From contig JABAZA010000056.1 in assembly GCA_018608725.1 (NCBI GenBank), positions 8,200-72,199 on the forward strand: 64,000 nucleotides of DNA, written 5' to 3'. The translations under genes and the position numbers were made by a program. Every line of letters begins with the position of its first letter. Position 1 is the first letter of the stretch. This DNA is from Flavobacteriaceae bacterium. Its GTDB lineage: Bacteria > Bacteroidota > Bacteroidia > Flavobacteriales > Flavobacteriaceae. Positions 1 to 64,000 of this stretch are shown piece by piece. Below the pieces are notes generated by a model. It was not told the DNA's origin, made no database searches, and saw only the letters and a list, made by a program, of their open reading frames with translations.

Positions 1-180
1 GGTGGCTATGGTGGTCGCGGAAAAGGACGTCAGAACCGTTCTAAAGGATCCGGATTTAAATCTGATAGAGGACGCAGAAGCGACAACAATGCTTCTGGAA
101 GATCGCCGAGACGTTCATCAGATTTTAAACCGAGTGGTGGAGGCGATTTTTCAAGACCAAGAAAAAATCGTAGAAAGTAA
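1..180 (+). CDS. C-terminal tail of a probable DEAD-box RNA helicase (partial, 5' end outside window)
   Basis: Reading from base 1 in frame 1 gives 59 residues and a TAA stop at 178-180. The peptide is rich in Gly, Arg, Ser and Asn, starting GGYGGRGKGRQNRSK and ending FSRPRKNRRK. In flavobacteria, such RGG-like basic tails usually end DEAD-box RNA helicases, where they help non-specific RNA binding. That link is family knowledge, because no helicase motif lies inside the window. Another RNA-binding protein with a Gly/Arg tail, such as a pseudouridine synthase, is possible. An overlapping open frame from base 2 has no such composition and is a shadow. Confidence 0.5.
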   Translation, partial: GGYGGRGKGRQNRSKGSGFKSDRGRRSDNNASGRSPRRSSDFKPSGGGDFSRPRKNRRK

Positions 181-266
181 ATAACTTTGTTAATTTTTAG
201 TCAAATTTTGGATTGACAATATGAGTGTAGTATTTGTTTACTATTTTTATATCCTTAATCGAATTA

Positions 267-1040
267 ATGAAATCATATTTCACACTTTTAATAGTTTTAA
301 TTTTTCCATTTTTTGGAATGGCTCAAATTTACAATACGGTCAAAGGCAAGATTGTAAGTTCAGAGACCTTAGCAGCCATGGAAAGTGTGAATATTGTAAA
401 CCTAAATCAGGTGATTGGAACAACGACCAACACTGAAGGGCAGTTTGAAATTCGTGCGAAAGCCAATGACACCCTGCACCTCTCCTATTTAGGGTACAAA
501 TCCATCAAAGTCAAAGTGAGTAATGATTGGATTAAATATGGTACTTCTACAACTATTGAGCTTACAGAACTCGCCTTAGCTCTTGAAGAAGTGAATGTTA
601 ATAAGTTAAAACTTACAGGCTACTTAGAAGTTGATATTAAACAGGTTCCAATTCAAAAAAATGTTCGCTACAGCATTTCAGGGCTTAATAGTGGTTATGA
701 ATCCAGCTCTCGATCGCCAAGTATGGTGACTAAAGTTTTGGGAGCGATTTTTAATCCTGCAGATTTTTTACATAATATTTTTGGCAAAAAGCCGCGCGAA
801 ATGCGAAAGCTCAGAGAAATGAAAAAGCAGGATGAGATTCGAGATTTACTCGCTTCACGTTTTGACAGAGAAATGTTAATCGCTTTACTACAAGTTGATA
901 AAATTGATTTAGATCTTCTAATAAGTGAATGCAACTACTCCATGGACTTCATAAGATCTGCTAATGACTTGCAAATACTAGATGCTATTAGCGAATGCTA
1001 CGAAGAATATAAAATACTTAGTCGGAATAGAAGAAACTAG
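267..1040 (+). CDS. Secreted protein with carboxypeptidase-regulatory-like (CarboxypepD_reg) domain
   Basis: This is a 257-residue protein starting MKSYFTLLIVLIFPFFGMAQ, a good signal peptide cleaved near the Gln. The next ~90 residues form a carboxypeptidase-D regulatory-like beta-sandwich ('GKIVSSETLAAMESVNI', 'GTTTNTEGQFEI', 'LHLSYLGYKS'), the module found at the N-terminus of many TonB receptors. The rest is helical and charged, with no barrel, so the protein is probably periplasmic or outer-membrane associated. An ATG at 234 would put 11 residues before the signal peptide and was not used. The downstream neighbour faces the other way. The precise role is unknown. Confidence 0.75.
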   Translation: MKSYFTLLIVLIFPFFGMAQIYNTVKGKIVSSETLAAMESVNIVNLNQVIGTTTNTEGQFEIRAKANDTLHLSYLGYKSIKVKVSNDWIKYGTSTTIELTELALALEEVNVNKLKLTGYLEVDIKQVPIQKNVRYSISGLNSGYESSSRSPSMVTKVLGAIFNPADFLHNIFGKKPREMRKLREMKKQDEIRDLLASRFDREMLIALLQVDKIDLDLLISECNYSMDFIRSANDLQILDAISECYEEYKILSRNRRN

Positions 1041-1096
1041 TTCATCGGAATTCAAATCCATTTATACCTGACTATTCTGCAACAACTGAATCGATT

Positions 1097-1145
1097 GTCA
1101 TCCTCGCCTTCAGCCCACCTATGGCGGGCAAGTATTTCAGGGTCT
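1097..1145. repeat. Degenerate palindromic intergenic repeat
   Basis: The arms GTCATCCT and TTCAGGGTCT flank an inner hairpin GCCCACC-TAT-GGCGGGC at 1113-1129 (one mismatch). The same pattern, GTCA-(A)TCTGA...TTCAGATTCT plus a C/G-rich hairpin, recurs at 28.6-28.8 kb. It sits between two genes that converge, so a transcription-end role is possible. It looks like a worn copy of a dispersed intergenic repeat. Confidence 0.45.
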
Positions 1146-1153
1146 AAACGGTT

Positions 1154-3052
1154 CTATTTCTTACGTTTTTGCTGAGCTTCTTTTTGTGCCTCTGCTTGTG
1201 CCATAATCTCCGCCATTTTTTTCTGAAAACGGTTTTGTTTTTTTGGTTTTGCCTTACTGACTTGAATTTTAGCCAAAACTTTGTCTTCATCAATAATGTA
1301 GTTTTTGATAACTAACATGATTCCGATACTAATAAGGTTGGAAACAAAATAATACAAACTCAATCCAGACGCATAATTATTAAAGAAAATCAACATAATG
1401 ACTGGAGAAAGGTAGATCATATATTTCATCATCTTACCCATGTCTGGCATACCTTCTTGTGTGGGTTGTGTTGCCATTTGTTGTCCGGTTGTCATCTTCA
1501 TATAGAAAAAGATGGCAATAGACGCTAAAATAGGAAACAAACTAATGTGATCGCCATAAAAAGGAATGTTAAACGGCAACTCTGCAATGGAGTCATATGA
1601 ACTTAAATCATCGACCCATAAAAAGGATTTTTGACGCAATTCAAAGGCGATTGGAAAAAACATAAACAAGGCATAAAATACGGGCATTTGCAACATTCCT
1701 GGCAAACAACCACTCAGTGGGCTTGCACCAGCCTTGTTTTGAACGGCTAAGGTTTCTTGTTGTGCCTTCATTTTGTTGTTCTTGTATTTCTCACGAATGG
1801 CATCAAGTTCAGGTTTTAGGATTCTCATTTTTGCCTGCGACAAGAATTGCTTGTACTGCACAAATGACAAGAGTATTTTGACCATAATAGTCATCACTAT
1901 AATAGCAATTCCGTAGGATAAATAGTTTGTTAACCAAGCATATAACGGACTAAAAATCGCCTTGTTAATCCAACCAAAAATGCCCCATCCAAAAGGAATA
2001 CTCGCTTCTAAATTTCGATCGTATTGACTTAAAATATCATCATAGGTTGGACCGTAATAGATATTCATATTATGGGTTAACTCCCCACCTGAAAAAGATA
2101 ATGGAAGGCTGACTTCATAACGTTTGGTAAATAAGGTATCTACTGTTTCATCTTTTACCAGATCAAACGATTTTATATCGGCGGTTTTAAAGGGGGTGTC
2201 TGGTACTAATATAGTACTAAAAAAATGTTGTCTAAAAGAAAGCCAAGCCAAATCAGACTCGGTCTCATCATCGTCCCCCGATTGTGATAATTTATTGATT
2301 TTATCGCCTTCATGTTGATAGGTTAATCGGGTGTATCTATTTTCAAACGTAATGCTTTGGTCTTGTCTATGGGCTTTAAATTTCCAATCGAGCTGAACGT
2401 CTTGAGAAGAGTTTAGAACGTTAGAGAGTCCTTGTGATTTCACAGAGAAGCCCACCATATAGTCGTTTGGTTTCAATTCATATCGGTATTCTAAAAATTG
2501 GGTTTCCGAAACTTTCAAACGCATGGAAAGTATTTGATTATCTCCTGAAGTACTAAGCGTTGGCTGAAAATATAAATTCGTTGAATTGAGCGTACGGTTA
2601 TCGGAAGTTGCAAAATTTAAATTAAAAACAGAACTGCCATCTTTAATTAAATATACAGGAACAGAGTCGTGATTGACATAGTTTTTTAGTTTTACTTCTG
2701 AAATAAACCCACCTTTATTATCAATTTTAAGTGCTAAAACTTCATTTTCAAAAGTGGTGGTGGTAGCCGTCGCTGAAGGTAAGGTTAAGGCATAAGCAAA
2801 ATCTCCGATCTTATTTTTTAAACCTGCCAAAGCAAGCGAGTCTGTTGGAAGTTTACCGTTAGAATTGTCGGTTACGTTCATTTGCTCCGCAGCATTATTG
2901 GCAGCTTCAGATGTTAATTGCTCTTGTTTTGCTTGTTCTTGTGCAGCGAGTTGTTCTGGAGTGGGTTGATTTTGCCATAACATATACAATAAAATAGCGC
3001 CTATAAGTAAAAACCCAATGATTGAATTTATGTCTAATTTCTTTTCTTCCAT
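1154..3052 (-). CDS. yidC: Membrane protein insertase YidC
   Basis: A 632-residue protein with the Bacteroidota YidC layout: an N-terminal membrane segment at residues ~10-26, a large periplasmic beta-domain (~60-345), then the conserved insertase core from ~350 ('IPFGWGIFGWINKAIF', 'PLSGCLPGMLQMPVFYALF') with about five membrane segments. It ends in a Lys/Arg/Gln-rich tail (last ~35 residues) that in this family can contact the ribosome. It inserts and folds inner-membrane proteins, alone or with SecYEG. It lies 55 bp downstream of pyrG on the same strand, the usual Bacteroidota pairing, so co-transcription is likely. Length is normal for the phylum. Confidence 0.97.
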   Translation of the reverse strand: MEEKKLDINSIIGFLLIGAILLYMLWQNQPTPEQLAAQEQAKQEQLTSEAANNAAEQMNVTDNSNGKLPTDSLALAGLKNKIGDFAYALTLPSATATTTTFENEVLALKIDNKGGFISEVKLKNYVNHDSVPVYLIKDGSSVFNLNFATSDNRTLNSTNLYFQPTLSTSGDNQILSMRLKVSETQFLEYRYELKPNDYMVGFSVKSQGLSNVLNSSQDVQLDWKFKAHRQDQSITFENRYTRLTYQHEGDKINKLSQSGDDDETESDLAWLSFRQHFFSTILVPDTPFKTADIKSFDLVKDETVDTLFTKRYEVSLPLSFSGGELTHNMNIYYGPTYDDILSQYDRNLEASIPFGWGIFGWINKAIFSPLYAWLTNYLSYGIAIIVMTIMVKILLSFVQYKQFLSQAKMRILKPELDAIREKYKNNKMKAQQETLAVQNKAGASPLSGCLPGMLQMPVFYALFMFFPIAFELRQKSFLWVDDLSSYDSIAELPFNIPFYGDHISLFPILASIAIFFYMKMTTGQQMATQPTQEGMPDMGKMMKYMIYLSPVIMLIFFNNYASGLSLYYFVSNLISIGIMLVIKNYIIDEDKVLAKIQVSKAKPKKQNRFQKKMAEIMAQAEAQKEAQQKRKK

Positions 3053-3107
3053 ATCTTTTAAATCTTAATTGACTCCCACAAAAGAAAGGGTTGCCAGATC
3101 ACTACTA

Positions 3108-4736
<1,629 letters not shown>

Positions 4737-4747
4737 TTAAACGCGAA

Positions 4748-4755
4748 CAAATTTA
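4748..4755 (-). promoter_or_regulatory. Probable -7 promoter element of pyrG-yidC
   Basis: The minus strand reads TAAATTTG, matching the Bacteroidota -7 consensus TAnnTTTG, 20 bp before the pyrG start codon. No clear TTG is seen at the -33 distance, so the call rests on the -7 element and its position. Confidence 0.45.
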
Positions 4756-4862
4756 CAAATAAGAATTGAAATATTTAGTATTATTAGGAGTTGTTTATAA
4801 ACACATTCTATATAACAAAAAAAAGTATCTAAGTAATCTGTAATAATAAAATTAAAATCGAC

Positions 4863-5795
4863 TTATTTAACGGCTACTAGTTCCACATCAAATATTAAAC
4901 TAGCATTTGGAGGGATCACTCCACCGGCACCTTGAGCCCCATAACCTAAATGACTAGGAATTACAAAACGTGCTTTATCCCCTACATTTAAAAGCGCTAC
5001 ACCTTCGTCCCATCCTGAAATAACCTGGCCAGTTCCGAGTGCAAACTCAATTGGTTCTTTTCTTTTGTAAGAAGAATCAAATACAGTCCCATCCGCTAAT
5101 TGACCTTTATAATGTACTGAAACGGTAGCACCCTTCTCTGCTTTTGAACCACTACCCTTTTGAAGTATTTGATAGCGAAGACCACTTTCTGTTTTTTCAA
5201 AACCTGTAGCTAGTTTGTCTAACTCTGCTTCTATAGCCGCTTTTTGTTTTGCGATATTTTTTTCGCGTTCACCTTCAAAAGTTCTAAATGCTTCTACCGC
5301 TTGAAATGCTTCTGCATCTGCACCAATAGCCAAAATTTCTAATGTTTCTAAAACATCTCCTTGAGTGATGGTATTTACTACATCTTGACCTTCAACCACG
5401 TTTCCAAATACCGTGTGTTTTCCATCTAACCAATCCGTTGGAATATGTGTAATAAAAAACTGACTTCCATTCGTTCCTGGGCCTGCATTAGCCATGGATA
5501 AAACCCCAGGTTTGTCATGCTTTAAATCGGGATGAAATTCATCCTCAAATTTATAACCTGGATTTCCTGTCCCTGTTCCGAGTGGACAGCCCCCTTGAAT
5601 CATAAAATCTGGAATCACTCTATGAAAGTTAAGACCATTGTAGTATGGATCTCCTTGTTTTTTTACAGAATTTTCTAAGTTTCCTTGCGCTAACGCTACA
5701 AAATTTCCAACAGTTCCAGGTGTTTTTTGATATTCTAAGTTTACTAAAATGACACCTTTAGAGGTGTTGAATTTTGCGTATAAGCCTTCGTTCAT
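4863..5795 (-). CDS. Dual-family peptidyl-prolyl isomerase: cyclophilin fused to FKBP
   Basis: A 310-residue protein with two unrelated proline isomerase domains. Residues ~5-175 are a cyclophilin ('[13 protein letters not shown]' with the catalytic Arg, 'GSQFFIT', '[10 protein letters not shown]'). Residues ~205-310 are an FKBP ('[18 protein letters not shown]', '[15 protein letters not shown]', '[15 protein letters not shown]'). A charged linker of about 30 residues joins them. No signal peptide is seen, so it is probably cytoplasmic. Cyclophilin-FKBP fusions are known from flavobacteria. An earlier in-frame start at 5828 falls inside the -7 element at 5826-5833, so the ATG at 5795 is preferred. 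Gene order is recQ, this gene, pyrG, with a separate promoter. Confidence 0.93.
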
Positions 5796-5825
5796 GAGTG
5801 TAATTTTATTGTTTTTAAATCGCTG

Positions 5826-5833
5826 CAAATATA
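5826..5833 (-). promoter_or_regulatory. Probable -7 promoter element of the cyclophilin-FKBP gene
   Basis: The minus strand reads TATATTTG (TAnnTTTG consensus), 31 bp before the ATG at 5795. Transcription would begin downstream of 5828, which rules out the longer reading frame that starts there. A TTG at the minus-strand -33 side is slightly too close (15 bp) to be convincing. Confidence 0.5.
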
Positions 5834-5873
5834 AGAAGGAATTATAAACAAAAAAGTTTAAGGAATAGTTTTA

Positions 5874-8063
5874 TTAATTTGCCACTTCACTTATAAATTT
5901 AAGGCGATATAAGCGTAATTCTTGATCGTCGTATTCACCGTCAAATTCTTCAATAGCAGATTCTATATCATCGGTTTCAGATTCCATAAAATACTCGTGA
6001 ATTTCTTCTTGTTGATCTTCATCAAATAATTCATCAATCCAATAATTAATATTTAATTTCGTTCCCGAAAATACAATGGCTTCCAATTCTCTAATAAAAT
6101 CAGCCATATCCATTCCTTTAGCGGAGGATATATCGTCTAGGGGAAGTTTTCTGTCAATATTTTGAATGATATATAGTTTCAACGAAGAGTTTAAACCGGT
6201 GGACTTGATAATCATATCTTCCATACGTTCAATCTCATTTTCATCGACATAACGCTTTATGAGTGCTACGAAATCTTTTCCATACCGCTTTGCTTTTCCT
6301 TCGCCAACTCCATGAATATTGTAAAGTTCTTCAACCGTAATTGGGTATTTAAGTGCCATATCTTCTAGAGATGGATCTTGAAAAATCACAAATGGAGGAA
6401 CCCCAAGTTTTTTAGCATTTGATTTTCGAAGATCTTTGAGCATTCGCATCAGAGTTGCATCTACGATATCGGAAGCGTTGTTATAATTACGATTCGTTTG
6501 TACGTTATAGGTGTGATCTTCCGTCATCATAAATGACTTTGGATGTTCTATGAATTCACGTCCAGTAGGAGTGAGTTTTAACACGCCATAGGTCTCAATA
6601 TCTTTGCGTAAATAGCCCGCAACAAGCACCTGTCTAACCAGAGCCATCCAATAAATCACATCATGATTACTTCCTTTTCCAAAAAAGGGCAATTCATTGG
6701 TACGGTGCGACTTTATAAGTGCATTCTCTTGACCTATCATCACATTTACTAGATCTTTACTTTTATATTTTTCGTGGGTATTTGAAACAATCTGAAGCAA
6801 TAATTTTACTTCCTCCATTGCTTCGGTTTGTGGTTTTGGATTTCGAACATTATCGTCCATATCGCCACCTTCCCCTGTTTCATTATCAAAGGATTCGCCA
6901 AAATAATGCAATATAAATTTGCGACGCGACATGGATGTTTCAGCCATTGCGACGACTTCTTGCAACAAAGCAAAGCCAATTTCTTGTTCTGCTACTGGTT
7001 TTCCTGACATGAATTTCTCAAGCTTTTCGATGTCTTTGTAGGCATAATATGCCAAACAATGTCCTTCGCCTCCGTCACGACCTGCTCGCCCTGTTTCTTG
7101 GTAATAACTTTCAATACTTTTTGGTATATCGTGATGAATCACAAAACGCACATCTGGTTTATCAATTCCCATTCCAAAAGCAATAGTTGCCACCACAACA
7201 TCAGTGTCTTCCATCAAAAACATATCCTGATGTTTAGAACGTGTTTTAGCATCTAACCCAGCATGGTAGGGCACTGCCTTAATTCCGTTTACTTGAAGAA
7301 TTTGCGACAAGCCTTCGACACGTTTTCTACTAAGGCAGTAGATAATTCCGGACTTCCCTTCATTTTGTTTTACGAATCGAATAATATCATTATCAACTTG
7401 ATCCGTTTTTGGTAATATCTCATAAAATAAGTTGGGGCGATTAAAGGAGGCTTTAAAGGTTTGAGAATCTGTAGTTCCTAAGTTTTTAAGAATATCTTCT
7501 TGAACTTTAGGAGTCGCAGTGGCCGTTAATCCAATAATTGGAATATCATCCCCAATTTGAGTGATGATGTGTTTTAGGTTTCTGTATTCAGGTCTAAAAT
7601 CATGTCCCCATTCACTGATACAATGCGCTTCATCAACAGCCATAAATGAAACTGTTTGTGATTTTAAGAATTCAATGTTTTCAAGTTTTGAAAGCGATTC
7701 TGGGGCAACGTATAAAAGTTTGGTAATTCCAGACTCTATATCCGATTTCACTTGTTTGATCTCGGTTTTATTCAAGGAGGAATTCAATACATGAGCAATG
7801 CCTTCATAATTAGAAATACCCCTAATCGCATCCACTTGATTTTTCATAAGTGCGATGAGTGGCGAGACCACAATAGCAGTTCCCTCCTGCATCAACGCAG
7901 GCAATTGGTAACAAAGTGACTTTCCGCCACCTGTTGGCATAATAGCGAAGGTGTGTTTTTTTTCTAAAACACTAACAATGACTTGTTCTTGCAGTCCTTT
8001 AAATTGATCAAAGCCAAAGAAAGTTTTTAGAGCTGCATGTAATTCTTTAGTCGATATGCTCAT
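5874..8063 (-). CDS. recQ: ATP-dependent DNA helicase RecQ
   Basis: A 729-residue 3'-5' DNA helicase of superfamily 2, used in recombination and fork repair. Visible parts are Walker A 'MPTGGGKS' (residues ~42-49), DEAH box '[18 protein letters not shown]' (~142), the motif VI region '[15 protein letters not shown]', an RQC region around 330-510 and an HRDC-like domain near 530-605 ('[15 protein letters not shown]'). A C-terminal acidic extension (~650-729, rich in Asp and Glu) follows and is usual in Bacteroidota copies. It is divergent from kdsD. Confidence 0.97.
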
Positions 8064-8218
8064 TTATGGTTAATTTCTTAATCTTATTTAAAAAAAAAGT
8101 GATTAAATGAATCAAAAATGGAATAAATCCAGAAACACTCCTATTTTTTTTGTTTTTTTGTATTGTGAATTAAAGATAGATATATTTAAATAAGTACACA
8201 ACCAAAAATATAAAAAAA

Positions 8219-9184
8219 TTGAGTTCAAAAAAATCGATAGTTGCATTAGCCAAAGAAACCATAGAAATTGAAAGTTTAGCAATATCTCAACTTGCAGGTT
8301 TTATTGATGAAACGTTTGCAGAGGCTGTTGAATTAATCCACAATTCTTCCGGCCGCGTTATTATAACAGGGATTGGAAAAAGTGCAATTATAGCAACTAA
8401 GATTGTAGCAACTTTAAACTCTACTGGAACTCCATCTGTATTTATGCATGCAGCAGATGCCATTCATGGCGATTTGGGACTAATTCTAAAAGATGATATT
8501 GTAGTTTGTATTTCTAAAAGTGGGAACACTCCAGAAATTAAAGCACTCATCCCCTTTTTGAAGAATGCAGGGAATACATTGATTGCAATTACAGGAAACC
8601 AAAAATCAGTTTTAGCAGAGCAAGCTGACTTTGTATTCAATTCTTATGTAGAAAAAGAAGCCTGTCCGATTAATTTAGCGCCTACCACAAGCACAACTGC
8701 ACAGTTGGTTATCGGAGATGCCTTGGCTGTTTGTTTGTTAGAACTTCGAGATTTTACAAAGGATGACTTTGCTAAATACCATCCGGGAGGTGCCTTAGGA
8801 AAACGATTATTCTTAAAAGTACGTGATGTCTTGGTTCATAACGAGATCCCTAAAGTAGATCCAGATGCCAGTGTTAAAAAAGTGATCATAGAAATTTCAG
8901 AAAAACGCAAAGGAGCTACCGCCGTTACTGTTAACAATAAAATTATTGGAATTATTACGGATGGAGATTTAAGACGTATGTTGTCTGAAACAGAAGACTT
9001 ATCACAACAAAAGGCGGAAAATATTATGAGTAAAAACCCGGTATCCATAACAATAGATGCCATGGCAATTGATGCTATGGAGTTGATGGAAACCCACGAA
9101 ATTTCGCAACTCTTGGTTACAGACCAAGGAAACTATGCTGGTGTAATCCATATTCATGACCTTATAAAAGAAGGAATTATCTAA
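8219..9184 (+). CDS. kdsD: Arabinose-5-phosphate isomerase (KpsF/GutQ family)
   Basis: A 321-residue enzyme interconverting ribulose-5-phosphate and arabinose-5-phosphate, the first step towards the LPS sugar Kdo. It has an N-terminal SIS sugar-isomerase domain (~35-170: 'GRVIITGIGKSAIIA', 'ISKSGNTPEIKALIP', 'APTTSTTAQLVIGDAL') and two CBS domains (~205-320). Start is TTG (MSSKKSIVALAKET); no ATG lies nearby in frame before the conserved region. It heads a block with tatC (2 bp gap), an AhpD-like gene and lptB, which fits envelope biogenesis. Confidence 0.94.
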   Translation: MSSKKSIVALAKETIEIESLAISQLAGFIDETFAEAVELIHNSSGRVIITGIGKSAIIATKIVATLNSTGTPSVFMHAADAIHGDLGLILKDDIVVCISKSGNTPEIKALIPFLKNAGNTLIAITGNQKSVLAEQADFVFNSYVEKEACPINLAPTTSTTAQLVIGDALAVCLLELRDFTKDDFAKYHPGGALGKRLFLKVRDVLVHNEIPKVDPDASVKKVIIEISEKRKGATAVTVNNKIIGIITDGDLRRMLSETEDLSQQKAENIMSKNPVSITIDAMAIDAMELMETHEISQLLVTDQGNYAGVIHIHDLIKEGII

Positions 9185-9186
9185 TT

Positions 9187-10002
9187 ATGGAAACACAAAA
9201 AGAAATGTCATTTTTAGATCATCTTGAGGAATTAAGATGGCATATCATCAGAGCTTTGGCTGCTGTTATGATTGCAGCAACAGCTGCTTTTTTGGCAAAA
9301 GCATTTATATTTGAAACCCTGATTTTTGGCCCCACCAAAGCTGATTTTTTTACCTATGAATTTCTTTGTAATGCCTCTAAATTATTAGGATTTGAAAGTT
9401 TTTGTGATACCAATTTTGATTTTGAAGTTCAAAGTCGAACGATGGCAGGACAGTTTTCTGCACATATTTGGACTTCAATTACTTTTGGATTGATCGTTGC
9501 ATTTCCTTATGTGTTGTACGAATTCTGGAAATTTATCAGTCCAGGGCTATATAGTAAAGAAAAAAACAGTTCAAGAGGATTTATTGTTATCTCCTCAATT
9601 CTATTTTTTATTGGAGTTTTATTTGGTTACTACATAGTTTGTCCACTCTCTATTAACTTCTTAGGAACCTATTCTGTAGCAGACCAAGTTCATAATGATT
9701 TTGATTTAAACTCTTATATAGGACTTATACGAGCATCCACACTAGCGTCTGGGTTTATTTTTGAGCTCCCTATTGTTATTTATTTCCTTACTAAAATAGG
9801 GTTGGTCACCCCTGAATTTCTTCGGAAAAACAGAAAGTATGCCCTAGTTATTGTATTGATTTTTGCCGCTATTATCACCCCTCCCGATATTGCGAGTCAA
9901 GTCATTGTTGCGATTCCCGTATTGATTTTATATCAAGTAAGCATACTAATTTCAAAACTAGTGTTACGAAACCAAAAAAGAAAAGAAAAAAATGGCAAAT
10001 AA
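9187..10002 (+). CDS. tatC: Sec-independent protein translocase TatC
   Basis: A 271-residue membrane protein with six predicted membrane segments, the twin-arginine signal receptor of the Tat export system. It shows the N-terminal family signature 'MSFLDHLEELRWHIIRAL' and 'FIFELPIVIYFLTKIGLVTPEFLRKNRKYA'. A ~35-residue insert between the first two membrane segments ('EFLCNASKLLGFESFCDTN') carries two Cys, as in other Bacteroidota TatC. tatA/B genes are not in the window. It is packed 2 bp after kdsD and overlaps the next gene by 11 bp. Confidence 0.96.
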   Translation: METQKEMSFLDHLEELRWHIIRALAAVMIAATAAFLAKAFIFETLIFGPTKADFFTYEFLCNASKLLGFESFCDTNFDFEVQSRTMAGQFSAHIWTSITFGLIVAFPYVLYEFWKFISPGLYSKEKNSSRGFIVISSILFFIGVLFGYYIVCPLSINFLGTYSVADQVHNDFDLNSYIGLIRASTLASGFIFELPIVIYFLTKIGLVTPEFLRKNRKYALVIVLIFAAIITPPDIASQVIVAIPVLILYQVSILISKLVLRNQKRKEKNGK

Positions 10003-10333
10003 AGTAGAAGAATTTAATGCCTATCGCAAGAAAATGAACACCAAAATTCTTGCAGAAAACAATACCGTAATCAAACGCATTTTTAATTTAGATACGAATG
10101 CTTTTCAGGAAGGCGCTTTAAACACAGAAACAAAAGAACTTTTAGGGCTTGTCGCTTCTGCGGTTTTACGTTGTGATGATTGTGTGCGTTATCATCTAGA
10201 AAAATGCCATGAAGAAGGACTGAGTAGAGCACAAATTTCGGAAGCATTAAGTATTGCAACCCTTGTGGGAGGCACCATTGTTATACCCCATTTGAGACGT
10301 GCTTATGAATATTTAGATGTTTTAGAAGCCTAA
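9992..10333 (+). CDS. Carboxymuconolactone decarboxylase / AhpD-like protein
   Basis: A 113-residue protein of the carboxymuconolactone decarboxylase family. The redox motif 'CDDCVRYH' (Cys61, Cys64, His68) matches the AhpD active site CxxC-xxx-H, followed by '[19 protein letters not shown]'. Such proteins are often peroxidase-linked disulfide reductases, but the exact substrate is unknown here. The ATG lies 11 bp inside tatC and the gene precedes lptB by 13 bp, so it is part of the kdsD-tatC-lptB operon. Confidence 0.88.
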
Positions 10334-10346
10334 TAAATATAGACAC

Positions 10347-11087
10347 ATGAAATTAAGAGTCGAAAATTTAATGAAGTCCTATAACGGACGTAAAGTTGTG
10401 AAGGATGTTTCTCTTGAAGTAAATCAAGGTGAAATTGTGGGGCTTCTAGGGCCTAATGGTGCAGGGAAAACAACTTCTTTTTACATGGCTGTTGGTTTGA
10501 TTAAGCCCAATGGCGGTGCCATCTATTTAGATGATAAAGAAATTACATCTTACCCAATGTACAAAAGAGCACAAAGCGGAATTGGATACCTAGCGCAAGA
10601 AGCTTCCGTCTTTAGAAAATTAAGTATTGAAGACAATATTTTAAGTGTACTTCAAATGACAAAACTTTCTAAAAAAGAACAAATTGATAAGATGGAATCT
10701 TTGATTGATGAGTTCAGTTTAGGACATATCAGAACCAATAGAGGTGATTTGCTTTCTGGAGGTGAACGAAGACGAACTGAAATCGCAAGAGCATTAGCAA
10801 CCGACCCCAGTTTTATTTTACTCGATGAGCCATTTGCAGGAGTTGACCCTGTGGCCGTAGAAGATATTCAACGGATTATTGCAAGACTGACAAAGAAAAA
10901 TATTGGCATCTTAATTACAGATCACAACGTGCAAGAAACCTTGGCCATTACAGATCGTACTTATTTAATGTTTGAAGGAAGTATTCTTAAAGCTGGAAAA
11001 CCCGAAGTGCTCGCCAATGATGAGATGGTTCGGAAAGTATATCTCGGTCAAAATTTTGAATTGCGTAAAAAGAAATTAGAATTCTAA
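10347..11087 (+). CDS. lptB: LPS export ABC transporter ATP-binding protein LptB
   Basis: A 246-residue ATPase that powers the LptB2FGC extraction of LPS from the inner membrane. It has Walker A '[10 protein letters not shown]' (~35-44), Q-loop '[15 protein letters not shown]', signature '[16 protein letters not shown]' and Walker B '[15 protein letters not shown]', the last typical of LptB rather than generic ABC proteins. It is the last gene of the kdsD operon and its 3' end overlaps the converging DUF808 gene by 4 bp. Confidence 0.95.
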
Positions 11088-11974
11088 ATTCCTTTCGCTT
11101 TTTTTAAAAACGGTTTGATCATCTGCTTTAATACTTTTACTACTAAAAGCACTCCTATTCCTACACATAATCCTACTATAAAATCTCTTAAAATTCCTGG
11201 AATACTGTCATGGAGGTGATGAAAAATTGAAATGTTATGAGTAAATATACCCCCTGAGACAAGCAAAAGTGCTAGTGTTCCAACAACTGACAAGAGTTTA
11301 ATAATTACAGGCAAAGCATTAACCAATGTGTTTCCCATAAAGTGAACCCTATTTTTCTGTCCATTACTCATTTGAATTAATTTCAGTCCAAAATCATCCA
11401 TGCGAACAATGAGTGCCACAATCCCATACACACCGACTGTGGCTATGATGGATATAATACTAACTACGGCAATTTGAATCGTTAACGATTGATCCATTAC
11501 AGTCCCTAAAGTAATGATAATGATCTCAATGGATAAAATAAAATCCGTAAGGATAGCCGATTTTATTTTCTTTTTTTCTAAGCTTAGAATTTCAGATTCT
11601 GAAAGCGATTCTGAAAAACCATTAACAACCCTATGTTTATGCGGAACGATGTATTCAAAAATCTTTTCAGCCCCTTCATAGGCTAAATAAAACCCTCCTA
11701 AAACCAATATAATTGTGACCACTGATGGTAAAAATGCACTCAGTATAAAGGCAAAAGGCAAAATAATCAGTTTATTCAAAAAAGAGCCTTTTGTGATAGC
11801 CCACAATACAGGTATTTCCCTAGAAGATACAAAACCCGATGCTTTTTCTGCGTTGACTGCCAAATCATCCCCGAGAATACCGGCTGTTTTTTTAGCTGAT
11901 ATTTTACTCATCACAACCACATCGTCCATAAGAACCGAAATATCATCCAATAACGCAAAAAAGCCTGAAGCCAT
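11084..11974 (-). CDS. DUF808 family membrane protein
   Basis: A 296-residue protein starting '[24 protein letters not shown]', the hallmark of the DUF808 (YedI-like) family, with '[20 protein letters not shown]' close behind. About six hydrophobic segments from residue 70 to the end make it an inner-membrane protein. Function is not established for the family. It lies 17 bp downstream of pssA on the same strand and is probably co-transcribed. Confidence 0.9.
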
Positions 11975-11991
11975 AAAAAAAAGTTTATTAA

Positions 11992-12684
11992 TTATTTAGA
12001 GAGGATTGACAAAAATATATATGCTAAGATTATAAGTGGAATCCCTGAAAATTGAAAAACAGCAAGAAGCACAACCGATAAAACAACCAAGATGTAACGT
12101 GCAGCATTGTCTTTAAAACCCCATGTTTTAAATTTCAAGGCAATCAATTTAATAGGTGCATTTAACAAATAACAACTCACCAAGGTCAATACAATTAAAA
12201 ACCAAGGGTTTAAAATAATAGCATTGATAGCATCACTGTTTTGATACTCCACTATTAATGGTAAAGAAATGATCAGAAGGGTATTTGCAGGCGTTGGCAA
12301 TCCAATAAATGCATCTGATTGATTGGTAGAAATATTAAAATTTGCCAAACGGTATGCCGATGCTAAAGTGACTAACAAGCCAAAATAAGGGAGTAAATTA
12401 GAGGGAATCCAAGACAGTTGTGGTGCTAATCCCAATAAATAAAAAAGCACTAAACCAGGCACTAAACCACTGGTGACCATGTCCGCCAGAGAATCCAACT
12501 GCACACCAAGCTCACTTTGAACGTTTAATTTACGTGCTAGAAATCCATCAAAGAAATCAAAGAAAATACCAAGAAACACAAATAAGGCGGTAAATTTCAT
12601 ATGACCTTCTAAAGCAAAAATTACGGCTACACAACCAGAGAAGAGGTTTAATAATGTAATAAAATTAGGTATATATGATTTCAC
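11992..12684 (-). CDS. pssA: CDP-diacylglycerol--serine O-phosphatidyltransferase
   Basis: A 230-residue integral membrane enzyme making phosphatidylserine, precursor of phosphatidylethanolamine. The CDP-alcohol phosphatidyltransferase motif is complete: Asp43, Asp46-Gly47, Ala50-Arg51, Gly60, Asp64 and Asp68 ('FDGFLARKLNVQSELG' then 'VQLDSLAD'). It has about six membrane segments. The Ser enzyme is preferred over a PgsA-type by its length and by 'MKSYIPNFITLLNLFSGC' at the N-terminus, as in other Bacteroidota PssA. It is divergent from the PorV-like gene. Confidence 0.92.
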   Translation of the reverse strand: MKSYIPNFITLLNLFSGCVAVIFALEGHMKFTALFVFLGIFFDFFDGFLARKLNVQSELGVQLDSLADMVTSGLVPGLVLFYLLGLAPQLSWIPSNLLPYFGLLVTLASAYRLANFNISTNQSDAFIGLPTPANTLLIISLPLIVEYQNSDAINAIILNPWFLIVLTLVSCYLLNAPIKLIALKFKTWGFKDNAARYILVVLSVVLLAVFQFSGIPLIILAYIFLSILSK

Positions 12685-12804
12685 GATAAATTGTATTTAA
12701 TTAGTAAAAATAATAAACTATTTTTGTTTTCAGTAAATAAACAACAATATCTAAAAAAAATTAGAGTTTACATTAGTGTTTATAAGATCATTTAAAAAAA
12801 GTCC

Positions 12805-13872
12805 TTGCAACTACTAAAATTCATCTTTATAATTTTGACACCCCTTTTGATGGTGTCCCAAACCACTCGAAACTATTCCAATGAATTTTTGAATATTGGG
12901 GTGGATGCTTCTGCCTTAGGAATGAGCAATGCAGTGGTAGCCTCTTCTAGTGACGTAAATTCTGGCTACTGGAATCCTGCAGGACTGGTACATCTAGAAG
13001 ACAATGAAATTGCAATCATGCACTCGAGTTACTTTGCAAACATTGCCAACTATAATTACATCGCTTTTGCCATGCCTTTAGATGATCGCAGTGCTGTTGG
13101 ACTGTCATTAATACGCTTTGGAGTTGATGACATTCTAGATACTACTAAGCTTATCGATCAACAAGGAGACATCAATTACGATCGAATTAATTTATTTTCT
13201 GCGGTGGACTATGCACTTATATTTTCCTATGCTAAAAAACTTCCCTTCAAAGGATTGAATTATGGAGTCAATGCAAAAGTAATTCGACGGATTATCGGAG
13301 ACTTTGCCTCCTCTTGGGGGTTTGGATTGGACGCAGGGATTCAGTTTGAATCGAATGATTGGCAATTTGGTTTGATGGCTAGAGACATCACGACAACCTT
13401 TAATTCATGGGCAATTGATGCCGACCGACTTCAAGATATCAAAGATGCCATCCCAGGACAAAATCAAGAAGAACCAGAAGCGACCGAACTCACACTTCCT
13501 AAATTGCAACTTGGAGTCGCCAAACTGTTTACCTTCAATTATGATTACACACTAAGAACTGAAATTGATTTAATTTGTCGGTTTGAAGAAAACAATGATA
13601 TAATCTCTTCTTCATTTGTGAGTATCAACCCTGCAATTGGTTTGGAATTTGGATATACCGATTTGGTGTTTTTTAGAGCGGGAGTCGGAAATTTTCAAAA
13701 TGAATTGCAACTTGACAACTCCTCCCCTTTAACATTTCAACCTAATTTTGGTGTCGGGTTTAAATATAATGGTATATTTTTGGATTATGCCTTTACCGAT
13801 ATTGGCGATCAAAGTGCCGCCCTATACTCCAATGTATTTTCTCTCAAAATTGATTTAAGCATCTTTAGATAA
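12805..13872 (+). CDS. PorV/PorQ-family outer-membrane beta-barrel protein
   Basis: A 355-residue protein with a signal peptide ending 'LLMVSQ' and the PorV/PorQ signature 'LNIGVDASALGMSNAVVAS...SGYWNPAGL' (residues ~30-65). It is rich in alternating barrel strands and ends in an aromatic-basic strand 'FSLKIDLSIFR'. The family is related to FadL and includes the type IX secretion component PorV, but this looks like a paralogue, because no other T9SS gene is adjacent. Start is TTG. Its stop overlaps the ATG of the next gene by 1 bp (TAATG), so the two are translationally coupled. Confidence 0.85.
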   Translation: MQLLKFIFIILTPLLMVSQTTRNYSNEFLNIGVDASALGMSNAVVASSSDVNSGYWNPAGLVHLEDNEIAIMHSSYFANIANYNYIAFAMPLDDRSAVGLSLIRFGVDDILDTTKLIDQQGDINYDRINLFSAVDYALIFSYAKKLPFKGLNYGVNAKVIRRIIGDFASSWGFGLDAGIQFESNDWQFGLMARDITTTFNSWAIDADRLQDIKDAIPGQNQEEPEATELTLPKLQLGVAKLFTFNYDYTLRTEIDLICRFEENNDIISSSFVSINPAIGLEFGYTDLVFFRAGVGNFQNELQLDNSSPLTFQPNFGVGFKYNGIFLDYAFTDIGDQSAALYSNVFSLKIDLSIFR

Positions 13873-15050
13873 TGAACTTTAAAAAATTAATTACATTTTT
13901 ACTCATCATCACAAGCTTCTCTGTAAATGCACAGCTAGAGCTTACGACAGAATCTAAAATCAGTATTCTGACCATAGGACCTGGAACGTCCTTAAATGAT
14001 GCTTTTGGACACACTGCAATTCGAATCAAAGACCCTATTTATAAATTTGATATTGTGTTTGATTATGGACGGTATGATTTTGAAACCGAGAATTTTTATT
14101 TGAAATTTGCACAAGGAAAACTTAATTATGAAATCAATCAATCTGATTTCAATACCTTTTTTGGCTACTATCAGTACAATAATAGAAGCGTTAAAGAACA
14201 ACTATTAAACCTAAGTACCGAACAAAAAACAGCCTTATATTATCAGTTAAAAGAAGCCATAAAACCAGAGAATAAATCTTACCTCTATGATTTTTTCTAT
14301 AACAACTGTGCTACGAAAATCAAGGACGACATTGAAAACATCCTTGACAACCAACTCGCCTATTATCCGAAATCAACATTTAAACAATTTTCATTCAGAA
14401 ATTTAATTCGTTCCGATCTCAACCAAAATTCTTGGGGAAGTTTCGGTATTGATATTGCTTTGGGGTCAAAAATTGACCAAATTGCCAGTGTCGAAGAACA
14501 TATGTTTTTGCCTAAATACTTGTATCAACTCCTAGAAAATGCACGTTTAAAAACCGACGATTCGAGACTCGTATCCACCTCAAAAACACTGAACCCTTCA
14601 GATGCAATCACAAAAACTAATTTTTTTAGCAGTCCACTTTTCATCCTAGGAATTCTAGCACTCATCATGCTTTTTATCACCTATAACAATTACAAAAACA
14701 ACAGCCGCAGCAAATGGCTCGACATTAGTTTATTTGCCTTTACAGGCGTTGTTGGCGTTCTTTTATTGCTGCTCTGGTTTGCGACCGACCATCAGACCAC
14801 AGCCTATAACTACAACCTTTTATGGGCCTTTGCTCTTAATGTTCTATTCATACCTTCAATTTGTAAATCAAAACTCAACAATCGTGGACTGAGCTATCTA
14901 AAATTCCTTGTATTACTCATGTGTTTAATGGGATTGCATTGGATTACAGGCGTTCAATCCTTTGCCATTGGACTGATTCCTCTTCTCATTGCTATTCTTG
15001 TGCGGTATTTATTTTTAATTCATCATTTCAAAACCGCAATTCGTCTATAA
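13872..15050 (+). CDS. DUF4105 / Lnb-like protein (possible lipoprotein N-acyltransferase)
   Basis: A 392-residue protein: signal peptide (1-20, 'SFSVNA'), a periplasmic DUF4105 domain (~25-240), then about five membrane segments (~253-385). The domain carries 'AFGHTAIRI' (His47) and 'YNNCATKIKDDI' (Cys146), a likely Cys/His catalytic pair of a papain-like fold. The family has been linked to Lnb, the Bacteroides lipoprotein N-acyltransferase. Applying that to this gene is inference. It is coupled to the preceding PorV-like gene. Confidence 0.78.
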   Translation: MNFKKLITFLLIITSFSVNAQLELTTESKISILTIGPGTSLNDAFGHTAIRIKDPIYKFDIVFDYGRYDFETENFYLKFAQGKLNYEINQSDFNTFFGYYQYNNRSVKEQLLNLSTEQKTALYYQLKEAIKPENKSYLYDFFYNNCATKIKDDIENILDNQLAYYPKSTFKQFSFRNLIRSDLNQNSWGSFGIDIALGSKIDQIASVEEHMFLPKYLYQLLENARLKTDDSRLVSTSKTLNPSDAITKTNFFSSPLFILGILALIMLFITYNNYKNNSRSKWLDISLFAFTGVVGVLLLLLWFATDHQTTAYNYNLLWAFALNVLFIPSICKSKLNNRGLSYLKFLVLLMCLMGLHWITGVQSFAIGLIPLLIAILVRYLFLIHHFKTAIRL

Positions 15051-15077
15051 TTATCCTTTCTTTGCAAAAACAAAATT

Positions 15078-16937
15078 TTGAATTACCTCAACGTAGAAAA
15101 CATATCGAAGTCATACGGCGAACTTAATCTGTTCGAGAATCTTTCTTTCAGTATTCATAAAGATCAAAAGATCGCTTTTGTGGCTAAAAACGGGACTGGT
15201 AAAACATCTATTTTAAATATCCTTTCAGGAAAAGACAGTCCAGATACGGGGCAAATCATCTACCGAAAAGGACTGCGAACTACGTTTTTGTCACAAGAAC
15301 CCGTTTTGGATCAAAACCTAACGATTGAGGAAACTATATTTAATTCAGACAACCCGATTTTAAAAGTCATAAATACCTACCACGCTGCACTCGAAAATCC
15401 AGACGATAGTAAACTCTATCAAACTGCATTTGATGATATGGAGCGCTATCAAGCTTGGGATTTTGAAACCCAGTACACACAAATACTTTTTAAGTTAAAA
15501 CTTGAAAAATTAGACCAAAAAGTAAAGGAACTTTCTGGAGGTCAACAAAAACGTTTAGCCTTAGCCAACACACTGTTAAGTAAACCTGATTTACTTATTT
15601 TGGATGAGCCTACAAACCATTTGGATTTAGAAATGATTGAGTGGTTAGAATCGTTTTTTGCAAAGGAAAACATTACCTTATTTATGGTTACTCACGACCG
15701 GTATTTTTTGGAGCGTGTATGCTCAGAAATTATTGAGCTCGATGAAGGTTGTATTTATAATTATAAAGGAAACTACTCCTACTACCTCGAGAAAAAAGAA
15801 GAGCGTATTGAGCGTGAAGCAATTGAAACCAATAAATCCAAACAGCTCTATAAAAAAGAACTCGGTTGGATGCGGCGACAGCCAAAAGCACGAACCACCA
15901 AATCGAAATCAAGAATTGATGATTTTTATGAAATAAAAGAGCGTGCCAGCAAACGTCGAAATGATCATCAAGTTCAATTGGAAATCAATATGGAGCGCTT
16001 GGGGACTAAGATTTTAGAACTCTATAAAGTTTCCAAAGCCTTTGAAGAAAAAGTCATTTTAGACCGGTTCGAATACGTGTTTCAACGGGGCGAACGCATT
16101 GGGATTATTGGAAAAAATGGCACTGGAAAATCGACGTTTCTAAACATGATTACGGGAGGACTAAAGCCCGATAGCGGTAAAATCATACAAGGAGAAACCA
16201 TTAAATTTGGCTATTATACACAAGATGGTATCAAACCAAAACCAATGCAAAAGGTAATTGATGTGGTACGTGAATTTGGGGACTATATTCCTTTGATGAA
16301 AGGCAAGCAAATAAGTGCACAACAACTCCTTGAACGCTTTTTATTCAGCCGTAAAAAACAATACGATTTTGTAGAAAAACTCAGTGGTGGCGAAAGAAAA
16401 CGCCTCTATTTGTGTACGGTTTTGATTCAAAACCCAAACTTTCTGATTCTCGATGAACCAACCAATGATTTGGATATTGTCACTTTAAATGTTTTGGAAA
16501 ACTTCTTACTTGATTTTCCAGGCTGTTTATTAGTCGTTTCACATGACCGTTATTTTATGGATAAAATTGTGGATCATTTATTTGTATTTCGTGGCGAAGG
16601 AGTTGTAGAAGATTTTCCGGGAAATTACTCCGATTTTAGAACTTATGAAGACAGTTCGCCAGTAGCGGCAGAACCAAAGAAAACAACACTCTCAAAGGCA
16701 TCTAAAGACAGTCAATCCGAAGCGAAGTTAAATTTTAACGAACAAAAAGAGCTCAATAATTTGGAGAGTAAGTTGAAATCGCTTGAATTTGACAAAAAAG
16801 AAATGGAAGCAAAATTTTTTGTTCCAGAAATAGATATGGAAACTATAGAAATGCTTTCTGATCAATTAAAACGCTTAAACGAAGTGATTGAGGAAAAAGA
16901 AATGAGATGGCTAGAATTAAATGAAAAACTAAATTGA
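15078..16937 (+). CDS. ABC-F family ATPase (Uup-like)
   Basis: A 619-residue soluble protein with two ABC domains and no membrane domain. The first has Walker A 'AKNGTGKTS' (~36), signature 'LSGGQQKRLALA' and 'DEPTNHLD'. The second has 'GKNGTGKST', 'LSGGERKRLYL' and 'DEPTNDLD'. A linker with basic helices and a C-terminal coiled coil (~545-619) completes the Uup-like form. ABC-F proteins act at the ribosome or on branched DNA. Start is TTG (MNYLNVENISKSYG). The stop overlaps the next start as TTGA. Confidence 0.93.
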   Translation: MNYLNVENISKSYGELNLFENLSFSIHKDQKIAFVAKNGTGKTSILNILSGKDSPDTGQIIYRKGLRTTFLSQEPVLDQNLTIEETIFNSDNPILKVINTYHAALENPDDSKLYQTAFDDMERYQAWDFETQYTQILFKLKLEKLDQKVKELSGGQQKRLALANTLLSKPDLLILDEPTNHLDLEMIEWLESFFAKENITLFMVTHDRYFLERVCSEIIELDEGCIYNYKGNYSYYLEKKEERIEREAIETNKSKQLYKKELGWMRRQPKARTTKSKSRIDDFYEIKERASKRRNDHQVQLEINMERLGTKILELYKVSKAFEEKVILDRFEYVFQRGERIGIIGKNGTGKSTFLNMITGGLKPDSGKIIQGETIKFGYYTQDGIKPKPMQKVIDVVREFGDYIPLMKGKQISAQQLLERFLFSRKKQYDFVEKLSGGERKRLYLCTVLIQNPNFLILDEPTNDLDIVTLNVLENFLLDFPGCLLVVSHDRYFMDKIVDHLFVFRGEGVVEDFPGNYSDFRTYEDSSPVAAEPKKTTLSKASKDSQSEAKLNFNEQKELNNLESKLKSLEFDKKEMEAKFFVPEIDMETIEMLSDQLKRLNEVIEEKEMRWLELNEKLN

Positions 16938-17494
16938 ATCCACTAGTATCCTATTTAAAATTTTGGTGGCACTCCAAAAACGAGCATGGCGTCCACTCCC
17001 CTTTTGTCTTTAATTTGATTACCAAGTGTTTTTATGACCGTTCAAATCACAGTGCCTACCAACAACTTTCTAAAAATAATTCAAACTCAAAATTTTTAGT
17101 TCGTTTAAGCGCTTATTTTAAATTTGACAACTGTTTTTTATCTGAAACCATTCAACCAGAATTTGAACAAGCCTTCAATATAGAACAGCAAACAATTTCA
17201 TTTAAAACAATTGAGGATCTAAAAAATCAAGAGTCTAAAATCTCAAAAACACCCAGTTTAATTTGTCTCGATTTAAACAAGGTTGAAGTACATTCTATCC
17301 CTAAAATACTTCAAATTTGTCACAAAGACTCCTTAATACTTATTCCTTCTATCAGAGGATCAAAAGACTCCTTTAATCATTGGAATCAATTAAAGTTGCG
17401 TTCAGAAGTCTCTGTGTCGATTGATACTTTTTATTGGGGATTGTTGTTTTTTAGAACCGAACAACCCAAAGAACATTTCACAATAAGGCTCTAA
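16934..17494 (+). CDS. Methyltransferase-like protein of flavobacteria (short)
   Basis: A 186-residue protein with the N-terminal block 'YLKFWWHSKNEHGVHSPFVF' seen in flavobacterial proteins usually named class I SAM-dependent methyltransferases. The family normally runs near 230 residues and carries a glycine-rich SAM loop. Here that region is replaced by poorly conserved sequence ('NNSNSKFLVRLSAYFKFD'), so SAM binding is doubtful. The C-terminus 'FYWGLLFFRTEQPKEHFTIRL' matches the end of family members. Start is TTG, overlapping the ABC-F stop by 4 bp. Confidence 0.65.
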   Translation: MNPLVSYLKFWWHSKNEHGVHSPFVFNLITKCFYDRSNHSAYQQLSKNNSNSKFLVRLSAYFKFDNCFLSETIQPEFEQAFNIEQQTISFKTIEDLKNQESKISKTPSLICLDLNKVEVHSIPKILQICHKDSLILIPSIRGSKDSFNHWNQLKLRSEVSVSIDTFYWGLLFFRTEQPKEHFTIRL

Positions 17495-17498
17495 TTTC

Positions 17499-17528
17499 TT
17501 GCGGATTGGAATATTACTACTAACTTTA
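17499..17528 (+). promoter_or_regulatory. Possible promoter of the corrinoid adenosyltransferase gene
   Basis: TTG at 17499-17501, a 19-bp spacer, then TAACTTTA at 17521-17528 (one mismatch to TAnnTTTG). It lies about 70 bp before the start codon at 17597. Confidence 0.35.
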
Positions 17529-17596
17529 GACCTCAAATTGACATAAGAAAACCTATAATTAGCAATACCCCAGACGAAATAATTAAATAATTACAG

Positions 17597-18172
17597 ATGA
17601 AAATCTACACAAAAACAGGTGACAAAGGGACTACGGGGCTTGTAGGGGGCACACGCCTACCAAAGCACAATCTGAGAATCGATTGTTACGGCACCATCGA
17701 TGAATTGAACTCCTACCTCGGTTTGATCCGCGATCAGGAGATCTCAAAAGACCATAAAACAACACTTCTAGAAATTCAAAACCAATTGTTTGTTATTGGG
17801 TCGCTTTTGGCAACAGATCCCGAGTTACTTAAGGATGAGACCAAAAGAAAACGCCTTGGAATCTCCTTTCTCAACCCGGAAGCAATTACATTTCTAGAAA
17901 CAGAAATTGATGCGATGAATTGTGAGTTGCCTCCAATGACCCATTTCATTTTGCCGGGAGGCCATCCAACCGTGTCATTCTGTCATATTGCCCGTTGTAT
18001 ATGTCGTCGTGCTGAGAGAACAATCTCTAAACTAAGTGTCGAACAGCCCACGCAACCCGAAGTATTAATCTATTTAAATCGCTTGTCGGACTTCATTTTT
18101 GTAATGGCACGAAAATTGTCTAAAGAGTTAAAGGTGGAGGAAATCAAATGGATTCCTAACAAACCTTCTTAA
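17597..18172 (+). CDS. Cob(I)yrinic acid a,c-diamide adenosyltransferase, PduO type
   Basis: A 191-residue ATP:corrinoid adenosyltransferase that makes adenosylcobalamin for B12-dependent enzymes. It shows the ATP-binding N-terminus 'YTKTGDKGTTGLVGGTRLPK', 'GTIDELNSYLGLIR', 'FILPGGHP' and the helix 'ICRRAERTISKL', all standard for the PduO/MMAB family, at the usual length. No other B12 gene is nearby. Confidence 0.94.
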   Translation: MKIYTKTGDKGTTGLVGGTRLPKHNLRIDCYGTIDELNSYLGLIRDQEISKDHKTTLLEIQNQLFVIGSLLATDPELLKDETKRKRLGISFLNPEAITFLETEIDAMNCELPPMTHFILPGGHPTVSFCHIARCICRRAERTISKLSVEQPTQPEVLIYLNRLSDFIFVMARKLSKELKVEEIKWIPNKPS

Positions 18173-18273
18173 AAAGGAGGTTATTAACACCTTTTCTGAC
18201 CTAACTATTGTTTAGTTAATCAGATGCTATTGAAACGTTCATAACTTTATTGATGAAATAAATGCTTTTTTAC

Positions 18274-18303
18274 TTGAATTTTTCAACTAAAAAATTATTT
18301 TTG
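18274..18303 (+). promoter_or_regulatory. Promoter of the DUF2795 gene
   Basis: TTG at 18274-18276, a 19-bp spacer and TATTTTTG at 18296-18303: both Bacteroidota sigma-A elements are present at a proper distance. The predicted start is about 20 bp before the ATG at 18327. Confidence 0.6.
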
Positions 18304-18326
18304 CAAAAAATTAAACACTTCAACAA

Positions 18327-18548
18327 ATGTATTGGACATTAGAATTAGCCTCTTACCTAAGTGACGCGCCTTGGCCAGCCACTAAAGATGAATTGATAGA
18401 TTATTCTATAAGAACAGGAGCTCCTCTAGAAGTTGTGGAAAACCTTCAATCTATTGAAGATGAAGGAGACTCCTATGACTCCATCCAAGAAATCTGGCCT
18501 GATTATCCATCAGATGAAGATTATCTTTGGAATGAAGATGAATATTAA
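18327..18548 (+). CDS. DUF2795 family small protein
   Basis: A 73-residue acidic protein (MYWTLELASYLSDAPWPATK, ending in an Asp/Glu/Tyr-rich tail). The motif 'LSDAPWPATKDELIDYSIR' is typical of DUF2795 proteins in flavobacteria, which are often found directly before secA, as here. No function is assigned. It has its own promoter and a strong terminator, so it is a single-gene transcript. Confidence 0.88.
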   Translation: MYWTLELASYLSDAPWPATKDELIDYSIRTGAPLEVVENLQSIEDEGDSYDSIQEIWPDYPSDEDYLWNEDEY

Positions 18549-18565
18549 AAACTCAAAAATTATTT

Positions 18566-18594
18566 AAAAAAGTCTCAATTGAGACTTTTTTTTT
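18566..18594 (+). terminator. Rho-independent terminator after the DUF2795 gene
   Basis: The stem AAAAAAGTCTC / GAGACTTTTTT with an AATT centre is followed by a run of nine T. It begins 18 bp after the stop. Confidence 0.85.
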
Positions 18595-18627
18595 GCTTTA
18601 TTTCACAAAGAAAATAACAACAAACTG

Positions 18628-18635
18628 TATCTTTG
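18628..18635 (+). promoter_or_regulatory. -7 promoter element of secA
   Basis: TATCTTTG matches TAnnTTTG exactly, 41 bp before the secA start. It lies after the upstream terminator. No TTG is found at the usual -33 distance. Confidence 0.5.
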
Positions 18636-18676
18636 ACTGTCCATACATTTAAAGATGATTAAAATAAAACCCTAAA

Positions 18677-21600
18677 ATGAGTTTACTGAATTCGGTACTA
18701 AAAGTATTTGTTGGAGATAAATCCAAACAAGACGTCAAGGCAATCATGCCGATCGTTGATAAGATAAAAACCTTTGAAGCCTCTACTTCTGCATTAAGTA
18801 ATGATGCATTACGATCTAAAACACAAGAGTTTAAGTCTAGAATTTCGGAGGCTTGTGAAGCGCTTGAAAATTCAATTTCTGAATTATATACAGAAGCAGA
18901 TACTACAGAAGACATCGACCGAAAAGAAGATATTTATCAAGAAATTGATGGCTTAAAAGATGACGTATATGCGAAAACACAAGAGGTTTTAGATGCCATT
19001 CTTCCAGAAGCTTTTTCGGTTATCAAAGAAACGGCCAGACGTTTTGTGGACAACCCACAAATTGAAGTGACTGCAAGTCCTTATGATCGAGAACTCTCAG
19101 GCTCTAAAGACTATGTGACATTAAATGGCGAAAAAGCAATTTGGGCAAACTCTTGGGATGCCGCTGGAAAGCCAATTACTTGGGATATGGTGCATTACGA
19201 CGTGCAGCTTATAGGAGGTGTGGCGATGCATCAAGGGAAAATAGCTGAAATGCAAACAGGAGAAGGAAAAACACTCGTAGCAACGCTCCCAGTCTATTTA
19301 AATGCGATTACAGGCAAAGGTGTTCACTTGGTTACCGTGAATGACTACTTAGCAAAACGTGACAGTGCTTGGATGGCACCTATTTTTCAGTTTCATGGAT
19401 TGAGTATTGATTGTATTGATTACCACAAACCAAATTCTCAAGAACGAAAAAACGCCTACAATGCCGACATTACTTACGGAACCAATAATGAATTTGGATT
19501 TGATTACTTAAGAGATAATATGGCACATACGCCAGACGACCTTGTGCAACGTCCTCCCCATTATGCCATTGTAGATGAAATTGATTCTGTTTTAATTGAT
19601 GACGCACGAACACCTTTGATTATTTCTGGTCCTATTCCTCAAGGCGATCGTCATGAGTTTATGGAGTTGAAACCGAAAGTACAAGACATTGTTGGAGTGC
19701 AACGAAAATACCTTACAGGAGTTCTTGCAGAGGCTAAAAAATTGATTGCAGCTGGCGACACTAAAGAAGGTGGGTTTCAATTGTTGCGTGTTTTTAGAGG
19801 AATTCCAAAAAACAAAGCATTAATTAAATTTTTAAGTGAAGAAGGCATCAAACAACTCCTTCAAAAAACGGAGAATTTTTATATGCAGGACAACAATAGA
19901 GAAATGCCCAAAGTGGATGAAGCCCTCTATTATGTAATTGATGAAAAAAATAATCAGATTGAATTATCTGATAAAGGAGTTGATTATTTATCTGGAAAAG
20001 ACAACCCTGACTTTTTTGTAATGCCCGAAATTGGCATGGAAATTTCAAAAATTGAAAACCAAAACCTCACACCTGAAAAAGAAGCCGAACTCAAAGAAGA
20101 ACTATTTAGAGAGTTTGGAATCAAGTCGGAACGAATTCACACCCTCAATCAACTTTTAAAAGCCTATGCCCTCTTTGAAAAAGACATTCAATACGTGGTC
20201 ATGGACAATAAAGTGATGATTGTTGATGAGCAAACTGGGCGTATTATGGACGGTCGTCGATACAGTGATGGACTGCATCAAGCGATTGAAGCCAAAGAAA
20301 ATGTAAAAATTGAAGCCGCCACACAAACCTTTGCAACCGTTACCCTACAGAATTACTTTAGAATGTACCGCAAGCTTTCTGGAATGACAGGAACAGCAGT
20401 GACCGAAGCAGGTGAATTTTGGGAAATCTATAAATTGGATGTCATCGAAATTCCAACCAACCGTCCCATTGCAAGAGATGACCGCGAAGATTTAGTATAT
20501 AAAACCAAACGTGAAAAATACAATGCTGTTATTGAGGAAGTTACTAATTTATCCAAAGCAGGACGTCCTGTACTTATTGGAACTACCAATGTAGAAATTA
20601 GTGAGTTATTAGGGAAAATGTTGAGCATTCGTAAAATCCCTCACAACGTCTTAAATGCGAAGTTGCATAAAAAAGAAGCCGATATTGTAGCGGAAGCTGG
20701 ACAGCCCGGACAGGTGACCATTGCAACCAATATGGCGGGTCGTGGAACGGATATCAAACTCTCCGAAGAAGTAAAAGCGGCAGGCGGATTGGCAATTGTA
20801 GGTACTGAGCGTCACGATTCTCGACGTGTGGACAGACAGTTACGTGGACGTGCGGGACGACAAGGAGATCCAGGAAGCTCACAATTTTATGTGTCTTTAG
20901 AAGACAACCTCATGCGGCTTTTTGGAAGCGAACGTATTGCCAAAATGATGGACCGTATGGGACTCGAAGAAGGAGAAGTAATTCAACACTCCATGATTTC
21001 AAAGTCCATTGAACGTGCACAGAAAAAAGTAGAAGAAAACCAGTTTGGAGTTCGTAAACGTCTTTTGGAATATGATGATGTGATGAATTCCCAGCGTGAA
21101 GTGGTTTACAAACGTCGCTACAATGCCTTATTTGGAGAACGTCTTCGTGTCGATTTGGCAAATATGATTTATGACACCTCAGAAATTATTGTGGAAGACA
21201 ACAAAGCCAATAATGATTATAAAAACTTTGAGTTTGAATTGATTCGTTATTTCTCAATGAGTTCACCTGTTACAGCAGATGAATTTGCAACAATGACAGC
21301 ACAAGAGGTTTCTGGAACGGTTTACAAAACAGCCTTTCAACATTATATTTCCAAAATGGAACGCAATGCGGAATTGGCATTTCCAGTCATTCAAAATGTT
21401 TATGAAACTCAGCGTGATAAATTTAAGCGTATTGTGGTGCCTTTTACGGATGGTGTCAAATCACTACAAGTAGTAACCGATCTGGAAAAAGCCTATCAAA
21501 CCAACGGAAAACAGTTGGTAACCGATTTTGAGAAAAATATTTCTTTAGCCATTATTGACGATGCATGGAAGACGCATTTACGAAAAATGGACGAGTTGAA

Positions 21601-22030
21601 ACAATCGGTGCAATTGGCAGTACACGAACAAAAAGATCCTCTATTGATTTATAAATTTGAGTCGTTTGAACTGTTTAAGTCCATGATTGACCAAGTAAAT
21701 AAAAACGTGATTTCTTTCTTATTTAAAGGCGAGATTCCACAAGAAACTGCCAATGTCATTCAAGAGGCAAAAGCACGCCGCCGCGAAAAAACACAAACCT
21801 CAAAAGAAAACATCCAAAACCTAGACGAGCGTTCTGCAGAAGCTAGGGCAGCTGGGAACACCCAACGACAACCACAAGTGGTGGAAACGATAGTTAGAGA
21901 CCAACCAAAAATTGGACGTAACGACCGTGTGACTATTAAGCATGTGATGAGTGGCGAAAAAAAGACTACAAAATTCAAGCAAGCGGAACCGCTCATTGCC
22001 AAAGGTGAATGGGTGCTGATTAATGAATAA
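18677..22030 (+). CDS. secA: Preprotein translocase ATPase SecA
   Basis: A 1117-residue motor that drives proteins through SecYEG. It shows Walker A 'MQTGEGKTLVATLP' (~192), 'VDEIDSVLIDDARTPLIISG', 'GTNNEFGFDYLRDNM', 'IATNMAGRGTDIKL' and 'LRGRAGRQGDPGSSQFY'. Two insertions are seen relative to E. coli, near residues 75-100 and 330-440, as in other Bacteroidota. The C-terminal Cys-rich zinc motif that binds SecB is absent; the protein ends 'KGEWVLINE'. That ending is normal in the phylum. Confidence 0.98.
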   Translation: MSLLNSVLKVFVGDKSKQDVKAIMPIVDKIKTFEASTSALSNDALRSKTQEFKSRISEACEALENSISELYTEADTTEDIDRKEDIYQEIDGLKDDVYAKTQEVLDAILPEAFSVIKETARRFVDNPQIEVTASPYDRELSGSKDYVTLNGEKAIWANSWDAAGKPITWDMVHYDVQLIGGVAMHQGKIAEMQTGEGKTLVATLPVYLNAITGKGVHLVTVNDYLAKRDSAWMAPIFQFHGLSIDCIDYHKPNSQERKNAYNADITYGTNNEFGFDYLRDNMAHTPDDLVQRPPHYAIVDEIDSVLIDDARTPLIISGPIPQGDRHEFMELKPKVQDIVGVQRKYLTGVLAEAKKLIAAGDTKEGGFQLLRVFRGIPKNKALIKFLSEEGIKQLLQKTENFYMQDNNREMPKVDEALYYVIDEKNNQIELSDKGVDYLSGKDNPDFFVMPEIGMEISKIENQNLTPEKEAELKEELFREFGIKSERIHTLNQLLKAYALFEKDIQYVVMDNKVMIVDEQTGRIMDGRRYSDGLHQAIEAKENVKIEAATQTFATVTLQNYFRMYRKLSGMTGTAVTEAGEFWEIYKLDVIEIPTNRPIARDDREDLVYKTKREKYNAVIEEVTNLSKAGRPVLIGTTNVEISELLGKMLSIRKIPHNVLNAKLHKKEADIVAEAGQPGQVTIATNMAGRGTDIKLSEEVKAAGGLAIVGTERHDSRRVDRQLRGRAGRQGDPGSSQFYVSLEDNLMRLFGSERIAKMMDRMGLEEGEVIQHSMISKSIERAQKKVEENQFGVRKRLLEYDDVMNSQREVVYKRRYNALFGERLRVDLANMIYDTSEIIVEDNKANNDYKNFEFELIRYFSMSSPVTADEFATMTAQEVSGTVYKTAFQHYISKMERNAELAFPVIQNVYETQRDKFKRIVVPFTDGVKSLQVVTDLEKAYQTNGKQLVTDFEKNISLAIIDDAWKTHLRKMDELKQSVQLAVHEQKDPLLIYKFESFELFKSMIDQVNKNVISFLFKGEIPQETANVIQEAKARRREKTQTSKENIQNLDERSAEARAAGNTQRQPQVVETIVRDQPKIGRNDRVTIKHVMSGEKKTTKFKQAEPLIAKGEWVLINE

Positions 22031-22059
22031 AGAGCCTTTACTTGCAAAATTAAACTGTT

Positions 22060-22096
22060 AAAATCACGTGTAGCTTTTGGATATACGTGATTTTTT
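22060..22096 (+). terminator. Terminator after secA
   Basis: The arms AAAATCACGT and ACGTGATTTT flank a 15-base loop and run into six T. It is 30 bp past the secA stop. Confidence 0.7.
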
Positions 22097-22098
22097 TA

Positions 22099-22430
22099 TA
22101 ATTTTATATCAGATTTTGACCCCAAATCGAAGTCTTCAAAAAAAAACCAATTATTCGAAAAGTAAGCTGTTAAGAAGCTTAAGGCGTCATTTCCTTGGAT
22201 TTTTCTGTATTTATCCATGGGACTTGCGTAGCGGAGCTGTGGTTATGTGCTACATCGTCCCGCTAAACCAAATTGCTTATGATTCGCAACTGACGGATAT
22301 ACTAAACCGTTACCAAATTAACGACTGATATTCTTCACATCCCACAAAAAATAGAGCGTTGTATTTCAATTCCTTCTAACAACTAACCTCTATTCCCCCC
22401 CCTTAACAACCTCCTAAAACTCAATTAATA
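22099..22430. other. Intergenic stretch without a supported gene
   Basis: These ~330 bp between secA and the marR operators hold no convincing gene. The part at 22195-22330 is less AT-rich than the flanks and ends in an inverted repeat CGTTA-CCAAAT-TAACG (about 22308-22323). An open frame of 83 codons from 22077 crosses the secA terminator and resembles nothing I know. A run of eight C lies near 22395. It may be a worn mobile or repeat remnant, but I cannot identify it. Confidence 0.4.
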
Positions 22431-22431
22431 C

Positions 22432-22472
22432 TATGCATGCATAACTTTTTTACTTTTTACTATGCGTGCATA
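22432..22472. promoter_or_regulatory. Twin palindromic operator sites before marR
   Basis: TATGCATGCATA (22432-22443, perfect palindrome) and TATGCGTGCATA (22461-22472, one change) are spaced 29 bp centre to centre. Each sits in a longer direct repeat beginning ACTATGC and continuing ATAAC. The second covers the place where the -33 element of the marR promoter should be. MarR proteins bind such palindromes as dimers, so autorepression of the whole fatty-acid operon is the simplest reading. Confidence 0.65.
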
Positions 22473-22483
22473 ACATATTTACT

Positions 22484-22491
22484 TATCTTTG
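22484..22491 (+). promoter_or_regulatory. -7 promoter element of the marR-fatty acid oxidation operon
   Basis: TATCTTTG is an exact TAnnTTTG match, 22 bp before the marR ATG and 12 bp after the second palindrome. The absent TTG at -33 fits a promoter whose upstream element is taken over by the operator. Confidence 0.6.
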
Positions 22492-22512
22492 GGTTAAGAT
22501 ATTAGAGAACTC

Positions 22513-22944
22513 ATGAAAGATAAAACAATAGACTATGTTTTGAGAACCACTTGGTTGGCAGTTCAAAAAATGTATAATGAAGAAGCTTCCGAATATGGAA
22601 TAACAATGGCAACAGGATTCACACTCTTAAGTGTTGACCCACAAAATGGAACTCCTTCAACCTCGTTAGGTCCAAAAATGGGAATGGAAGCAACCAGTCT
22701 GTCAAGAATTTTAAAAACATTAGAAGACCTGAATTTAATAGAACGCCTACCAAACCCAAATGATGGTCGTGGTGTGCTTATACACCTCACAAAATCAGGG
22801 ATAAAAAATAGAGAAGAAGTAAAACAAAATGTTTTAAAATTTAACAATACTGTAAAATCAGAGGTTTCAGAAGAAAAACTAAACCACTTTTTTGAAGTTT
22901 CTGATTCTATCATGAACCTCATATCAAATAAAAAAATATTCTAA
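22513..22944 (+). CDS. MarR family transcriptional regulator
   Basis: A 143-residue dimeric winged-helix regulator. The recognition region and wing are clear: 'MGMEATSLSRILKTLEDLNLIERLPNPNDGRGVLIHLT' spans residues ~57-95, with the wing Asp-Gly-Arg typical of MarR. It is first in the operon, 19 bp before the dehydrogenase/hydratase gene, which makes it the likely sensor of acyl-CoA or a related ligand controlling beta-oxidation. The ligand is inference. Confidence 0.92.
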   Translation: MKDKTIDYVLRTTWLAVQKMYNEEASEYGITMATGFTLLSVDPQNGTPSTSLGPKMGMEATSLSRILKTLEDLNLIERLPNPNDGRGVLIHLTKSGIKNREEVKQNVLKFNNTVKSEVSEEKLNHFFEVSDSIMNLISNKKIF

Positions 22945-22963
22945 CAACACTATATACACTTAG

Positions 22964-25372
22964 ATGAAAACAAGACGAATTAATAAGATTGCCATTATAG
23001 GATCTGGAATTATGGGAAGCGGAATAGCCTGCCATTTTGCAAATATTGGTGTCGAAGTATTGCTTTTAGATATTGTTCCAAAAAACCTTAACGACAAAGA
23101 AAAAGCAAAAGGCTTAACCATAAACGACAAAGCCGTTAGAAATCGATTGGTAAACGACGCACTTATGGCCTCATTAAAATCGAAACCCTCCCCTATTTAC
23201 AATCAAAAATTTGCAAGCCGAATTACAACTGGAAATTTAGAAGATGACATCGCAAAAGTAGCCAATGTCGATTGGATTATGGAAGTAGTCGTGGAGCGCT
23301 TGGACATCAAAAAAATGGTGTTTGAAAACTTAGAAAAATACCGAACCCCAGGGACTCTAATCACCTCCAACACTTCAGGAATTCCCATAAAATTTATGAG
23401 CGAAGGCCGTAGTGAAGAATTTCAAAAACACTTTTGTGGGACACACTTTTTCAATCCCGCGCGTTATCTAAAATTATTTGAAATTATTCCAGGTCCAAAA
23501 ACAGATCCCTCAGTTTTAGAATTCTTAAATGGCTATGGCGAACAATTTCTTGGAAAAACATCAGTCATCGCCAAAGACACCCCTGCATTTATTGGAAATA
23601 GAGTTGGTATTTTTAGCATTCAAAGTCTATTTCACGCTGTTAAAGACTTAGGACTTACAATTGAAGAAGTTGATAAATTATCTGGACCCGTCATTGGTCG
23701 TCCAAAATCGGCAACCTTTAGAACTGTAGATGTTGTGGGATTAGACACCTTAGTACATGTGGCTAATGGCATTCGAGAAAATTGCCCTAACGATGAACGT
23801 TTAGAGCTGTTTGAACTACCCGATTTCATCACAACGATGATGGAAAACAACTGGCTTGGAAGCAAAACAAAACAAGGGTTTTATAAAAAATCTGTTACTG
23901 CAGACGGCACAAAAGAAATTCTAAGCTTAGACTTAAATACTTTAGAATACCGATCTGCAAAACGGGCAAAATTTGCCACTTTAGAATTAACCAAAACAAT
24001 TGACAAAGTTGTCGATCGATTTAAAATTTTAGTCAGTGGAAAAGATAAAGCTGGCGAATTTTACCGCAAAAGTTTTACGGCACTGTTTGCCTATGTCTCC
24101 AACCGAATTCCAGAAATTACAGACGACCTCTATAAAATTGATGATGCCATGAAAGCCGGTTTTGGATGGGAACATGGACCATTTCAAATATGGGATGCTA
24201 TAGGCGTAGAAAAGGGAATCGAACTCATGAAAGCTGAAGGTTTTGAACCCGCTGCATGGGTAACAGAAATGTTGGCAGCTGGAAACACTTCATTTTACAC
24301 TGTAAAAGAAGGCGCATCTTATGCCTATGAGATTCCAACAAAAACACAAACAAAAATTCCAGGTCAAGACAGTTTCATCATCCTAGATAACATTAGAAAA
24401 ACAAACGAAGTCTTTAAAAATTCTGGAGTCGTTATCGAAGATATTGGAGATGGCATTCTTAATTTAGAATTTCAATCTAAAATGAATACGATCGGTGGTG
24501 ATGTCTTAGCAGGCCTCAATAAAGCAATTGACTTAGCCGAAAAAGATTTCTCAGGCTTGGTCGTTGGAAACCAAGGCGCTAATTTCTCAGTGGGTGCCAA
24601 TATTGGAATGATCTTTATGATGGCTGTAGAACAGGAATATGACGAGCTTAATATGGCAATCAAATACTTTCAAGACACAATGATGCGCATGCGTTATTCT
24701 TCGATTCCAACAGTCGCCGCACCACACGGAATGGCATTAGGGGGTGGTTGCGAACTATCGCTTCATGCAGACAAGGTGGTCGCAGCAGCAGAAACCTATA
24801 TGGGACTTGTAGAATTTGGTGTAGGGGTCATCCCTGGTGGAGGTGGCTCAAAAGAAATGGCTTTAAGAGCTCAAGATATGTTTCAAAAAGGCGATGTTCA
24901 ATTAAATGTATTACAAGAACATTTCTTAACCATTGGTATGGCAAAAGTATCAACATCTGCCTATGAAGCATTTGATTTAAACCTCTTACAAAAAGGAAAG
25001 GATGTCGTTGTAGTTAACAAAGACCGACAAATTGCAGTTGCAAAACAACATGTCAAATTAATGAGCGATTCTGGCTATACACAACCGATAAGAAGAACCG
25101 ATATAAAAGTACTTGGAAAACAAGCCTTAGGAATGTTTTTAGTGGGTACGGATTCCATGCAGGACAGCAACTACATTTCAGAACATGACATGAAAATCGC
25201 TAATAAACTTGCCTATGTGATGGCGGGAGGTGACTTATCGGAGCCCACCTTAGTATCCGAACAGTATTTATTGGATTTGGAACGCGAAGCCTTTTTAAGT
25301 TTATGTACCGAACGCAAAACTTTAGAACGCATACAACATATGTTAACAAAAGGGAAACCACTACGTAATTAG
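22964..25372 (+). CDS. 3-hydroxyacyl-CoA dehydrogenase / enoyl-CoA hydratase fusion
   Basis: An 802-residue bifunctional beta-oxidation enzyme. Residues ~7-440 are the NAD-dependent hydroxyacyl-CoA dehydrogenase ('IAIIGSGIMGSGIACHFANI', 'ITSNTSGIPI', 'HFFNPARYLKLFEIIPG') with its tandem C-terminal helical domains. Residues ~470-690 are a crotonase fold ('GALNKAIDLAEK'-like start, 'GMALGGGCELSLHAD', 'VGVIPGGGGSKEM'). The order is the reverse of E. coli FadB, where the hydratase comes first; this order is known in several bacterial lineages. It works with the thiolase 14 bp downstream. Confidence 0.95.
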   Translation: MKTRRINKIAIIGSGIMGSGIACHFANIGVEVLLLDIVPKNLNDKEKAKGLTINDKAVRNRLVNDALMASLKSKPSPIYNQKFASRITTGNLEDDIAKVANVDWIMEVVVERLDIKKMVFENLEKYRTPGTLITSNTSGIPIKFMSEGRSEEFQKHFCGTHFFNPARYLKLFEIIPGPKTDPSVLEFLNGYGEQFLGKTSVIAKDTPAFIGNRVGIFSIQSLFHAVKDLGLTIEEVDKLSGPVIGRPKSATFRTVDVVGLDTLVHVANGIRENCPNDERLELFELPDFITTMMENNWLGSKTKQGFYKKSVTADGTKEILSLDLNTLEYRSAKRAKFATLELTKTIDKVVDRFKILVSGKDKAGEFYRKSFTALFAYVSNRIPEITDDLYKIDDAMKAGFGWEHGPFQIWDAIGVEKGIELMKAEGFEPAAWVTEMLAAGNTSFYTVKEGASYAYEIPTKTQTKIPGQDSFIILDNIRKTNEVFKNSGVVIEDIGDGILNLEFQSKMNTIGGDVLAGLNKAIDLAEKDFSGLVVGNQGANFSVGANIGMIFMMAVEQEYDELNMAIKYFQDTMMRMRYSSIPTVAAPHGMALGGGCELSLHADKVVAAAETYMGLVEFGVGVIPGGGGSKEMALRAQDMFQKGDVQLNVLQEHFLTIGMAKVSTSAYEAFDLNLLQKGKDVVVVNKDRQIAVAKQHVKLMSDSGYTQPIRRTDIKVLGKQALGMFLVGTDSMQDSNYISEHDMKIANKLAYVMAGGDLSEPTLVSEQYLLDLEREAFLSLCTERKTLERIQHMLTKGKPLRN

Positions 25373-25386
25373 AAATATTAAAGAAA

Positions 25387-26577
25387 ATGAAACAAGCATA
25401 TATAGTAAAAGCATTCCGAACCGCCGTTGGTAAAGCACCAAAAGGCGTATTTCGTTTTAAAAGAACCGATGAATTAGCCGCAGAAACCATCAAACACATG
25501 ATGAAAGAATTGCCGGATCTGGACCCAAAACGCATCGATGACGTTATTGTTGGAAATGCAATGCCCGAAGGATCTCAAGGTTTAAATATGGCACGATTGA
25601 TTTCATTAATGGGATTAGATATTGTAGATGTTCCTGGAGTTACTGTCAACCGTTTTTGTTCGTCTGGAATCGAAACCATTGGAATGGCAACAGCAAAAAT
25701 ACAAGCAGGAATGGCCGACTGTATTATTGCAGGTGGTGCTGAAAGCATGAGCAGTGTTCCAATGACAGGATATAAACCAGAACTAAATTACAACCTCATA
25801 AAAGCAGGTCATGAAGACTATTATTGGGGCATGGGAAATACCGCTGAAGCAGTCGCCAATCAGTTTAAAATTTCTCGTGAAGATCAAGATGAATTCGCTT
25901 ATAACTCCCATATGAAAGCCTTACGAGCCCAAGCAGAAAATCGTTTTCAAGACCAAATTGTTCCTATTGAAGTGACACAGAATTATATTGATGCTGACGG
26001 AAAAAAAGCAACCAAATCCTATACCGTCACCAAAGACGAAGGGCCAAGAGCAGGAACAAGCAAAGAAGCCTTAGCAAAACTAAGAGCCGTCTTTGCGGCT
26101 GATGGAAGTGTAACTGCAGGAAATTCATCACAAATGAGTGATGGTGCTGCCTTTGTTATGGTAATGAGCGAAGACATGGTCAAAGAATTAAACCTAGAAC
26201 CTATCGCACGATTGGTCAACTATGCAGCAGCAGGAGTCGAGCCAAGAATCATGGGGATTGGTCCTGTTAAAGCAATTCCAAAAGCCTTAAAACAAGCAGG
26301 ATTAAAACAAGATGATTTGTCTTTAATTGAACTCAATGAAGCCTTTGCTTCACAATCTTTAGCAGTCATCCGTGAATTAGACCTCAATCCTGATATTATC
26401 AACCCAAATGGTGGAGCAATATCCTTAGGTCACCCCCTTGGATGTACAGGTGCAAAACTATCGGTTCAACTCTTTGATGAAATGCGTAAGCAAAACATGA
26501 ATGGAAAATATGGCGCCGTCACAATGTGTGTCGGAACAGGGCAAGGTGCCTGTGGGATCTTTGAGTTCCTTAAGTAG
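25387..26577 (+). CDS. Acetyl-CoA C-acyltransferase (thiolase)
   Basis: A 396-residue thiolase completing the beta-oxidation cycle by splitting 3-ketoacyl-CoA with CoA. The nucleophile is Cys91 in 'VNRFCSSGIETI'. The other signature blocks are 'AGGAESMSSVPM', 'ELNEAFASQ', 'NPNGGAISLGHPLGCTGAK' (catalytic His) and 'CVGTGQGACGIFE' (second Cys). Length is standard. It is the third gene of the marR operon. Confidence 0.96.
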   Translation: MKQAYIVKAFRTAVGKAPKGVFRFKRTDELAAETIKHMMKELPDLDPKRIDDVIVGNAMPEGSQGLNMARLISLMGLDIVDVPGVTVNRFCSSGIETIGMATAKIQAGMADCIIAGGAESMSSVPMTGYKPELNYNLIKAGHEDYYWGMGNTAEAVANQFKISREDQDEFAYNSHMKALRAQAENRFQDQIVPIEVTQNYIDADGKKATKSYTVTKDEGPRAGTSKEALAKLRAVFAADGSVTAGNSSQMSDGAAFVMVMSEDMVKELNLEPIARLVNYAAAGVEPRIMGIGPVKAIPKALKQAGLKQDDLSLIELNEAFASQSLAVIRELDLNPDIINPNGGAISLGHPLGCTGAKLSVQLFDEMRKQNMNGKYGAVTMCVGTGQGACGIFEFLK

Positions 26578-26579
26578 AG

Positions 26580-26741
26580 GAAAAAGAGTCGAGAGTAGAG
26601 GGATCATCATTCGAGTTAGGAATACAATTATTAATAGCAAAACACAGAAATAATATAAATAACGAAACTTTAAAAAAAATAGAAGAAAAAATAGAAGAAT
26701 TCCAAAAAATGACAATGGGATTTCAAAACAGTCTCAATTAG
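26580..26741 (+). pseudogene. Relic of a four-helix-bundle (23S rRNA intervening-sequence type) protein gene, C-terminal part
   Basis: One frame reads 53 codons without a stop until TAG at 26739-26741, giving '...EGSSFELGIQLLIAKH' and '...IEEFQKMTMGFQNSLN'. These are the last-helix features of the small four-helix-bundle proteins common in Bacteroidota ('ElxxQLxIA', then 'xGFxxSL' at the end). There is no start codon, no N-terminal half and no gene of this kind in the overlapping thiolase sequence. It lies between the thiolase and acyl-CoA dehydrogenase genes of one operon. Confidence 0.6.
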
Positions 26742-26786
26742 GGTCTATGCTCTATTTTCAATCTTCTTTAATCTATATTAAATACC

Positions 26787-28595
26787 ATGGAAACAAACGA
26801 CAAACAACTAATCAGAGGAGGGCAATTTTTAGTTAAAGAAACAAAATGTGAAAACGTATTTACGCCCGAAGATTTTACAGAAGAGCAACAAATGATGAAA
26901 GATTCTGTAATGGAATTCAACGACCGTGAGATTATTCCTCACAAAGCGCGCTTTGAAGCCAAAGATTTTGCATTGACAGAAGAAGTGATGCGAAAAGCTG
27001 GAGACATGGGATTCTTAAGTGTTGCTGTTCCTGAAGCTTATGGCGGAATGGGAATGGGCTTTGTTTCGACATGTTTAACCTGTGATTATATTTCAAGTGG
27101 AACGGGTTCTTTTAGTACTGCTTTTGGTGCACACACAGGAATAGGAACAATGCCAATCACCTTATATGGCACCGAAGAACAGAAACTAAAATATGTACCA
27201 AAATTAGCTTCTGGCGAATGGTTTGGAGCTTACTGCCTTACCGAACCCGGTGCAGGGTCGGATGCCAATTCTGGAAAAACAACTGCTGAATTATCTGCCG
27301 ACGGAAAAACATACAAAATCAATGGGCAAAAAATGTGGATCTCAAATGCAGGATTTTGTAGTGTGATGATCGTGTTTGCACGGATAGAAAAAGACAAAAA
27401 TATTACAGGTTTTATTGTTGAATATGACAGTGAAAACCCAAACGGTATCGTTTTGGGAGAAGAAGAACATAAATTAGGAATTAGAGCGTCCTCAACACGT
27501 CAAGTATTTTTTAATGACACTGTGGTCCCTGTTGAGAATATGTTAGCAGGGCGTGGTGAAGGATTTAAAATTGCAATGAACTCACTAAACGTAGGACGTA
27601 TCAAATTGGCGGCTGCTTGTATAGATTCGCAGAGACGTATTTTAAATATCGTAGTAAATTATGCTAAAGAGCGTAAACAATTTAAAACCTCTATTGCAGA
27701 CTTTGGAGCCATCAAAGTAAAATTAGCAGAGATGGCAACCAATGCCTATGCTTGTGAATCCGCTACTTATAGAGCTGCAAAAGATATTGAAGACCGCATT
27801 GCAATTCGAGAAGCGAATGGAAACAGCCACCAAGAGGCAGAACTAAAAGGAGTTGAAGAATATGCTATTGAATGTTCAATTTTAAAAGTAGCGGTTTCTG
27901 AAGACGTCCAAAACTGTGCAGATGAAGGAATTCAAATCTTTGGTGGAATGGGATTCTCTGAAGAAACCCCTATGGAATCCGCTTGGAGAGATGCTCGAAT
28001 TACAAGAATTTACGAAGGAACCAACGAAATTAACCGAATGCTTTCTGTGGGTATGCTTGTTAAAAAAGCAATGAAAGGGCATGTTGATTTATTAGGTCCA
28101 GCTTCAAAAGTTCAAGAAGAACTCATGGGGATTCCTTCTTTTGAAACTCCTGATTATTCCGAGTTATTTTCTGAAGAAAAAGAAATGATTCAAAAACTTA
28201 AAAAGACTTTCTTAATGGTTGCTGGTGGGGCGGTTCAAAAATACGGACCTCAACTCGAAGAGCATCAACAATTATTAATTGCCGCTGCAGATATCTTAAT
28301 TGAAATATACATGGCAGAATCTACAATTTTAAGAACTGAAAAAAATGTAAAGCGTACGAGCGAAAAAGAGCAATCTGCACAAATAGCAATGGCTAAATTG
28401 TATTTGTACCACGCAGTAGATATTGTTGAAGAAAAAGGAAAAGAGAGTATCATTTCGTTTGCCGAAGGCGATGAACAACGGATGCTATTGATGGGATTAA
28501 AACGTTTTACGAAATATGCAAACTACCCAGATATCGTAGATTTACGTATCGAAATTGCTGAAAAAGTGAAAGAAGAAAATGGCTACTGTTTTTAG
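26787..28595 (+). CDS. Acyl-CoA dehydrogenase
   Basis: A 602-residue FAD enzyme catalysing the first step of beta-oxidation. It shows 'GAYCLTEPGAGSDANS' and 'KMWISNAGFCSVMIVFARI' (FAD and substrate loops), 'GFSEETPMESAWRDARITRIYEGTNEINRM' at residues ~390-418 with the catalytic Glu of the 'YEGTNEI' motif. A further ~180 residues form a C-terminal helical extension as in very-long-chain enzymes, which suggests long-chain substrates (inference). It is the last gene of the marR operon, 45 bp after the relic. Confidence 0.94.
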   Translation: METNDKQLIRGGQFLVKETKCENVFTPEDFTEEQQMMKDSVMEFNDREIIPHKARFEAKDFALTEEVMRKAGDMGFLSVAVPEAYGGMGMGFVSTCLTCDYISSGTGSFSTAFGAHTGIGTMPITLYGTEEQKLKYVPKLASGEWFGAYCLTEPGAGSDANSGKTTAELSADGKTYKINGQKMWISNAGFCSVMIVFARIEKDKNITGFIVEYDSENPNGIVLGEEEHKLGIRASSTRQVFFNDTVVPVENMLAGRGEGFKIAMNSLNVGRIKLAAACIDSQRRILNIVVNYAKERKQFKTSIADFGAIKVKLAEMATNAYACESATYRAAKDIEDRIAIREANGNSHQEAELKGVEEYAIECSILKVAVSEDVQNCADEGIQIFGGMGFSEETPMESAWRDARITRIYEGTNEINRMLSVGMLVKKAMKGHVDLLGPASKVQEELMGIPSFETPDYSELFSEEKEMIQKLKKTFLMVAGGAVQKYGPQLEEHQQLLIAAADILIEIYMAESTILRTEKNVKRTSEKEQSAQIAMAKLYLYHAVDIVEEKGKESIISFAEGDEQRMLLMGLKRFTKYANYPDIVDLRIEIAEKVKEENGYCF

Positions 28596-28609
28596 TCACT
28601 TCAAATAGA

Positions 28610-28760
28610 AAAAAAGCTGTCTAAAAAGTCTTGTTTTTGTCAATCTGATCTCGTTTCAGATTCTAAAAACATTTTGAAAATCATTAAAGATTCTGAAATA
28701 CCTGCCTGTTGCGGCAGGAATTCAGAATGGCAGATTTTCTACTTTTCAGACAGCTTTTTT
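28610..28760. repeat. MITE-like palindromic element with three-way-junction folding
   Basis: Outer arms AAAAAAGCTGTCT (28610-28622) and AGACAGCTTTTTT (28748-28760) are perfect inverted repeats, extended by AAAAGT / ACTTTT after one mismatch. Inside are two separate hairpins: AATCTGA / TCAGATT (28642-28662) and ATTCTGAA...TTCAGAAT (28690-28728) enclosing CCTGCC-TGTTGC-GGCAGG. The T run at the right end means it could also end transcription of the fatty-acid operon. No ORF is inside. Confidence 0.7.
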
Positions 28761-28821
28761 ATGCAAAATTTACAGTCTTTATTCAAACCATTTAAAATTT
28801 GATTAACTTTAGAAAAAAAAT

Positions 28822-30468
28822 ATGAAAACCAAATCTCTATTATCAATTCCTATTTTGCTTTTAAGCATGTTGATTAATGGACAAACTATAAAATCCGACT
28901 CAGAAACCTTTACCCATCAAGACTCCTTAAGAGGAAGTATTACACCCGAACGTGCCTGGTGGGATTTAAACTATTATCATTTAGACATCGCTGTAAACCC
29001 AAAAACAAAGTCCATCAAAGGAAAAAACACGATTCGCTATACGATTCTTGAACCCAATCAAACACTTCAAATCGACTTACAAGCCCCTATGAAACTCACT
29101 AAAGCAGTTCAAGACGGCGAAGAATTAGTCGTTTTAAAAGATGGAAATGCACATTTTATCAACTTAAAAAAACCACAAATTAAAATTAACGCACAAGAAG
29201 AAATTCAAATTTATTACGAAGGCAAACCACGAGTAGCCGTGAGAGCACCGTGGGATGGTGGAATTTCATGGAAAAAAGATAACAATGGTAATGATTTTAT
29301 TGCCTCCTCATGTCAAGGATTGGGCGCTAGCGTATGGTGGCCTAATAAAGACCATATGTATGATGAAGTTGACAGCATGAAAATTAGTGTAAATGTTCCA
29401 AAACATCTGATGAATATTTCTAATGGACGGCTTCAATCGACTGAAGAACAGAACAATGGAACCACCACCTACAATTGGGTCGTTACAAATCCGATTAACA
29501 ATTATGGAGTGAATATTAACATAGGAGATTATGTTCATTTTTCCGAAGTTTATGAAGGCGAAAAAGGTCCTCTAGATATGGAATACTATGTTTTGAGAGA
29601 TAACCTAGAAAAGGCCAAGAAACAATTTAAAGATGCTCCAAAAATGATGAAAGCTTTTGAATATTGGTTTGGCCCCTACCCTTTTTATGAAGACAGTTTC
29701 AAATTGGTGGAAGTCCCCTATTTAGGAATGGAACACCAAAGTTCTGTTACCTATGGGAATCAATATAAACAAGGCTATCTCGGAAGGGATTTATCGAGAA
29801 CAGGTTGGGGATTAAAATTTGATTTTATTATTATCCACGAATCTGGTCATGAATGGTTTGCAAACAATATTACTTATAAAGATGCTGCTGATATGTGGAT
29901 TCACGAAGGGTTTACAGCCTATTCTGAAAATCTATTTTTAGATTACCACTACGGAAGCGAAGCTTCAGCAGACTATGTCATTGGAACTCGAGCAAACATC
30001 CAAAATGACAAACCAATTATTGGGACGTATAACGTAAACTCCGAAGGGTCTTCCGATATGTATTATAAAGGAGCCAATATGCTACACACACTCCGCCAAC
30101 TGGTAAATGACGATGAAAAATGGAGACAACTATTGAGAGGGTTGAACAAAACATTCTACCATCAAACCGTAACCACTCAAGAAATTGAAAATTATATAAG
30201 TGAATTTTTAGAGTTAAATTTAACTGCATTTTTTAATCAATACCTTCGTGATATACGCATCCCAAATTTTGAATATTATATAGAAAATAATGAATTGAAC
30301 TACCGTTGGAACAACGTGGTCAAAAATTTTGAAATGCCAATTGAAATAGAGATCAATAATGACAACCTCTGGCTCTACCCTAATGCCGCTTGGCAAAAAA
30401 CAAAAATCAAGACTTCAGAAATTAGTATTGATAGAGACTATTATATTACTCACAAACAACTAAAGTAA
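28822..30468 (+). CDS. Secreted M1-family metallopeptidase
   Basis: A 548-residue protein with a signal peptide (residues 1-21, '...MLINGQ'). The M1 aminopeptidase fold is shown by 'LGMEHQSS' (substrate motif, in place of GAMEN), the zinc site 'HESGHEWFANN' (His near 339 and 343) and the third ligand in 'WIHEGFTAYSE'. A beta-domain at ~45-230 precedes it. The long C-terminal helical domain of PepN is absent, as in short secreted Bacteroidota versions. It is followed after 14 bp by the BNR protein gene. Confidence 0.93.
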   Translation: MKTKSLLSIPILLLSMLINGQTIKSDSETFTHQDSLRGSITPERAWWDLNYYHLDIAVNPKTKSIKGKNTIRYTILEPNQTLQIDLQAPMKLTKAVQDGEELVVLKDGNAHFINLKKPQIKINAQEEIQIYYEGKPRVAVRAPWDGGISWKKDNNGNDFIASSCQGLGASVWWPNKDHMYDEVDSMKISVNVPKHLMNISNGRLQSTEEQNNGTTTYNWVVTNPINNYGVNINIGDYVHFSEVYEGEKGPLDMEYYVLRDNLEKAKKQFKDAPKMMKAFEYWFGPYPFYEDSFKLVEVPYLGMEHQSSVTYGNQYKQGYLGRDLSRTGWGLKFDFIIIHESGHEWFANNITYKDAADMWIHEGFTAYSENLFLDYHYGSEASADYVIGTRANIQNDKPIIGTYNVNSEGSSDMYYKGANMLHTLRQLVNDDEKWRQLLRGLNKTFYHQTVTTQEIENYISEFLELNLTAFFNQYLRDIRIPNFEYYIENNELNYRWNNVVKNFEMPIEIEINNDNLWLYPNAAWQKTKIKTSEISIDRDYYITHKQLK

Positions 30469-30482
30469 AAAAACACATCACA

Positions 30483-33400
30483 ATGAAAAACATTCTAACA
30501 ATCTTATTATTGGTAATTAGTTTTAATGGGTTTACACAAGAATTCTCCATGGAACTTCTTAAAAATAAAACACCACGAAACATAGGTCCGGGTGGCATGT
30601 CGGGGCGGGTAACTTCAATTGATGTTGTACATTCCAATCCGGATATTATGTATGCAGGAACCGCATCTGGTGGTCTGTGGAAATCAACTTCTGGAGGGAT
30701 CAAATGGAACCCAATTTTTGATAATGAAGCAACAGCCTCCATTGGTGCCGTTGCCATTCAACAATCCAATCCAAGTGTTATTTGGGTAGGAACTGGCGAA
30801 GGCAATCCTCGCAACAGTCTGAATGGTGGTTATGGTCTCTATAAATCAATAGACGGAGGAAAAAATTGGCAATTAATGGGATTAGAAAAAACGCGACACA
30901 TTCATCGGGTTATTATTGATCCTACAAATCCAAATACAGTTTATGTTGCAGCAATTGGATCGCCTTGGGGAGAACATCCAGAACGAGGCGTGTATAAAAC
31001 CACTGATGGTGGTAAAACATGGGTAAAAATATTATACACCAATCCAAAAAGTGGTGCAGCTGATTTAGTGATGGATCCTCAAAACCCCAATAAATTAATC
31101 GCAGCCATGTGGGAACACAAACGCGACCCTTGGTTTTTTAATTCCGGAGGAGAAGGCTCTGGACTATACAGCACCTATGATGGTGGAGAAACTTGGAAAA
31201 AAATAAGTTCGGAAGATGGATTGCCAGAAGGAAATTTAGGCAGAATTGGCGTGGCCATCTCCCCTAGCAAACCCGATATTGTGTATGCCTTGATTGAAGC
31301 CAAAAAGAACGCCTTATACAAAAGTAGTGACGGTGGTCACCACTGGGAAATGGTCAGTGATAACATGGATGAAATCGGAAATCGACCCTTTTATTATGCC
31401 GATATTTATGTTGATTCTCAAAATGAAAATCGATTGTATTCAATTTTCACCTACGTCAATGTAAGCGAAGATGGTGGGAAAAGTTTTAAACAACTCATGC
31501 CCGCTTATGGCGTCGATAACGGCATTCATCCCGATCATCATGCTTGGTGGATACACCCTACAAACAGCGATTTTATGATTGATGGTAACGATGGTGGATT
31601 AAATATCACTAAAGATGGTGGTGATAGTTGGCGTTTTGTAGGCAATTTGCCCGTAGCACAATTTTACCATATCAATGTAGATAATGAATTTCCATACAAT
31701 GTTTATGGAGGCATGCAAGACAATGGTTCCTGGAGAGGTCCTGCCTATGTATGGCGTGCTCAAGGTATTCGAAACTCGTATTGGCAGGAAATAAGTTTTG
31801 GAGACGGCTTTGATGTCATTCCAGATAAGGATGACTCTCAATTTGGATGGACCATGAGTCAAGAGGGTTATGTAAGTCGTTACGATTGGAAAACAGGAAA
31901 CAATTATATTGTACGTCCAACGCATTCCGATGCAGATATGAACCTTCGTTTTAATTGGAATGCCGCAATCAATATAGATCCAAACTCAAATAATACCTTG
32001 TATTTTGGCAGTCAGTTTGTGCATAAATCCACTGACAAAGGAGATACATGGGAAATTATCTCTCCCGATTTAACCACAAACGATCCCGATAAATTAAAAC
32101 AGCACGAAAGTGGTGGACTAACCATGGATGCTACGGGAGCAGAAAACCATTGCACAATCTTAGTCATCGAACCTTCTATGGTCGAAACAGACATGCTTTG
32201 GGTCGGTACAGACGATGGGCGTGTTCACTACACACAAGATGGAGGATCGCAATGGATCGAGGTTACTAAAAACATCAAAGGCTTACCAAAAGGAAGTTGG
32301 ATTCCACAAATCAAAGCGTCCAAAACAAACAAAGGCGAAGCTCTTTTAGTTGCTAATGATTACAGACGATTCAATTATACCCCTTACGTCTATCGTACTA
32401 AAAACTACGGAAAATCATGGGAACGAATTGTCGATGCAACGGATGTAACAAGTTTTGCCTTATCAATTGTTGAAGATTCTGAAGAACCCAATTTATTTTT
32501 TTTAGGGACAGACGATGGACTTTACATTTCTATTGATAAAGGGGTAAAATGGACGAAATGGACTGAAGGATTTCCAACCGTACCAGTAAAAGATTTAGTC
32601 ATTCATCCACGTGAGCACGATTTAGTGATTGGGACTTTTGGACGAGCCGCATGGATATTAGACGATATTCGTCCGCTAAGGGCCCTCGCAAAAGAACAGA
32701 ATTTACTTCAAAAAACTGTGCACTTGTTTGAGCCCCCTACGGCCTATCAAGCGGCGTATCAACAACCTACAGGAAGTCGGTTTGGTGGCGATGCCCTGTT
32801 TAATGGTGAAAACAGAAAAAGTGGCGCACGGTTTTCTTATTACTTAAACATTAAAGAAATAGATACAACAACGGTTAAAGATGAAGATAAACTCGAAACT
32901 TTAACAGAAATCAAATGGGATTCATTACAACTTCAACTGTTTGATGGGGAGCGTCTTATCCGTACCCTTAAACAAAAAGTACCTAAAGAAAGTGGGATTC
33001 ATTCATGGAAATGGAATATGGATGAAAAAGGCGTTGAATGGCCTTCAAAAAAAATACAAAAATCAACTCGAGAACCTTCTGGAGTTCAAGTGATTCCAGG
33101 AACCTATCGTGCTGTACTGAGTTATGGTGATCAAAGTTCGGAAACCCGTATTGAAGTTCAAAGCGATCCACGAATTCCCTATAATGCAAAAGCCGTCCAA
33201 GCGGTGTATGATAGCTCAAAAACATTTGAGCAACTTCAGCAGACAACAGCAGAAGCTGTTAAACAACTTGTTGAAAGTAATGAAATCGTTTCTGAGTTTT
33301 CTGATAAATTGAACGAAAAAGACAAGGAGTTGCATAAAGATGCTTTAAAAAACTGCAAAGAAATCACAGAAAAAATAGATACTATTTTAGCCCTTTATTT

Positions 33401-33671
33401 TGGGAAAGAAGATAAACGTCAGGGAATTACAAGTGACCCAGTCGTTTCTGTAACAGAACGGATTGGAACAGCTTTGTATTACATTGGTACAAGACAGAAT
33501 GGAATTACAGACACAGAACACAGTCTTGTTGAACACGCCAAAACAGCTATTGACAACGCTTTAAAAACCACAAACCGTTTTTTTGAAGAGGATTGGGTAG
33601 ATTTTAAAACTGAGATGGAAACCAAAGACCTGTCCCCTTTCAAGAATATAAAAACATTTGAATTAAAATAA
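30483..33671 (+). CDS. Secreted sortilin-like protein with BNR/Asp-box repeats
   Basis: A 1062-residue exported protein (signal peptide '...SFNGFTQ'). The first ~740 residues contain about ten Asp-box repeats of the form S/T-x-D-x-G-x-x-W ('SIDGGKNWQL', 'TTDGGKTWVK', 'TYDGGETWKK', 'TKDGGDSWRF', 'TQDGGSQWIE'), which build a ten-bladed VPS10/sortilin-type propeller. A C-terminal region of ~300 residues ('GIHSWKWNMDEKG', helical end) follows. Databases often call such proteins glycosyl hydrolases, but no sialidase catalytic set is evident. No T9SS sorting domain is seen. The role is unknown; the pairing with a peptidase suggests peptide use. Confidence 0.85.
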   Translation: MKNILTILLLVISFNGFTQEFSMELLKNKTPRNIGPGGMSGRVTSIDVVHSNPDIMYAGTASGGLWKSTSGGIKWNPIFDNEATASIGAVAIQQSNPSVIWVGTGEGNPRNSLNGGYGLYKSIDGGKNWQLMGLEKTRHIHRVIIDPTNPNTVYVAAIGSPWGEHPERGVYKTTDGGKTWVKILYTNPKSGAADLVMDPQNPNKLIAAMWEHKRDPWFFNSGGEGSGLYSTYDGGETWKKISSEDGLPEGNLGRIGVAISPSKPDIVYALIEAKKNALYKSSDGGHHWEMVSDNMDEIGNRPFYYADIYVDSQNENRLYSIFTYVNVSEDGGKSFKQLMPAYGVDNGIHPDHHAWWIHPTNSDFMIDGNDGGLNITKDGGDSWRFVGNLPVAQFYHINVDNEFPYNVYGGMQDNGSWRGPAYVWRAQGIRNSYWQEISFGDGFDVIPDKDDSQFGWTMSQEGYVSRYDWKTGNNYIVRPTHSDADMNLRFNWNAAINIDPNSNNTLYFGSQFVHKSTDKGDTWEIISPDLTTNDPDKLKQHESGGLTMDATGAENHCTILVIEPSMVETDMLWVGTDDGRVHYTQDGGSQWIEVTKNIKGLPKGSWIPQIKASKTNKGEALLVANDYRRFNYTPYVYRTKNYGKSWERIVDATDVTSFALSIVEDSEEPNLFFLGTDDGLYISIDKGVKWTKWTEGFPTVPVKDLVIHPREHDLVIGTFGRAAWILDDIRPLRALAKEQNLLQKTVHLFEPPTAYQAAYQQPTGSRFGGDALFNGENRKSGARFSYYLNIKEIDTTTVKDEDKLETLTEIKWDSLQLQLFDGERLIRTLKQKVPKESGIHSWKWNMDEKGVEWPSKKIQKSTREPSGVQVIPGTYRAVLSYGDQSSETRIEVQSDPRIPYNAKAVQAVYDSSKTFEQLQQTTAEAVKQLVESNEIVSEFSDKLNEKDKELHKDALKNCKEITEKIDTILALYFGKEDKRQGITSDPVVSVTERIGTALYYIGTRQNGITDTEHSLVEHAKTAIDNALKTTNRFFEEDWVDFKTEMETKDLSPFKNIKTFELK

Positions 33672-33733
33672 CAAACACATTTTTATGCATTTGTAATTTT
33701 TTAACTAACTTTCGTCTAACTAAATTAAAAAAA

Positions 33734-34297
33734 ATGAAAAGAACAATTCTAACTATACTACTTATTGTCAGCGTTTTGGCATGTAAAAAGAACGTCAAAA
33801 AAACAGAGACTTCCAAAACAACACAAGAAGTTATTGAAAAGACCCCCGCTTTAACAATTGTACTCAATCCTAAAAGTGAGAGTGCAGTAACAGGGACTGC
33901 TAAATTTGTAGAAATTGACGGAGTGGTTCAGATGACTGCGAAGATTAAAGGACTTTCTGAGGGATCTCATGCGATTCATATCCATGACAAAGGAGATTGT
34001 TCATCATCAGATGGAAAATCGTCTGGAGGACATTGGAACCCAACAGCCCAACCCCACGGAAAATGGGGTGCTGAAACAGGGTATCACAAAGGCGATATAG
34101 GAAATTTTGTTGTTGAAAGTTCTGAGGATGAAACCACCGTTGAGTTTAGCACAAACGAATGGTGTATTGGTTGTGGAGATCCTACTAAAGATATTTTGGG
34201 TAAAGGGGTTATTGTGCACCAAGGCGTGGACGATTTTGTATCTCAACCTTCAGGTGCTGCTGGAAGCCGTGTGAGTTGTGGCGGAATTATCCAATAA
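33734..34297 (+). CDS. sodC: Cu/Zn superoxide dismutase lipoprotein
   Basis: A 187-residue protein with a lipobox (VLAC, Cys17) and so probably membrane-anchored in the periplasm. Copper and zinc ligands are in place: His82 and His84 in 'HAIHIHDKGDC', His100 in 'GGHWNP', His108, His118 and Asp121 in 'HKGDIGN', and the late His in 'VIVHQGVDD'. The two disulfide Cys are in 'GDC' and 'RVSCGG'. A second Cys pair, 'CIGCGDP', is additional. It dismutates superoxide. A terminator follows. Confidence 0.93.
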   Translation: MKRTILTILLIVSVLACKKNVKKTETSKTTQEVIEKTPALTIVLNPKSESAVTGTAKFVEIDGVVQMTAKIKGLSEGSHAIHIHDKGDCSSSDGKSSGGHWNPTAQPHGKWGAETGYHKGDIGNFVVESSEDETTVEFSTNEWCIGCGDPTKDILGKGVIVHQGVDDFVSQPSGAAGSRVSCGGIIQ

Positions 34298-34320
34298 GTT
34301 AAGTTTAAACATACAGACAC

Positions 34321-34350
34321 AAAGCTACTCTTAGGGGTAGCTTTTTTTTT
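34321..34350 (+). terminator. Terminator after sodC
   Basis: The arms AAAGCTAC / GTAGCTTT, with an 8-base loop, lead into a run of T. It lies 23 bp past the stop. Confidence 0.8.
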
Positions 34351-34356
34351 ACCCCG

Positions 34357-34383
34357 ATAGCGCGGATTTGTAATCCGTGCTAT
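34357..34383. repeat. REP-like hairpin
   Basis: ATAGCGCGGATT-TGT-AATCCGTGCTAT forms a 12-bp stem with a single G-T wobble and a 3-base loop. It lies directly after the sodC terminator. Its G/C-rich stem contrasts with its AT-rich surroundings, as in REP palindromes. Confidence 0.6.
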
Positions 34384-34428
34384 ACTTTTTTGATGAGGAT
34401 AGAGCCACGAATTAACTCATAAAAATAC

Positions 34429-34436
34429 TACCTTTG
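34429..34436 (+). promoter_or_regulatory. -7 promoter element immediately before the DUF1456 gene
   Basis: TACCTTTG (TAnnTTTG consensus) ends 4 bp before the ATG at 34441. Transcription would start at or next to the start codon, implying a leaderless or near-leaderless mRNA. No TTG at -33 is obvious. Confidence 0.5.
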
Positions 34437-34440
34437 TGGC

Positions 34441-34704
34441 ATGGGATTAAACAACAACGATATATTCAAAAAACTTAGAGTCGCTCATAAATTAAGAGAT
34501 GACGATATTGTAAAAATTTGCAGCTTAAAAGATTTTAAAATCACCAAAAGTGAACTGAATGCGATTTTTAGAAACGAAACCCACCCAAAATACATGGAAT
34601 GTGGCGATCAGTTTTTACGTAATTTTTTAGATGGACTCATCATTCACTTAAGAGGTCCCATGCCCCCAAAGGGCTCAAAATCCACCCCCGTTTCTAAAAA
34701 ATAG
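34441..34704 (+). CDS. DUF1456 family protein, single-repeat form
   Basis: An 87-residue protein, 'MGLNNNDIFKKLRVAHKLRDDDIV' with 'ISKSELNAIFRNETHPKY'-like blocks ('FKITKSELNAIFRNETHPKY'), the DUF1456 (YehS-like) repeat. E. coli YehS is about 156 residues with two such repeats; here only one is present, followed by a Pro/Lys-rich end ('MPPKGSKSTPVSKK'). Function is unknown. The start codon may be the first base of the mRNA. Confidence 0.75.
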   Translation: MGLNNNDIFKKLRVAHKLRDDDIVKICSLKDFKITKSELNAIFRNETHPKYMECGDQFLRNFLDGLIIHLRGPMPPKGSKSTPVSKK

Positions 34705-34783
34705 TCCAGGTGAAACTAGAAAAATTTCTTGAGAAAAGTAACAAATCATTCAATTGACCGACTAACCTATAAAACCAACCAAT

Positions 34784-35272
34784 TTGACATCAGAAAGTAA
34801 TTTTGTAGAACTGTTGCAAAAGCACCAAAATATTGTGCATAAAATTTGCAGGCTTTACACTAATGATCCTGATGCCCATAAAGATTTGTTTCAAGAAATC
34901 ACCATTCAGTTATGGAAAGCGTACCCCAAATTTAGAGGCGATTCAAAATTTAGTACTTGGATGTATCGCGTGGGGCTAAATACCTCTATCACCTTGTACC
35001 GAAAATCCATGAGACGAGTCGAAAGTCAGCGTATTGAACCTGTAGCCTATAAACTTTCTTATGAAGAATATGATGACACCAAGGACGAACAACTGAAAAT
35101 GATTTATGCAGCTGTTCACAAACTAAACGACATAGAAAAAGCAATTGTTTTTCTGTATTTGGAAAACAAAAATTATAAAGAAATTAGTGAAACACTGGGA
35201 ATTAGCGAAGTTAATGCACGTGTTCGAATGAACCGTATTAAAACAAAACTAAAAACTCAGTTAAACTCTTAG
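34784..35272 (+). CDS. ECF-type RNA polymerase sigma factor
   Basis: A 162-residue sigma-70 family factor. Region 2 is 'DPDAHKDLFQEITIQLWKAYPKFRGDSKFSTWMYRVGLN' (residues ~26-66). Region 4 is 'KLNDIEKAIVFLYLENKNYKEISETLGISEVNARVRMNRI' (~113-152). Start is TTG (MTSESNFVELLQK). The next gene begins 2 bp after its stop and encodes a small membrane protein, which may serve as its partner or anti-sigma factor. Confidence 0.9.
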   Translation: MTSESNFVELLQKHQNIVHKICRLYTNDPDAHKDLFQEITIQLWKAYPKFRGDSKFSTWMYRVGLNTSITLYRKSMRRVESQRIEPVAYKLSYEEYDDTKDEQLKMIYAAVHKLNDIEKAIVFLYLENKNYKEISETLGISEVNARVRMNRIKTKLKTQLNS

Positions 35273-35274
35273 AT

Positions 35275-35928
35275 ATGGATGAATTAGAGCTATTAAAAAA
35301 AGACTGGGAAACGTCTTCTAAAAATTATAGAGAATTCAATAAAGAAGAACTTTATAAATTAATTTATAAACGTTCCTCATCAATTGTAAAGTGGATTTTT
35401 ATAATCAGTCTTTTAGAATTTGGATTTTGGACACTTATTTCTTTAGGTTTTAATGGCAGTGAAGACTTAAAGAAAATACAAAGTTATGATGTGAATTACA
35501 TCCTCTACCCTCTTACAATATTAGGCTATGTTGTGTTGATTTATTTCTTTTATGTATTTTATAAAAACTACAAAACTATTTCAGCGACAGACAACACAAA
35601 AATGTTAATGGAACGCATTTTAAAAACCCGTAGAACAGTAAGACACTACGTGATTTTTAATCTTGTTTTTATGTGTATCTCTATCGTTATAGGGGTATAT
35701 ATAGAGTTGACAAACAATCCAGAAGTTCAAATTCTACTCAACAGAATTGAATCGGAAGGCGATGGTAACATTACAGTATTCTATCTAATTGTTGTGGGAT
35801 TAAGTATCGTAGCAATGGCTCTTGTTTCAGCGGTTTTAATTGGGTTCTACTATTTAATTTATGGACTTTTATTGAAACGTTTAAAATCGAATTACAAAGA
35901 TTTAAAAGAATTGGAAACAGAGTCTTAG
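35275..35928 (+). CDS. Membrane protein linked to an ECF sigma factor
   Basis: A 217-residue protein with a ~38-residue polar N-terminus (MDELELLKKDWETSSKNYRE) and four membrane segments (~40-60, 78-97, 122-142, 164-195), then a short basic tail. It has the shape of a membrane-bound anti-sigma factor, but no known anti-sigma motif is visible. Similar flavobacterial proteins are often misnamed beta-carotene monooxygenases. It is tightly coupled to the preceding sigma gene, so regulatory partnership is inferred from context. Confidence 0.7.
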   Translation: MDELELLKKDWETSSKNYREFNKEELYKLIYKRSSSIVKWIFIISLLEFGFWTLISLGFNGSEDLKKIQSYDVNYILYPLTILGYVVLIYFFYVFYKNYKTISATDNTKMLMERILKTRRTVRHYVIFNLVFMCISIVIGVYIELTNNPEVQILLNRIESEGDGNITVFYLIVVGLSIVAMALVSAVLIGFYYLIYGLLLKRLKSNYKDLKELETES

Positions 35929-35929
35929 T

Positions 35930-36727
35930 TTACCATTTCCGTTTCGTATTCAAAGCTTCGTTTTCTAACAATTCTTCCTGAGGGATTACTTTCATAAAAG
36001 AGGGGTGTTGCTCAATTGCGTACTCAATTTTTTCTACGATCTGATCAATCGTCTCCTTTTCATAATCAATTTCCAAAGGGGCTTTAATTTCCATCGTCTG
36101 AAGAATATTTTTTTTCTTCACACGGATGCCTTTTTTGTCAAAAGAGCGTCGAAAACCATCGATAACAATGGGTACAACAATCGGTTTATAATGTTTGATA
36201 ATATGTGCTGTTCCTTTTCGGATGGGCTTAAAAGGAGTGGTTGTCCCTTGTGGAAATGTAATCACCCAACCGTCGTTAAGAGCCTTATTAATATTTGAAA
36301 TATCGCTCATTTTAACCTGTCTATTTACATTCTCCCCAGAAGCACGCCAAGTTCTTTCAATACTAATTGAGCCGGCATAAGCAAATATTTTTGGAAGCAA
36401 CCCAGATTTCATTGTTTCTTTAGCCGCTACAAAATAGACATTCAATTTTGGGTTCCATAAATAACCAACATTTTTAATAGTGTCATTGCGACCACTAAGG
36501 GCTGCATTAAATACATGAAACATCGCCATGACATCCGCAAAATAAGTTTGATGGTTAGAAATAAACAATACCTTTTGTTCTGGTAAATTTCGTAGAATCT
36601 CAGAACCTTCTATTTGAAGTTCATTAAACCCTCTGTAACGTCGGTGGCTCAATACACCTGCTATTCGAATGATCCATTTTTTTAAAATCAGAAATTGACC
36701 AAAAATATTTTTTTTGAAAAGACCCAT
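35930..36727 (-). CDS. 1-acyl-glycerol-3-phosphate acyltransferase-like (PlsC family)
   Basis: A 265-residue protein of the lysophospholipid acyltransferase fold. The catalytic block reads 'FISNHQTYFADVMAMFHVF', so His59 and Asp65 are separated by five residues where the family normally has four (HX4D). The second block is 'FPQGTTTPFKPIRKGTAH' where FPEGTRS is usual. Both changes suggest a subfamily with a distinct acceptor. It lies 31 bp after the NUDIX gene on the same strand and converges on the sigma/membrane pair. Confidence 0.82.
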   Translation of the reverse strand: MGLFKKNIFGQFLILKKWIIRIAGVLSHRRYRGFNELQIEGSEILRNLPEQKVLFISNHQTYFADVMAMFHVFNAALSGRNDTIKNVGYLWNPKLNVYFVAAKETMKSGLLPKIFAYAGSISIERTWRASGENVNRQVKMSDISNINKALNDGWVITFPQGTTTPFKPIRKGTAHIIKHYKPIVVPIVIDGFRRSFDKKGIRVKKKNILQTMEIKAPLEIDYEKETIDQIVEKIEYAIEQHPSFMKVIPQEELLENEALNTKRKW

Positions 36728-36758
36728 CTATTGTTTTAAATTGGAATGCAAACCTAAG

Positions 36759-37406
36759 CTATTTTTTTAAAACTTGATTTATCATTGTTTTAATTTCTAT
36801 CAACATCATGGCGGTGGCTCCCCACACAATACGACCACTAAGTTTAAACGCTGGCACATTATAAATGCTTCCCTCAGCAGTCAATACTTCTGAAAAAACC
36901 TCCGATTTTTTGTTAAGAAACTCCGTTAAAGGCACTTCAAGAATGGTCTCAACTTCTGATTCCTGAAGCGTAAACGTAAGTGGACTCTCTGCAATCCCTA
37001 AAAAAGGAGCTACCAAAAAATTACTTGGTGGAATATAAAGAGATGATAACTCTCGAAGAACTGTAATTTTATCTGAAGATACACCAATCTCTTCAAAAGT
37101 CTCTCGTAGAGCAGTAGCTTCCTTGGAACAATCTTCAGGTTCTGGTTTTCCTCCAGGAAATCCAACTTGAGCAGAATGCACGCCTTTATACGATTTTCGA
37201 ACGATTAAAACCATCCGCGTCTCACCTTCAACACTAGGGTAAAATAATGATAAAACAGCTGCAAGTTTTGCAGATTTACGTTCTTCTTTGTAACGTTCTA
37301 ATAATTGTTCACGAAAAGGAGGTGCCATTTGTAACTGTATGTCCAATCCTGGCAAACTCAATTTATTTATTTCTTGAATCGTTTTTTCAAATGCCTTAAA
37401 TCTCAT
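36759..37406 (-). CDS. NUDIX hydrolase, CoA pyrophosphatase type
   Basis: A 215-residue hydrolase with the Nudix box 'GFPGGKPEPEDCSKEATALRETFEEIGV' at residues ~88-115 (Gly, Glu, ArgGlu, GluGlu all present) and the preceding 'VRKSYKGVHSAQVGFPGG', typical of NudL-like coenzyme A diphosphatases. A TTG three codons upstream is possible, but the ATG at 37406 is preferred. Its 5' region lies back to back with the lipoprotein cyclophilin gene, whose start at 37437 is 30 bp away. Confidence 0.88.
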   Translation of the reverse strand: MRFKAFEKTIQEINKLSLPGLDIQLQMAPPFREQLLERYKEERKSAKLAAVLSLFYPSVEGETRMVLIVRKSYKGVHSAQVGFPGGKPEPEDCSKEATALRETFEEIGVSSDKITVLRELSSLYIPPSNFLVAPFLGIAESPLTFTLQESEVETILEVPLTEFLNKKSEVFSEVLTAEGSIYNVPAFKLSGRIVWGATAMMLIEIKTMINQVLKK

Positions 37407-37436
37407 ATCTTTCAAATTAATAAATCTATACGATCC

Positions 37437-38126
37437 ATGCGATTTTTTTTACTTTTATATTTAAGTTGTGTTTTGATGTGTTGTGAAGGTAAGAAAACAA
37501 ATACAATCAAGATCAAAAAAAAGAATCCTCCTAGCATTTCAAAAGAATTGGCTGCTGAAAAAAAAGAACCAAATTTTCTTCTAAGCGATAAAAATGTTAT
37601 GGAATTTTTCTTGGACTATGACAAAAAACACAAAGAAAATACGGTTCGAATTACCACCGATTTTGGAACCATTGACATCAAATTGTTTGAACAGACTAAA
37701 TTTCACCGATCCAATTTTATTTACCTTACAAAAAAACAATATTTCAATAATACGCAATTTTACAGAGTGGTCAAAAATTTTGTAATTCAAGGAGGAAATA
37801 GTGATGACCGAGAAACATCAATAAAGCGACGGAACATTGGAAAATACTTACTTCCAAATGATTACGACAAAGGATTTAAACACCACCGTGGTATGGTGAG
37901 TATGCCTAGCAAAAACATAGAAAACCCATATAAGAAGGCCTCCCCTTTTGAGTTTTTTATCGTGCAACAACAAGGAGGTGCGCATCATTTAGATGGTGAT
38001 TATACCATTTTTGGAAACGTAATTCGAGGCATGGAAGTCGTTGATAAAATTGCAGCCGTTCCGACCGACGCAGCCGATTGGCCGCTTCAAAATGTGTACA
38101 TCAAAAAAGTTGAAATCTTAAAATAA
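37437..38126 (+). CDS. Cyclophilin-type peptidyl-prolyl isomerase lipoprotein
   Basis: A 229-residue protein starting MRFFLLLYLSCVLMCCEG, a short lipoprotein signal with Cys at 15-16. The mature part has a Lys-rich linker and then a cyclophilin domain ('FYRVVKNFVIQGGNSDD' with the catalytic Arg, 'HHRGMVSMPS', 'DGDYTIFGNVIRGMEVV'). It is probably periplasmic and assists folding of exported proteins. An open frame from 37374 adds 21 residues that would spoil the signal and overlap the divergent NUDIX start, so it was rejected. Confidence 0.88.
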   Translation: MRFFLLLYLSCVLMCCEGKKTNTIKIKKKNPPSISKELAAEKKEPNFLLSDKNVMEFFLDYDKKHKENTVRITTDFGTIDIKLFEQTKFHRSNFIYLTKKQYFNNTQFYRVVKNFVIQGGNSDDRETSIKRRNIGKYLLPNDYDKGFKHHRGMVSMPSKNIENPYKKASPFEFFIVQQQGGAHHLDGDYTIFGNVIRGMEVVDKIAAVPTDAADWPLQNVYIKKVEILK

Positions 38127-38203
38127 TTTTAAATTCACAAGTAAGAATACTATTTTTTAATTAAATTGTCAGAATCTTAATCGAACCTTTAAAATCATAA
38201 ACC

Positions 38204-40342
38204 ATGAATATTAATGTACCAAATTCTTACCTCAAAGTTTTTTGTTTAAGTCTTATAACCCTTATTGTAAGTTGTAAAAAAGACATGAAAACAACTCATG
38301 AAAATCCCTTATTACAAGAATGGAAAGGTCCCTATGGCGGTGTTCCTGCATTTGACACCATGGATGTTAATGACATTCAAGAAGCTGTCGAAGTGGGAAT
38401 GAAACTCAATCTTGCTGAGATCGATGCAATTGCAAATTCTACGGAAGCCCCCACCTTTGAAAATACCATTGCAGCCATGGAACGCTCCGGAGCAGAATTG
38501 GATCGTGTTTTTTCCTATTATGGAATTATGAGTTCCAATATGTCCTCTCCAGAGTTCAGAGAAATACAAGCAAAACTTGCACCAAAACTATCTGAATTTT
38601 CTTCAAAAATCAATCAGAATAAAGCACTTTTTGATCGAATTAAGTCCGTTTATGAGGCGTCTTTAGTCACGCCCTTAGATGCCGACCAACAACGGGTTGT
38701 AGAACTCACTTATAATGGTTTTGCCATGCGTGGTGCAGAACTAAGTGCTGATAAGAAAGCGCGTTACGCAGCCATTGATAAAGAATTATCGACCCTCTAC
38801 AATACATTTTCAGATAACGTACTTCATGATGAAGAAAATTATGTAACCTATTTAAATGCCGATCAATTGGATGGACTTTCAGAAGGTTTTATCAAGTCTG
38901 CTGCGGCCATTGCCACCGAAAAAGGAAAGGATGGAAGCTATGCAATTACAAACACTCGATCTTCAATGGATCCATTTCTAACCTATTCGACAAACAGGGA
39001 TTTAAGAAAACAAGTATGGACCAATTATTATGCCCGTGGCGATAACGGGGATGCGTACGACAACAACAGCATCATTGCTGAGATTTTAAAATTACGTCGT
39101 GAACGCGTCGAGCTATTGGGTCATAAAAATTATGCTGAATGGCGTTTACAAGATCGCATGGCAAAAACACCCGAGAATGCATTGGCTTTGATGGAAGCCG
39201 TTTGGCCAGCATCTATTGCACGTGTTCATGAAGAAGTAGCAGATATGCAAGCAGTAGCCAATACAAATGGCGATAACATTACTATTGAACCTTGGGATTA
39301 CCGCTACTATGCCGAAAAAGTGCGGGTGGCAAAATACGATTTGAACAGTGATGAAGTAAAACAATACCTTCAACTCGACAAGTTAAGAGATGCGATGTTT
39401 TATGTTGCTGGACGTTTATTTAATTATGATTTCACAGCAGTTCCAGAAGGAAGCGTCCCTGTATTTCATCAAGATGTGAAAGTTTGGGAAGTGACGGATA
39501 AAGATACAGGAGACCATATTGGTCTTTGGTATTTAGATCCGTATGCACGTCAGGGAAAACGTTCTGGAGCATGGGCAACAACCTACAGGAGTCACACCAC
39601 TTTTGATGGCAAAAAAACAGTTCTGGCTTCCAATAACTCTAACTTTGTAAAACCTGCAGAAGGAGAAGCTCTATTAGTTTCTTGGGACGATGCAACCACC
39701 TTTTTTCATGAATTTGGACATGCGTTACATTTCTTTTCATCGAATGTAAAATACCCTACTTTGAACGGGGGTGTCAGAGATTATACAGAGTTTCAATCTC
39801 AATTGTTGGAACGTTGGTTATCGACTGACGAAGTAATCAATCAATTTTTAGTGCATTACAAAACAGGAGCTGTAATCCCACAAGAATTGGTTGCAAAAAT
39901 TAAAAAAGCGGCTACATTTAACCAAGGTTTTGGAACTACCGAATATTTAGCTTCTGCATTGATGGATATGAAACTTCACCTTGCAGATCCAGAGAATATT
40001 GATATTGATGCGTTTGAAAGACAAACCTTAGCAGACCTAAAAATGCCTTCTGAACTTCCAATGCGTCACCGCACACCACACTTTGGACATGTATTTTCTG
40101 GAGAAGGATATGCCACAGCTTACTATGGCTATATGTGGGCAGATGTACTGACAGCAGACGCTGCAGAAGCATTTCAAGAAGCACCAGGTGGATTTTATGA
40201 CAAAGAAGTTGCAAAACGATTGGTGAAATACTTATTTGAACCCAGAAATTCTATCGATCCTGCTGAAGCTTACAGACTGTTTAGAGGACGTGATGCTGAA
40301 AAAGAAGCCTTGATGCGCGACCGTGGTTTTCCTGTTAACTAA
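38204..40342 (+). CDS. M3-family oligopeptidase, lipoprotein (dipeptidyl carboxypeptidase-like)
   Basis: A 712-residue zinc peptidase of the thimet oligopeptidase/Dcp family. The signal ends 'LITLIVSCKKD', a lipobox with Cys near 24, so it is anchored in the cell envelope. The zinc site is 'TFFHEFGHALHFF' (His near 502 and 506), with 'GEGYATAYYGYMWADV' near the C-terminus closing the substrate cleft. Length is normal for Dcp. A terminator follows. Confidence 0.94.
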   Translation: MNINVPNSYLKVFCLSLITLIVSCKKDMKTTHENPLLQEWKGPYGGVPAFDTMDVNDIQEAVEVGMKLNLAEIDAIANSTEAPTFENTIAAMERSGAELDRVFSYYGIMSSNMSSPEFREIQAKLAPKLSEFSSKINQNKALFDRIKSVYEASLVTPLDADQQRVVELTYNGFAMRGAELSADKKARYAAIDKELSTLYNTFSDNVLHDEENYVTYLNADQLDGLSEGFIKSAAAIATEKGKDGSYAITNTRSSMDPFLTYSTNRDLRKQVWTNYYARGDNGDAYDNNSIIAEILKLRRERVELLGHKNYAEWRLQDRMAKTPENALALMEAVWPASIARVHEEVADMQAVANTNGDNITIEPWDYRYYAEKVRVAKYDLNSDEVKQYLQLDKLRDAMFYVAGRLFNYDFTAVPEGSVPVFHQDVKVWEVTDKDTGDHIGLWYLDPYARQGKRSGAWATTYRSHTTFDGKKTVLASNNSNFVKPAEGEALLVSWDDATTFFHEFGHALHFFSSNVKYPTLNGGVRDYTEFQSQLLERWLSTDEVINQFLVHYKTGAVIPQELVAKIKKAATFNQGFGTTEYLASALMDMKLHLADPENIDIDAFERQTLADLKMPSELPMRHRTPHFGHVFSGEGYATAYYGYMWADVLTADAAEAFQEAPGGFYDKEVAKRLVKYLFEPRNSIDPAEAYRLFRGRDAEKEALMRDRGFPVN

Positions 40343-40360
40343 AAAGATAATTTATGAAAT

Positions 40361-40390
40361 AAAAGCTTATTCAATGGAATAGGCTTTTTT
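40361..40390 (+). terminator. Terminator after the M3 peptidase gene
   Basis: AAAAGCTTATTC and GAATAGGCTTTTTT pair around an AATG loop (one mismatch), ending in six T. It lies 18 bp past the stop. Confidence 0.75.
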
Positions 40391-40443
40391 CTTATACACA
40401 GTAAAAAACTATCAAAACAAACTAAGTTAATAGTTTTTATTTA

Positions 40444-40451
40444 TAGCTTTG
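40444..40451 (+). promoter_or_regulatory. -7 promoter element of oxyR
   Basis: TAGCTTTG matches TAnnTTTG exactly, 20 bp before the ATG at 40472. No TTG lies at the usual -33 distance. Confidence 0.5.
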
Positions 40452-40471
40452 TAATCTCAATACCAACGATT

Positions 40472-41410
40472 ATGACCATCACCCAACTCAAATATGTTTT
40501 AGCAGTAGCTGAACATCAAAACTTCACAAAAGCAGCTGAAAAGTGTTTTGTTACACAACCAACGTTGAGCATGCAAATTCAAAAACTTGAAGACCAATTA
40601 GCCATTCAAATTTTTGATCGCAGTAAAAAACCAATCGAATTGACCGAAGTTGGACGCAAAATTGTAAATCAAGCAAAAAATATTGTCAATGAAGCAGATC
40701 GTATTACCGATATTGTGGACCAACAAAAAGGGTTTATTGGAGGGGAGTTTAAACTAGGAATCATTCCAACTGTAATGCCAACCCTTTTACCGATGTTTTT
40801 AAAATCCTTTATCAAACGTTATCCAAAAATAAAGCTCAAAATAGAGGAACTGAATACCGATGAAATTATTCAACGTATCAATGATGGACATTTAGACGCT
40901 GCCATAGCGGCTACGCCTTTGAAAAATGAACAGATCAAAGAACGTGTGTTATTTTATGAACCTTTTGTTGGATACATTCCTAGCAATCATCGGTTGACTT
41001 CCAAAAAAACAATAGAGGTTTCGGACTTGGACATTAATGATATGTTGTTATTAGAGGATGGACATTGTTTTAGAGATGGAGTCCTTAATTTATGTAACGC
41101 CAAAAAGACCAAAGATCTTAATGAATTTCAATTGGAAAGTGGAAGTTTTGAAATGTTGGTTAAATTAACGAATGAAGGCATGGGAATGACGCTTCTGCCC
41201 TATTTACATACCTTAGATTTAAAAGAAAAAGAACAAGAAAAATTACATTATTTTAGTGAGCCTTCACCCGCAAGAGAAGTCAGTTTGATATACCATAAAA
41301 GTGAGTTGAAAATTCAGATTATTGATGCACTTCATAAGATTGTTTCTGGAATTATTCGGGGGGCAATTGCATTTCAAAATGTTCAAATTATTAGTCCCAT
41401 TCCAAAATAA
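40472..41410 (+). CDS. oxyR: Hydrogen peroxide-sensing LysR regulator OxyR
   Basis: A 312-residue LysR-type activator. The N-terminal HTH is 'NFTKAAEKCFVTQPTLSMQIQKLEDQLAIQIFDRS' (residues ~17-51). The effector domain contains 'EDGHCFRDGVLNLC', placing Cys at residues 199 and 208, exactly the redox pair and numbering of E. coli OxyR. It therefore should form the peroxide-induced disulfide and activate peroxide defence genes. The target genes are not adjacent, though bcp lies 13 kb away. Confidence 0.93.
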   Translation: MTITQLKYVLAVAEHQNFTKAAEKCFVTQPTLSMQIQKLEDQLAIQIFDRSKKPIELTEVGRKIVNQAKNIVNEADRITDIVDQQKGFIGGEFKLGIIPTVMPTLLPMFLKSFIKRYPKIKLKIEELNTDEIIQRINDGHLDAAIAATPLKNEQIKERVLFYEPFVGYIPSNHRLTSKKTIEVSDLDINDMLLLEDGHCFRDGVLNLCNAKKTKDLNEFQLESGSFEMLVKLTNEGMGMTLLPYLHTLDLKEKEQEKLHYFSEPSPAREVSLIYHKSELKIQIIDALHKIVSGIIRGAIAFQNVQIISPIPK

Positions 41411-41412
41411 AA

Positions 41413-41434
41413 AAAGTGGCCCCTCGGCCACTTT
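41413..41434 (-). terminator. Terminator for the leftward small gene (41457-41651), facing oxyR
   Basis: AAAGTGGCC-CCTC-GGCCACTTT is a perfect 9-bp stem with a 4-base loop. On the minus strand it is followed by a T run (complement of the A run at 41408-41415). On the plus strand no T run follows, so it mainly ends the leftward transcript, with weaker use for oxyR. Confidence 0.7.
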
Positions 41435-41456
41435 ACAGATTAATTTTATAAAAAGA

Positions 41457-41651
41457 CTAATTCAAATAAACCATACATTGTTTCAAATCTGGATTGGATG
41501 TAACCAAATTTTGAATGAATAATTTTAATTCTTCTATTTCGTATGGCAATAAACGTTGAAGTGCTTTTTGAACTTCTTTGCAAAAAAGGGTCGTATCAAA
41601 ACTCACCTTATTCAGCACCGTTTTGGTGTACTCAAACATTGCTCTTGACAT
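41457..41651 (-). CDS. Small conserved flavobacterial protein of unknown function
   Basis: A 64-residue protein (MSRAMFEYTKTVLNKVSFDT, ending 'SNPDLKQCMVYLN'). The pattern 'EYTKxxLxKVSFDxxLFCKE...LLPxEIEEL' is familiar from small hypothetical proteins of marine flavobacteria. It looks all-helical, with no membrane segment. An open frame to 41744 exists, but the extra part is hydrophobic and unlike the family. A second ATG at 41639 is also possible. A terminator follows 20 bp downstream. Confidence 0.7.
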   Translation of the reverse strand: MSRAMFEYTKTVLNKVSFDTTLFCKEVQKALQRLLPYEIEELKLFIQNLVTSNPDLKQCMVYLN

Positions 41652-41760
41652 TCTGTAAAAAATTAAAGTTAATAAAATGTAATGGTGTTGAATAGGCGTG
41701 TATTTAATGATAATTTGTCTAAAATTAGTAAAAACTAAAGACACCTCGTAAACTTTAACA

Positions 41761-42231
41761 CTATCTTTTGATTTTTTTTTGTTTCAATTTCAGAGACCAC
41801 TCGAAGTCAAAAGAAGAGACCTCATCACCAGATGAATCAATGCCATTAGCCGTTAAAATTAATGTTTGCCCCTCACCAGTAGCAATCGCATTTTGTAAGG
41901 CTTGATCTACCAGATTTCCTTGAGTACAAGAGAAAGTGATAACACCTTTTGCTTTTTTACTGAAACTGGCATTGTTTTTAATGACCAACATTGATATATT
42001 TTTTTGTGCCGCTTGAATTTTCATCATAATCAAAGCCCCCGTAGATAATTCTGCAGCCATCCCTTGAACTGCCCAAAACATCGATTTAAAAGGATTCTGA
42101 TTGATCCAACGGTGCTTCACAACCACTACACATTTTTGGGCATCAATTGATTTTGTCCGCACGCCAGTAAGAAAAGCAGAGGGCAATTTCAAGAGTAAAA
42201 AAAGATTGAGTTTTTTTGGTGTAAAGTTCAT
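41761..42231 (-). CDS. DUF4442 hotdog-fold protein
   Basis: A 156-residue protein with 'HRWINQNPFKSMFWAVQGMAAELSTGALI' (residues ~40-68), the core of the DUF4442/YiiD-like hotdog thioesterase family, followed by 'GVITFSCTQG' and 'WSLKLKQKK'. The fold suggests acyl-CoA or acyl-ACP thioesterase activity, but no catalytic Asp/Glu can be assigned with certainty. It is divergent from the PadR operon and lies ahead of the small gene on the same strand. Confidence 0.82.
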   Translation of the reverse strand: MNFTPKKLNLFLLLKLPSAFLTGVRTKSIDAQKCVVVVKHRWINQNPFKSMFWAVQGMAAELSTGALIMMKIQAAQKNISMLVIKNNASFSKKAKGVITFSCTQGNLVDQALQNAIATGEGQTLILTANGIDSSGDEVSSFDFEWSLKLKQKKIKR

Positions 42232-42309
42232 AAGTGCTTCTATAATGATAGCTAAGATAGGTATTTTTTAAAGATCTAAAATTGTTAATTTTATGTTAAA
42301 ATATAATAC

Positions 42310-42322
42310 TATGTTATACATA
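42310..42322. promoter_or_regulatory. Candidate PadR operator
   Basis: TATGTTATACATA pairs outer bases TATG/CATA around ATGT-TAT-ACAT, just where the -33 element should lie for the promoter at 42339. PadR proteins bind ATGT...ACAT-type inverted repeats (usually 8 bp apart, here 3), so this is a tentative site. Confidence 0.35.
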
Positions 42323-42338
42323 ATACCTTTTTATGTAT

Positions 42339-42346
42339 TAGGTTTG
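42339..42346 (+). promoter_or_regulatory. -7 promoter element of the PadR-PspC operon
   Basis: TAGGTTTG matches TAnnTTTG, 16 bp before the padR ATG at 42363. Confidence 0.5.
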
Positions 42347-42362
42347 TCACAAATTAATCGTA

Positions 42363-42704
42363 ATGAAAATCGAAAACACAAAAGCACAGATGCGAAAAGG
42401 TGTTTTGGAATTTTGCATATTGTCCGTCTTAAAAAATAATGACGCCTATGTTGCCGAAATTCTAAAAACACTCAAAGAAGCAAAAATGCTAGTAGTTGAA
42501 GGGACCATTTATCCTCTTCTAACACGGCTGAAAAATTCTGGCTTGCTCAACTATAGATGGGAAGAATCTACCACAGGACCTCCAAGAAAATATTATACAC
42601 TCACTAAAAGTGGCGAACTATTTTTAATTGAATTGACAACCACATGGAATGAACTTCACAACGCTGTAAATTTAGTAACCCTCCAAAAAAACACAAAAAA
42701 ATGA
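42363..42704 (+). CDS. PadR family transcriptional regulator
   Basis: A 113-residue winged-helix protein. 'MRKGVLEFCILSVLKNNDAYVAEILKTL' and 'VVEGTIYPLLTRLKNSGLLNYRWEE' with 'GPPRKYYTLTKSG' are the PadR N-terminal domain. It lacks the longer C-terminal helices, a short subfamily 2 form. Its stop overlaps the ATG of the PspC gene (ATGA), so it likely controls that operon, which is a common arrangement in Bacteroidota. Confidence 0.93.
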   Translation: MKIENTKAQMRKGVLEFCILSVLKNNDAYVAEILKTLKEAKMLVVEGTIYPLLTRLKNSGLLNYRWEESTTGPPRKYYTLTKSGELFLIELTTTWNELHNAVNLVTLQKNTKK

Positions 42705-44302
42705 ACAAAACTGTAAGCATAAATCTAGCCGGTTGCTTCTTTCATATTGATGAGGATGCATATCAAAAACTTCAAAATTATTTTGAAGCCATTAAAGCAT
42801 CACTACAAAACACAGAGGAGGCCTCCGAAATTATTGCAGACATAGAAGGGCGTGTCTCAGAACTGTTTTCAGAACGTATTAGAACAAATCAACAGGTTAT
42901 ATCAAACAAAGAAGTCGATGAGATCATTTCTATTATGGGACAGCCTGAAGATTATAAAATAGATGAAGAACCTTTTGAAGAAACTCCTAAAAATGAAAAA
43001 TCCGACAGTCAAAAAAGACGTTTATTTAGAGATCGAGACAATTCATACATAGGAGGTGTATCTTCTGGTTTTGGGTATTATTTTGGAATAGACCCACTAA
43101 TCATAAGACTTTTATGGGTGCTCTTAATTTTTGGAGCAGGAACAGGACTTTTATTATATATTATTTTATGGATTTTAATTCCTGCTGCAAATACAACAGC
43201 CGAAAAATTAGCGATGATGGGAAAGCCCATCAACATTACCAATATTGAAAAAAAAGTAAAAGAAGAGTTTGGTAATGTTAAAGAGAGCCTGGAGCGCGTT
43301 AAAGACAGTGTGAACTCAGGAACTCTCAATGATATGGGGAAAAACATCCAATCTAAATCACGTTCATTTTTTGAAACGATTGGGGATCTTATTTTGCTCT
43401 TCTTTAAGTTAATTTTCAAGATAATTGGAGTCTTCTTTATAGTTCTAAGTATTGTCATCTTAATTGGATTCTTTATCAGCTTATTAACCGTTGGTATTGC
43501 AGAGGCCGTACATTTTCCAGGAATGGATTTTGCAGACTTAATCAATTCCTCAGGCTTACCACTTTGGTTGGTTTCTATTTTAGCACTGTTGATTACTGGA
43601 ATTCCAATGGTCTTTATTTTAATGTTGGGCTTGCACATGGTTTCCAAACGCATGGGAGGATTCAATCGTTATACTAAATTTTCTCTATTTGGCGTTTGGT
43701 TCATCGCTTTGATTACACTCATTATATTTAGTTTTAAACAAGCCGCCGATTTTAGAGTAGATGCGAGTGTCACAGAACAAGCAGAACTGCCAATCACAAG
43801 CATGGATACTTTGTATTTAGAAATGAAAGGGAACCCTTTTTATTCAAAATCATTTCATCGCAATTCTGAGCTTGAAATCATCTATGATGAAAAGGATAGA
43901 AAACGAATATATGGTTCGGATGTAAGACTGATCGTGCAGTCCACAAAAGATTCTACTGGGACTATTTCAATTGAAAAAAAAGCATCTGGAGTCGATTATT
44001 TAAAAGCTAAAGATCGTGCTAAAGCGTTGGATTATAAATATGAATTCAAAAATAACACACTCTACTTAGATGGTTTTTTCCTTACAGATACAGAACAAAA
44101 ATATAGAAGACAGAATATTGAAATTATTATACAACTGCCTATTGAGAGTGTGTTGTTCGCAGATGAAAACACCTATTCTTACCACAGAAATTCTTCGAGA
44201 TATAACGATATTTTAGATAATGGAAACGAAGAGCATTATCTAAAAATAGCCCATAAATCCATGCAATGCTTGGATTGTCCAAACCTAAATCAAAACCAAT
44301 AA
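42701..44302 (+). CDS. PspC domain membrane protein with HAAS-like N-terminus
   Basis: A 533-residue protein. Residues 1-85 resemble a cytoplasmic helical domain ('INLAGCFFHIDEDAYQKLQNYFEAIK', 'IADIEGRVSELFSERI'). Residues ~105-165 are the PspC domain ('IGGVSSGFGYYFGIDPLIIRLLW' plus a membrane segment). Three more membrane segments follow (~230-350), then an extracytoplasmic beta-domain of ~170 residues. PspC proteins act in envelope stress, and this version may sense or protect the membrane. It is translationally coupled to padR and followed by the DUF2807 gene. Confidence 0.9.
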   Translation: MNKTVSINLAGCFFHIDEDAYQKLQNYFEAIKASLQNTEEASEIIADIEGRVSELFSERIRTNQQVISNKEVDEIISIMGQPEDYKIDEEPFEETPKNEKSDSQKRRLFRDRDNSYIGGVSSGFGYYFGIDPLIIRLLWVLLIFGAGTGLLLYIILWILIPAANTTAEKLAMMGKPINITNIEKKVKEEFGNVKESLERVKDSVNSGTLNDMGKNIQSKSRSFFETIGDLILLFFKLIFKIIGVFFIVLSIVILIGFFISLLTVGIAEAVHFPGMDFADLINSSGLPLWLVSILALLITGIPMVFILMLGLHMVSKRMGGFNRYTKFSLFGVWFIALITLIIFSFKQAADFRVDASVTEQAELPITSMDTLYLEMKGNPFYSKSFHRNSELEIIYDEKDRKRIYGSDVRLIVQSTKDSTGTISIEKKASGVDYLKAKDRAKALDYKYEFKNNTLYLDGFFLTDTEQKYRRQNIEIIIQLPIESVLFADENTYSYHRNSSRYNDILDNGNEEHYLKIAHKSMQCLDCPNLNQNQ

Positions 44303-44319
44303 CCTAAACCTAAATTATC

Positions 44320-45057
44320 ATGATGACCCTTATCAAATTTATCAGTCTCGCCATTGTAAGTCTTGCCTTAAACGCTTGCCAATTTAACTCCTTTCCATTC
44401 AATAAAGGGGTGCGTGGCAACGGCGTTGTAGTATCCGAACAACGCTCCTTTAATGATGAATCCTTTAACAGTATCGAAGTAAGTAATGGAATCGATCTTT
44501 TCCTTACACAAAGTGAAAGTCCTAGTATTTTAGTTCAAGCAGATGAAAACATTCAAGAGTTAATTATTACTAAAATTGAAAACGGAACTCTTAAAATTTA
44601 TATGGATAAAAATTCCCACAATGTTGCCTCCAAAAAAGTAATTGTCAATTTTATCACTATAAAAAAATTAAAAGCTTCAAGTGGTAGCGAAGTTTTTAGT
44701 ACCAACACACTAAAAGTTCCCCGTCTTGATTTGAGCACTTCGAGTGGAAGCGAAATTGAACTCTCTATTGAAACCACATATATTACAAGCAGCAGTTCAA
44801 GCGGCAGTATTTTAAACTTAGAAGGAAAAACTAAAGAATTCGTGGGAAATGCTTCCAGTGGGAGTCAATTAAATGCTTCAAAATTAACAGCTCAATTCTG
44901 CGAAGTAAAAGCGTCGAGCGGTGCTGATTTATCCGTAAAATGCTCAGAAGAGTTTGATGCAAATGCTTCTAGCGGTGCAAACATTGAAAATCACGAAACT
45001 TCCCTAAAAACATCTGTTAAATCTTCATCTGGAGGACATATAAACACTAAAAACTAA
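44320..45057 (+). CDS. DUF2807 (head GIN domain) lipoprotein
   Basis: A 245-residue protein with a lipoprotein signal ending 'ALNACQFN' (Cys near 20). It begins 'RGNGVVVSEQRSFNDESFNSIEVSNGIDLFLTQ', the start of the DUF2807 auto-transporter-adhesin-like beta-helix, and has repeated 'ASSGS' or 'SSGA' turns (about eight) on consecutive rungs. It is a third gene of the PadR operon, 17 bp after PspC, as often seen in flavobacteria. It is probably on the cell envelope. Confidence 0.9.
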   Translation: MMTLIKFISLAIVSLALNACQFNSFPFNKGVRGNGVVVSEQRSFNDESFNSIEVSNGIDLFLTQSESPSILVQADENIQELIITKIENGTLKIYMDKNSHNVASKKVIVNFITIKKLKASSGSEVFSTNTLKVPRLDLSTSSGSEIELSIETTYITSSSSSGSILNLEGKTKEFVGNASSGSQLNASKLTAQFCEVKASSGADLSVKCSEEFDANASSGANIENHETSLKTSVKSSSGGHINTKN

Positions 45058-45062
45058 AGCCT

Positions 45063-45290
45063 ATGGAATCACAGTATTCAAAAGTTTATTCTGGTAGCTT
45101 CATTGTAGTACAATTAATTACACAAAACCTAGAAAAAGAAGGCATCACACCCATTGTTAAAGATGAAACAGAGTCTGCACGACTGGCTGGTTTTGGAACT
45201 CCAACTTATGGATTTCAAGAACTGTATGTACACGCAAGTGAAAAGAGTAAAGCAGAAGCCATCATTGCCACCACATTAGCAGAATTTTAA
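45063..45290 (+). CDS. DUF2007 family protein (putative signal-transducing)
   Basis: A 75-residue protein, 'MESQYSKVYSGSFIVVQLITQNLEKEGI' with 'VKDE...GFQELYVHASEKSKAEAII', the compact ferredoxin-like DUF2007 fold. No catalytic residues are visible. It follows DUF2807 by 5 bp and is the last gene of the PadR operon. Confidence 0.85.
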   Translation: MESQYSKVYSGSFIVVQLITQNLEKEGITPIVKDETESARLAGFGTPTYGFQELYVHASEKSKAEAIIATTLAEF

Positions 45291-45352
45291 ATTAATAGTT
45301 TCATATTGTTCTAAAGATTGTATTTTAGTAAATCCAAATAAAATTACTTAAA

Positions 45353-46840
45353 ATGAAAAAACATCTTTTTTACATCAGCTTAGTTTCTCTATTTGTAGGC
45401 TCCAGTCAATCGATTGAAATTCCTGTAGATACAATTGTTACAACCACCCACTCCACTACTGTCAAAGGAATCAAATTTGATTATACTGCGGAAACTGGGA
45501 TGCAACCTGTTTGGGATAAAGAGGGCCTACCGATCGCTAGTTTATTTTACACCTATTACACGCGAAATAATATAAAAAACAGAGCTACACGCCCCTTAAT
45601 CATTTCCTTTAATGGAGGGCCAGGGTCAGCCTCCGTTTGGATGCATGTTGCTTATACAGGTCCTCGTATTTTAAATGTAGATTCTGAAGGCTACCCAGTT
45701 CAACCCTATGGATTTAAAAACAATCCAAACTCGATTTTAGACGAAGCCGATATTGTTTTTGTCAACCCTGTAAATACGGGATATTCCAGAATGCTCCCAA
45801 ATAAAGAAGGAGAAATGCCCGATCGAGAACAGTTTTTTGGAATTAATGAAGACATTAAATATTTAGCAGAATGGATCAACACATTTGTAAGTCGAAAAAA
45901 CAGATGGGAATCTCCTAAATACATCATTGGTGAAAGTTATGGCGGCACCCGTGTGATGGGCTTGTCTTTGGAACTTCAACAAAATCAATGGATGTATCTA
46001 AATGGTGTGATTTTGGTGTCCCCGGCAGATTATAAAGTCTTACGTGTTGGAGGCCCCGTTTCATCCGCATTGAACCTCCCCTATTATACTGCAACTGCTT
46101 GGTATCACAACAAATTACCTGAAGCACTTCAGTCCAAAGATTTATTGGAGATTCTTCCAGAGTCTGAAGCTTACGCCATTGACACACTCATTCCTGCATT
46201 GGCAAAAGGAGGATTTATTGATGCCGATGAAAAAATGGCAGTCAGTGAAAAAATGGCCTATTATTCTGGCTTGAGTCAAAAGGTCATTTTACAACACAAC
46301 TTAGATGTACCAAATTCATTTTTTTGGAAAGAATTACTTCGTGATGATACAGGACAAACTATTGGTCGATTAGACTCTCGCTATCTAGGAATAGACAAAA
46401 AAGAATCTGGAGACAGACCTGATTATAGTGCAGAACTTACCTCTTGGTTGCACTCATTTACACCTGCCATCAATCACTATATTAAAAGTGAATTAAAATT
46501 TAAAACGGATTTAAAATACAATATGTTTGGATCTGTTCGTCCATGGAATAACGATGATGACAATACGCGTGACAACCTTCGATTGGCAATGGCACAAAAC
46601 CCGTATCTAAAAGTGTTAAATCAATCAGGATATTACGACGGAGCAACCACCTATTTTAATGCAAAATACACCTTATCACAAATAGATCCGAGTGGAAAAA
46701 TGAAAGATCGCTTTACGTTTAAAGGGTATCGCAGTGGACATATGATGTATTTGCGTGACCAAGATTTAATTCAGGCGAATGACGATTTAAGAGCCTTTCT
46801 TAAAGAATCGTCCGCAAATGGAAAGGTCGCAAAATACTAA
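45353..46840 (+). CDS. Secreted serine carboxypeptidase (peptidase S10)
   Basis: A 495-residue exported protein with a signal peptide (residues 1-20, '...FVGSSQS'). It shows the S10 oxyanion and substrate motif 'FNGGPGSASVWMH' (~87-99), the nucleophile elbow 'IIGESYGGTRVMG' (Ser near 195), the Asp region 'SGYYDGATTYF' and the final His in 'YRSGHMMYLRD'. It should remove C-terminal residues from peptides outside the inner membrane. Its stop overlaps the glycosyltransferase ATG by 1 bp (TAATG). Confidence 0.93.
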   Translation: MKKHLFYISLVSLFVGSSQSIEIPVDTIVTTTHSTTVKGIKFDYTAETGMQPVWDKEGLPIASLFYTYYTRNNIKNRATRPLIISFNGGPGSASVWMHVAYTGPRILNVDSEGYPVQPYGFKNNPNSILDEADIVFVNPVNTGYSRMLPNKEGEMPDREQFFGINEDIKYLAEWINTFVSRKNRWESPKYIIGESYGGTRVMGLSLELQQNQWMYLNGVILVSPADYKVLRVGGPVSSALNLPYYTATAWYHNKLPEALQSKDLLEILPESEAYAIDTLIPALAKGGFIDADEKMAVSEKMAYYSGLSQKVILQHNLDVPNSFFWKELLRDDTGQTIGRLDSRYLGIDKKESGDRPDYSAELTSWLHSFTPAINHYIKSELKFKTDLKYNMFGSVRPWNNDDDNTRDNLRLAMAQNPYLKVLNQSGYYDGATTYFNAKYTLSQIDPSGKMKDRFTFKGYRSGHMMYLRDQDLIQANDDLRAFLKESSANGKVAKY

Positions 46841-47847
46841 TGCAAACACCCCTTATAAGCATTCTGATTCCCTTTAAAAACACGGAACTCTATTTAGGCG
46901 ATTGTATAGATTCTATTGTAAAACAAAGCTATTCAAATTGGGAACTGCTAATTGTGGATGATGGTTCTACAGATACAAGTTATGAAGTCGTAAAAAAATA
47001 CACCAACAATGAGAACAGAATCCACTTGTTTAAAAATGAGGGAGTTGGAATTATTGAAGCATTAAGAACGGGCTATAAACACGCTAAAGGCACTTTTGTC
47101 ACACGAATGGACAGTGACGACGTGATGGCTTCTAATAAACTTGAACAGATGCAACAATCGTTAGTAACGTATGGCGAAGGGCACTTAGCTCTGGGGCATG
47201 TTCGTTACTTTTCAGATGAAGGCATCGGAAATGGCTACAAACGCTACGAAACTTGGCTTAATGGATTGACTTCCAAAGGTGCTAATTTTGATGAAATTTA
47301 TAAAGAGTGTGTCATCCCTTCTCCCTGTTGGATGGTTTACAAAACAGACTTGGATCGCTGTGGAGGGTTCGTACCAAATACCTATCCAGAAGATTACGAT
47401 TTAGCATTTCGATTTTATAAACAGGGACTAAAATGCATCGCTTCCAATGAGTTGTTGCACCATTGGCGCGATTATCCAATTAGAACCTCCAGGGTTGATG
47501 CGCATTATGCTGAAAATTCATTCTTAGAATTAAAAGTGAATTATTTTTTAGAGCTGTCGCATGACAAAGAAAAAACAATCGTGATTTGGGGTGCTGGTAC
47601 CAAAGGAAAGAAAGTAGCCCAATTACTTATTGAAAAAAATACCCCCTTTGTTTGGGTTTGTGATAACCCTAAAAAAATAGGAAAGGACATTTATAATCAA
47701 ACCCTAAAACCGTTTGAATACCTGAACAAACTCATAAGTTACCAAAGCATTATTACCGTTGCAAATCAAGACGCACAAATAGAAATCAAGCATTATTTCA
47801 ACATTCACAAAAAGACTGCGATGAAGGATTATTTCTTCTTCTGTTAA
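46840..47847 (+). CDS. Family 2 glycosyltransferase with C-terminal nucleotide-binding-like tail
   Basis: A 335-residue protein. Residues ~6-230 are a GT-A glycosyltransferase ('SILIPFKNTELYLGDCIDSIVKQSYSNWELLIVDDGSTDTS', 'TRMDSDDVMASNKLE' with the DxD motif). Residues ~245-335 hold 'TIVIWGAGTKGKKVAQLLIEK', a Gly-x-Gly-x-x-Gly Rossmann-like start, ending 'MKDYFFFC'. Such tails occur on sugar-biosynthesis proteins. The sugar transferred is unknown. The gene is coupled to the carboxypeptidase gene upstream. Confidence 0.88.
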   Translation: MQTPLISILIPFKNTELYLGDCIDSIVKQSYSNWELLIVDDGSTDTSYEVVKKYTNNENRIHLFKNEGVGIIEALRTGYKHAKGTFVTRMDSDDVMASNKLEQMQQSLVTYGEGHLALGHVRYFSDEGIGNGYKRYETWLNGLTSKGANFDEIYKECVIPSPCWMVYKTDLDRCGGFVPNTYPEDYDLAFRFYKQGLKCIASNELLHHWRDYPIRTSRVDAHYAENSFLELKVNYFLELSHDKEKTIVIWGAGTKGKKVAQLLIEKNTPFVWVCDNPKKIGKDIYNQTLKPFEYLNKLISYQSIITVANQDAQIEIKHYFNIHKKTAMKDYFFFC

Positions 47848-47867
47848 TCAAATCAAATTTTAGTTTT

Positions 47868-47875
47868 TATATTTG
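47868..47875 (+). promoter_or_regulatory. -7 promoter element of the batA-like operon
   Basis: TATATTTG (TAnnTTTG) lies 17 bp before the ATG at 47893. No -33 TTG at the expected spacing. Confidence 0.45.
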
Positions 47876-47892
47876 ACAACACAATCCATAAG

Positions 47893-49818
47893 ATGCAGTT
47901 TTTACACCCAGAATTTTTTTACGCACTTCCAGCACTGCTCATCCCTATTTTAATTCATTTATTTCAACTCAGACGTTTTAAAGTTCAAGCGTTTACAAAT
48001 GTAGCCTTATTACAAAAAATACGCTTTCAAACCAGAAAGAGTTCGCAACTGAAAAAATGGCTCATCCTATTGATACGACTCTTATTAATTGCAAGTATTA
48101 TTACAGCGTTTACTCAGCCCTTTCTATCCAATCAATCGGCTCAAAAAAACACTTCTGAAACCGTTATTTATTTAGACAATTCCTTCAGCATGCAGGCAAT
48201 TGGCTCTAAGGGTTCTCTATTAAATCGAGCCGTTCAAGATGTCATTACTGGGTTTGATGCGACTGAAAAAATTGGAGTTTTTACCAATTCTCAAAGTTAC
48301 AAATCAACTTCTCTTAAAGATTTAAAAACAGAGTTACTATCTCTGAAATACAGTCAAAATCAGTTGGACTTAAATACGGTAATTCTAAAAGGAACTTCCT
48401 TGTTCTCAGATTCCAAAACAAGTTCAAAAACACTTATTATAGTCTCTGATTTTCAACAACAAGAAGACGAAACCCTATCGGTTGTGGACACTTCTATACG
48501 CGTCATTTTAGTGCCTTTAAAACCAATTAATACCGCAAACTCTTATATTGAATCGGTAGCTTTAGAACCCTCTTTAAATGCTAATTATTCCTTGAATGTC
48601 AGTGGCAAAACAAACCGCACAACAGACGATCCCATCTCTGTAACTTTATACCAAGACCAGACAGTTATTGGAAAATCTATTTTAGAAAAATCCAAGGGTT
48701 ACAAAACAACTTTTGTGCTTCCAAACACCTTAGAGTTTGCCGGTAAGCTTTCTATCGAAGACACTCAAATAACTTACGATGACACCTTTTATTTTAACAT
48801 CCCAAAAGCCGAAAAAATAGGGGTTTTAGCAATTCACGAGAATAAAAATTCTACGTATTTAAAGAAACTCTATGCAGGGGAAGAATTTATATTTCAAAGT
48901 CAAAATTATAAAACTCTTGATTACAGTCAAATTAAATCCCAAAATCTTATTGTCTTAAATGGATTAACTGAGATTTCATTGGTTTTAAAAAACAGCCTCG
49001 AAACGTTTATGGAAAATGGAGGTGTGGTTGTTATGATTCCTTCAAAAAATGGGGATTTAAAATCTTATAATCAATTTTTAGCATTACAAACAAAGCACAG
49101 ACTTAAACCGCTGCAAACTCAAGAAAAACGCATCACTAACATTGCGTTCAAGCATCCTATTTTAAAAGATGTTTTTGAGGAACAAGTCACTAACTTTCAA
49201 TATCCAAAGGTTCAATATTATTACCCACTCACAACCTCAACAAACAGTGTATTATCGTTTGAAGACCAACAGCCTTTTTTAATTCAGTTTAAAGCATTAT
49301 TTCTATTTACTGCGGCGGTAGAACCCGAAGCTTCTAACTTTGTAAATTCGCCATTAATCGTTCCAACATTCTATAACATTGGAAAATCTAGTTTAAAAAC
49401 ACCTCCTCTAAACTATTGGATTGGGGCTGAAAATAAATTTGATATTAAAATAAATTTGCAAAAAGACCGTATTTTAAAATTAGCCAACAAAACCCGTCAA
49501 TTTATTCCATTTCAAACAAACTTTAACAATAAAGTAAGCATCACAACAAAAGACCATCCGAAGGAACCTGGTCACTTTTCAATCTTAAAAGATACAGATA
49601 CCTTAACCCTTGTGAGCTATAACTACAATCGAAATGAAAGCCAGTTGAACTATGCCAATCTTGCAAAAATTAAAGGGGTTTCGATTGAAAATTCTTTGGA
49701 CACTACACTTAAAAATATAAAAATTGAGGCGAATGTGACTTGGTTGTGGAAATGGTTTGTTATTTTTGCACTAATATTATTAGCTTTTGAAATGCTCATC
49801 TTAAAATATTTTAAATGA
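47893..49818 (+). CDS. BatA N-terminal domain membrane protein
   Basis: A 641-residue protein beginning 'MQFLHPEFFYALPALLIPILIHLFQLRRF', the BatA N-terminal (two membrane helices, ~8-25 and ~55-75). A von Willebrand-like periplasmic region follows ('VIYLDNSFSMQAIGSKGS', a DxSxS metal site variant), then a gatase-like domain and a final membrane helix (~622-640). Function of these Bacteroidota proteins is unknown. It overlaps the next gene by 4 bp. Confidence 0.88.
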   Translation: MQFLHPEFFYALPALLIPILIHLFQLRRFKVQAFTNVALLQKIRFQTRKSSQLKKWLILLIRLLLIASIITAFTQPFLSNQSAQKNTSETVIYLDNSFSMQAIGSKGSLLNRAVQDVITGFDATEKIGVFTNSQSYKSTSLKDLKTELLSLKYSQNQLDLNTVILKGTSLFSDSKTSSKTLIIVSDFQQQEDETLSVVDTSIRVILVPLKPINTANSYIESVALEPSLNANYSLNVSGKTNRTTDDPISVTLYQDQTVIGKSILEKSKGYKTTFVLPNTLEFAGKLSIEDTQITYDDTFYFNIPKAEKIGVLAIHENKNSTYLKKLYAGEEFIFQSQNYKTLDYSQIKSQNLIVLNGLTEISLVLKNSLETFMENGGVVVMIPSKNGDLKSYNQFLALQTKHRLKPLQTQEKRITNIAFKHPILKDVFEEQVTNFQYPKVQYYYPLTTSTNSVLSFEDQQPFLIQFKALFLFTAAVEPEASNFVNSPLIVPTFYNIGKSSLKTPPLNYWIGAENKFDIKINLQKDRILKLANKTRQFIPFQTNFNNKVSITTKDHPKEPGHFSILKDTDTLTLVSYNYNRNESQLNYANLAKIKGVSIENSLDTTLKNIKIEANVTWLWKWFVIFALILLAFEMLILKYFK

Positions 49819-51071
49819 ACGTACTTATAAAATCAGCTACCATTCTTGATGAAAAAAGTGATTTCCACAATCAAACTCAAGACATATTAGTTGAAAACGG
49901 TTTCATTACTCAAATTGCTAAATCTCTCAAAAATCCAAACAAATATCCTGTAATTTCTTTAGAAAACCTCCATGTCTCTAGTGGTTGGTTTGATAGCAGT
50001 GTCTCATTTGGAGAGCCCGGTTATGAAGAACGTGAAACAATTGCAAATGGATTAGAAGTGGCTGCGGCATCAGGGTTTACAGATATTGCCCTTAACGCAA
50101 ATACAAACCCCGTGATTGACTCTCACTCCGACATTTCATTTGTAAAATCAAAAGCAGCGCATTCTGCAACCAGCCTCCACCCTATTGGCGCCCTCACCAA
50201 GGGGAGTAAAGGTATAGACCTTGCTGAATTATTTGATATGAAATCTGCTGGAAGTATTGCATTTGGAGATTATAAAAAATCCATTGAAAATCCAAACCTG
50301 CTCAAAATTGCTTTGCAATATACTTCAAGTTTTGACGGCTTAGTTCACTCGTTTCCACACGAACACAGAGTAGCTAAAAATGGAGTGATGAATGAAAATA
50401 TCACGAGTACACGAATGGGGCTCAAAGGATTGCCGCCACTGGCAGAAGAGCTACAAATTGCACGTGATTTATTTCTCTTAGAATATAGCGAAGGAAAACT
50501 CCACATTCCAACAGTTTCGACTGCAAAATCAGTTGCTTTAATTCGCGAAGCAAAAGCAAAAAAATTAGACGTCAGTTGTAGTGTCGCGATCCACAATTTG
50601 ATATTTACTGACGAGAGTTTAAATGACTTTGATACCAACTTTAAAGTCAACCCTCCTTTGCGAACGCCAACCGATATACAAGCTCTTATTGCGGGACTTA
50701 AAGATGGGACGATAGACATGGTCACTTCCGATCATAACCCAATTGATATTGAGTACAAAAAAATTGAATTTGATTATGCCAAAAACGGCACTGTTGGACT
50801 GGAAAGTGCTTTTGGAGCATTAAATACCTTATTCACAACCAAAAAGGCCGTACAATTACTTACAAAAGGAAAAGAACGCTTTGGTTTAAATTCACAGAGT
50901 GTCGCCATTGGAAACGCTGCACAGTTGAGTTTATTCAACCCTTCAAAAAAGTATGTTTTTGAAGAAAAACACCTGCATTCAAAATCCAAAAACTCACTCT
51001 TTTTAGGTTCAAAATTAAAAGGAACGGTTTACGGCATTATTGCTAATAACACCACTTCAATACCGCTTTAA
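49815..51071 (+). CDS. Dihydroorotase-like protein, probably catalytically inactive
   Basis: A 418-residue member of the amidohydrolase/dihydroorotase family. Where active enzymes have the metal-binding DxHxH ('HVHLREPG'), this has 'SSGWFDSSVSFGEPGYEE', so both His are lost. The metal-binding His before 'VST' is also gone ('LHIPTVSTAKSV'). The late Asp remains ('MVTSDHNPID'). Fold elements and length are intact, so it was kept for another role, for example partner of aspartate transcarbamoylase, as known for other inactive dihydroorotases. It is translationally coupled to the BatA gene. Confidence 0.9.
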   Translation: MNVLIKSATILDEKSDFHNQTQDILVENGFITQIAKSLKNPNKYPVISLENLHVSSGWFDSSVSFGEPGYEERETIANGLEVAAASGFTDIALNANTNPVIDSHSDISFVKSKAAHSATSLHPIGALTKGSKGIDLAELFDMKSAGSIAFGDYKKSIENPNLLKIALQYTSSFDGLVHSFPHEHRVAKNGVMNENITSTRMGLKGLPPLAEELQIARDLFLLEYSEGKLHIPTVSTAKSVALIREAKAKKLDVSCSVAIHNLIFTDESLNDFDTNFKVNPPLRTPTDIQALIAGLKDGTIDMVTSDHNPIDIEYKKIEFDYAKNGTVGLESAFGALNTLFTTKKAVQLLTKGKERFGLNSQSVAIGNAAQLSLFNPSKKYVFEEKHLHSKSKNSLFLGSKLKGTVYGIIANNTTSIPL

Positions 51072-51404
51072 ATGATCGATAATAACGATATTAAATCTGG
51101 AAAAGGTAGCGCAGTTATAAGTTATTTTTATCTCCTAGGAGTTTTGATTGCCTACTTCACTAATTCAGATAAAAAAAGTCAATTTGCTTATTTTCATATC
51201 CGTCAATCCTTAGGGTTATGGCTGTCTTTTATGGCACTAGGCTATCCTATAGGATACTTTGATAGTTGGCAAATTACGGGTTCATTTTGGATGGCATTTG
51301 GAATTCTATTTATCTATGGGTTTTCAACGGCATTATCGGGCAATATGATTCCTGTTCCCCTAGTTGGAAACCTCTATCAAACGGCTTTTAAAAACATTAA
51401 ATAA
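51072..51404 (+). CDS. Small membrane protein (DUF4870-like)
   Basis: A 110-residue protein with three membrane segments (~14-30, ~50-68, ~72-92). The middle part reads 'QFAYFHIRQSLGLWL', a motif of the DUF4870/import-component-like small membrane proteins of Bacteroidota. Function is unknown. It starts right after the dihydroorotase-like stop (no gap) and is followed by the esterase gene after 1 bp. Confidence 0.78.
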   Translation: MIDNNDIKSGKGSAVISYFYLLGVLIAYFTNSDKKSQFAYFHIRQSLGLWLSFMALGYPIGYFDSWQITGSFWMAFGILFIYGFSTALSGNMIPVPLVGNLYQTAFKNIK

Positions 51405-51405
51405 A

Positions 51406-52059
51406 ATGAGTGCTCAGCTTCCGTTAATTCATGTAACCAGACCATCCACACTCAAAGAAAACGCCCCCTTATTGGTGATGCTTCATGGGTATGGCAGTGA
51501 TGAAAATGATTTGTTTTCGTTTGCGACTGAACTTCCAGAAGAATTGTTCATCATCTCCATTAGAGCTCCTTACCCACTCCAACCGAGTGGAAATGCTTGG
51601 TATGCGATTAATTTTGATGCAGAACAAAATAAATGGAATGACAACGATCAGGCAAAATCTTCAATGAAACTTTTGATGGATTGTATTGACAAAGCTTGTA
51701 AACACTATCCTGTCGATCAAAATAATGTGACGCTATTGGGCTTCAGTCAAGGAACCATTTTAGGAATGGCAACCGCTTTGAATCATCCCACTAAAATTAA
51801 AAACATTATTGGCTTAAGTGGTTATGTTAATCATGACATTCTCCCTGATAATTTAGAGGAATTAGATTTTTCAAATTTAAATTTCTATTGTTCTCATGGC
51901 ACTGTCGATCAGGTAATTCCAATCGACTGGGCACGACAAACACCGGTGTTTTTAAAGTCTTTAAACATCCAACACACCTACAGTGAATTTCCTGTGGGAC
52001 ATGGCGTTGCTCCGCAAAATTTCTATGAGTTAAGAGATTGGATTTCAACTAAAATTTAG
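51406..52059 (+). CDS. Alpha/beta hydrolase, phospholipase/carboxylesterase family
   Basis: A 217-residue serine hydrolase. The catalytic triad is Ser114 in 'LGFSQGTILG', Asp168 in 'HGTVDQVIP' and His199 in 'PVGHGV', with the oxyanion 'MLHGYGSDENDL'. It resembles the LysoPLA/acyl-thioesterase (YpfH-like) group. An open frame from 51364 would overlap the preceding gene by 41 bp, so the ATG at 51406 is preferred. It is the last gene of this operon. Confidence 0.92.
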   Translation: MSAQLPLIHVTRPSTLKENAPLLVMLHGYGSDENDLFSFATELPEELFIISIRAPYPLQPSGNAWYAINFDAEQNKWNDNDQAKSSMKLLMDCIDKACKHYPVDQNNVTLLGFSQGTILGMATALNHPTKIKNIIGLSGYVNHDILPDNLEELDFSNLNFYCSHGTVDQVIPIDWARQTPVFLKSLNIQHTYSEFPVGHGVAPQNFYELRDWISTKI

Positions 52060-52076
52060 CACTCCTATAACACTGT

Positions 52077-52280
52077 TTATTCAGGAGATAATTCTGTTGC
52101 GGTTTCATCAGATTCCTCAAGGTAAATTTCTGATTTTGAAAGCTCTAACACTTCAATTTTAGATTTAAATTTTTTGATATCTTTTTCATATTTATCAATA
52201 ATACTTTTAGAGTTCATATACTGGAACACATTGACTAGGATAGAAAACAGAAATAAGTAAAGGTATATTTTTCCTTTCAT
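52077..52280 (-). CDS. Small membrane-anchored coiled-coil protein
   Basis: A 67-residue protein (MKGKIYLYLFLFSILVNVFQ) with one membrane helix (~5-22) and a Lys/Glu-rich segment forming a short coiled coil (~27-52). The acidic C-terminus is 'ESDETATELSPE'. Its ATG overlaps the end of the metallo-hydrolase gene region (stop at 52282), so it is the second gene of a leftward pair. A frame to 52322 adds 14 residues without support. Function unknown. Confidence 0.62.
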   Translation of the reverse strand: MKGKIYLYLFLFSILVNVFQYMNSKSIIDKYEKDIKKFKSKIEVLELSKSEIYLEESDETATELSPE

Positions 52281-52281
52281 T

Positions 52282-53043
52282 TTAGAGAGATATTTGTAGT
52301 TGATCGTAAGCGAGATGAACATTTGCAGGCAAACTTTTTTCTAGGTCTTTATGAAACCCTAAATGATGACTCAGATGCGTCAAAAAAGCTTTTTTTGGAT
52401 TTACACGTTTGATAAACGCCAAGGCTTCATCAAGGTTAAAATGAGAGACATGAGGCTCAATTCGTAAGGCATTAATAACCAAAACGTCTAAGTTTTGTAG
52501 TTTTTCAACTTCAGGATCTGAAACTGTTTTTGCATCGGTTATATAGGCAAAGGCATCCATTCGAAATCCAAAAATAGGCAGTGAATTATGGAGCACATTA
52601 ATAGGCTGAACTAACGTGGGTCCAACAGTAAAAGGAATATCCGTAATTGGATGTGCATTTAAAGTCAGTACACCAGGGTATTTGTTTTCGGTTGCAAAAA
52701 TATAATCAAAACGTTTATGAAGCGATTTTAAGACCCGTTCATGAGCATACACATCAAGTGCGCCCTGTCTATAAAAAAATGGTCTTAAGTCGTCCAACCC
52801 TGCGGTATGATCACTGTGTTCATGAGTAAAAAGAACAGCATCTATCTTAGTGCAATCGGTACGTAAAAGCTGCTGTCTAAAATCTGGACCACAATCAATT
52901 AGGATTGTAAAATCGTCCCACTGAACGAGTGCAGACACTCTAAGACGCTTGTCTTTAGGGTCTTCACTTAGACATACAGGGTGAGTACTTCCAATAATTG
53001 GAATCCCCTGCGAAGTTCCGGTGCCTAAAAATGTAATTCTCAA
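52282..53043 (-). CDS. MBL-fold metallo-hydrolase, PhnP-like
   Basis: A 253-residue metallo-beta-lactamase fold phosphodiesterase. Metal ligands are in 'FTHEHSDHTAGL' (His74, His76, Asp78, His79) and the later His and Asp in 'ITDAK' and 'SHFN'. The opening 'MRITFLGTGTSQGIPIIGS' and 'CLSEDPKDKRLRVSALV' resemble PhnP-type cyclic phosphate phosphodiesterases. The real substrate is unknown, and no phosphonate gene is nearby. It is divergent from the 478-residue conserved protein. Confidence 0.9.
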   Translation of the reverse strand: MRITFLGTGTSQGIPIIGSTHPVCLSEDPKDKRLRVSALVQWDDFTILIDCGPDFRQQLLRTDCTKIDAVLFTHEHSDHTAGLDDLRPFFYRQGALDVYAHERVLKSLHKRFDYIFATENKYPGVLTLNAHPITDIPFTVGPTLVQPINVLHNSLPIFGFRMDAFAYITDAKTVSDPEVEKLQNLDVLVINALRIEPHVSHFNLDEALAFIKRVNPKKAFLTHLSHHLGFHKDLEKSLPANVHLAYDQLQISL

Positions 53044-53079
53044 TGAATGATTAATTTCAACAAAAATAGGCTATTTTTT

Positions 53080-53108
53080 TTGTAAGCTATTCTAAAGTGA
53101 TACCTTTG
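53080..53108 (+). promoter_or_regulatory. Promoter of the 478-residue conserved protein gene
   Basis: TTG at 53080-53082, an 18-bp spacer and TACCTTTG at 53101-53108: both sigma-A elements are present. A frame starting with GTG at 53110 would begin at the transcription start, while the ATG at 53134 leaves a ~20-base leader and is preferred. Confidence 0.62.
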
Positions 53109-53133
53109 TGTGGTAACCCCGTTAATTTTAAAG

Positions 53134-54570
53134 ATGGAAATAACGCTTAAAGGGGATGCTGTAATTGAAAGCATTCCTTCACTAAAAGACAAAGCTTTAA
53201 GAATCAATTTAAATGAAAATATTTACGGAACTTTTGCGGAAATTGGTGCTGGACAAGAAACTGTAAGACATTTTTTTAGAGCTGGAGGGGCTTCAGGAAC
53301 CATTGCAAAAGCCATGTCTGCTTATGACAAATCTTTTAGCGATGCGATCTATGGCACTGAACAAGAGAATCGATATGTAACAGAAGATCGATTGAAAAAA
53401 ATGTTATCTCACGAAGTTAAACTCATTGAAAATCGTCTTTCTCGAGAAGAATATCCAAATAAAATGTTTTTTAGCTACGCGAATACCGTCGCTACTATTG
53501 ATTTTGCGAAACGTTTTAAAGGACATGGATGGGTTGGAATACGCTATCAAGTTGATTCCAACCAAAAACAATACAATGAAATTACACTCCATATTCGATT
53601 TAAAGAAACAGATGCTCGCTTGCAACAAGAAACACTTGGAAAACTAGGAACCAACCTCATTTATGGAGCGTTTTACAAATACAATCAACCAAAAAAATTA
53701 TTGCGTTATTTATACGATCACATTGATAAAGATCAGTTAGAAATTGATACTATTAATTTTTCTGGACCTTCTTTTCAGGAGGTAGATAACCGATTGATGA
53801 GCTTACAGCTTTTAAAAAACGGAATGACGGATGCGGTTATGTTTGCTCCCGATGGAAACAATGTTTTACCGGCACGTGTGTTGTACAAAAAAAATATATT
53901 AGCGTTTCGAGGAAGTTTTCGACCGGTGACGAAAGTAAATATGGATATGTATGAACAATCCTATCAACTCTTTTTGAGCGAAAACAAAGTTAAAAAAGAA
54001 AATACTCAAGTTATATTTGAGATTACCTTATCCAACCTAAGAGCATCTGGAGGAGAAATTGACGAACAAGACTTTATGGACCGAGCACGCTTGTTGTGTT
54101 CTCTCGGACAAACGGTACTCATCTCTAATTTCCAAGAATATTATAAACTTGTTGAGTACTTTAATCTCTATACCAAAAACCGTATGGGCTTATCCATGGG
54201 AATCAATAACTTAATTGATATTTTTGATGAGAAATATTACCGCCACCTAAGTGGAGGAATTTTGGAAGCCTTTGGAAAACTCTTTAACAAAGATCTCAAA
54301 ATCTATTTATACCCAATGTTAACGGAAAATAAAACCATGACCACTAGTGAAGACTTGAAGGTGCATCCACGTATGAAGGAACTCTACAAATATTTTAAAT
54401 ACAATGGGAAACTCGTTGATATTAAAAATTATGATCCTGAAATTCTGAATATTTTCTCAAGGAAAGTTTTAAAAATGATTTCAAATGCGGAACAGGGTTG
54501 GGAAGAAATGCTTCCAGAAGGAGTTTCTGATATCATCAAAAAACAAAAATTATTTGGGTATGAAGGGTAA
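53134..54570 (+). CDS. Conserved protein of unknown function, 478 residues
   Basis: A soluble protein without signal peptide or membrane segments. It starts MEITLKGDAVIESIPSLKDK. Recognisable blocks are 'AEIGAGQETVRHFFRAGGASGTIAKAMSAYD', 'FAPDGNNVLPARVLY' and 'QTVLISNFQEYYKLVEYF'. Such proteins are widely conserved in Bacteroidota, and database names for them (for example nicotinate-nucleotide adenylyltransferase) are unsupported by any visible motif. Own promoter and terminator, so a single-gene transcript. Confidence 0.8.
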   Translation: MEITLKGDAVIESIPSLKDKALRINLNENIYGTFAEIGAGQETVRHFFRAGGASGTIAKAMSAYDKSFSDAIYGTEQENRYVTEDRLKKMLSHEVKLIENRLSREEYPNKMFFSYANTVATIDFAKRFKGHGWVGIRYQVDSNQKQYNEITLHIRFKETDARLQQETLGKLGTNLIYGAFYKYNQPKKLLRYLYDHIDKDQLEIDTINFSGPSFQEVDNRLMSLQLLKNGMTDAVMFAPDGNNVLPARVLYKKNILAFRGSFRPVTKVNMDMYEQSYQLFLSENKVKKENTQVIFEITLSNLRASGGEIDEQDFMDRARLLCSLGQTVLISNFQEYYKLVEYFNLYTKNRMGLSMGINNLIDIFDEKYYRHLSGGILEAFGKLFNKDLKIYLYPMLTENKTMTTSEDLKVHPRMKELYKYFKYNGKLVDIKNYDPEILNIFSRKVLKMISNAEQGWEEMLPEGVSDIIKKQKLFGYEG

Positions 54571-54590
54571 TTGTGTCCCATAAACTCATA

Positions 54591-54620
54591 AAAAAAAGCG
54601 ACCAACAGGTCGCTTTTTTT
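54591..54620. terminator. Bidirectional terminator between the conserved protein gene and bcp
   Basis: AAAAAAAGCGACC-AACA-GGTCGCTTTTTTT is a 13-bp stem with T runs on both strands. The genes on each side converge, and the bcp stop codon overlaps its edge. Confidence 0.9.
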
Positions 54621-55071
54621 ATTTCAAAATCTGATCCGTATGTTCTTTCGTTTTAACTTTTAGGATGATGTCTTCAATGACTCCCGCTTCATCAATCACA
54701 AATGTAGTACGATGAATGCCATCATATTCTTTGCCCATGAATTTCTTAGGACCCCAAACACCAAAGGCATTAATGACTGTTTTATCTTCATCCGCGAGTA
54801 ATGGATAAGGAAATCCGTATTTTTCTTTAAAATTAGACTGGCGTTTAGCACTGTCTGCACTTACCCCCAAAATATCATATCCTTGGGCTGTAAAACGACT
54901 GTAATTATCACTTAAATTACAGGCTTCAACGGTGCATCCAGGAGTACTGGCTTTTGGATAGAAAAATAACACCAGTTTTTTTCCTTTGTAATCGGCTAAA
55001 GAAACGGCGTTTCCGGCCTCGTCTAAAGATTGAAAATTTGGAGCGGCATCGCCTATTTGTAATGTAGTCAT
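54619..55071 (-). CDS. bcp: Thioredoxin-dependent thiol peroxidase (Bcp/PrxQ)
   Basis: A 150-residue peroxiredoxin that reduces peroxides with thioredoxin. 'YPKASTPGCTVEACNL' contains peroxidatic Cys46 and resolving Cys51, five apart as in E. coli Bcp, with the supporting Thr and the Arg near the C-terminus ('HRTTFVID'). No signal peptide, so cytosolic. It shares an overlapping, divergent promoter region with nth. Confidence 0.95.
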   Translation of the reverse strand: MTTLQIGDAAPNFQSLDEAGNAVSLADYKGKKLVLFFYPKASTPGCTVEACNLSDNYSRFTAQGYDILGVSADSAKRQSNFKEKYGFPYPLLADEDKTVINAFGVWGPKKFMGKEYDGIHRTTFVIDEAGVIEDIILKVKTKEHTDQILK

Positions 55072-55085
55072 AATTAGTATCTTTG
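55057..55085 (+). promoter_or_regulatory. Promoter of nth
   Basis: TTG at 55057-55059, 18-bp spacer and TATCTTTG at 55078-55085, 23 bp before the nth ATG. The -33 element lies inside the bcp 5' end. Confidence 0.65.
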
Positions 55086-55095
55086 ATTAATACAA

Positions 55096-55103
55096 CAAAG
55101 ATA
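55096..55103 (-). promoter_or_regulatory. -7 promoter element of bcp (overlaps the nth promoter)
   Basis: The minus strand reads TATCTTTG, 24 bp before the bcp start codon. Its polymerase footprint would overlap that of the nth promoter, so the two probably exclude each other. No TTG at -33. Confidence 0.5.
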
Positions 55104-55108
55104 AACGA

Positions 55109-55756
55109 ATGACAAAAACTGAGAAGGTAAATTTTGTTATAAAAACCTTAAAAGATTTTTATCCTGAGATCCCTATCCCCCTAGATCATAAGGATCCGTA
55201 CACCCTTTTAATTGCTGTATTGTTATCGGCACAATGTACAGATGTGCGTGTGAATCAAATTACTCCTCTTCTGTTTGCCAAGGCTGATAACCCTTATGAC
55301 ATGGTAAAAATGTCTGTAGAAGAAATCAAAGCCATCATACGGCCTTGTGGGTTGTCACCCATGAAGAGTAAAGGGATTCATGGACTGTCACAGATTCTGA
55401 TAGACTCCCACAACGGACAGGTACCACAAAGTTTTAGTGCTTTAGAAGCCCTACCTGCCGTAGGACATAAAACCGCTAGTGTAGTTATGGCACAGGCGTT
55501 TGGTGTGCCTGCATTTCCTGTGGATACACACATTCATCGCCTTATGTACCGCTGGAACTTGTCGAATGGTAAAAATGTGACACAAACTGAAAAAGATGCC
55601 AAACGCTTGTTTCCAAAAGAATTATGGAACGATTTGCACTTGCAAATCATTTGGTATGGCCGGGAGTACTCCCCTGCCCGTGGCTGGAATTTAGACGCAG
55701 ACATCATTACCAAAACCATTGGACGAAAGTCTGTTATTGACCAGTATTATAAATAG
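55109..55756 (+). CDS. nth: Endonuclease III-like DNA glycosylase lacking the iron-sulfur cluster
   Basis: A 215-residue base-excision repair enzyme. The helix-hairpin-helix 'LPAVGHKTASVVMA' carries the catalytic Lys121 and 'PVDTHIHRL' the catalytic Asp139, so glycosylase/AP-lyase chemistry is intact. The C-terminal region, where E. coli Nth has four Cys binding a 4Fe-4S cluster, reads 'YGREYSPARGWNLDADIITK' and has no Cys at all. It should repair oxidised pyrimidines, without the cluster. Confidence 0.93.
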   Translation: MTKTEKVNFVIKTLKDFYPEIPIPLDHKDPYTLLIAVLLSAQCTDVRVNQITPLLFAKADNPYDMVKMSVEEIKAIIRPCGLSPMKSKGIHGLSQILIDSHNGQVPQSFSALEALPAVGHKTASVVMAQAFGVPAFPVDTHIHRLMYRWNLSNGKNVTQTEKDAKRLFPKELWNDLHLQIIWYGREYSPARGWNLDADIITKTIGRKSVIDQYYK

Positions 55757-55806
55757 AACCGTTAGCACACGTTTGTAACTATTGTATAGGTTTATAAAGC
55801 CGTATT

Positions 55807-55950
55807 CTAATTAATCAGAGATTCAAATTTATGTCCTTTATACACAGAAACATTCAAGGCTTTTGAGTAATTCAAAAGAAAATTGATGGTTTCAGTTTTA
55901 GGTTTTAAGGTGTTGGAATCCGATGGATTTTCAATGTAAAGTTTTGCCAT
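55807..55950 (-). CDS. Unlisted 47-residue conserved small protein
   Basis: The minus-strand frame from ATG at 55948-55950 to TAG at 55807-55809 reads MAKLYIENPSDSNTLKPKTE, then 'TINFLLNYSKALNV' and 'YKGHKFESLIN'. The pattern K-P-x-x-E-T-I-x-x-L-L-x-Y-S-K-A-L is familiar from small proteins of flavobacteria, often found near sigma genes. It is helical, lacks a membrane segment and lies 65 bp downstream of the ECF sigma factor on the same strand. Function is unknown. Confidence 0.65.
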   Translation of the reverse strand: MAKLYIENPSDSNTLKPKTETINFLLNYSKALNVSVYKGHKFESLIN

Positions 55951-56015
55951 TAGCCTGTCATTGTTAGTTAGTTACTACTACAACGACAAAACATCTAATT
56001 TATTTCATCTGGCCA

Positions 56016-56600
56016 TTAATTTGTCAAAACAATATTGTGTTTTTCAATTAATTTACGAAGATTAATCAGGGCATACCGCATCCGTCCCAAAGCCGTATTG
56101 ATACTCACCCCCGTATTTTCAGAAATTTCCTTGAAACTCATATCGTTATACATACGCATCACGAGCACCGATTTTTGTTCTTCTGGTAACTCTTCTACCA
56201 TCGCTCTAACATCATGAACAATTTGAGATTTCACCAATTCTCCTTCCGCATTCAGGGCACCATCACTCAGCACCGAAAAGATGTCAAAATCGCCGCTGTT
56301 ATTAAATTTAGGCATGCGGTTATTTTTTCTGAAATGATCGATCACTAAGTTGTGAGCAATTCGCATCACCCAAGGTAAAAACTTACCTTCTTCATTGTAA
56401 TTGCCACGTTTGAGGGTTCGTATGACTTTTATAAAGGTATCTTGAAATACATCTTCAGTCACATCACGGTCATAAACCTTAGAATATATAAAACTATACA
56501 ACCGTTGTTGATGGCGTTTTATGAGAATTGATAGTGAGGGTTCATCACCTTGAATGTATTGACTTACGAGAGTAGCATCGCTAATAGATTGAGAATTCAT
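56016..56600 (-). CDS. ECF-type RNA polymerase sigma factor (second in window)
   Basis: A 194-residue sigma-70 family protein. Region 2 is 'RDVTEDVFQDTFIKVIRTLKRGNYNEEGKFLPWVMRIAHN' (~45-90), and region 4 is 'ELPEEQKSVLVMRMYNDMSFKEISENTGVSINTALGRMRYA' (~138-178). No anti-sigma gene is next to it; the only neighbour on its strand is the 47-residue gene. A perfect palindrome lies 14 bp before its ATG. Confidence 0.93.
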   Translation of the reverse strand: MNSQSISDATLVSQYIQGDEPSLSILIKRHQQRLYSFIYSKVYDRDVTEDVFQDTFIKVIRTLKRGNYNEEGKFLPWVMRIAHNLVIDHFRKNNRMPKFNNSGDFDIFSVLSDGALNAEGELVKSQIVHDVRAMVEELPEEQKSVLVMRMYNDMSFKEISENTGVSINTALGRMRYALINLRKLIEKHNIVLTN

Positions 56601-56614
56601 AACATTACTTTTAG

Positions 56615-56635
56615 AAGTACATTTAAAATGTACTT
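56615..56635. promoter_or_regulatory. Perfect palindrome just upstream of the ECF sigma gene
   Basis: AAGTACATTT-A-AAATGTACTT: ten-base arms with one central base, 14 bp before the sigma factor start codon. It could be a regulator-binding site over the promoter start region, or a stem-loop in the leader mRNA. Confidence 0.6.
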
Positions 56636-56788
56636 GGTTAAAAAATATAAAAAGTAATATTATTCTATAAGCGTTTATTTATTAGTTTGAAAATCAAAAT
56701 AACAACAATCTAAGTAATTTTACAAATTTATTTTAGTTTTTATCCTTAAGAAGACCCAAGACCGCTATAATGTTTTTTATATTAATGG

Positions 56789-56796
56789 TATCTTTG
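56789..56796 (+). promoter_or_regulatory. -7 promoter element of uvrA
   Basis: TATCTTTG (TAnnTTTG) 22 bp before the uvrA ATG at 56819. Confidence 0.5.
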
Positions 56797-56818
56797 CAAT
56801 CAAATTTTAACGTACTAA

Positions 56819-59608
56819 ATGCCACAAGACCTTTCAAAATTAAGTCCAAAAGAGCACATTCTAATTAAGGGTGCAAAATTGCACAATCTAAAGGATATAG
56901 ATGTTGCAATTCCACGCCACAAATTGGTAGTGATTACTGGACTTTCTGGTTCTGGAAAATCGAGTTTGGCATTTGATACCTTGTATGCCGAAGGACAACG
57001 GCGGTATGTAGAAAGTTTGTCGAGTTATGCCCGACAATTTTTGGGGCGTCTCCACAAACCAAACGTCGATTATATAAAAGGCATTGCACCTGCCATTGCT
57101 ATTGAACAAAAGGTCAATTCCACCAACCCGCGATCTACAGTTGGAACCACCACCGAAATTTATGATTATTTAAAATTACTTTTTGCGCGTATCGGAAAAA
57201 CCTACTCTCCAACTTCCAACAATGTCGTGCGAAAAGATACCACCAGCGATGTCATTAATTACATTAAAACACTCAAAACAGGCGATAAATTGCTCCTCCT
57301 TGCTCCCATCCATTTGGAAGAAGGTCGAACGATGGAAAATAAACTTCAAGCGCTTCAACACCAAGGATTCGCACGAATTAAGGTTGGAGATGCTGTGGAA
57401 CGTATTGAACAAATTGAAAATTTTAAAAAACTGCCCACAACACTCCATCTGGTGGTTGATCGTATTATTCTTAAAGACGATGACGATTTTTATAACCGTT
57501 TGGCAGATGCAATTGAAATGGCGTTTTTTGAAGGAAAAGGACGCTGTATAATTGAAAAATTAGAAAATTCTAAAACACGTGAATTTAGCAATTCATTTGA
57601 ACTTGAGGGTCAAAAATTTTTAGAACCCAGTACGCATCTCTTCAGCTTTAACAATCCATACGGTGCCTGTCCCAAATGCGAAGGCTATGGTGACATCATT
57701 GGTATCGATGCAAGTCTAGTCGTTCCAAACACCTCTCTTTCGATTTATGAGAATGCCGTGTTTCCTTGGCGTGGTGAAAGCATGAAATATTACAGAGATC
57801 AACTCGTGAATAACAGTCATAAATTTGACTTTCCAATTCATAAACCTTACTTTGAATTGGAAGCCAAACACCAACAGTTATTATGGGATGGAAACTCTCA
57901 TTTTACAGGACTCAATGCCTTTTTTGAAGAATTGGAATCCAAAGCCTATAAAGTTCAAAACCGTGTAATGCTATCGCGCTATCGCGGAAAGACAAAATGC
58001 GGAAGTTGTCAGGGGAAACGCTTGCGAGAAGAAGCTAATTTTGTGAAAGTTGGTAGCGCTTCAATTACGGATTTGGTTGAATTATCCCTCAAAGATTTAA
58101 GAGCATTTTTCAAATCCTTAAAACTGGATGCGAAAGAACTAGAAATTGCCAAACGTCTTCTCAAAGAAATTAATAACCGCCTTGAATTTTTAGCCAATGT
58201 TGGATTGGACTATTTGACCTTAAATAGAAGGTCAAACACCCTGTCTGGGGGCGAAAGTCAACGCATCAACCTGGCAACCTCACTCGGAAGCAGCCTTGTG
58301 GGGTCTATGTATATTTTGGATGAACCAAGTATTGGACTCCATTCTAAAGATACCGAACGCCTTATCAATGTATTGAATGCATTGCGAGATTTAGGAAATA
58401 CGGTGATTGTAGTGGAACACGATGAAGGCATTATGGCTGCTGCCGATTATATCATCGATATTGGTCCCGAAGCAGGAACCTTTGGTGGTGAAGTCATGGC
58501 GAGTGGGAGTTATAAAACACTTTTAAAAAGCAATACTTTGACGGCACAATATCTCAATGGATCTCTAGAAATTGAAGTTCCCAAAAAACGGAGAACGTCA
58601 AAATATAGTGTAACCATCAAAGGAGCTCGAGAACATAATTTAAAAAATATCGATGTCACAATTCCGTTAAACATGCTCACAGTTGTGACCGGTGTTTCTG
58701 GAAGTGGAAAAAGTACGCTTGTCAGACAAATTGTATTTCCAGCCTTGCTTAAATCCATTGGAGGATATGGCGAAAAAGCAGGTGAATTCACAAGTATAGA
58801 AGGCAATTTTAGTACCGTTAAATTCATTGAATTTGTAGATCAAAACCCAATTGGACGTTCTTCACGTTCCAATCCTGTGACCTATATCAAAGCCTATGAC
58901 GATATTCGGGCGTTGTTCGCCAAACAAAAGTTAAGCCTTTTAAGAAATTACCAACCCAAACATTTTTCATTTAATGTTGACGGAGGACGTTGTGAGACTT
59001 GTAAAGGAGAAGGAACAGTCACTATTGAAATGCAATTCATGGCAGACGTCCAATTGCTTTGTGATGCTTGTGATGGAAAACGCTTTAAAAAACAAGTGTT
59101 AGAAATTAAGTTTCATAACAAAACAATTGATGACGTTTTAAATATGACTATTGATGATGCAATCGCTTTTTTTGAAACACATAAAGTGACTAAAATCAAA
59201 ACAAAACTCCAACCACTTCAAGATGTTGGTCTGGGGTATGTGACACTTGGGCAAAGCTCTTCAACCCTTTCGGGTGGTGAAGCACAACGTATAAAGCTAG
59301 CCTCCTTTTTAGGGAAAGGATCGAAAGCAGAAACAGGTTTGTTTATTTTTGATGAACCAACAACCGGACTGCATTTTCATGACATTAAAAAACTACTCAA
59401 ATCCTTCAATGCACTGATAGACAAAGGGCATTCTGTATTGGTGGTCGAACACAATTTAGACCTAATCAAATGTGCCGATCATGTGATTGATTTAGGTCCT
59501 GAAGGCGGTGCAAACGGAGGGAAATTATTAGCAGAAGGGACTCCTGAGTTTGTTGCCAAATCAAAAAAATCTTCTACTGCTGAGTTTCTTAAAAGTAAAT
59601 TGACTTAA
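56819..59608 (+). CDS. uvrA: Excinuclease ABC subunit A
   Basis: A 929-residue DNA-damage recognition ATPase of nucleotide excision repair. Two ABC modules are seen: Walker A 'GLSGSGKSS' (~41-49) and 'GVSGSGKST' (~625), signatures 'LSGGESQRINLATSLG' and 'LSGGEAQRIKLASFLG', and 'YILDEPSIGLH' and 'IFDEPTTGLH'. Zinc-binding Cys pairs occur in 'CPKCEGYG', 'CGSCQGKR', 'CETCKGEG' and 'CDACDGKR'. Length is normal. It partners with UvrB and UvrC, which are not in the window. Confidence 0.98.
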   Translation: MPQDLSKLSPKEHILIKGAKLHNLKDIDVAIPRHKLVVITGLSGSGKSSLAFDTLYAEGQRRYVESLSSYARQFLGRLHKPNVDYIKGIAPAIAIEQKVNSTNPRSTVGTTTEIYDYLKLLFARIGKTYSPTSNNVVRKDTTSDVINYIKTLKTGDKLLLLAPIHLEEGRTMENKLQALQHQGFARIKVGDAVERIEQIENFKKLPTTLHLVVDRIILKDDDDFYNRLADAIEMAFFEGKGRCIIEKLENSKTREFSNSFELEGQKFLEPSTHLFSFNNPYGACPKCEGYGDIIGIDASLVVPNTSLSIYENAVFPWRGESMKYYRDQLVNNSHKFDFPIHKPYFELEAKHQQLLWDGNSHFTGLNAFFEELESKAYKVQNRVMLSRYRGKTKCGSCQGKRLREEANFVKVGSASITDLVELSLKDLRAFFKSLKLDAKELEIAKRLLKEINNRLEFLANVGLDYLTLNRRSNTLSGGESQRINLATSLGSSLVGSMYILDEPSIGLHSKDTERLINVLNALRDLGNTVIVVEHDEGIMAAADYIIDIGPEAGTFGGEVMASGSYKTLLKSNTLTAQYLNGSLEIEVPKKRRTSKYSVTIKGAREHNLKNIDVTIPLNMLTVVTGVSGSGKSTLVRQIVFPALLKSIGGYGEKAGEFTSIEGNFSTVKFIEFVDQNPIGRSSRSNPVTYIKAYDDIRALFAKQKLSLLRNYQPKHFSFNVDGGRCETCKGEGTVTIEMQFMADVQLLCDACDGKRFKKQVLEIKFHNKTIDDVLNMTIDDAIAFFETHKVTKIKTKLQPLQDVGLGYVTLGQSSSTLSGGEAQRIKLASFLGKGSKAETGLFIFDEPTTGLHFHDIKKLLKSFNALIDKGHSVLVVEHNLDLIKCADHVIDLGPEGGANGGKLLAEGTPEFVAKSKKSSTAEFLKSKLT

Positions 59609-59672
59609 TTTTTAAGTTTAACTAGCTTACTTTCAATTAATTAAAAATCAGCTCCAATTCTTGGCATACTGT

Positions 59673-59700
59673 TTGGTAATACAGAGTTATATTAACTTTT
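59673..59700 (+). promoter_or_regulatory. Possible promoter of the basic-tail secreted protein gene
   Basis: TTG at 59673-59675, 17-bp spacer, then TAACTTTT at 59693-59700 (one mismatch to TAnnTTTG). It lies 13 bp before the ATG. Confidence 0.4.
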
Positions 59701-59713
59701 AAAACGCTGTATT

Positions 59714-60625
59714 ATGAAAAAATTATTTTTAACACTCGTTACTTTAACCTTTTTTGGAACCCTAGCAGCCTCTACAGTTCCAAATCATTTGAGAACTAAT
59801 AATTCTTTCGTATTTAATGAACAAGGAATTGAATTTGCCATTTTTCACGATGGACAATTTGATTTTAATGTATTAAGACAGCGTCAAAATTTTGTTCAAT
59901 TTTCAAATCATAATGGACTAAATATCAGCTTTAATACAGGCTATGATTACAGTGCTTACATTCAGTATGACAACTATGGGGCGGTAATTCAAATTGAAAA
60001 CACCCCTATTTATTATGATTATTACGGACGAATCAGTCAAGCAGGAAGTGTACGTATAAATTATGACCACAGAGGTCGTGTATCTTGGATTGGCAACATG
60101 CAAATTCACTACAATCGCTATAACAACTCACACTGTATTGGTTATGTGAATCGCATCAACCGTTATTATACGCCTAGCGTTTGGTATTCTTATTACAGTG
60201 TTCCAAACATTCAGTATTCTGTAGTTTTCAATACTCCTTACAGAAGACATTATACACCTGTAAGATATTATTACGAAAGACCGTACAGAAACAACCGCCG
60301 TCCAATTGTATATAGAAATCGACGGGGTCCAAATAGGGTAGCTAGCACCCGATCGAACCATAGTGACCGCTATAGAACCAGAGGCGAAACAAGAAGAACA
60401 GTAAACAACACTTCACGCTCTGAGAACCGCCAAACATCACGATCGACTACGCGGTCAACAACAAACCGATCTAATAATAGAGTTGCAAGTTCTAACCAGA
60501 GAGTGCGAACAAATACGCCAAATGTGGTAAAAAGCAACAAAGTGGTAACAAAAAATTCAAGAGCAATTGCACAAAGAACACCAAGAACAAGTGCTAAGAA
60601 AACGTCTATACAACGAAGAAGATAA
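59714..60625 (+). CDS. Secreted protein with long Arg/Ser/Asn-rich C-terminal tail
   Basis: A 303-residue exported protein with a signal peptide (1-20, '...GTLAAS'). Residues ~25-190 are rich in Tyr, Asn and beta-strand ('FNTGYDYSAYIQYDNYG', 'IYYDYYGRIS'). From ~190 to the end comes a disordered, strongly basic part (many Arg, Asn, Ser, Thr; 'RRPIVYRNRRGPNRV', 'KKTSIQRRR'). No known domain. The tail could bind acidic polysaccharide, DNA or a cell surface, but this is conjecture. Confidence 0.72.
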   Translation: MKKLFLTLVTLTFFGTLAASTVPNHLRTNNSFVFNEQGIEFAIFHDGQFDFNVLRQRQNFVQFSNHNGLNISFNTGYDYSAYIQYDNYGAVIQIENTPIYYDYYGRISQAGSVRINYDHRGRVSWIGNMQIHYNRYNNSHCIGYVNRINRYYTPSVWYSYYSVPNIQYSVVFNTPYRRHYTPVRYYYERPYRNNRRPIVYRNRRGPNRVASTRSNHSDRYRTRGETRRTVNNTSRSENRQTSRSTTRSTTNRSNNRVASSNQRVRTNTPNVVKSNKVVTKNSRAIAQRTPRTSAKKTSIQRRR

Positions 60626-60640
60626 TAGTTTAGTTAGTTG

Positions 60641-60683
60641 AAAACTCCGTAGCTGAATATCCCATATCATTACGGAGTTTTTT
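60641..60683. terminator. Terminator between the secreted protein gene and the glycosyltransferase gene
   Basis: AAAACTCCGTA and TACGGAGTTTTTT pair (11 bp) around a ~19-base loop, with T runs in both directions. It separates converging genes. Confidence 0.75.
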
Positions 60684-60687
60684 ATGT

Positions 60688-61968
60688 TTAATTCCGAAGT
60701 TTCTGAGCCAATTGTTGAGTCAACGATTTACGACTGTAAGCCTCTAATCCTTTTGAATCTACTTTTAATTGTTGAGTTTTATACGCTTCAAAATGCTGCA
60801 ATAAAAGTGTGCGGAGTGCTGCTGCTTCGTCATATCTAAAATAAGTCCCAGACCGTGTTTGATTTAAAATGGTCTCAATGTCAGAAGTCTTTGGCCCAAT
60901 AGCGATTATAGGACGTTTAGAACCCATGTATTCAAATAATTTTCCGGGAATAATGTATTCCGTTTCCTTAGAATCTTCTTCAATAAGCAATAACAGTTGC
61001 GTTTTTTTCTGATAGTCTAAAACAGCGTTGTGAGGAATATATCCAATGGTAAAAATATAGCTCTCCAACCCATAACTTTGAATCGTTTCTAATACCTCTG
61101 TACTAAGAGAGCCAATAAGGTTTAGCTGAAACGCCGCCGCAAAATCTACGGATTCTTTTATTAAGTCTGATAACACCTTCCATAAAACAAAAGGATTTCG
61201 TCCTTCGAGTAAGGATCCAATATGGGATAAGGTGAACTTAGAATCTAAGGAACTGTCGTCTGTGATTTGAAAATCAAACCCATTCGTGAGAACCGTTATT
61301 GGTTGGGTTGTTAACTCTAAAAATAGTGTTTTTGTTTTTGGACTTGTTACCAGTAATTCATCTGCATTTTGAAGCACAACAGCTTCTAAGTTTTTATGTT
61401 TTTTTTGTGCAAAAGAACGAAGTTTTAATTTTTTATGATATCCTATATGAGTCCAAGGATCTCTAAAATCAGCCACCCATTTAAGAGCATGTTTTTGTTT
61501 TAACTGCAAACCGATCAAATGTAAACTATGGGGTGGTCCGGTGGTGACAATGGTATCAATTTGCTGGGATTTAATGTATTCCGACAAAAAAGAAACCGAA
61601 GGGCGTACCCAGGAAATACGTGCATCTGGAATGAAAAAATTACCTCTGATAAAAAGGAGTGCTTTTTCTATAAAAGATTGTTTTTTGGGATTTGAAATGA
61701 GTCCTTTAGACAAATCCGATGTTTTGGACTTCGAAAAAAAATGTGCCCATTTATAAGGTTCGCTTATCGGAGTTTTTAAAACTGTTAAATCAGAACGCAG
61801 CTCCGATACCAATGAAGTATCTGTAAGGGGATAATTGGGTGCATCAGGACAATACACAATGGGTTCTATGTCAAAATCGGGTAAGTATTTTACGAACTTC
61901 AACCAACGTTGAACACCCGGCCCACCAGCAGGCGGCCAATAATACGTAATGATGAGTACCTTTTTCAC
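60688..61968 (-). CDS. Glycosyltransferase family 4
   Basis: A 426-residue GT-B enzyme: 'ITYYWPPAGGPGVQRWLKFVKYL' (N-terminal Rossmann domain with the Gly-rich nucleotide/acceptor loop), then 'WVADFRDPWTHIGYH' and the C-terminal nucleotide-sugar region 'IPGKLFEYMGSKRPIIAIGP' with the E-x7-E-like Glu. It likely builds a surface glycan. The ATG overlaps the YfhO-like stop by 4 bp (ATGA), so they are co-translated. Confidence 0.91.
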   Translation of the reverse strand: MKKVLIITYYWPPAGGPGVQRWLKFVKYLPDFDIEPIVYCPDAPNYPLTDTSLVSELRSDLTVLKTPISEPYKWAHFFSKSKTSDLSKGLISNPKKQSFIEKALLFIRGNFFIPDARISWVRPSVSFLSEYIKSQQIDTIVTTGPPHSLHLIGLQLKQKHALKWVADFRDPWTHIGYHKKLKLRSFAQKKHKNLEAVVLQNADELLVTSPKTKTLFLELTTQPITVLTNGFDFQITDDSSLDSKFTLSHIGSLLEGRNPFVLWKVLSDLIKESVDFAAAFQLNLIGSLSTEVLETIQSYGLESYIFTIGYIPHNAVLDYQKKTQLLLLIEEDSKETEYIIPGKLFEYMGSKRPIIAIGPKTSDIETILNQTRSGTYFRYDEAAALRTLLLQHFEAYKTQQLKVDSKGLEAYSRKSLTQQLAQKLRN

Positions 61969-64000
61969 GATGGTTTTCTATAAATTAGAATTCCTTGACC
62001 TAAAATTAGCAATACCAATAAAATACTACTAACTAAACTAATATTTGAACCTGTTGTCACAACGGAGGGGTTAAACTTAAATACTACGGTATGCGTCCCT
62101 TTAGGAATTTCTAAGCCACGAAGGATATAGTTTACGTTGTAATGTTTTACTTCTACACCATCAATAGTGGCGTTCCAACCATTCTTATAGTAAACCTCCG
62201 AAAATACTGCAAAGCCATCTTCAGTGGTCTTGGTTTCATAAACCAAATGATTGAGTTTATAATCAACTAATTGAATTGAAGCCATGGAATCTTTCACAAA
62301 ACGTTTGGATTTCAAATCTGAAGCATTGGCTATTGCTGTTGTTTTTGTATTTATTTTATCCAACGCTAAAATTTCTTCATCTGGCGTTTCAAATGATTCA
62401 ATTGCATCTACAAACCAAGCATTTCCATTGGTATTTTCATTTTCAAAATACAGGACTTCACCTTCTTTATTTTGATAAATAATATACTTGGTATTGAGCA
62501 TATTCAGAACTTCAAAGTTAGTTTTGTCGATATGAAATTCTTGTACCGCTTTAAAACGACGCAATTTTGCAGCATGATATCCTTCTATTGAGTTGTGAAA
62601 ATAAGACGATTTAGTAGAATTATCAGACCTATCAAGAACTCTAAAATTTGTGGTGTCTTTTAATAATTCTTTATCAATTGTACTTGCCTGATACGGACGA
62701 TCTACTTTTAGTGCTGAAACAAAATTGTCATTATTCACATAACGACGGTCCACCCCTACCAGATCCAAAATAAGAAGGAGTCCCAAAATAACGATTGTAG
62801 TGTTTTGAGTAATTTTTTGTTTGAGATAGATAAAAATCAATCCTCCAACTGCTAAGACCAATAACAAAGTTCGCAATGCATCTTCTGTAAAAATAGCACT
62901 GCGATCTAACCTTAAAGCTTCTACAAAAGAAGCTCCATAATATTCTTTAAATTGTCCATCACTGCTTCCAACAAAATCAAATAAGCTGTTTTTGAAAATT
63001 AAAAATACTACTGTTAATCCTGCAACAATTCCCAATGACTTTTTTAAGGCCTCTAATTTCGTTTTTGAGCTTCGATCTTTATGAAATAATTGCGCCAATC
63101 CTAAGGCAGCTAACAAAGGGATACACAGTTCTAAAAGGACTTGAATGGAACTCACTGCTCTAAACTTATTATAGAGTGGTACATAGTCAATAAAAAAATC
63201 AGTGAGAAACGATAGGTTTTTTCCATAGGATAATAACAAAGACATCAAAACACCAGCAATTAACCACCATTTGAAACGGCCTTGGTATAGAAACAATGCC
63301 AACACAAAAAGAAAAATCACAACGGCTCCAATGTAAGCGGGTGCTTCCACAATAGGTTGATCGCCCCAATACATGGGTGCTTGTTTAGATTCCTGAAGTG
63401 CTTGTATAGGCGTTGCTCCCAAAGCTCTGAAAGCCTTGTAGGTCTCCGAATCTTTTCCAATATCTTCTCTATTTCCTCCGCCCATAAATCGAGGAATGAA
63501 CAGATTAAATGTTTCTAATTTACCATAACTAAATTGCGTGATATAGTCCTTATCCAATCCTGTTGTTTGCTCTTTAGGACTGCCATCGGGGTTGATTGTC
63601 AATTCACTCTTTCCGCGGGTGCTTTCTTTGGCGTATTCGCTAGTGGCCATCAAATTAGTGGCATTCATAGAAAACGCAAAAACAGCGGCTATAAACAGAA
63701 CAGCAGTAGCTTTAAAAAATGCGGGAAGTTCTTTTGATTTGATTGCATGTACTAAATATGTAATCCCTAAAATTATAATTAAAAACCCTAAATAGTAAGT
63801 CATTTGTGGGTGGTTGGTCACAAGTTCTAAACCAGACGCTAGTGCCGTGATTATAAACCCTAAATAATAGCGTTTTTGGAAGGTCAAAATAATTCCAGAT
63901 AATACTAGCGGCATATAGGCAATTGCATGGGCTTTGGCATTATGTCCTACTCCTAGAATGATAATCAAATAGGTAGAAAACCCGAACGAGAGGGCTCCCA
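61965..64000 (-). CDS. YfhO-like integral membrane protein (partial, 5' end outside window)
   Basis: The frame is open to the right edge: bases 63969-64000 read '...GALSFGFSTY' into 'LIIILGVGHNAKAHAIAY', so the TTG at 63968 is not a real start and the gene continues outside. The visible ~678 residues have about ten membrane helices and a C-terminal extracytoplasmic domain ('VYETKTTEDGFAVFSEVYYKNGWNATIDG', 'ILRGLEIPKGTHTVVFKF'), the GT-C-related YfhO family. It is linked to cell-surface sugar transfer in Gram-positive bacteria; the role here is unknown. Confidence 0.87.
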   Translation of the reverse strand, partial: GALSFGFSTYLIIILGVGHNAKAHAIAYMPLVLSGIILTFQKRYYLGFIITALASGLELVTNHPQMTYYLGFLIIILGITYLVHAIKSKELPAFFKATAVLFIAAVFAFSMNATNLMATSEYAKESTRGKSELTINPDGSPKEQTTGLDKDYITQFSYGKLETFNLFIPRFMGGGNREDIGKDSETYKAFRALGATPIQALQESKQAPMYWGDQPIVEAPAYIGAVVIFLFVLALFLYQGRFKWWLIAGVLMSLLLSYGKNLSFLTDFFIDYVPLYNKFRAVSSIQVLLELCIPLLAALGLAQLFHKDRSSKTKLEALKKSLGIVAGLTVVFLIFKNSLFDFVGSSDGQFKEYYGASFVEALRLDRSAIFTEDALRTLLLVLAVGGLIFIYLKQKITQNTTIVILGLLLILDLVGVDRRYVNNDNFVSALKVDRPYQASTIDKELLKDTTNFRVLDRSDNSTKSSYFHNSIEGYHAAKLRRFKAVQEFHIDKTNFEVLNMLNTKYIIYQNKEGEVLYFENENTNGNAWFVDAIESFETPDEEILALDKINTKTTAIANASDLKSKRFVKDSMASIQLVDYKLNHLVYETKTTEDGFAVFSEVYYKNGWNATIDGVEVKHYNVNYILRGLEIPKGTHTVVFKFNPSVVTTGSNISLVSSILLVLLILGQGILIYRKPS

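Follow-up and report, generated by a model that had tools for sequence, protein, structure and literature searches.

Fatty-acid use in E. coli is governed by FadR, a regulator of the GntR family. One protein controls the genes for both beta-oxidation and fatty-acid uptake; it sits on palindromic operators laid over their promoters and is released by acyl-CoA. The FadR operator differs from TATGC-NN-GCATA, the palindrome treated here.

MarR proteins that repress catabolic genes are also a known kind. HcaR, CouR, HpaR and PcaV each exert local control over a catabolic operon, and in the case of CouR and HcaR the signals are CoA thioesters. In streptococci, the MarR-family fatty-acid regulator FabT governs synthesis, with acyl-ACP as its co-repressor. 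Fatty-acid metabolism in Sulfolobus acidocaldarius is regulated by a TetR-type FadR (PMC6449355).

In the stretch of DNA analysed here (the window, 64,000 nucleotides from a Flavobacteriaceae genome), two palindromes stand before a marR gene that is followed by fad genes. Comparison of sequences makes it quite probable that this MarR protein is an autoregulated repressor of lipid catabolism and that the palindromes are its operators.

The probable marR-fad operon and its promoter

The MarR-family regulator, a protein of 143 amino acids, is encoded at 22513-22944 on the plus strand, with its ATG at 22513. It is followed on the same strand by genes for a FadB-like 3-hydroxyacyl-CoA dehydrogenase / enoyl-CoA hydratase of 802 residues (22964-25372), a FadA-like acyl-CoA thiolase of 396 residues (25387-26577) and a FadE-like acyl-CoA dehydrogenase of 602 residues (26787-28595; NCBIfam NF058590 above its cut-off). 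Since the gaps between marR and fadB and between fadB and fadA measure only 19 and 14 bp, these three genes likely form one operon. The gap between fadA and fadE is 209 bp.

The 143-residue protein carries the MarR domain PF01047 (9.8e-11, above the cut-off). In Pfam it matches solely MarR-type and related winged-helix families, and the GntR-type domain of FadR was not found there. None of the NCBIfam MarR equivalogs (HpaR, Saro_0803, BilQ and others) is reached at its cut-off, the best score being 43.1 bits against 200. An AlphaFold2 monomer model has a mean pLDDT of 88.5, and Foldseek matches it to MepR, MarR, HcaR, MexR and SlyA. The good structural matches include DNA-bound MepR and SlyA; against the chains of the MepR-DNA complex 4lln the TM-score is 0.80-0.85. 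The model points to an ordinary MarR fold.

Upstream of the operator region, an open reading frame that we take to be secA ends at 22030. Between the two lies an inverted repeat, AAAATCACGT...ACGTGATTTT, that resembles a terminator and has a T run behind it (22060-22094, plus strand). It was recognized by eye and is absent from the output of an inverted-repeat scan whose loop limit was 8. Because of this repeat and the end of the upstream frame, marR probably has its own promoter.

The distal palindrome, TATGCATGCATA (22432-22443, no strand assigned), is a perfect one and a candidate auxiliary operator of lineage-specific occurrence. The proximal palindrome, TATGCGTGCATA (22461-22472, likewise without strand), is symmetric save for its central two bases and is the candidate main operator, in the -33 slot. 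The two start 29 bp apart and share the context ACTATGC..GCATAAC. Eleven base pairs beyond the proximal palindrome stands the -7 element TATCTTTG (22484-22491, plus strand), which agrees with the consensus in PMC6847099 and PMC9723704. Transcription is predicted to start at 22496-22497 on the plus strand, 4-5 nt past this box according to the spacing in PMC6847099. The first-pass annotation had described this pair with its shared context, the -7 element ahead of marR, and the order of marR and the three fad-like genes, and in all of this it was correct.

The palindromes are not due to chance. TATGCRYGCATA averages 0.0075 copies per dinucleotide shuffle of the window (400 shuffles), and not one shuffle holds two. 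The source genome (1.69 Mb, 82.5% complete) has four sites in three promoters, namely the marR pair, one between etfB and pdhB, and one at a second acyl-CoA dehydrogenase gene. All four copies fall in promoter regions, and each adjoins a lipid or electron-transfer gene. The identical set of sites is present in a sibling genome (G123). At two mismatches the window shows no enrichment of the motif, with 8 observed matches against 9.1 expected; therefore the information sits in the exact word. Across 149 genomes of the family, YTATGCRYGCATAR gives 537 matches against 17 for the reversed pattern, and it is present in 139 of these genomes.

Conservation and co-occurrence with MarR

A search at E<=1e-15 found one MarR match each in 141 of the 149 family genomes. 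A palindromic sequence at the gene's own promoter, a trait of the MarR family, is the rule among them: in 137 of 141 a palindrome match of at least 10/12 lies within 150 bp upstream of marR. The match is 12/12 in 75 of these promoters, 11/12 in 49 and 10/12 in 13; control coding stretches of equal size reach 9/12 at most. The form TATGC-NN-GCATA, with AT, GT, AC or GC at its centre, occurs within 160 bp of marR in 133 of 141. Four promoters stay under 10/12 (L018, L086, L102 and L132). The site of L018 lies about 155 bp upstream, outside the 150-bp limit, the upstream region of L086 contains N, and the miss at L132 looks like an artefact of picking an ATG inside the palindrome.

The second site is rarer. 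All 12 of the nearest named loci (11 records, one of them with two loci) keep a pair of sites spaced by exactly 29 bp. A set of 80 named loci, the best 80 matches to the window protein from a longer list and so biased towards close relatives, has 32 loci with two sites, 46 with one and 2 with none in the 140 bp. Of the 141 marR promoters of the evenly drawn family sample, 11 have a second site at a distance of 28-30 bp; in one more, two matches in overlapping register lie 14 bp from each other. At 11/141, the twin site was rejected as an essential feature. On this comparison the twin is lineage-specific, and a single predicted operator in the -33 slot is the usual arrangement. The order fadB, fadA, fadE is kept in 72 of the 80 named loci. 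The remaining eight, all with under 5 kb of sequence past marR, yielded just fadB or fadB-fadA.

Presence of the site follows presence of the MarR gene. Within the family, 137 of the 141 genomes with MarR have sites, versus 2 of the 8 without (Fisher 4e-7). In a sample of the phylum (n=148) the counts are 22/28 versus 3/120 (Fisher 8e-18), and outside the family of the source genome 8/13 versus 3/120 (Fisher 1e-7). All three tests ignore kinship, and the genomes are related, so that the counts are not independent of one another.

Three genomes are instructive in detail. G022 (88% complete) retains fadB, fadA and the beginning of fadE; the MarR query that matched 141 genomes finds nothing in it, and it has no site. 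G015 has a site and no MarR match, which is explicable since its contig ends inside fadB. G138 (99% complete) has three sites, one of them at pdhB; MarR and fadB were both undetected there.

The phylum sample added 26 MarR loci. In 25 of them a match of at least 10/12 lies within 250 bp upstream, and in 25 fadB stands alongside; L353 lacks both fadB and the site. Thirteen of these loci lie outside the family, with proteins 36-47% identical. Of these 13 class-level loci, 12 show a match of at least 10/12 in the 250 bp upstream, and fadB is a neighbour in 12. Three loci outside the family, L355-L357, use TATGCAAGCATA.

In flavobacterial promoters the -7 box, TAnnTTTG, occupies -12 to -5 and transcription begins 4-5 nt beyond it; a TTTG at -33 is described as weak or hard to see (PMC9723704, PMC6847099, PMC2483708). 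At 126 of the 138 family marR promoters with a site, a perfect TANNTTTG box is found within 45 bp past the proximal site, and in 119 of these 126 a distance of 11 or 12 bp separates it from the palindrome. Across the 126, the interval from 28 to 19 bp ahead of the box contains just 7 TTG starts. The operator would span about -36 to -24, with its TATG in place of the TTTG.

These comparisons bear on several proposals of the first-pass annotation. It had looked to loss of the palindromes in relatives that keep the operon as one observation that would speak against it, and instead the palindrome is kept at marR in 137 of 141 family genomes. The flavobacterial promoter type with -33 and -7 elements at the operators is likewise borne out. 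Its self-controlled switch, with a pair of palindromes expected at marR and at the lipid genes of relatives, held in part. Conservation and co-occurrence uphold operator-like palindromes at marR, and the palindrome also stands before other lipid-use genes; the twin is not general, one site being the rule.

The predicted regulon and the role of the site

Two further sites are found in the source genome (G000). At C38:11747-11760 (L287) a palindrome lies between the divergent genes etfB, assigned by its ETF domain, and pdhB, which is pyruvate-dehydrogenase-E1-beta-like with transketolase-type domains. This site joins the electron transfer of acyl-CoA oxidation and the supply of acetyl-CoA. At C99:3658-3673 (L003/L048) an exact ACTATGCATGCATAGT lies between the second acyl-CoA dehydrogenase gene and a divergent gene, presumably anmK. 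Sites at etfB/pdhB and at other targets of the same operator are additional to what had been annotated before. An exact ACTATGCATGCATAGT is also found in a relative (G081, L044:1560-3014), 43 bp before a reading frame resembling another FadB-type gene.

Neighbours were surveyed at 52 sites: 50 non-marR sites of 18 relatives among the matches listed, and the etfB/pdhB sites of the source genome and its sibling. A Pfam scan covered one protein per type (two for KAS III), and the others were typed by eye from their first residues. The neighbour is etfB at 16 sites, mostly with pdhB divergent, an NMO-family enzyme at 11 and a TonB-dependent receptor at 10. KAS III-type enzymes follow with 3, GDSL-type hydrolases with 2 (a match under the Pfam cut-off) and M3-type peptidases with 2. 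FadL, an acyl thioesterase and an unknown protein without Pfam match occur once each, and 5 sites have no interpretable target. Four more non-marR sites in the 18 relatives precede etfB (three) and a lipoprotein-like reading frame (one, L039).

Two of the recurrent neighbours deserve a description of their own. The TonB-dependent receptor has a CarboxypepD_reg-like domain, was scanned at L176 and was recognized by likeness at L179, L180, L183, L184, L191, L306, L316, L322 and L329. It is possibly a lipid importer. The NMO-family (nitronate monooxygenase) enzyme has about 315 residues, was scanned at L188 and was recognized by likeness at L181, L295, L300, L303, L308, L309, L313, L317, L320 and L327.

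Taken over the source genome and its relatives, sites stand at several genes for fatty-acid degradation or uptake, as expected of a FadR-like role. In the source genome itself (82.5% complete), no uptake gene carries a site. Sites were found in 138 of the 148 genera sampled.

The distance to the -7 box is regular at etfB also. When the box is taken as the first TAHHTTYG starting more than 12 bp after the site, it lies 19-24 bp past the site in 84 of 93 etfB promoters, and in 80 at 21-23 bp. The etfB site is about one helical turn farther from its -7 box than the marR site. At pdhB, 98 regions were surveyed, some of them fetched because they bear a site, and 11 have none. Distances from the site to the pdhB -7 box form clusters at 43-48 and 51-57 bp, with isolated values at 36-37 and 63-64, a spacing of roughly one helical turn; in about 20 of the 87 distinct regions with a site the distance exceeds 120 bp. 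Among 70 loci fetched by protein match, 60 have a site within 450 bp upstream of pdhB, against 0 of 70 for the reversed control. Because the site is often far from the pdhB box, etfB is taken as the target at etfB/pdhB, and pdhB may not be a target. The idea of pdhB as an obligate activated target is weakened by these distant sites, whereas the etfB spacing held. At the three class-level loci L355-L357, from two genera, inspection by eye places the site directly after a -7-like box, an arrangement that fits best with repression.

Constant spacing raises the question of whether MarR binds the palindrome as an activator or dual regulator, with the distances reflecting contact with RNA polymerase. 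The etfB sites are centred near -40 and the pdhB sites near -62, spacing varies by no more than a few bp at marR and etfB, and the pdhB clusters are offset by about a helical turn; those clusters may, however, reflect kinship, and the many distant pdhB sites do not suit such contact. Neither does the proximal marR site, which covers the -33 slot, and the sites beside a -7-like box at L355-L357 suit repression better. This alternative is unlikely. The same low standing belongs to a wider scheme, taken as a whole, in which one MarR would be a master regulator of lipid use in the Flavobacteriaceae and beyond: it would block the -33 slot of the fad operon and activate etfB by contacting RNA polymerase from about -40, with two fixed geometries one helical turn apart, some genes being repressed and others activated.

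The palindrome might instead belong to another regulator encoded elsewhere, the adjacent MarR being a coincidence. Binding of MarR to the palindrome is a prediction, and the sites of G138 occur with no detected MarR. Site and MarR nevertheless track each other in the family and phylum samples and are jointly missing in G022, and the contig end accounts for the missing MarR of G015, which makes a foreign regulator improbable. It is hardly credible at all that the palindromes lack a regulatory role, being a random pair, a restriction-like word or a hairpin in RNA. The lack of enrichment at two mismatches would agree with such a view, but exact copies are far more frequent than in shuffles and reversed controls, all four copies of the source genome lie in promoter regions, and the motif lies upstream of the -7 box and so is not expected in the transcript. 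Conservation already contradicts this explanation.

Proposed mechanism and comparison with known systems

From the sequence, its conservation and co-occurrence, the promoter geometry and the gene content we infer how a repressor switch would work, through binding, dimer formation, repression and release by a ligand. TATGC-NN-GCATA would be the operator for the product of marR, the gene that opens the operon. Bound as a dimer to the proximal site, this protein would cover the -33 slot of a promoter of the primary sigma factor, shutting off marR itself along with fadB, fadA and possibly fadE. In the source lineage, the second site 29 bp upstream probably strengthens this hold. The same predicted operator stands before etfB, the electron carrier for acyl-CoA dehydrogenases, and before the second acyl-CoA dehydrogenase. 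In relatives it is also found ahead of the TonB-dependent receptor and the NMO-family enzyme and, more rarely, FadL, the GDSL-type hydrolase, KAS III-type enzymes and the thioesterase.

Repression would most likely be lifted by acyl-CoA or another fatty-acid intermediate; acyl-CoA is a plausible ligand in view of the gene content. In the presence of fish mucus and plasma, F. psychrophilum raises its beta-oxidation genes (PMC9723704). The main text of that paper makes no mention of MarR; the response fits a lipid-responsive switch without naming one.

Some findings sit less easily with the repressor reading. Five of the 50 non-marR loci of relatives have no interpretable target, two have an M3-type peptidase and one has the unknown protein. 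The lipid role of the TonB-dependent receptor (10 sites) and the NMO-family enzyme (11 sites) is putative, the site of L039 precedes a lipoprotein-like frame, and G138 has sites with neither MarR nor fadB detected. The constant distance to the -7 box is also compatible with contact to RNA polymerase, i.e. activation.

Among the matches listed, the open-access literature holds no description of the flavobacterial MarR or of its operator in Bacteroidota. The sole match for TATGCATGCATA in the open-access literature concerns a nematode. The flavobacterial protein would be a further MarR catabolic repressor, with a broad predicted regulon and its operator placed in the -33 slot. The motif offers a directly testable regulon across the 138 of 148 sampled genera and a candidate natural fatty-acid-responsive promoter for Bacteroidota genetics.

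Compared with the TetR-type FadR of S. acidocaldarius (PMC6449355), the regulator belongs to another family and another domain of life. FabT, set beside it by description only, is likewise a MarR protein in lipid metabolism; here, degradation genes are marked instead of those for synthesis. With HcaR, CouR, HpaR and PcaV the flavobacterial MarR shares the winged-helix fold and weak sequence similarity. It differs from them in standing at a fatty-acid oxidation operon and in having sites spread to several other genes.

The likeness to E. coli FadR is one of role. In both systems one regulator is linked to several lipid genes by palindromic operators over promoters, release by acyl-CoA being only expected here. 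Unlike FadR, the flavobacterial regulator is a MarR-type protein, has its own gene at the head of the fad operon and would work at a promoter of the Bacteroidota type. An unrelated protein family apparently fills the role of FadR, with an operator built into the unusual -33/-7 promoter. Judged from sequence, the MarR switch is probably a functional analogue of FadR, its flavobacterial counterpart.
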